In this document: positions 1 to 14,738 of the stretch, piece after piece
How the letters are laid out: each line of letters begins with the position of its first letter
How positions within the stretch are numbered: the first letter of the stretch is position 1
Source of the DNA: an uncultured Coriobacteriales bacterium
GTDB lineage: Bacteria > Actinomycetota > Coriobacteriia > Coriobacteriales > Atopobiaceae
Reading direction: 5' to 3'
NCBI GenBank assembly: GCA_946530775.1
Contig: CAMNAH010000008.1
Coordinates: 1 to 14,738 of the forward strand
Length of the DNA stretch: 14,738 bases
Made by a program: the position numbers and the translations under genes
Notes under the pieces: model-generated
What the model saw: only the letters and a program-made list of their open reading frames with translations
Databases searched by the model: none
Told to the model about the DNA's origin: nothing

Positions 1-2
1 AG

Positions 3-974
3 GTCAACGACGAGAAGCGCGATCCCTTCGACTTCGCGCTCTGGAAGGCCGCCAAGCCCGGCGAGCCCAGCTGGCCCAGCCCCTGGGGCGAGGGGCGTCC
101 CGGCTGGCACACCGAGTGCTGCGCCATGATCCACCGCTACCTGGGTACCCCCATCGACATCCACGGCGGCGGCTCCGACCTCATCTTCCCGCACCACGAG
201 AACGAGACCGCCCAGGCCATGTGCGCCTGGCACGCGCCGCTTGCCAACGTGTGGATGCACACGGGCATGCTCCGCGTGGAGGGCGACAAGATGTCCAAGA
301 GCCTGGGCAACTTCTACACGCTCAAGGAGGTCCTCGACAAGTACCCGGCCGACGCCGTGCGCCTGCTCATGCTGCAGACCCACTACCGTGCGCCGCTCGA
401 CTTCTCGTTCGAGCGCCTCGACGGCGCCGTGGGCACGCTCGAGCGCCTCACCACCTGCGTCAAGAACCTGCGCTGGGCCTCCGAGAACGCCACCCAGGAC
501 GGCATCCTCACCGACATCGACCGCGCCCTCGGCGCCGCTGTCGACGCCACGCGTGCGGAGTTCATCTCGGCCATGGACGATGACTTCAACTCCGCCGGCG
601 GCCTTGCCGCCATCTTCGGGTTGGTCAGCGCTGCCAACAAGTACCTTGCCGATGCGGGCGACACCATCGCCACCGCGCCCACGCTGCGCGCCGCAGACCT
701 GATCTGCGAGCTCTGCGATGTGCTGGGCATCGTTCTTCCTAAAGCCAACGCTGAAGACGAGCTGCCCGCCGAGCTGATCGACCTTGCCCGCGCGCAGGCC
801 GGCTACGAGGGCGATTCCGCCTCCGAGGCCGCCGACGCCCTGCTCGCCGCCCGTCAGGCCGCCCGTGCCGAGAAGAACTGGGGCGTTGCCGACGCCATCC
901 GCGACGGCATCGCGGCCCTCGGCCTCGTGGTCGAGGACACGGCTTCCGGAGCACGTCTGCGCACCAAGGAATAG
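3..974 (+). CDS. cysS: Cysteinyl-tRNA synthetase, 3' part (5' end outside window)
   Basis: Class I aminoacyl-tRNA synthetase that charges tRNA-Cys with cysteine in the cytosol. The reading frame is open from base 3, so the N-terminal third or so, with the HIGH motif, lies upstream of the window; 323 residues are visible. Seen here: the [10 protein letters not shown] segment (its Cys corresponds to a zinc ligand of the family), the [15 protein letters not shown] segment with further zinc-binding His/Glu, and the KMSKS loop at about 288-302 that stabilises the adenylate. A helical DALR-like anticodon-binding tail follows and the frame ends at TAG 972-974. Any ATG inside this frame, such as the one at 126, is internal. 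rlmB starts 12 bases downstream, consistent with co-transcription, as in the cysS-rlmB-yacP order known from Firmicutes. Identification is secure. Confidence 0.97.
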
Positions 975-986
975 GCGGTTTGCACC

Positions 987-1910
987 ATGGCGAAGAACCA
1001 GTCCCGCACCCCGGGCCGCGACGTGCGCGGCGGCAACGGCAAGCGCGTCAACAAGAACAAGATCGTCCCGCGCAACCTCCCCGATCCGAGCGAGCGCAAG
1101 AAGGATTGGAAGGGCGAGCGCTCCAAGCCCGCACGTCCCAAGAAGCCTGTCGAGAAGCGCAGCGACGCTGCCGCGAGCGACCTCATCGAGGGACGCCGCG
1201 CGGTTGCCGAGGCCATCGAGCTCGGGCTTCCCATCAAGAGCGCCTTCATCACCGACGTCGATGATCGCGATGCCACGCTCAAGCGCCTTGTCGCCGAGCT
1301 CGCAGAGCTCGAGGTGCCCATCGAGCGCGTGACCAAGGCGCGCCTCGATGCGCTCTCGTCCCACGGCGCCCATCAGGGCATCGTGGTGCGCACCCGCCCG
1401 TTCGAATATGCCGCGCTCGGTGACGTTATCCGTGCGGCGGGGGAGGGCGATGCCCTCGTGGTGGTGCTCGATCACGTGACCGATGAGGGCAACTTCGGCG
1501 CCATCGTGCGCTCTGCCGAGGTCGTGGGAGCCGCCGGCGTGGTCATCGCGAATGCCCGTGCCGCACGCGTGGGCGTGGGCGCCTACAAGACGTCCGCCGG
1601 CGCCGTGCTGCACCTGCCCATCGCGCAGGTCTCCAACCTCGCCCGTGCACTCGAGGACCTCAAGAAGGCCGGTTTCTGGGTGTGCGGCGCCAGCGAGCAT
1701 GCCGAGCAGGGCATCTGGGATGCTCCCGTGGAGGGACGTCTCGCCCTGGTCATGGGCTCGGAGGGCGCCGGCATCTCGCAGCTGCTGCTCGAGAAGTGCG
1801 ATTTTCTCGCCAAGCTGCCCCAACAGGGACGTATCGAGTCGCTCAACGTGGCCCAGGCCACCACGGTCTTCTGCTATGAGTGGCTGAGAAGGACGAGCAC
1901 GCATGCCTAA
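987..1910 (+). CDS. rlmB: 23S rRNA (guanosine-2'-O-)-methyltransferase RlmB, SpoU family
   Basis: SAM-dependent SPOUT methyltransferase of the TrmH/RlmB family, which 2'-O-methylates a guanosine of 23S rRNA. The 307-residue product has a basic, low-complexity N-terminal extension (about residues 1-60, rich in Lys, Arg and Pro), a substrate-binding subdomain (about 64-140) opening with LIEGRRAVAEAIE, and the knotted catalytic domain (about 155-305). Family motifs are present: LDHVTDEGNFGAIVRSAE (R175), LALVMGSEGAGIS (E259) and IESLNVAQATTV (N287). Without the extension the length matches usual RlmB (about 245). The ATG at 987 has only a weak upstream ribosome site, so it may depend on translation of cysS. 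The end overlaps the next gene by 8 bases. The family is certain; the exact target nucleotide is inferred. Confidence 0.93.
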   Translation: MAKNQSRTPGRDVRGGNGKRVNKNKIVPRNLPDPSERKKDWKGERSKPARPKKPVEKRSDAAASDLIEGRRAVAEAIELGLPIKSAFITDVDDRDATLKRLVAELAELEVPIERVTKARLDALSSHGAHQGIVVRTRPFEYAALGDVIRAAGEGDALVVVLDHVTDEGNFGAIVRSAEVVGAAGVVIANARAARVGVGAYKTSAGAVLHLPIAQVSNLARALEDLKKAGFWVCGASEHAEQGIWDAPVEGRLALVMGSEGAGISQLLLEKCDFLAKLPQQGRIESLNVAQATTVFCYEWLRRTSTHA

Positions 1911-2439
1911 GCGCCTCGAGCTGTTGGTGGTCGACGGATACAACGTGATCCGCGCCACCGACCGCTATGCCCATCTCATCGACGAGGGGGATGCCGATCC
2001 CTTCCTGCGCGCCCGCGAGGCGCTGCTCGCCGATGTGGCGGCGTTCTCGCAGGGAAGCTACGATCCCGTGGTGGTATTCGACGGCGCGGGCAATCTCTCG
2101 CCCGAGCGGCCCAACCTGCGCTCGGGGAGCGTGCGCGTGATCTTCTCCCAGACCGGCCAGGATGCCGATGAGGTCATAGAGCAGCTCGCCGTCGAGGCGC
2201 GCCATCAAGGGCGCGATACCACGGTCGCCACTTCCGACAATACCGTGCGGGCAACCATAGGCGGCGTGCCCGTGAAGAGCCTCTCGTCGAGCCTCATCTC
2301 GCGCGAGTTCGCATTGGTCGACCATGATGTCGCCGTCGCGGCACTTGACCGCTCGCATCACCACTCCACACTGGGCGATCGTCTTGCCCCAGAGGTGCGC
2401 GCGCGTCTGGAGAGTCTCCGACAGAACAAGATGAAATAG
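1903..2439 (+). CDS. YacP/Rae1-like NYN-domain endoribonuclease
   Basis: Small PIN-like NYN-domain protein of 178 residues, related to Bacillus YacP (Rae1), a ribosome-associated endonuclease that cleaves mRNA in the A site. Acidic residues expected for a metal-dependent nuclease are visible: D11 in LLVVDGYNVIRA, D60 in VVVFDGAGN, D87/D89 in GQDADEVIEQL and D112 in VATSDNTVR. The ATG at 1903 overlaps the rlmB stop by 8 bases and has an AAGGA ribosome site at about 1889-1893, which argues for translational coupling. Position after rlmB is the conserved context for this family. No sigH follows, unlike in Bacillus. The family call is strong. Ribosome-associated cleavage is inferred from the relative, so no symbol is assigned. 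Confidence 0.85.
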   Translation: MPKRLELLVVDGYNVIRATDRYAHLIDEGDADPFLRAREALLADVAAFSQGSYDPVVVFDGAGNLSPERPNLRSGSVRVIFSQTGQDADEVIEQLAVEARHQGRDTTVATSDNTVRATIGGVPVKSLSSSLISREFALVDHDVAVAALDRSHHHSTLGDRLAPEVRARLESLRQNKMK

Positions 2440-2464
2440 TTTTGTATTTACGTAATGTCCTATT

Positions 2465-2480
2465 TTTGTATTTTTACAAA
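2465..2480. repeat. Inverted repeat TTTGTA-N4-TACAAA
   Basis: Perfect 6-base arms separated by TTTT. The left half also occurs at 2441-2449 as TTTGTATTT. It could be a protein-binding site or a weak RNA hairpin after the yacP-like gene. It lacks the GC-rich stem of a standard terminator. Confidence 0.45.
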
Positions 2481-2575
2481 GGTGGGGCATTTTTTCTGAC
2501 CTAAATTCAAGTATTTAACTACCGTTCGCCCTGAAATCATGTCGTTTAGGAATAAAATCAGTCGATATATGCACA

Positions 2576-2589
2576 TTGACATATGTCAG
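2576..2589 (+). promoter_or_regulatory. Candidate Crp/Fnr-type operator overlapping a -35-like TTGACA
   Basis: TTGACATATGTCAG contains the perfect 12-base palindrome TGACATATGTCA (2577-2588). The form TTGAC-N4-GTCAG resembles FNR/FixK-type sites (TTGAY-N4-RTCAA). The first six bases equal the consensus -35 element, so a bound protein would affect promoter access. No good -10 lies at the standard distance (TAATTG at 2597-2602 is 15 bases away), so the promoter itself is uncertain. It lies 68 bases before the Rrf2-type start. The regulator is inferred and none is identified in the window. Confidence 0.4.
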
Positions 2590-2656
2590 ATTGGTCTAAT
2601 TGAGTAGCATACAACGTATGTGTTATTGCAGTTAAGTCTCTTAGCAGGGGGAAGCG

Positions 2657-3097
2657 ATGGAGATCTCGCGCAAAACCGATTACGCATTGCTTATGATTGC
2701 CGAGCTGGTACGCCAGCCAGAGTGCATCCTCTCCGTTCGCGCGGTTGCCGAGGCGAAGGGCATACCGTACTCGTTTGCCCGTGCCATCCAGCACGATCTC
2801 ACACGCGCTGGAGTTGTCGAGAGCGTGCGCGGTGCGCATGGCGGCATGAAGCTCTCCGTCGATCCCACCTTGACCTCCCTGCTCGATATCATCGAGGTTG
2901 TCCAGGGCAAGATTGCCTTCTCCGATTATGAGAACGAACCGGATGGGAGCGACATCTCCACGTTCACCCCTATCTGGGCAAACGCAACGCGCATCATGCG
3001 TGCATACTTCGCTTCGGTCACGCTGGAAGACGCCGTTATCAACGGTCGTATCCCCGTGCCCGTGACAGACTTCCCGCTCACCCCGTCGGCAGGCTAA
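2657..3097 (+). CDS. Rrf2-family transcriptional regulator
   Basis: DNA-binding regulator of 146 residues. It begins with MEISRKTDYALLMIAEL, the characteristic Rrf2 N-terminus, followed by a winged helix (about 8-65) containing AEAKGIPYSFARAIQHDLTR and the wing segment VRGAHGGMKL. The middle has the dimerisation helix start LTSLLDIIEVVQGK. Rrf2 proteins such as IscR, NsrR and RsrR bind iron-sulfur clusters through three Cys near residues 90-106. Here that region contains none, and the only Cys in the protein is about residue 23. It is therefore unlikely to be a classic cluster sensor. The ATG at 2657 has a GGGGGAAG ribosome site about 5-10 bases upstream. The mutY-like gene starts 10 bases after the stop, and rubrerythrin follows, so control of oxidative-stress genes is plausible but unproven. 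Confidence 0.87.
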   Translation: MEISRKTDYALLMIAELVRQPECILSVRAVAEAKGIPYSFARAIQHDLTRAGVVESVRGAHGGMKLSVDPTLTSLLDIIEVVQGKIAFSDYENEPDGSDISTFTPIWANATRIMRAYFASVTLEDAVINGRIPVPVTDFPLTPSAG

Positions 3098-3107
3098 ACT
3101 AGTCTGC
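3095..3107 (+). promoter_or_regulatory. Candidate leaderless -10 element for the mutY-like gene
   Basis: TAAACT at 3095-3100 matches TANNNT and ends exactly 7 bases before the ATG at 3108, so transcription would begin at or next to the start codon. No Shine-Dalgarno sequence precedes that ATG. This matches the leaderless promoter pattern common in actinobacteria. The -10 contains the TAA stop of the Rrf2 gene. The -35 (TTCCCG at 3071-3076, 18-base spacer) is poor. Inference from spacing only. Confidence 0.35.
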
Positions 3108-3977
3108 ATGGATGTGCATGAACCTACAATCCAGCTGAGCTCCTTTGCCGAGAAGGTCGTCGGACAGGGCCGCGCGCTCTACCGCGACCTGCCATGGCGC
3201 AACACGCGCGATCCATATGCCATCTGGCTCTCTGAGGTCATGCTCCAGCAAACCCAGGTGAGCCGTGTAGACGGGCGCTGGCAACGCTGGCTTTCGCGGT
3301 TTCCCACCGTCGATGCGCTTGCCGCGGCGAGCACGGCTGATGTGCTCGAGGAGTGGCAGGGCATGGGCTATAACCGCCGTGCGCTCGCCCTGCTCCGCGC
3401 TGCGCAGGAGGTCTCTGCCGCGGGCGGGGTGTTTCCCGAGGATGAGGCCGCGCTGCGCGCGCTTCCGGGCATAGGACCCGCCACGGCTGCGGGCATCCGC
3501 GCGTTCTCGTTCAACCGCCATGCGGTCTATCTCGAGACCAACGTGCGCGCGGTATTTCTCCACGAGCTCTTCCCCAACGAGGAGGATGTGCCCGACCGCG
3601 AGCTCATCCCGCTGGTGGATGCGACCTGCCCGCCAGATGGGGGAGACCACCTTACCGATCCGCGTAGCTGGTATTATGCGCTTCTCGACTACGGCGCCTA
3701 CCTCAAGAAGACGCTGCCCAACCCTTCGCGCCGCTCGCGCACCCATGTGCGCCAGTCGCGGTTCGAGGGGTCGAACCGCCAAAAACGCGCGGCGCTCGTG
3801 CGCGTGCTGCTCGAGCGCAGGGAGGGCATCTCCACCGAGGAGCTCGCAGCCGAGCTCAGCCGTCAGGAGGTTCTCGCCGGACGCGATGCGCTCTCGTCAG
3901 ATGAGGTTTCCGCGATTGTGGAGCAGCTTGAGAAAGAGGGATTCTGCACGGCCGAGAACGGTTTGTGGCGTGCGTGA
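3108..3977 (+). CDS. MutY-like HhH-GPD DNA glycosylase lacking the 4Fe-4S cysteines
   Basis: Base-excision-repair glycosylase of the A/G-mismatch (MutY) lineage, 289 residues. Seen: LPWRNTRDPYAIWLSEVMLQ with the MutY-type catalytic Glu (E43), QQTQV, the helix-hairpin-helix LPGIGPATAAG (119-129), and VYLETNVRAV, where the usual catalytic Asp of MutY (LDGNV) is replaced by E143. After DYGAYLKK (about 194-201) typical MutY has a Cys-X6-Cys-X2-Cys-X5-Cys iron-sulfur loop. Here that stretch is a basic segment of Arg, Ser and Lys without any cysteine. The Nudix-like 8-oxoG recognition domain is absent. The C-terminal 65 residues look like a small winged helix (STEELAAELSR, VEQLEKEGFCT). There is no ribosome site before the ATG, so a leaderless message is possible. 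Function as an adenine glycosylase is likely but substrate choice is uncertain. Confidence 0.82.
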   Translation: MDVHEPTIQLSSFAEKVVGQGRALYRDLPWRNTRDPYAIWLSEVMLQQTQVSRVDGRWQRWLSRFPTVDALAAASTADVLEEWQGMGYNRRALALLRAAQEVSAAGGVFPEDEAALRALPGIGPATAAGIRAFSFNRHAVYLETNVRAVFLHELFPNEEDVPDRELIPLVDATCPPDGGDHLTDPRSWYYALLDYGAYLKKTLPNPSRRSRTHVRQSRFEGSNRQKRAALVRVLLERREGISTEELAAELSRQEVLAGRDALSSDEVSAIVEQLEKEGFCTAENGLWRA

Positions 3978-3983
3978 ATACGG

Positions 3984-3989
3984 TAGTAT
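3984..3989 (+). promoter_or_regulatory. Candidate -10 element of the rubrerythrin promoter
   Basis: TAGTAT, 4 of 6 matches to TATAAT, would place the start site near 3996. A -35 is weak (TTTGTG at 3962-3967, 16-base spacer, inside the end of the mutY-like gene). Called from position and composition only. Confidence 0.35.
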
Positions 3990-3995
3990 AGAGTC

Positions 3996-4014
3996 GTGAC
4001 TTAGGGGAAGTCAC
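3996..4014 (+). promoter_or_regulatory. Perfect inverted repeat in the rubrerythrin leader
   Basis: GTGACTT-AGGGG-AAGTCAC has perfect 7-base arms and a 5-base loop. It lies just downstream of the -10-like TAGTAT (3984-3989), so it would sit at about +1 to +19 of the rubrerythrin message. It may be an operator, or a hairpin protecting the 5' end. The true ribosome site (AGGAG, about 4026-4030) is outside the stem. Confidence 0.5.
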
Positions 4015-4037
4015 CCCAACAGACGAGAGGAGAATCC

Positions 4038-4583
4038 ATGGCAGTCGATTTCGAGAACTCCCAGACGAAGAAGAACCTCGAGTTCGCTTTCGCGGGCGAG
4101 TCCCAGGCAACCAACAAGTACGCCTACTATGCGAGCAAGGCCAAGAAGGAAGGCTATGTCCAGATCTCCGATATCTTCACCGAGACCTCGGGCAACGAGC
4201 GCGAGCATGCCAAGCTCTGGTTCAAGTACCTGCACGGCGGCGAGGTGCCTGACACCCTGACCAACCTGCTCGACGCCGCCGCTGGCGAGAACGAGGAGTG
4301 GACCTCCATGTACGCCGGCTTCGCCGCCACCGCCAAGGAGGAGGGCTTCACCGAGATCGCCGCCAAGTTCACCATGGTCGGCAACATCGAGAAGGCTCAT
4401 GAGGAGCGCTATCGCAAGCTCGCCGAGCATGTCGAGGCCGGCGACGTCTTCACCCGCGAGGGCGTGAAGGTGTGGAAGTGCCTCAACTGCGGTCACCTGC
4501 ATGTGGGCGCCACCGCTCCCAAGGTGTGCCCGGTCTGCAACCATCCGCAGAGCTACTTCGAGGAGCAGGCGCTCAACTACTAA
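4038..4583 (+). CDS. rbr: Rubrerythrin
   Basis: Cytosolic non-haem iron peroxidase that reduces hydrogen peroxide to water in anaerobes and microaerophiles, with electrons from rubredoxin or a reductase. The 181-residue product has the standard layout. A ferritin-like four-helix domain carries the di-iron ligands: E21 in [14 protein letters not shown]54 and H57 in [10 protein letters not shown], then Glu residues in AGENEEW, AKEEGF and [10 protein letters not shown]-terminal rubredoxin-like iron site follows, with C148/C151 (KCLNCGHLH) and C164/C167 (CPVCNHP). The ATG at 4038 follows an AGGAG ribosome site with about 7 bases spacing. A leader hairpin lies upstream and a strong terminator downstream, so it can be its own transcription unit. 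This suggests an oxygen-sensitive host. The call is certain. Confidence 0.97.
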
Positions 4584-4607
4584 GCGCCTCTGCCCTATGG
4601 CGACTGT

Positions 4608-4636
4608 CGGCCCCGCCCTGCGCGGGGCCGTTTTTT
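4608..4636 (+). terminator. Rho-independent terminator after rubrerythrin
   Basis: Perfect 9-base stem CGGCCCCGC / GCGGGGCCG around a 5-base loop, followed by six T residues (4631-4636). It lies 25 bases after the rubrerythrin stop. There is no T tract on the minus strand, so it serves only plus-strand transcription. Confidence 0.93.
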
Positions 4637-4694
4637 ATGGCGTGCCGCTCGTGCGCGATCCTGCATTCCGACGTTCTTCTCGGCTTGTGCAGGG

Positions 4695-4739
4695 CTGCTC
4701 CGTTCGCGAACGGTGTACTCCGTTTACGAACGGTGCAGG
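4695..4739. repeat. 45-bp dyad-rich repeat, copy 1
   Basis: It starts CTGCTCCG and ends GGTGCAGG. It contains the perfect 14-base palindrome CCGTTCGCGAACGG (4700-4713) and a degenerate second dyad, CCGTTTACGAACGG (4720-4733), exactly 20 bases further on. The outer ends also pair (CTGCTCCGTTCG with CGAACGGTGCAG, one mismatch), so the unit could fold as one long or two short hairpins. Copy 2 begins 61 bases later. Confidence 0.7.
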
Positions 4740-4755
4740 TTATGGGCAGGATTAT

Positions 4756-4800
4756 CTGCTCCGTTCGCGAACGGTGTACTCCGATCGTAAACGGAGCAGG
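4756..4800. repeat. 45-bp dyad-rich repeat, copy 2
   Basis: Same length as copy 1, identical over the first 28 bases and 38 of 45 overall. The palindrome CCGTTCGCGAACGG recurs at 4761-4774. The right half differs, yet its end (AACGGAGCAG) pairs perfectly over 10 bases with the unit start CTGCTCCGTT. The fold is thus kept while the sequence changes, which suggests that structure or dyad symmetry matters. Confidence 0.7.
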
Positions 4801-4808
4801 CGCTCTCT

Positions 4809-4832
4809 ACCGAGTTGCCAACCGAGTTGCCA
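4809..4832. repeat. Tandem 12-bp duplication
   Basis: ACCGAGTTGCCA occurs twice back to back (4809-4820 and 4821-4832), 7 bases from the stop of the amidohydrolase gene. It is probably a slippage duplication. No function is evident. Confidence 0.6.
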
Positions 4833-4839
4833 GGCCGGC

Positions 4840-6486
4840 CTACGCCTCAAAGACGATGCGTCCGCCCACGATGGTCATGAGCACCTCGGTCGAGAGGATC
4901 TGCTCGGGGTCGACGGGCTTCTCGGGCGAACCCACGATATCGTGCGAGAGCACGCAGATATCGGCGAGCTTGCCCACCTCGAGCGTGCCGAGCTCGTGCT
5001 CGCGTCCGCAGGCGTAGGCGGAACCGTACGTATAGGCGCGCACCGCATCGGCCGCCGAGATGCACTCGTGCACGAGCCAACCCTCAGCAGGCTCGCGCGT
5101 CACCGCATCGCGGCGCGTTACGGCGTCGTAGAGGACGTTCCGGCTGTTGATGTCGACCACGGGCGAGTCGGTGCCAAACGAGAAGGGCACGCCGAGGCGA
5201 ACGTAGCTTGCGAACGGCCACATGAGCTGGACGCGCTTCTCGCCCAGGTCGCGGTAGTACTGCGGGGGATCCTGCGTGAGGTGCGGCGGCTGCACGTTGG
5301 CGCACACGTCGAGGCCGGCGAGGCGCTCCACGTCGCCCGGTGCGAATCCCTCGAGGTGCTCGAGGCCGTTATGGCCATGCGCGAGCTTGCCGTTCACGCG
5401 CTCGGACTCCTCGAAGATATCCATCGCCTCGCGGATGGCGCGGTCGCCGATGGTGTGGATGCGCACCGAGAAGCCCTCGGCGTTGGCTCCGAGCACGATG
5501 CGGCGCATGAGCTCGGCGTCGGTGTTGGGGCGCCCGCAGTCGCCGGGGAAGTAGGGGTTCTCGTATTCGTCGAGCAGCCAGGCGGTGTGCGTGGACGAGA
5601 CGCCGTCGAAGAACTGCTTCAAGCCGCCCAGACGCACATACGCGTTGCCCTCAAGGCGGTCGCGCACCTCGCGAGCGCGCGTGAGGTCCTCGAGCGCGGT
5701 GGGGTAGAGGCTCATGCGCACCGTGAGCGATCCCTCGTCGTAGAGCCGCTCGTAGAGGCGGTCGCGCACCAGATCCTCGATGCCGGGTAGCGCCATGAGG
5801 GCCATGTCGCAGACGCTCGTGATGCCCTGCGCATTGAGCTCGCGGATGAAGGAGCGTGCGGCTTCAAGGTACTCGTCATCGGAGAGTCCCGCCATGGTGA
5901 CGGGCGTGAGCGCCATGGCAGCGGTTTCCTGGATAAGGCCCGTGAGCTCGCCGTTCTCATCCTTCGCATAGATGCCGCCAGCGGGAGGGATGCTGTCTTT
6001 GGTGAGGCCGAGCTTCTCGAGGCCTGCAGAGTTGACCCACAGGTTGTGGCAGTCGCCCGACTGCAGCACCACGGGGCGGTCGGGCCAGCGCGCATCGAGC
6101 ACATCCTTGGTGGGAAGCGAGATATCCTCCCAGGCGCCCTGGCGCCATCCGTAGCCGATCATGAACTCATCGCGCGGGCGGGCGTCCGCAACGGCTGCGA
6201 GCGAATCGGCGCACTCCTCGCGCGAGGCGCCCTCGCAGAACACCGCGAAGCGCGAGTGGCCGATGGCCGAGCTCGTGAAATGCAGGTGCGAGTCGTGGAA
6301 GCCCGGGCATACGAACGCATCGCCCAGGTCGAGCACACGGGTTTCGGGGCCTATGAGGGCCTCGATCTGCTCGAAGGAGCCCACGGCGCAGATCTTGTCG
6401 CCCGAGATGGCAACGGCACCCGGGGAACTGGCGTTGCTGGCGGAGGTGAACAGGCACGTGCTTTTGAGTACCAGATCTGCCGCCAT
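4840..6486 (-). CDS. YtcJ-like amidohydrolase (Amidohydro_3 family)
   Basis: Metal-dependent amidohydrolase of 548 residues, relatives of which hydrolyse cyclic amides or N-acyl compounds; the substrate is unknown. A small beta-sandwich at the N-terminus (about 1-60) is completed by the C-terminal segment (about 495-548). The TIM barrel between them carries the metal-site motifs: GFHDSHLHF with H67/H69, a Lys in LGGLKQFFDG (K290, usual carbamylated position), H344 in VRIHTIGDRA, H378 in GLEHLEG and D440 in GTDSPVV. There is no signal peptide, so it is cytosolic. Its ATG follows a perfect AGGAGG (6492-6497) that overlaps the stop codon of the STAS-kinase gene, so it is translated as the last gene of the five-gene operon. 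Its role there is not obvious. It may process a small molecule linked to the adjacent kinase. Confidence 0.88.
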   Translation of the reverse strand: MAADLVLKSTCLFTSASNASSPGAVAISGDKICAVGSFEQIEALIGPETRVLDLGDAFVCPGFHDSHLHFTSSAIGHSRFAVFCEGASREECADSLAAVADARPRDEFMIGYGWRQGAWEDISLPTKDVLDARWPDRPVVLQSGDCHNLWVNSAGLEKLGLTKDSIPPAGGIYAKDENGELTGLIQETAAMALTPVTMAGLSDDEYLEAARSFIRELNAQGITSVCDMALMALPGIEDLVRDRLYERLYDEGSLTVRMSLYPTALEDLTRAREVRDRLEGNAYVRLGGLKQFFDGVSSTHTAWLLDEYENPYFPGDCGRPNTDAELMRRIVLGANAEGFSVRIHTIGDRAIREAMDIFEESERVNGKLAHGHNGLEHLEGFAPGDVERLAGLDVCANVQPPHLTQDPPQYYRDLGEKRVQLMWPFASYVRLGVPFSFGTDSPVVDINSRNVLYDAVTRRDAVTREPAEGWLVHECISAADAVRAYTYGSAYACGREHELGTLEVGKLADICVLSHDIVGSPEKPVDPEQILSTEVLMTIVGGRIVFEA

Positions 6487-6495
6487 GCGAGCCTC

Positions 6496-7677
6496 CTAGA
6501 AGACGAGGGTATCCACCGTATCGAGGAGCGAGACGAGACGCTCGGTGAACCTCTCCACCTCCGCCGTGCCCTCGGCGGTCTCGAGCGCGCCGCGCCTGAT
6601 GTTGCGGCGGATGAGGCGCGTGAGGCCCACCACCTGCGCCTTCTGCTCGACCTCGTGGAAGCGCGCGGCGTCATCGGTGCCGAGGTAGATGGCGAGCATC
6701 TTGTTCCACAGCGCGGTGCTCGTCTCGAAATCGATGCCGAGATAGTCCTCGACGATCTTGGGGTCGTAGAGCGCGAAGCCCTGATAGGCGTTGTAGATGC
6801 TTCCCAGCTCGAAGATGGGGTTGCCGCAGCAGAGCGTGTCCATGTCGATAAGCAGGCACTCGTCGTTCTGGAGCATGATGTTCTTGATGTGGAAGTCGCC
6901 GTGGAGCATGTGGCGATCCTCGGGAACCCCCTCGAACAGGTCCATGAGCCTGCGATGCTTCTCGGCGGGCAGGTAGTCGGCGAGGAATGCCGCCCAGCCC
7001 AGGGCCACGGCGCGCATATCGGGAAGCAGGCCGTCCTTGACCTCGGTGCCGTGGATCTGCAGCAGCAGGTCGGCCGAGAGCTCTGCGATCTCATCGACGG
7101 TCTTGTCGCCGTCGGAGAGCAGCTGCGCGAAGCTCTTGGCATCGAGCAGCTCGTACACCGCGCCATAGCCCTCGCCCACGCGCACCACGTCGTAGGGGAT
7201 GGCGGTGGGGATGCCCATCACGAACGCCGTGCGGGCGAGCTCGCGCTCGTGCTGGATGTCGGCGAGCGCCTCGGGGTTGTTGTAGGTCTTCACGATGGTG
7301 TCGGGGTTGACGCGGTAGACCTTGCCGTTCGCACCTGTGCCGATGACCTCGCAGCCCTCGACCGAGAACACGCGGTAGGCCTTATGCACCTCAACCATCT
7401 CGGTGAAGCCGGTCATATCGAGGATCTCGTACACGTCGGTCGAGACGTTCACGATCGAGAGGCCGGGGAACTCCTTGCGCAGGCGCAGGATGATGCGCAG
7501 GCCTGCCGACGAGATGTATTTGAGGTTCTCGGCATCGATCATCACGTTCGCGCACTCGATGTCCTCGCGTGCAGCGGCGAGCGCGCGCTCGGCCTCGGCG
7601 GCGTTCGACGAGTCGATGCTGCCGAACAGGGCGACATGCAGCACGTTTCCTTCGAGCGTGGCGTTTACGATGGCCAT
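6496..7677 (-). CDS. STAS domain fused to an aminoglycoside-phosphotransferase-like kinase
   Basis: Two-domain cytosolic protein of 393 residues. Residues 1-100 form a STAS (anti-sigma antagonist) domain with NLKYISSAGLRIIL; S57 aligns with the Ser phosphorylated by SpoIIAB/RsbW in SpoIIAA/RsbV. Residues 105-393 are a protein-kinase-fold phosphotransferase of the APH type. It has the glycine-rich loop VIGTGANGKVYRV, K130 in IVKTY, catalytic loop HGDFHIKNIML (D261, N266) and metal-binding D278 in LLIDMDT. The kinase part recalls the TIGR02172 group of APH-like proteins (from memory). The ATG at 7677 is preferred to an in-frame TTG at 7695 because GGAGAGGG (7686-7693) sits 8 bases upstream of it. 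The gene starts 1 base after the HD gene stop. A switch in which STAS phosphorylation controls kinase activity is inferred. The substrate is unknown. Confidence 0.85.
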   Translation of the reverse strand: MAIVNATLEGNVLHVALFGSIDSSNAAEAERALAAAREDIECANVMIDAENLKYISSAGLRIILRLRKEFPGLSIVNVSTDVYEILDMTGFTEMVEVHKAYRVFSVEGCEVIGTGANGKVYRVNPDTIVKTYNNPEALADIQHERELARTAFVMGIPTAIPYDVVRVGEGYGAVYELLDAKSFAQLLSDGDKTVDEIAELSADLLLQIHGTEVKDGLLPDMRAVALGWAAFLADYLPAEKHRRLMDLFEGVPEDRHMLHGDFHIKNIMLQNDECLLIDMDTLCCGNPIFELGSIYNAYQGFALYDPKIVEDYLGIDFETSTALWNKMLAIYLGTDDAARFHEVEQKAQVVGLTRLIRRNIRRGALETAEGTAEVERFTERLVSLLDTVDTLVF

Positions 7678-7678
7678 C

Positions 7679-8245
7679 CTACTCACCCTCTCCAAAAATT
7701 TGATTGACGAGGAACGAGTATTCCTGCCAAGCGTCGGTATCTTTCAAATCGGACAGAAGATCGGCGATCCTGCGGTAGTACCACTCCTGCTGCACGGGGT
7801 CGCTTTGGTGGAAGTTGCGCCAGAGGCCGGAGCCCTCGCGCAGGTAGAGGCGGAAGAACGAGCGCATGTTGGAGAGCTTGTCGGCCAGCCAGATGCGCTT
7901 CACGTCGAGGTCGTCGGTGCTGGTGAGCTTCTGCAGCGACTCCTCCTTGCGCGAGCGCCAGGTGAGTTCGGGGGGAAGCGCGCGGTACTTGGTCTCGGTC
8001 TCGGAGGCGACGAGCTCGGCGACGCGCTCGCCGAAGCGCTCGCGGATATCCTCGGGCGTAGCGTCGGTGTCCTCGACCGTGTCATGGAGCACGGCGGCGG
8101 CGATGACCTCGGGGTCGTCCGTCATGGTCGAGATGATGACGGCGGCCTCGAGGGGATGCATGATGTAGGGTGTGTTGCTCCGTTTACGGACCATGCCGCT
8201 GTGCTTGTCCACGGCATATTTGATGGCATCGTCAAGCAGTTTCAA
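7679..8245 (-). CDS. Small HD-domain hydrolase of the RelA/SpoT (ppGpp hydrolase) type
   Basis: Single-domain protein of 188 residues resembling the N-terminal hydrolase half of Rel/SpoT and the small alarmone hydrolases (Mesh1-like). Motifs: KHSGMVRKRSNTPYIMHPLE (first metal His), AAAVLHDTVEDTDAT (HD metal pair and the ED pair that positions water) and IWLADKLSNMRS (last metal Asp). No synthetase, TGS or ACT domain follows. If active it would remove pyrophosphate from ppGpp, or act on a related nucleotide such as NADPH. The start is a TTG at 8243-8245. It is chosen because a perfect GGAGGA (8252-8257) lies 6 bases upstream and no in-frame ATG fits the motif start. It begins 38 bases after the phosphatase-kinase gene with no terminator between. 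The fold is secure; the substrate is inferred. Confidence 0.87.
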   Translation of the reverse strand: MKLLDDAIKYAVDKHSGMVRKRSNTPYIMHPLEAAVIISTMTDDPEVIAAAVLHDTVEDTDATPEDIRERFGERVAELVASETETKYRALPPELTWRSRKEESLQKLTSTDDLDVKRIWLADKLSNMRSFFRLYLREGSGLWRNFHQSDPVQQEWYYRRIADLLSDLKDTDAWQEYSFLVNQIFGEGE

Positions 8246-8283
8246 CGAGTGTCCTCCAAGTGCGTTGGAAAAAACGGGTGGGC

Positions 8284-10431
8284 TTAGAACGTCTTCTTGA
8301 TGCGCAGGATGTTGTGCCCATCTTTGTATTCGTAGCTGACGTCGTCCATCGTCTGTTTGACGAGGAACACGCCAAGGCCGCCGATCTTGCGCTCCTCAGC
8401 CGAGAGCGTGATATCGGGGTCCTCCTTCGCCAGCGGGTCGAAGGGCGTGCCGTTGTCGATGAAGGTGATGATGACCGAGAGGGGGTCATCCTCCACATCG
8501 ACCAGCACCGTCGCCGGACCGGTCTCGGGGCTGTAGGCGTAATGGGCGATGTTGCCGAAGAGCTCGTCGATGGCGATGTCGATCTGCGTCTGCGCCTTGA
8601 TCGGGCAGTCGAGCGCCTCGAGGTGCTCGTTGACGAAGTCGGTGACGACGGGGATGTTCTCGACCGTCGCCTCGATGGTCATCTCGGCCATATGCTTCTC
8701 CTCCGAACGATCGGTTTGCATACCACGATAATGCAAGCAGAGCAGAGTAATGTCATCGTACTGCGGAGCGTCGCCCACAAAGCGCCCAAGATCGATGAGC
8801 ACCTCGTCGGAAACGTCGTCGGACGTGCCATCCGGATAGGTGTTGAGCGCCTTGAGAAGGCGATCGGTGCCGTAGAGCTTTCTCGAGGCGTTCATCGCCT
8901 CGGTAACGCCATCGGTGTAGACGAAGACGCAGTCGCCGGGCTCGAGCTGGATCTTGTAATCGCGGTACACGGCATCTTCCGTGCCGCCGAGCACGAAGCC
9001 GTGGCGGTCTTTGAGCAGCGAGAAGCGCTTGCTGCTGTTGCGCACGGCAGGATATTCGTGCCCGGCGTTCGAGGCCACGATGGTTCCCGTGCGGGTGTCG
9101 AGGATGCCGAGCCATGCCGTGACGAACATGTCGATCGCGTTGTTGGCGCAGACCACCCTGTTGACGGCCGCGAGAACCTCGGCGGGCGTGCCGCCCTGGA
9201 GCGCATGGTCGCTGATGAGGATCTTGGTCATCATCATGTAGAGCGCCGCCGGGATGCCCTTGCCCGAGACATCCGCGATCACCATGGCGAGATGGTGCTC
9301 GTCGACCATGAAGAAGTCGTAGAAGTCGCCGCCGACCTCTTTCGCGGGGTTCATGCTGGCATAGATGTCGAACTCCGTGCGGTCGGGGAAGGGCGGGAAG
9401 GTGTTGGGGAGCATGCTCGCCTGGATGGACTGCGCAAGATGCAGCTCGGTGCCGATGCGCTGCTTCTCTGATGTGATGCGCTTGAGGTTGTCCTCGTATT
9501 CCACAAGGCCGTGCTCCATGTCGGCCATGACCAGCGAGAGGTTCTCGATCTCGTCGCCGGTGCGGATATCGAGCTTGGAGAAGTGCTCGCCCTCGGCCTC
9601 GCCAGCCTTGCGATCCTCGATGTAGGTCTCGGCGGCCTCGGCGATTCTGTTGATGGGATCGACCAGCGACTTCCTCATGTGGCGGGTGATGAGCGCCGCG
9701 AAGAGGTTGATGACGAGGAACATGACGAGGCTGAACTGCAGGGCATAGATCTTGAGGCCGTTGGCGATCGTTCTGATCGACACGTCGACGAGCAGGAACG
9801 CGACAGTCTCCCCGGCCTCGTTGCGGACGGGGTAGCCGCTCGTGCCCATCCATCCATACGCATCGCTGTGACCGATATAGGATGGGATGCCCTCGCCATT
9901 CCAGTCGAGGAATGCCGTGACCTCTTGGGGATCGACGGCCTCCCAATTGCCGATCTCGGAGCGATTGTTGTTATCGGAATCGGCGATGTAGACCACGGCA
10001 TTGGTCTCGCGATCGTACATGGCGAGATAGATGTAGTCGAAATCGTCGTTGCCCTCGAGCTTGTCGAGGATGGAGAGCGTGCGGTAGTAGGTGGTGCTGT
10101 TGTCGGCATTGAGGAAGCGCTCGCGGTATTCGAGCGTGCCCATCTGCTCGCGCTGCTCGGAGGTGAGCGAGCGGTACGTGGACATGGTGCTTTCGGAGAG
10201 GGAGGCGATGTCTGCCTCGTCGTCGAGGAGCAGCACCGCCGACGACGCGTAGTTGTAGGCGACGGCGAGCTCCTTGTTGAGAACAGCGTAGCCGTGGGCG
10301 ACGAAGCCCACGGCTATAGCAATTACCGCCAGGATGGCGGACATCGCTATGAGGGAACGCCATACTCGAGAGGCGAGCGAATAGTGCCGCCGCTCGAGAG
10401 CGCCCATCTCACGAACGCTCTTCTCTGGCAT
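8284..10431 (-). CDS. Membrane sensor with RsbU-type PP2C phosphatase and RsbW-type kinase domains
   Basis: 715-residue partner-switching regulator. In order: a transmembrane helix (about 27-47), an extracytoplasmic Cache-like sensor region (about 50-225, with YDRETNAVVYIAD), a second transmembrane helix (about 228-248), HAMP and coiled coil (about 250-340), a PP2C/SpoIIE phosphatase (about 355-568) and an RsbW-like GHKL kinase (about 583-715). PP2C metal residues lie in KEVGGDFYDFF (D369), MVIADVSGKG (D387), FVYTDGVTEA and QYDDITLL. The kinase has the N box IDELFGNIAHYAY, the IDNGTPF box and GGLGVFLVKQ. The phosphatase would dephosphorylate, and the kinase phosphorylate, STAS proteins. Related fusions exist in actinobacteria (M. 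tuberculosis Rv1364c, S. coelicolor OsaC) but with other sensors. The ATG at 10431 lies 9 bases after the STAS gene stop with no strong ribosome site, implying coupling. An internal start before the kinase domain is described separately. Confidence 0.93.
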   Translation of the reverse strand: MPEKSVREMGALERRHYSLASRVWRSLIAMSAILAVIAIAVGFVAHGYAVLNKELAVAYNYASSAVLLLDDEADIASLSESTMSTYRSLTSEQREQMGTLEYRERFLNADNSTTYYRTLSILDKLEGNDDFDYIYLAMYDRETNAVVYIADSDNNNRSEIGNWEAVDPQEVTAFLDWNGEGIPSYIGHSDAYGWMGTSGYPVRNEAGETVAFLLVDVSIRTIANGLKIYALQFSLVMFLVINLFAALITRHMRKSLVDPINRIAEAAETYIEDRKAGEAEGEHFSKLDIRTGDEIENLSLVMADMEHGLVEYEDNLKRITSEKQRIGTELHLAQSIQASMLPNTFPPFPDRTEFDIYASMNPAKEVGGDFYDFFMVDEHHLAMVIADVSGKGIPAALYMMMTKILISDHALQGGTPAEVLAAVNRVVCANNAIDMFVTAWLGILDTRTGTIVASNAGHEYPAVRNSSKRFSLLKDRHGFVLGGTEDAVYRDYKIQLEPGDCVFVYTDGVTEAMNASRKLYGTDRLLKALNTYPDGTSDDVSDEVLIDLGRFVGDAPQYDDITLLCLHYRGMQTDRSEEKHMAEMTIEATVENIPVVTDFVNEHLEALDCPIKAQTQIDIAIDELFGNIAHYAYSPETGPATVLVDVEDDPLSVIITFIDNGTPFDPLAKEDPDITLSAEERKIGGLGVFLVKQTMDDVSYEYKDGHNILRIKKTF
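8689..8704 (-). promoter_or_regulatory. Internal ribosome binding site and ATG for a free RsbW domain
   Basis: On the minus strand GGAGGAG (8704-8698) is followed by 6 bases and an in-frame ATG (8691-8689), at residue 581 of the fused protein. It falls exactly between the PP2C and RsbW-like domains. Initiation here would give a 135-residue kinase (8284-8691) starting MAEMTIEATV, the size of a normal RsbW. The ribosome site is stronger than the one of the full-length gene. Confidence 0.6.
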
Positions 10432-10440
10432 TGATGTTGC

Positions 10441-10737
10441 TTACTCGATGGTGAGGATCCCGTCGAAGCCGGTAACCTCGAAGATCTCCATGACGGTCTC
10501 GTTCACGTTGACGACCTTCATGGTGCCCTTGGCGGTCATGAGCTTGTGCAGGCCGAGGAAGACGCGCAGGCCCGCGGACGAGATGTACTCGAGCTCGGCG
10601 CAGTCGAGCACGAGGTCGGTGATGCCGTCGAGCTGATCGGAAAGCTCCTGCTCGACCTGCGGCGCGGTGGTGGTGTCGAGCCGGCCGACGATGGCAACGT
10701 TGAGGGTGGTGCCGTCCTGGGTGGTGTTGATGTTCAC
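10441..10737 (-). CDS. STAS-domain anti-sigma factor antagonist (RsbV/SpoIIAA type)
   Basis: Single STAS domain of 98 residues, first gene of the operon. The core segment LEYISSAGLRVFLGL contains the Ser pair of the family; the second Ser aligns with the Ser phosphorylated by RsbW/SpoIIAB. Dephosphorylated STAS proteins bind the anti-sigma kinase and free its target. The kinase and phosphatase for this protein are presumably the domains of the next gene, 9 bases downstream. The start is a GTG. The one at 10737 is preferred because AAGGAG (10743-10748) lies 5 bases upstream; a second in-frame GTG at 10743 is possible and adds two residues. It resembles the STAS part of the downstream STAS-kinase fusion (both have YISSAGLR and a VTGF/MTGF segment), suggesting duplication. 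Assignment is firm; the final target is unknown. Confidence 0.92.
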   Translation of the reverse strand: MNINTTQDGTTLNVAIVGRLDTTTAPQVEQELSDQLDGITDLVLDCAELEYISSAGLRVFLGLHKLMTAKGTMKVVNVNETVMEIFEVTGFDGILTIE

Positions 10738-10775
10738 AAGCACTCCTTGCCTTAGGGTGAAACGCTGAGATTAGT

Positions 10776-10801
10776 GTACCCCGATGCGCAGCGCCCCAAC
10801 C
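10776..10801 (-). promoter_or_regulatory. Candidate SigB/SigF-type promoter of the partner-switching operon
   Basis: The minus strand reads GGTT (10801-10798), 16 bases, then GGGTAC (10781-10776). This fits the GNNT-N14-16-GGGTAC/T pattern reported for Streptomyces SigB and resembles the mycobacterial SigF pattern. It lies 38 bases before the STAS start. An overlapping TACACT (10778-10773) could alternatively be a housekeeping -10. If the first reading is right, the operon is under a stress sigma factor of the kind such modules control. Inference from motif only. Confidence 0.4.
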
Positions 10802-10855
10802 GCTGAAATGCAGATGAACGCGGCAGAATGACCGCTTGGCATAACTACCCGAACG

Positions 10856-10867
10856 GAGGACGTCCTC
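10856..10867 (+). promoter_or_regulatory. Palindrome covering a Shine-Dalgarno-like sequence
   Basis: GAGGACGTCCTC is a perfect 12-base palindrome. Together with the preceding G it includes GGAGGA, 8 bases before an ATG at 10869. A small hairpin (GAGG/CCTC with an ACGT loop) would hide the ribosome site. It may be an operator, or it may restrict initiation at the upstream ATG of the metallophosphatase gene. Confidence 0.35.
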
Positions 10868-10919
10868 TATGCGAGAATGGGTGGTACGGGATGCAATCCG
10901 TTACGAAGGGCGGTGCGTT

Positions 10920-12380
10920 ATGGCGATCACCCACATCACCCTGCTCCATTCCAACGATATGCACGGCGCGTTCCTCCCCACCGACGTGAACGGCGTTGCA
11001 ACAGGGGGTATCTCGCTTTTGTCGGGATATGTGCGCGGCGAGCGCAAGGGCAATCCCAACACCGCCTATGTGATCGCGGGCGACATGTTCCGTGGGTCGG
11101 TCATCGACTCCGAGTTTCTGGGCCTCTCCACCATCGACCTGGTGAACATCCTGAGGCCCGATGTCGCCACGATCGGCAATCACGAGGTCGATTACGGCCT
11201 TGCGCACCTGCTGTTCCTCGAGAAGTGCGCGCGGTTCCCCATCATCAACGCCGACCTCTTCGTCACGCTCAACAACGCCCGTCTCTTCCAGCCCTTCATC
11301 GATCTCAAGGTGGGAGGGCTCAAGATCCTCTGCATCGGCATCCTCACCAACGAGGTGCTCTCCTCGACCAAGACCGAGGCGGTCATTGGCTCCTTCGTCG
11401 ACATCAAGGAAGCCGCCCGCGAGATCGGCATCATCTGCGACAACTACCGCACCACCAGCACCGACCTCACCGTGCTTATCACCCACATCGGTATCGAAAA
11501 GGACCGCGAGCTCGCCGCCTTGCTCAACCCCGACTGGGGCGTCAACTTCATCATCGGCGGTCACTCGCATACCTTCATGGACGAGCCCGAGATCGTGAAT
11601 GGCGTGCCCATCGTGCAGGCGGGATATGGCACGGGGCAAATCGGGCGGCTCGAGATCGACTACGACACCTCGACCAGGGAGTTGCTCGACTACGACTGGG
11701 AATGCGTGCCCATTAACGAGAATACCGCCGAGCCCGACCCCATCATGGAGAAGACACTCGAGACCTACCGCGACACCACCGACAGGAAATACCACCGCGT
11801 GGTGACCCATCTTGCGCGCACGCTCACTCATCCCGCCCGTGAGCAGGAGACCGAGCTCGGCAACCTCTATGCCGACATTCTGGTCGATGGCAGCAGCTAC
11901 GAGATCATGCTCATGGGGTCGGGGTCCATCCGCAAGGAAGAGCTCGGGCCCATCGTGGAATACCAGGACATGATCGAGAATACGCCCTTCGACGGGCCCA
12001 TCTATATGATCAAGGTGACGGGAGCGCAGTTCAGGCGCATGGTGAGCTATGTCTTCCGCGACGGGTGGGATAGGGGCGAGACCGAGTTTTACCAGGTTTC
12101 AACCGGTGTGCGCATCGTGTGGCGCAAATCAACCAACACGCTCGAGGCGCTCGAGTTCAAGGGCGAGCCCGTGACGGACGATCAGGAACTCACGTTGGGG
12201 CTGCAGGATTACCACTTCAATAACTTCGAGAAGTTCTTCGGGGTGCCCTTCGACGAGGTGACGGCCAACATGAGACCGCGCATGGTCATCACGCAGCAGA
12301 ACAACGTCATCGAGGAATACCTCTCGGTGAATCCGGGCCTCGATGCCCGCGTCGAGGGCCGCATCACCGTGCTCGACTAG
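10920..12380 (+). CDS. 5'-nucleotidase/UDP-sugar diphosphatase-type metallophosphatase
   Basis: Two-domain metallophosphoesterase of the UshA/YunD class (486 residues from this start), likely to remove phosphate from nucleotides. The N-terminal calcineurin-like domain shows HITLLHSNDMHGAF (first metal Asp/His), AGDMFRGSV, TIGNHEVDYG, LITHIGIEKD and IIGGHSHTF. The C-terminal 5'-nucleotidase domain (about 300-486) has ETELGNLYADILVDG and MLMGSGSIRKEEL. No signal peptide is visible, so a cytosolic form is likely, unlike UshA. An upstream in-frame ATG at 10869 has a stronger ribosome site (GGAGGA), adding 17 residues. I prefer 10920 because those 17 codons have about half the third-position GC of the gene and the family starts just before the first beta strand; AAGGG (10906-10910) is 9 bases upstream. 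It is divergent from the STAS operon. Confidence 0.87.
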   Translation: MAITHITLLHSNDMHGAFLPTDVNGVATGGISLLSGYVRGERKGNPNTAYVIAGDMFRGSVIDSEFLGLSTIDLVNILRPDVATIGNHEVDYGLAHLLFLEKCARFPIINADLFVTLNNARLFQPFIDLKVGGLKILCIGILTNEVLSSTKTEAVIGSFVDIKEAAREIGIICDNYRTTSTDLTVLITHIGIEKDRELAALLNPDWGVNFIIGGHSHTFMDEPEIVNGVPIVQAGYGTGQIGRLEIDYDTSTRELLDYDWECVPINENTAEPDPIMEKTLETYRDTTDRKYHRVVTHLARTLTHPAREQETELGNLYADILVDGSSYEIMLMGSGSIRKEELGPIVEYQDMIENTPFDGPIYMIKVTGAQFRRMVSYVFRDGWDRGETEFYQVSTGVRIVWRKSTNTLEALEFKGEPVTDDQELTLGLQDYHFNNFEKFFGVPFDEVTANMRPRMVITQQNNVIEEYLSVNPGLDARVEGRITVLD

Positions 12381-12406
12381 CGAATTGACACATCATCCGA
12401 AGCATC

Positions 12407-12435
12407 TGAGTTTCTCCACAGATGGCTGCTACACT
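12407..12435 (+). promoter_or_regulatory. Candidate extended -10 promoter of glmM
   Basis: TGC-TACACT (12427-12435) is an extended -10 element. TGAGTT (12407-12412) is a modest -35 at 17 bases. The start site would be near 12442, leaving a leader of about 40 bases before the ATG. The consensus TTGACA at 12385-12390 is too far upstream to pair with this -10. Confidence 0.45.
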
Positions 12436-12482
12436 ATTCAACGGCTTATTGAGCTTGCAGCGTTCCGAACAAGGAGATTTAG

Positions 12483-13829
12483 ATGAAGTATTTCGGCACC
12501 GACGGGTTCCGCGGCAAGGCCAACGAGGGCCTCAACGTGGAGCACGCATTCCTTATCGGCAGGTACGTGGGCTGGTATTACGGCCTGCGCCAGGGCAAGA
12601 AGGCCCGCATCGTCCTGGGCAAGGACACCCGCCGTTCGAGCTACATGTTCGAGTCCGCGCTGGTGTCGGGCCTGGTGGCCAGCGGCGCCGACGCCTACAT
12701 GCTGCATGTTATCCCCACGCCCGGCGTGTGCTACGAGGTCGTGGACGGCGCCTTCGACTGCGGCATCATGGTCTCCGCGAGCCACAACCCCTACTACGAT
12801 AACGGCATCAAGCTCGTCAACGGCCAGGGCTACAAGATGGACGAGGACGTGCTCGAGCTGATCGAGGACTTCATCGACGGCAAGATCGAGATTCCCCTCG
12901 CCACGGGCGAGGCCATCGGCTGCACCGTCGACTATATGCAGGGCCGCAACCGCTACATCGCACACCTCATCGCCAGCGCGAACTTCTCGCTGCAGGGCGT
13001 GAAGGTGGGCCTCGACTGCGCCAACGGCGCCGCCTCCAGCGTCGCCAAGCCCGTGTTCGATGCGCTGGGCGCCGACGTCTATGTGACCAACAACGTGCCC
13101 AACGGCTTCAACATCAACGTGAACGCCGGCTCCACGCACATCGAGAACCTCCAGAGCTTCGTGGTGCGCAACGGCCTCGACGTGGGCTTCGCCTACGACG
13201 GCGACGCCGACCGCTGCATCGCGGTGGACGAGAACGGCCACGTGGTCGACGGCGACCTCATCCTCTACGTGTGCGGCCGCTACATGGCCAAGTACGGCCG
13301 CCTGGTCAAAGACACCGTGGTGCCCACCGTCATGACCAACTTCGGCCTGCTCAAGGCCTTCGACGAGGCCGGTATCAAGGCCGTCACCACCGATGTGGGC
13401 GACAAGTACGTCTATGCGTGCATGCGCGAGAACGGCTACACGCTGGGCGGCGAGCAGTCGGGCCACATCATCTTCGGCGACCTCGAGACCACGGGCGACG
13501 GCATCATGACGTCGCTGCGCGTGATGGAGGCCGTGCGCGTGGAGAAGGAGACGCTCTCCACGCTTACCCGCCCGGTCAAGCTCTATCCGCAGAAGCTCGT
13601 GAACGTGCCCGTCACCGACAAGCATGCCGCCATGGAGGCTCCCGAGGTGCTCGCAGCCGAGGAGGAGGGCAAGGCCCTGCTCGGCGGCAACGGCCGCGTG
13701 TTCGTGCGCGCGAGCGGCACCGAGAGCCTGGTGCGCGTGCTTGCCGAGGCGCAGACCGAGGAGCTCTGCAACGTGGCGGTGCAGCCCGTGCTCGAGGCGC
13801 TCAAGGCATGGGAGATCGACGAGGCGTAA
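12483..13829 (+). CDS. glmM: Phosphoglucosamine mutase
   Basis: Cytosolic enzyme converting glucosamine-6-phosphate to glucosamine-1-phosphate, a step toward UDP-GlcNAc and peptidoglycan. The 448-residue length is normal for GlmM. Motifs of the alpha-D-phosphohexomutase family are all visible: N-terminal KYFGTDGFRG, the phosphoserine loop VSASHNPYYDNGIK with S100, the magnesium loop YDGDADRC (D239, D241, D243), sugar-binding GGEQSGHIIFGD (about 322-333) and the phosphate-binding RASGTESLVRV near the C-terminus (about 409-419). The FGTDGFRG and GEQSGH versions favour GlmM over phosphomannomutase. AAGGAG (12471-12476) lies 6 bases before the ATG. It appears to be a single-gene unit with its own promoter and a terminator. 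Identification is secure. Confidence 0.96.
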   Translation: MKYFGTDGFRGKANEGLNVEHAFLIGRYVGWYYGLRQGKKARIVLGKDTRRSSYMFESALVSGLVASGADAYMLHVIPTPGVCYEVVDGAFDCGIMVSASHNPYYDNGIKLVNGQGYKMDEDVLELIEDFIDGKIEIPLATGEAIGCTVDYMQGRNRYIAHLIASANFSLQGVKVGLDCANGAASSVAKPVFDALGADVYVTNNVPNGFNINVNAGSTHIENLQSFVVRNGLDVGFAYDGDADRCIAVDENGHVVDGDLILYVCGRYMAKYGRLVKDTVVPTVMTNFGLLKAFDEAGIKAVTTDVGDKYVYACMRENGYTLGGEQSGHIIFGDLETTGDGIMTSLRVMEAVRVEKETLSTLTRPVKLYPQKLVNVPVTDKHAAMEAPEVLAAEEEGKALLGGNGRVFVRASGTESLVRVLAEAQTEELCNVAVQPVLEALKAWEIDEA

Positions 13830-13851
13830 TACTCGTTCACCCATAAACGAG

Positions 13852-13884
13852 AAGGGCCCGTCTGCAGTGCAGGCGGGCCCTTTC
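13852..13884. terminator. Terminator stem between glmM and the convergent PTS gene
   Basis: AAGGGCCCG at 13852-13860 pairs with CGGGCCCTT at 13874-13882. The interior (TCTGCA...TGCAGG) extends the stem with one G-U pair. Short T and A tracts flank it, so it may serve both convergent genes. The T tract (TTTCC) is weak, so efficiency is uncertain. Confidence 0.75.
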
Positions 13885-13901
13885 CTTACGATGCGCGTGC
13901 G

Positions 13902-14738
13902 TTACGAAAGGACGCTCAGCAGCCAATCGACATCGGTCGTGGTGCGCATCTTCTCGATGACATCCTCGTCCTCGAGGGCCTTCGCAACATTGGCGAGGAC
14001 CTGCAGATGCTCGCCGTTGGCACCGGCGATGCCGAAGACCAGATAGGCCTTCTCGCCGCCCCACTCGATGCCGTCGGGATACTGATGGAGGGTGACGCAG
14101 GTCTTCTTGACGCTGTCCTTGACGTCGTTGGTGCCGTGCGGGATGGCGACGCCGAGACCCATGTAGACGCTCTGGAGCTGGTCGCGTTCGTGCATGGCCT
14201 TAATGTAGGCGTCGTCGACGGCGCCGTGGGCCTTGAGCAGCTCGCCGGAGGCCTGGATGGCCTCCTCCCTGGTGACGGAGGGGCAGCCCAGCTTGATGCC
14301 GGCGCGGTCGATGGCGATGGCGCGCTCGGGGTCCTCGATCTGCTCGACGGCGGCATGGACGTCGGTCTCGCCCACGCCGGACTCCTTCGCCACGCTCACG
14401 AGGTCGTTGAAGAGACTGTCGAGCGCGGGATCGGCGAGGAAGTTGTCGATGATGACGAACTGTGCGTTGGGGGCGCAGGCCTGGGCGCGCGGCGCGAGGT
14501 TGCGCTGGACGACCACGATGTTGGCGTCGGCGGGAACCTCGTCGACGGAGGAGTGCTCGACGATGCAGTCGGGGCGGTCGAGCTTGATGCGGTTGCGGAA
14601 GCGGGTGGCGCCCATGGCGGAGGAGCCCATGCCGGCATCGCAGGCGAAGATGATCTTGTCGCCGAAGTTGGAGGCGACGGAGCTGGCGGCAGCGGTGCCC
14701 GCGGCGGCGGACTTCATGTCGGCCACGGCGTCCTGGGC
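13902..14738 (-). CDS. mtlA: Mannitol-type PTS permease EIICBA, C-terminal part (5' end outside window)
   Basis: Phosphotransferase-system permease for uptake and phosphorylation of a hexitol. The frame is open to the right edge, so the membrane EIIC domain lies beyond the window; 279 residues are visible. Seen: EIIB with IIFACDAGMGSSAMGA, its phosphocysteine codon at about 14640-14642, and EIIA with LGVAIPHGTNDVKD, its phosphohistidine codon at about 14136-14138. The downstream segment VTLHQYPDGIEWG also matches the mannitol EIIA family. An Ala/Ser-rich linker (about 14665-14715) joins EIIC to EIIB. The CDAGMGSSAMGA loop and PHGT site favour mannitol over other sugars, but specificity comes from the unseen EIIC domain. 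It converges on glmM; the gap holds a shared terminator stem. The stop is TAA at 13902-13904. Confidence 0.9.
   Translation of the reverse strand, partial: AQDAVADMKSAAAGTAAASSVASNFGDKIIFACDAGMGSSAMGATRFRNRIKLDRPDCIVEHSSVDEVPADANIVVVQRNLAPRAQACAPNAQFVIIDNFLADPALDSLFNDLVSVAKESGVGETDVHAAVEQIEDPERAIAIDRAGIKLGCPSVTREEAIQASGELLKAHGAVDDAYIKAMHERDQLQSVYMGLGVAIPHGTNDVKDSVKKTCVTLHQYPDGIEWGGEKAYLVFGIAGANGEHLQVLANVAKALEDEDVIEKMRTTTDVDWLLSVLS

Follow-up and report, generated by a model that had tools for sequence, protein, structure and literature searches.

A recurrent STAS, PP2C-RsbW and STAS-APH gene module as a candidate partner switch with an enzymatic output

Introduction

Partner switches are best known as sigma-factor regulators and, to our knowledge, few enzyme outputs have been described for them. 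Rv1364c of Mycobacterium tuberculosis, for instance, is a sigma F-linked protein with a STAS domain of its own, while in RsbR-type and other multi-domain stressosome STAS proteins the other domain is the sensor. In Pseudomonas aeruginosa, the SiaABCD operon encodes SiaA, the kinase SiaB and the anti-sigma-antagonist-like SiaC, a separate protein phosphorylated at Thr68, and its output is the diguanylate cyclase SiaD (PMC7647112). Partner switching on an enzyme, again a diguanylate cyclase, is also named for the Moorella stressosome proteins MtT/MtG (PMC7647112).

Here we analyse a minus-strand array of five genes in a window of 14,738 nucleotides (the whole stretch of DNA considered, from an uncultured Coriobacteriales bacterium). 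In the open-access literature, preprints excluded, no paper was found on a STAS-APH protein, on TIGR02172 or on the combination of HD, APH, STAS and PP2C-RsbW.

Results and Discussion

According to the open reading frames and to Pfam matches, which exceeded the gathering score for all five proteins, the array encodes a STAS protein, a membrane PP2C-RsbW protein, an HD hydrolase, a STAS-APH kinase and an amidohydrolase. The five packed reading frames are separated, in this order, by 9, 38, 1 and 9 bases, as an earlier note on this DNA had stated. A promoter scan gave 1 weak promoter-like site, with 1.1 expected. The window also contains a truncated cysS-like gene (3-974). A defence-system identity was considered and rejected, since neither the five proteins nor an HD-APH protein from another locus (L088) matched PADLOC at E<=0.001.

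The first gene (10441..10737, minus strand) encodes a stand-alone, RsbV-like STAS protein of 98 aa, with a GTG start preceded by AAGGAG; a second possible GTG start is found at 10743. Besides the Pfam STAS match (E 1.4e-17), the protein scored above the cut-off of TIGR00377 and matched the structures 4hyl and RsbV (6m36_B). Its expected phosphoacceptor is Ser54, in the motif YISSAG (codon at 10576..10578, minus strand), which aligns at the same place as Ser57 of the STAS-APH protein; the alignment therefore gives both STAS proteins the phosphoacceptor Ser expected of a partner switch.

The second gene (8284..10431, minus strand) encodes a membrane sensor-PP2C (SpoIIE)-RsbW kinase protein of 715 aa. 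Two membrane helices, at about residues 21-52 and 225-252 (9676..10371, minus strand), were predicted from hydropathy and AF2 secondary structure, and the roughly 170 residues between them, presumed to lie outside, matched no Pfam family at a threshold as lax as E<=1; the fold-search lists of this protein were filled by matches of the phosphatase domain. In the latter (residues 377-568; 8728..9303, minus strand; Pfam SpoIIE/PP2C, E 4.3e-50), Asp369, Asp387, Asp507, Asp559 and Asp560 are invariant among 26 sequences, Asp369 standing just N-terminal of the Pfam match, and the metal Asp residues of a PP2C-type phosphatase are retained. The RsbW-type HATPase_c_2 domain (residues 586-713; 8293..8676, minus strand; E 1.4e-19) likewise has Glu623, Asn627, Asp659, Gly661, Gly685 and Gly687 invariant among 26 sequences, and the ATP-site residues of an RsbW/SpoIIAB-type kinase are preserved.

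The STAS-APH protein (6496..7677, minus strand; 393 aa) joins a STAS domain (residues 8-99; Pfam STAS, E 1.4e-11) to an APH kinase (residues 110-307; Pfam APH, E 7.2e-18). It had been claimed that this second STAS domain sits on a small-molecule-type kinase and keeps a phosphorylatable Ser, and comparison with SpoIIAA agrees: Ser57 (codon at 7507..7509, minus strand) aligns with the SpoIIAA phosphoserine, a position occupied by S in 1th8 and by A in 1tid, and is Ser in 81/81 sequences. The kinase residues are also invariant in 81/81, including Asp261 of the HGDxHxKN catalytic loop (codon at 6895..6897, minus strand), the conservation of LIDMDT being partly built in by the pattern search behind the loci. 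The Gly-rich loop, the Lys, HGDxxxxN and the metal Asp of APH/choline kinases can all be recognised in the sequence, whereas the top NCBIfam match, TIGR02172, reached 103.4 bits, below its cut-off of 228.2 bits, so that the protein does not qualify for that family. Relatives are numerous: 7866 of 8000 scored candidates were found at E<=1e-10, and among the 120 of these that were listed, all have both domains and 119 are 57-65% identical to the window protein.

The first four genes are a recurrent module. The order STAS / PP2C-RsbW / (HD) / STAS-APH, on whose conservation the earlier note had made its reading depend, is widely kept and recurs across Bacillota and Coriobacteriia. In 80 loci, which are the best matches of the pattern search and not a random sample, RsbW was near or fused to STAS-APH in 59 of the 67 that could be assessed and missing in 8, and L019, L037 and L041 are without any partner. 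RsbW was also near or fused in 17/18 close relatives obtained by taxon sampling, the 18th locus being cut by a contig end; lower-scoring STAS-APH proteins are mostly without the module, with RsbW near in 1 of 7 fetched loci. Counted by gene over the 80 loci, RsbW accounted for 61 of 425 near genes (50 excluding the transporter-linked kind) versus 0 of 335 distant genes. This excess, together with the recurring order, indicates that the gene array is more than chance.

In 18/80 loci STAS, APH and RsbW are fused in a single chain, and the AF2 model of a natural fusion had a pLDDT of 90.8 and a pTM of 0.68. Although the tree gave 4 changes for this fusion, the well-supported branches force only 1, so that several origins do not follow. 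HD-APH fusions were found in five further proteins, which form one side of a branch in a part of the tree where long branches are unsure.

The module of the best locus (L001) has STAS-APH, HD, PP2C and STAS proteins 64-75% identical to their window counterparts; since a MutY-like gene from the same genome reached 81%, the idea of a special diversification (hyper-divergence) of the module was dropped.

The fifth gene, the amidohydrolase (4840..6486, minus strand; Amidohydro_3, E 9.5e-83), had been counted as part of the system, and this part of the earlier proposal did not hold. An amidohydrolase immediately follows STAS-APH in only one of the 80 loci (L004), six of which end right there, and the genome of the best locus (G001) has no match to it at E<=1e-30. 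It is probably a lineage-specific passenger adjoining the module, and as such it would stay outside the switch proposed below.

We consider it somewhat probable that the module is a partner switch with an enzyme, and not a sigma factor, as effector. The gene content, the conserved order and residues, the fusions, the folds and the sigma-free operon form the observed basis of this reading, from which we infer the steps of phosphorylation, the sense in which control runs, the catalysis and the substrate. The membrane protein would sense an external signal and alter the relative weight of its two activities, PP2C phosphatase and RsbW Ser-kinase; how far Ser54 of the free STAS and Ser57 of STAS-APH are phosphorylated would depend on this. 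If the analogy with RsbV/RsbW holds, STAS parts without the phosphate would compete with each other for binding to the RsbW domain, whereas those bearing it would release RsbW, so that the signal would determine whether RsbW retains the APH kinase or leaves it free. Together with the adjacent HD phosphohydrolase, the kinase might then alter a small metabolite that carries phosphate and could be a nucleotide.

The HD protein (7679..8245, minus strand; TTG start; 188 aa; Pfam HD_4, E 3.1e-22) bears on what this metabolite could be. It keeps the HD..ED and DKL.N motifs, the HD..ED and D..N motifs being retained in 22/22 of its relatives, and by these features it would fall in the RelH-type family. 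Its closest sequences are Lmo0812 (4yf1, E 8.3e-27) and 7qoe, both of them small alarmone hydrolases of the MixSpo/RelH family according to PMC10434055. One version of the preferred reading, possible but in our opinion doubtful, is that the HD protein hydrolyses (p)ppGpp/(p)ppApp and the APH kinase acts on the same nucleotide pool, so that a membrane signal would tune the stringent response. However, the substrate does not follow from the fold, NADPH hydrolysis being reported for Mesh1 (PMC9765508). Moreover, no HD gene was found near STAS-APH in 56/80 loci, some of them cut short, and a PHP-domain protein, present in 0 of the 24 loci with HD versus 10 of the 56 without, seems to alternate with it.

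As claimed earlier, no sigma factor is encoded in the operon, and both a scan of the window and a profile search over 110 loci bear this out. None of the eight other window genes matched a sigma family in Pfam or NCBIfam, the cysS-like gene at 3-974 lying outside the scan, and none of the 110 related loci had a sigma in the operon by a SigB-type profile derived from three SigB-like proteins, which distant sigma types would escape. Neither was a sigma present among the 25 families listed of 95 (114 of 226 non-module neighbours, same-strand and of middle length). Among genomes, a SigB/F/G sigma exceeded the cut-off in 0 of 11 STAS-APH carriers of one family versus 28 of 115 genomes; the carriers are mostly draft metagenome assemblies, in which such an absence may correspond to an assembly gap, and that of SigF/G may merely reflect a non-sporulating lineage. 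In 28 other carriers (one genome, G014, belongs to both sets), 15 had a match above 200 bits, 11 exceeded the cut-off and 13 had no match above 150 bits. In G004 and G005 there were zero full-length sigma matches, for which an assembly gap may account.

These counts also bear on a different reading, in which STAS-APH is an input: its non-STAS part would sense a metabolite or ATP, its STAS would titrate RsbW and the output would be a distant SigB-like sigma. This would resemble the stressosome STAS proteins, which sense through their other domain, and it is consistent with the sigmas above the cut-off in 11 of the 28 carriers and in G302, G240, G301 and G335. In addition, in three Coriobacteriia relatives (G001, G006, G016) a SigB-like sigma adjoins its own RsbW-like gene, without STAS, which makes cross-talk to a sigma possible; HATPase_c_2 matches, weak ones included, numbered 2 to 9 per genome in 14 genomes. 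The family in which 0 of 11 carriers had such a sigma, the 13 others without a match above 150 bits, the invariant APH catalytic residues and the fusion of the kinase to the HD phosphohydrolase in other genomes, which points to catalysis, argue against it, and we regard it as unlikely. Thus the earlier proposal that the output is enzymatic, beside or instead of transcriptional, stands in part: an enzyme output is suggested by the STAS-APH-RsbW and HD-APH fusions and by those carriers that yielded no SigB/F/G-type sigma.

The APH domain could also be a kinase that modifies antibiotics or xenobiotics and is activated by envelope stress. Many aminoglycoside phosphotransferases are among its fold neighbours and a hygromycin kinase was the sole APH-type chain matched by sequence profile at E<=0.01, but choline, methylthioribose and aminopropanol kinases score similarly by fold, and the strong conservation and the HD partner would better suit a housekeeping or signalling substrate, making this quite improbable. 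That the genes are chance neighbours, co-transcribed without a shared pathway, would fit the amidohydrolase and the flanking genes, which vary between genomes, but is hardly credible given the RsbW excess near STAS-APH and the single-chain fusions in many genomes.

Returning to the partner switch with an enzyme as effector, its boldest form, which we advance as speculation and consider rather unlikely as it stands, would make STAS-APH and HD a reversible pair of writer and eraser, controlled by a membrane signal and acting on a phosphorylated signalling metabolite that is as yet undescribed. Within this pair, the APH kinase would make or remove the metabolite and HD would reverse or divert this. 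PP2C/RsbW would serve the two enzymes as a general-purpose, post-translational valve in Bacillota and Coriobacteriia, and the HD-APH fusions would be a reduced form without the switch. A STAS domain sits on a kinase in a large related set, with RsbW physically fused to the effector in some loci, and the HD hydrolase is tied to the APH kinase both by neighbourhood and by fusion. If the enzymatic reading is true, an uncharacterised signalling family would be opened, to which the natural single-chain STAS-APH-RsbW and HD-APH proteins would offer an easy entry for structure and substrate work.

Comparison with Known Systems

The module has in common with the RsbV/RsbW/RsbU-RsbP and SpoIIAA/SpoIIAB/SpoIIE systems of Bacillus a STAS with a phosphoacceptor Ser, an RsbW-type kinase and a PP2C phosphatase; unlike them, its operon is without a sigma factor and a second STAS is carried by a kinase. 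As in Rv1364c (3ke6), the PP2C (RsbU) and RsbW domains are on a single chain. MtT/MtG of Moorella differ in using an RsbT-like kinase and a stressosome scaffold, in place of RsbW with STAS-APH. With RelH and the other small alarmone hydrolases (Lmo0812, 4yf1; 7qoe) the HD protein shares the HD_4 family and the HD..ED and D..N motifs but, unlike them, it adjoins an APH kinase and is fused with APH in relatives.

In our best reading, the closest likeness is to the SiaABCD type of enzymatic output, but with an effector that we found undescribed. Both would combine a PP2C phosphatase (SiaA was the top fold match), a kinase and an antagonist in one operon, with an enzyme as output. Unlike in SiaABCD, the effector kinase of the window carries a STAS domain on its own chain, a single protein holds both PP2C and RsbW, and the enzymes are an APH kinase and an HD hydrolase.

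Conservation of the gene order around STAS-APH

A single search with the STAS-APH protein of the window, in which 8000 candidates were scored, gave 7866 relatives at E ≤ 1e-10. The best 120 of these all carried the STAS and APH Pfam domains in 390–417 aa; 119 were 57–65% identical to the query over 96–100% of its length, and the remaining one was a near-copy (99%). Eighty STAS-APH loci from other genomes (L001–L080) were retrieved with the patterns PTAIPYDV and LLIDMDTL. In an alignment of these with the window (81 sequences), Ser57, the expected phosphoacceptor, Lys130, Glu144, His259-Gly260-Asp261, Asn266, Asp278 and Asp280 were invariant; the conservation of Asp278 and Asp280 was partly selected for, since the patterns were used to find the loci, and the other residues were under no such selection.

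The 80 loci served to build profiles for STAS, APH, PP2C, RsbW and HD, with which their own ORFs were then labelled. We assessed the 67 loci having at least three genes upstream, counting as nearby the same-strand genes up to five upstream and three downstream. RsbW was nearby or fused in 59/67, a figure independent of the transporter-linked RsbW described below, PP2C in 48, a stand-alone STAS in 48 and HD in 20, with at least one module partner in 64. RsbW was not found in the other eight (L019, L037, L041, L051, L056, L068, L071 and L072), and L019, L037 and L041 showed no partner at all; among 335 far genes of the 80 loci, none was RsbW.

Because the 80 loci were best hits, genomes were also sampled by taxon. 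The share of genomes with a match at E ≤ 1e-40, counting HD-APH and distant forms, was 6/197 for the class of G001 (a Coriobacteriia relative), 11/115 for the family of G014 and 19/291 for the class of G002: the taxonomic spread is patchy. Wider stretches were taken for 30 places, five HD-APH loci being left out of the RsbW counts. At APH scores of about 380 bits or more, RsbW lay within six genes or was fused in 17/18 loci; the stretch of the 18th (L140) begins 381 bases before HD. The gene order STAS / PP2C-RsbW / (HD) / STAS-APH, whose conservation the earlier note proposed to test, is widely conserved. Three further matches of about 380 bits or more (G014 C22, G001 and G002) were already in the set as L026, L001 and L002, all with RsbW. 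At lower scores RsbW was near in 1 of 7 wider-stretch loci (L137), a count that leaves out the short loci L086, L087, L103, L105, L106, L110, L112 and L113; L111 is contained in L138. Among the short loci, L103 had a transporter-linked RsbW and L113 a PP2C.

Variants and neighbours of the module

L131:1171-4005 and L132:7874-10711 encode PP2C-RsbW proteins of about 945 aa, in L131 with a 5TM-5TMR_LYT membrane part and HAMP; in these module variants the sensor is swapped and the output kept. A 470–488-aa protein with a PTS_IIB-like stretch, in L026 also weakly ROK-like, immediately precedes the STAS gene in L024:2436-3902 and L026:5560-6972. The divergent neighbour in the window (10869-12380), a 5'-nucleotidase/metallophosphoesterase, has no obvious module role, and in L001 a glmM-like gene stands in its place. 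The glmM-like gene of L001 (L001:3-788) is 99% identical to the glmM-like gene of the window over 262 residues, against 81% for a MutY-like gene and 64–75% for the module genes in G001; recombination may account for this, or else a mixed assembly.

In L040:4556-6292 and L103:2625-4031, Pfam confirmed an RsbW-like HATPase_c_2 at the C-terminus of MATE-type transporters. Similar ORFs of about 580–600 aa with a putative RsbW-like stretch occur in L005, L014, L016, L028, L036, L045, L060, L062 and L063. Such genes are frequently near a stand-alone STAS or STAS-APH, and a partner switch may gate the transporter that they encode.

The amidohydrolase, listed as the last gene of the operon, found no support as a component and is excluded from the proposed mechanism. 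It directly follows STAS-APH only in L004 among the 80 loci, and had no match in G001 at E ≤ 1e-30. L004 and the window also share rlmB, NYN, Rrf2, MutY-like and rubrerythrin genes (50–91% identity, amidohydrolase included). Six of the 80 loci (L001, L023, L038, L045, L065 and L071) stop immediately after STAS-APH; in L058, L059 and L061, weaker relatives of the amidohydrolase are encoded several genes upstream.

By sequence, the closest match of the HD protein is Lmo0812 (4yf1; E 8.3e-27), assigned in PMC10434055 to the MixSpo/RelH small alarmone hydrolases. Two catalytic motifs of HD were kept in 22/22 relatives longer than 150 aa. A PHP-domain protein was within three genes in 10/56 loci without HD versus 0/24 with HD (Fisher p 0.028, uncorrected for kinship), immediately following STAS-APH in 9 of the 10. 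These proteins, of about 290 aa, directly follow STAS-APH(-RsbW) in L028, L039:11620-12492, L047, L050, L053, L055, L068, L074, L077 and L135. As both are hydrolase folds, this suggests that HD and PHP may share a single exchangeable phosphoesterase slot.

Natural fusions

STAS, APH and RsbW form a single chain in 18/80 loci and in 5/9 sampled loci of about 380 bits or more in the class of G002. Pfam recognised STAS, APH and HATPase_c_2 in the L039 fusion, and an AF2 model of that of L059 (pLDDT 90.8, pTM 0.68) displayed the three folds consecutively. A PP2C gene was nearby in 10 of the 18, and in 9 of those 10 its product had no RsbW domain; the RsbW kinase domain therefore appears to shift between the sensor and the effector. 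HD-APH chains (L088, L089 and L090, class of G001; L108 and L109, class of G002) have HD in the position otherwise held by STAS, as checked by Pfam for L088. No PP2C or RsbW was found among the genes listed in the wider stretches around HD-APH; in L115 a STAS lies three genes off, on the opposite strand. HD-APH occupies one side of a branch in the tree built for 102 APH domains, where the STAS-APH-RsbW fusion needs 4 changes, 1 of them forced. The HD neighbour needs 18, so HD was often gained or lost.

Sigma factors and known partner switches

The absence of a sigma factor beside the module, claimed for the window, extended to related loci: with a profile built from three SigB-like sigmas, 2 of 6467 ORFs matched in 110 loci (L001–L080, L114–L143), both on the opposite strand and kilobases from STAS-APH. 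The main rival explanation is a possible cross-talk from the module to a distant SigB-like sigma having its own RsbW-like gene. In 28 genomes picked from the 80 loci, the sigma profile TIGR02980 was over cut-off in 11; 15 had a match above 200 bits and 13 none above 150 bits. In the Coriobacteriia relatives G001, G006 and G016 the sigma (L081:315-1226, L082:3393-4268, L083:3217-4002) adjoins a small RsbW-like gene of its own and a gene that we take to be rarA-like, outside the stretch holding the module. The stretches read contain no STAS gene in these clusters, and cross-talk is therefore possible. In the family of G014, TIGR02980 was over cut-off in 0/11 STAS-APH carriers versus 28/115 genomes; the non-carriers over cut-off may be spore formers.

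We found no publication on STAS-APH in the open-access papers searched, preprints excluded. PMC8256260 describes STAS-only proteins with unidentified targets, and PMC13232838, with no STAS in its abstract and outline, an enzyme doubling as antagonist of an anti-sigma factor. Partner switches targeting enzymes are already known, as PMC7647112 reports for SiaABC on SiaD and MtT on MtG; the STAS-APH module, as proposed, resembles them in being a partner switch acting on an enzyme.
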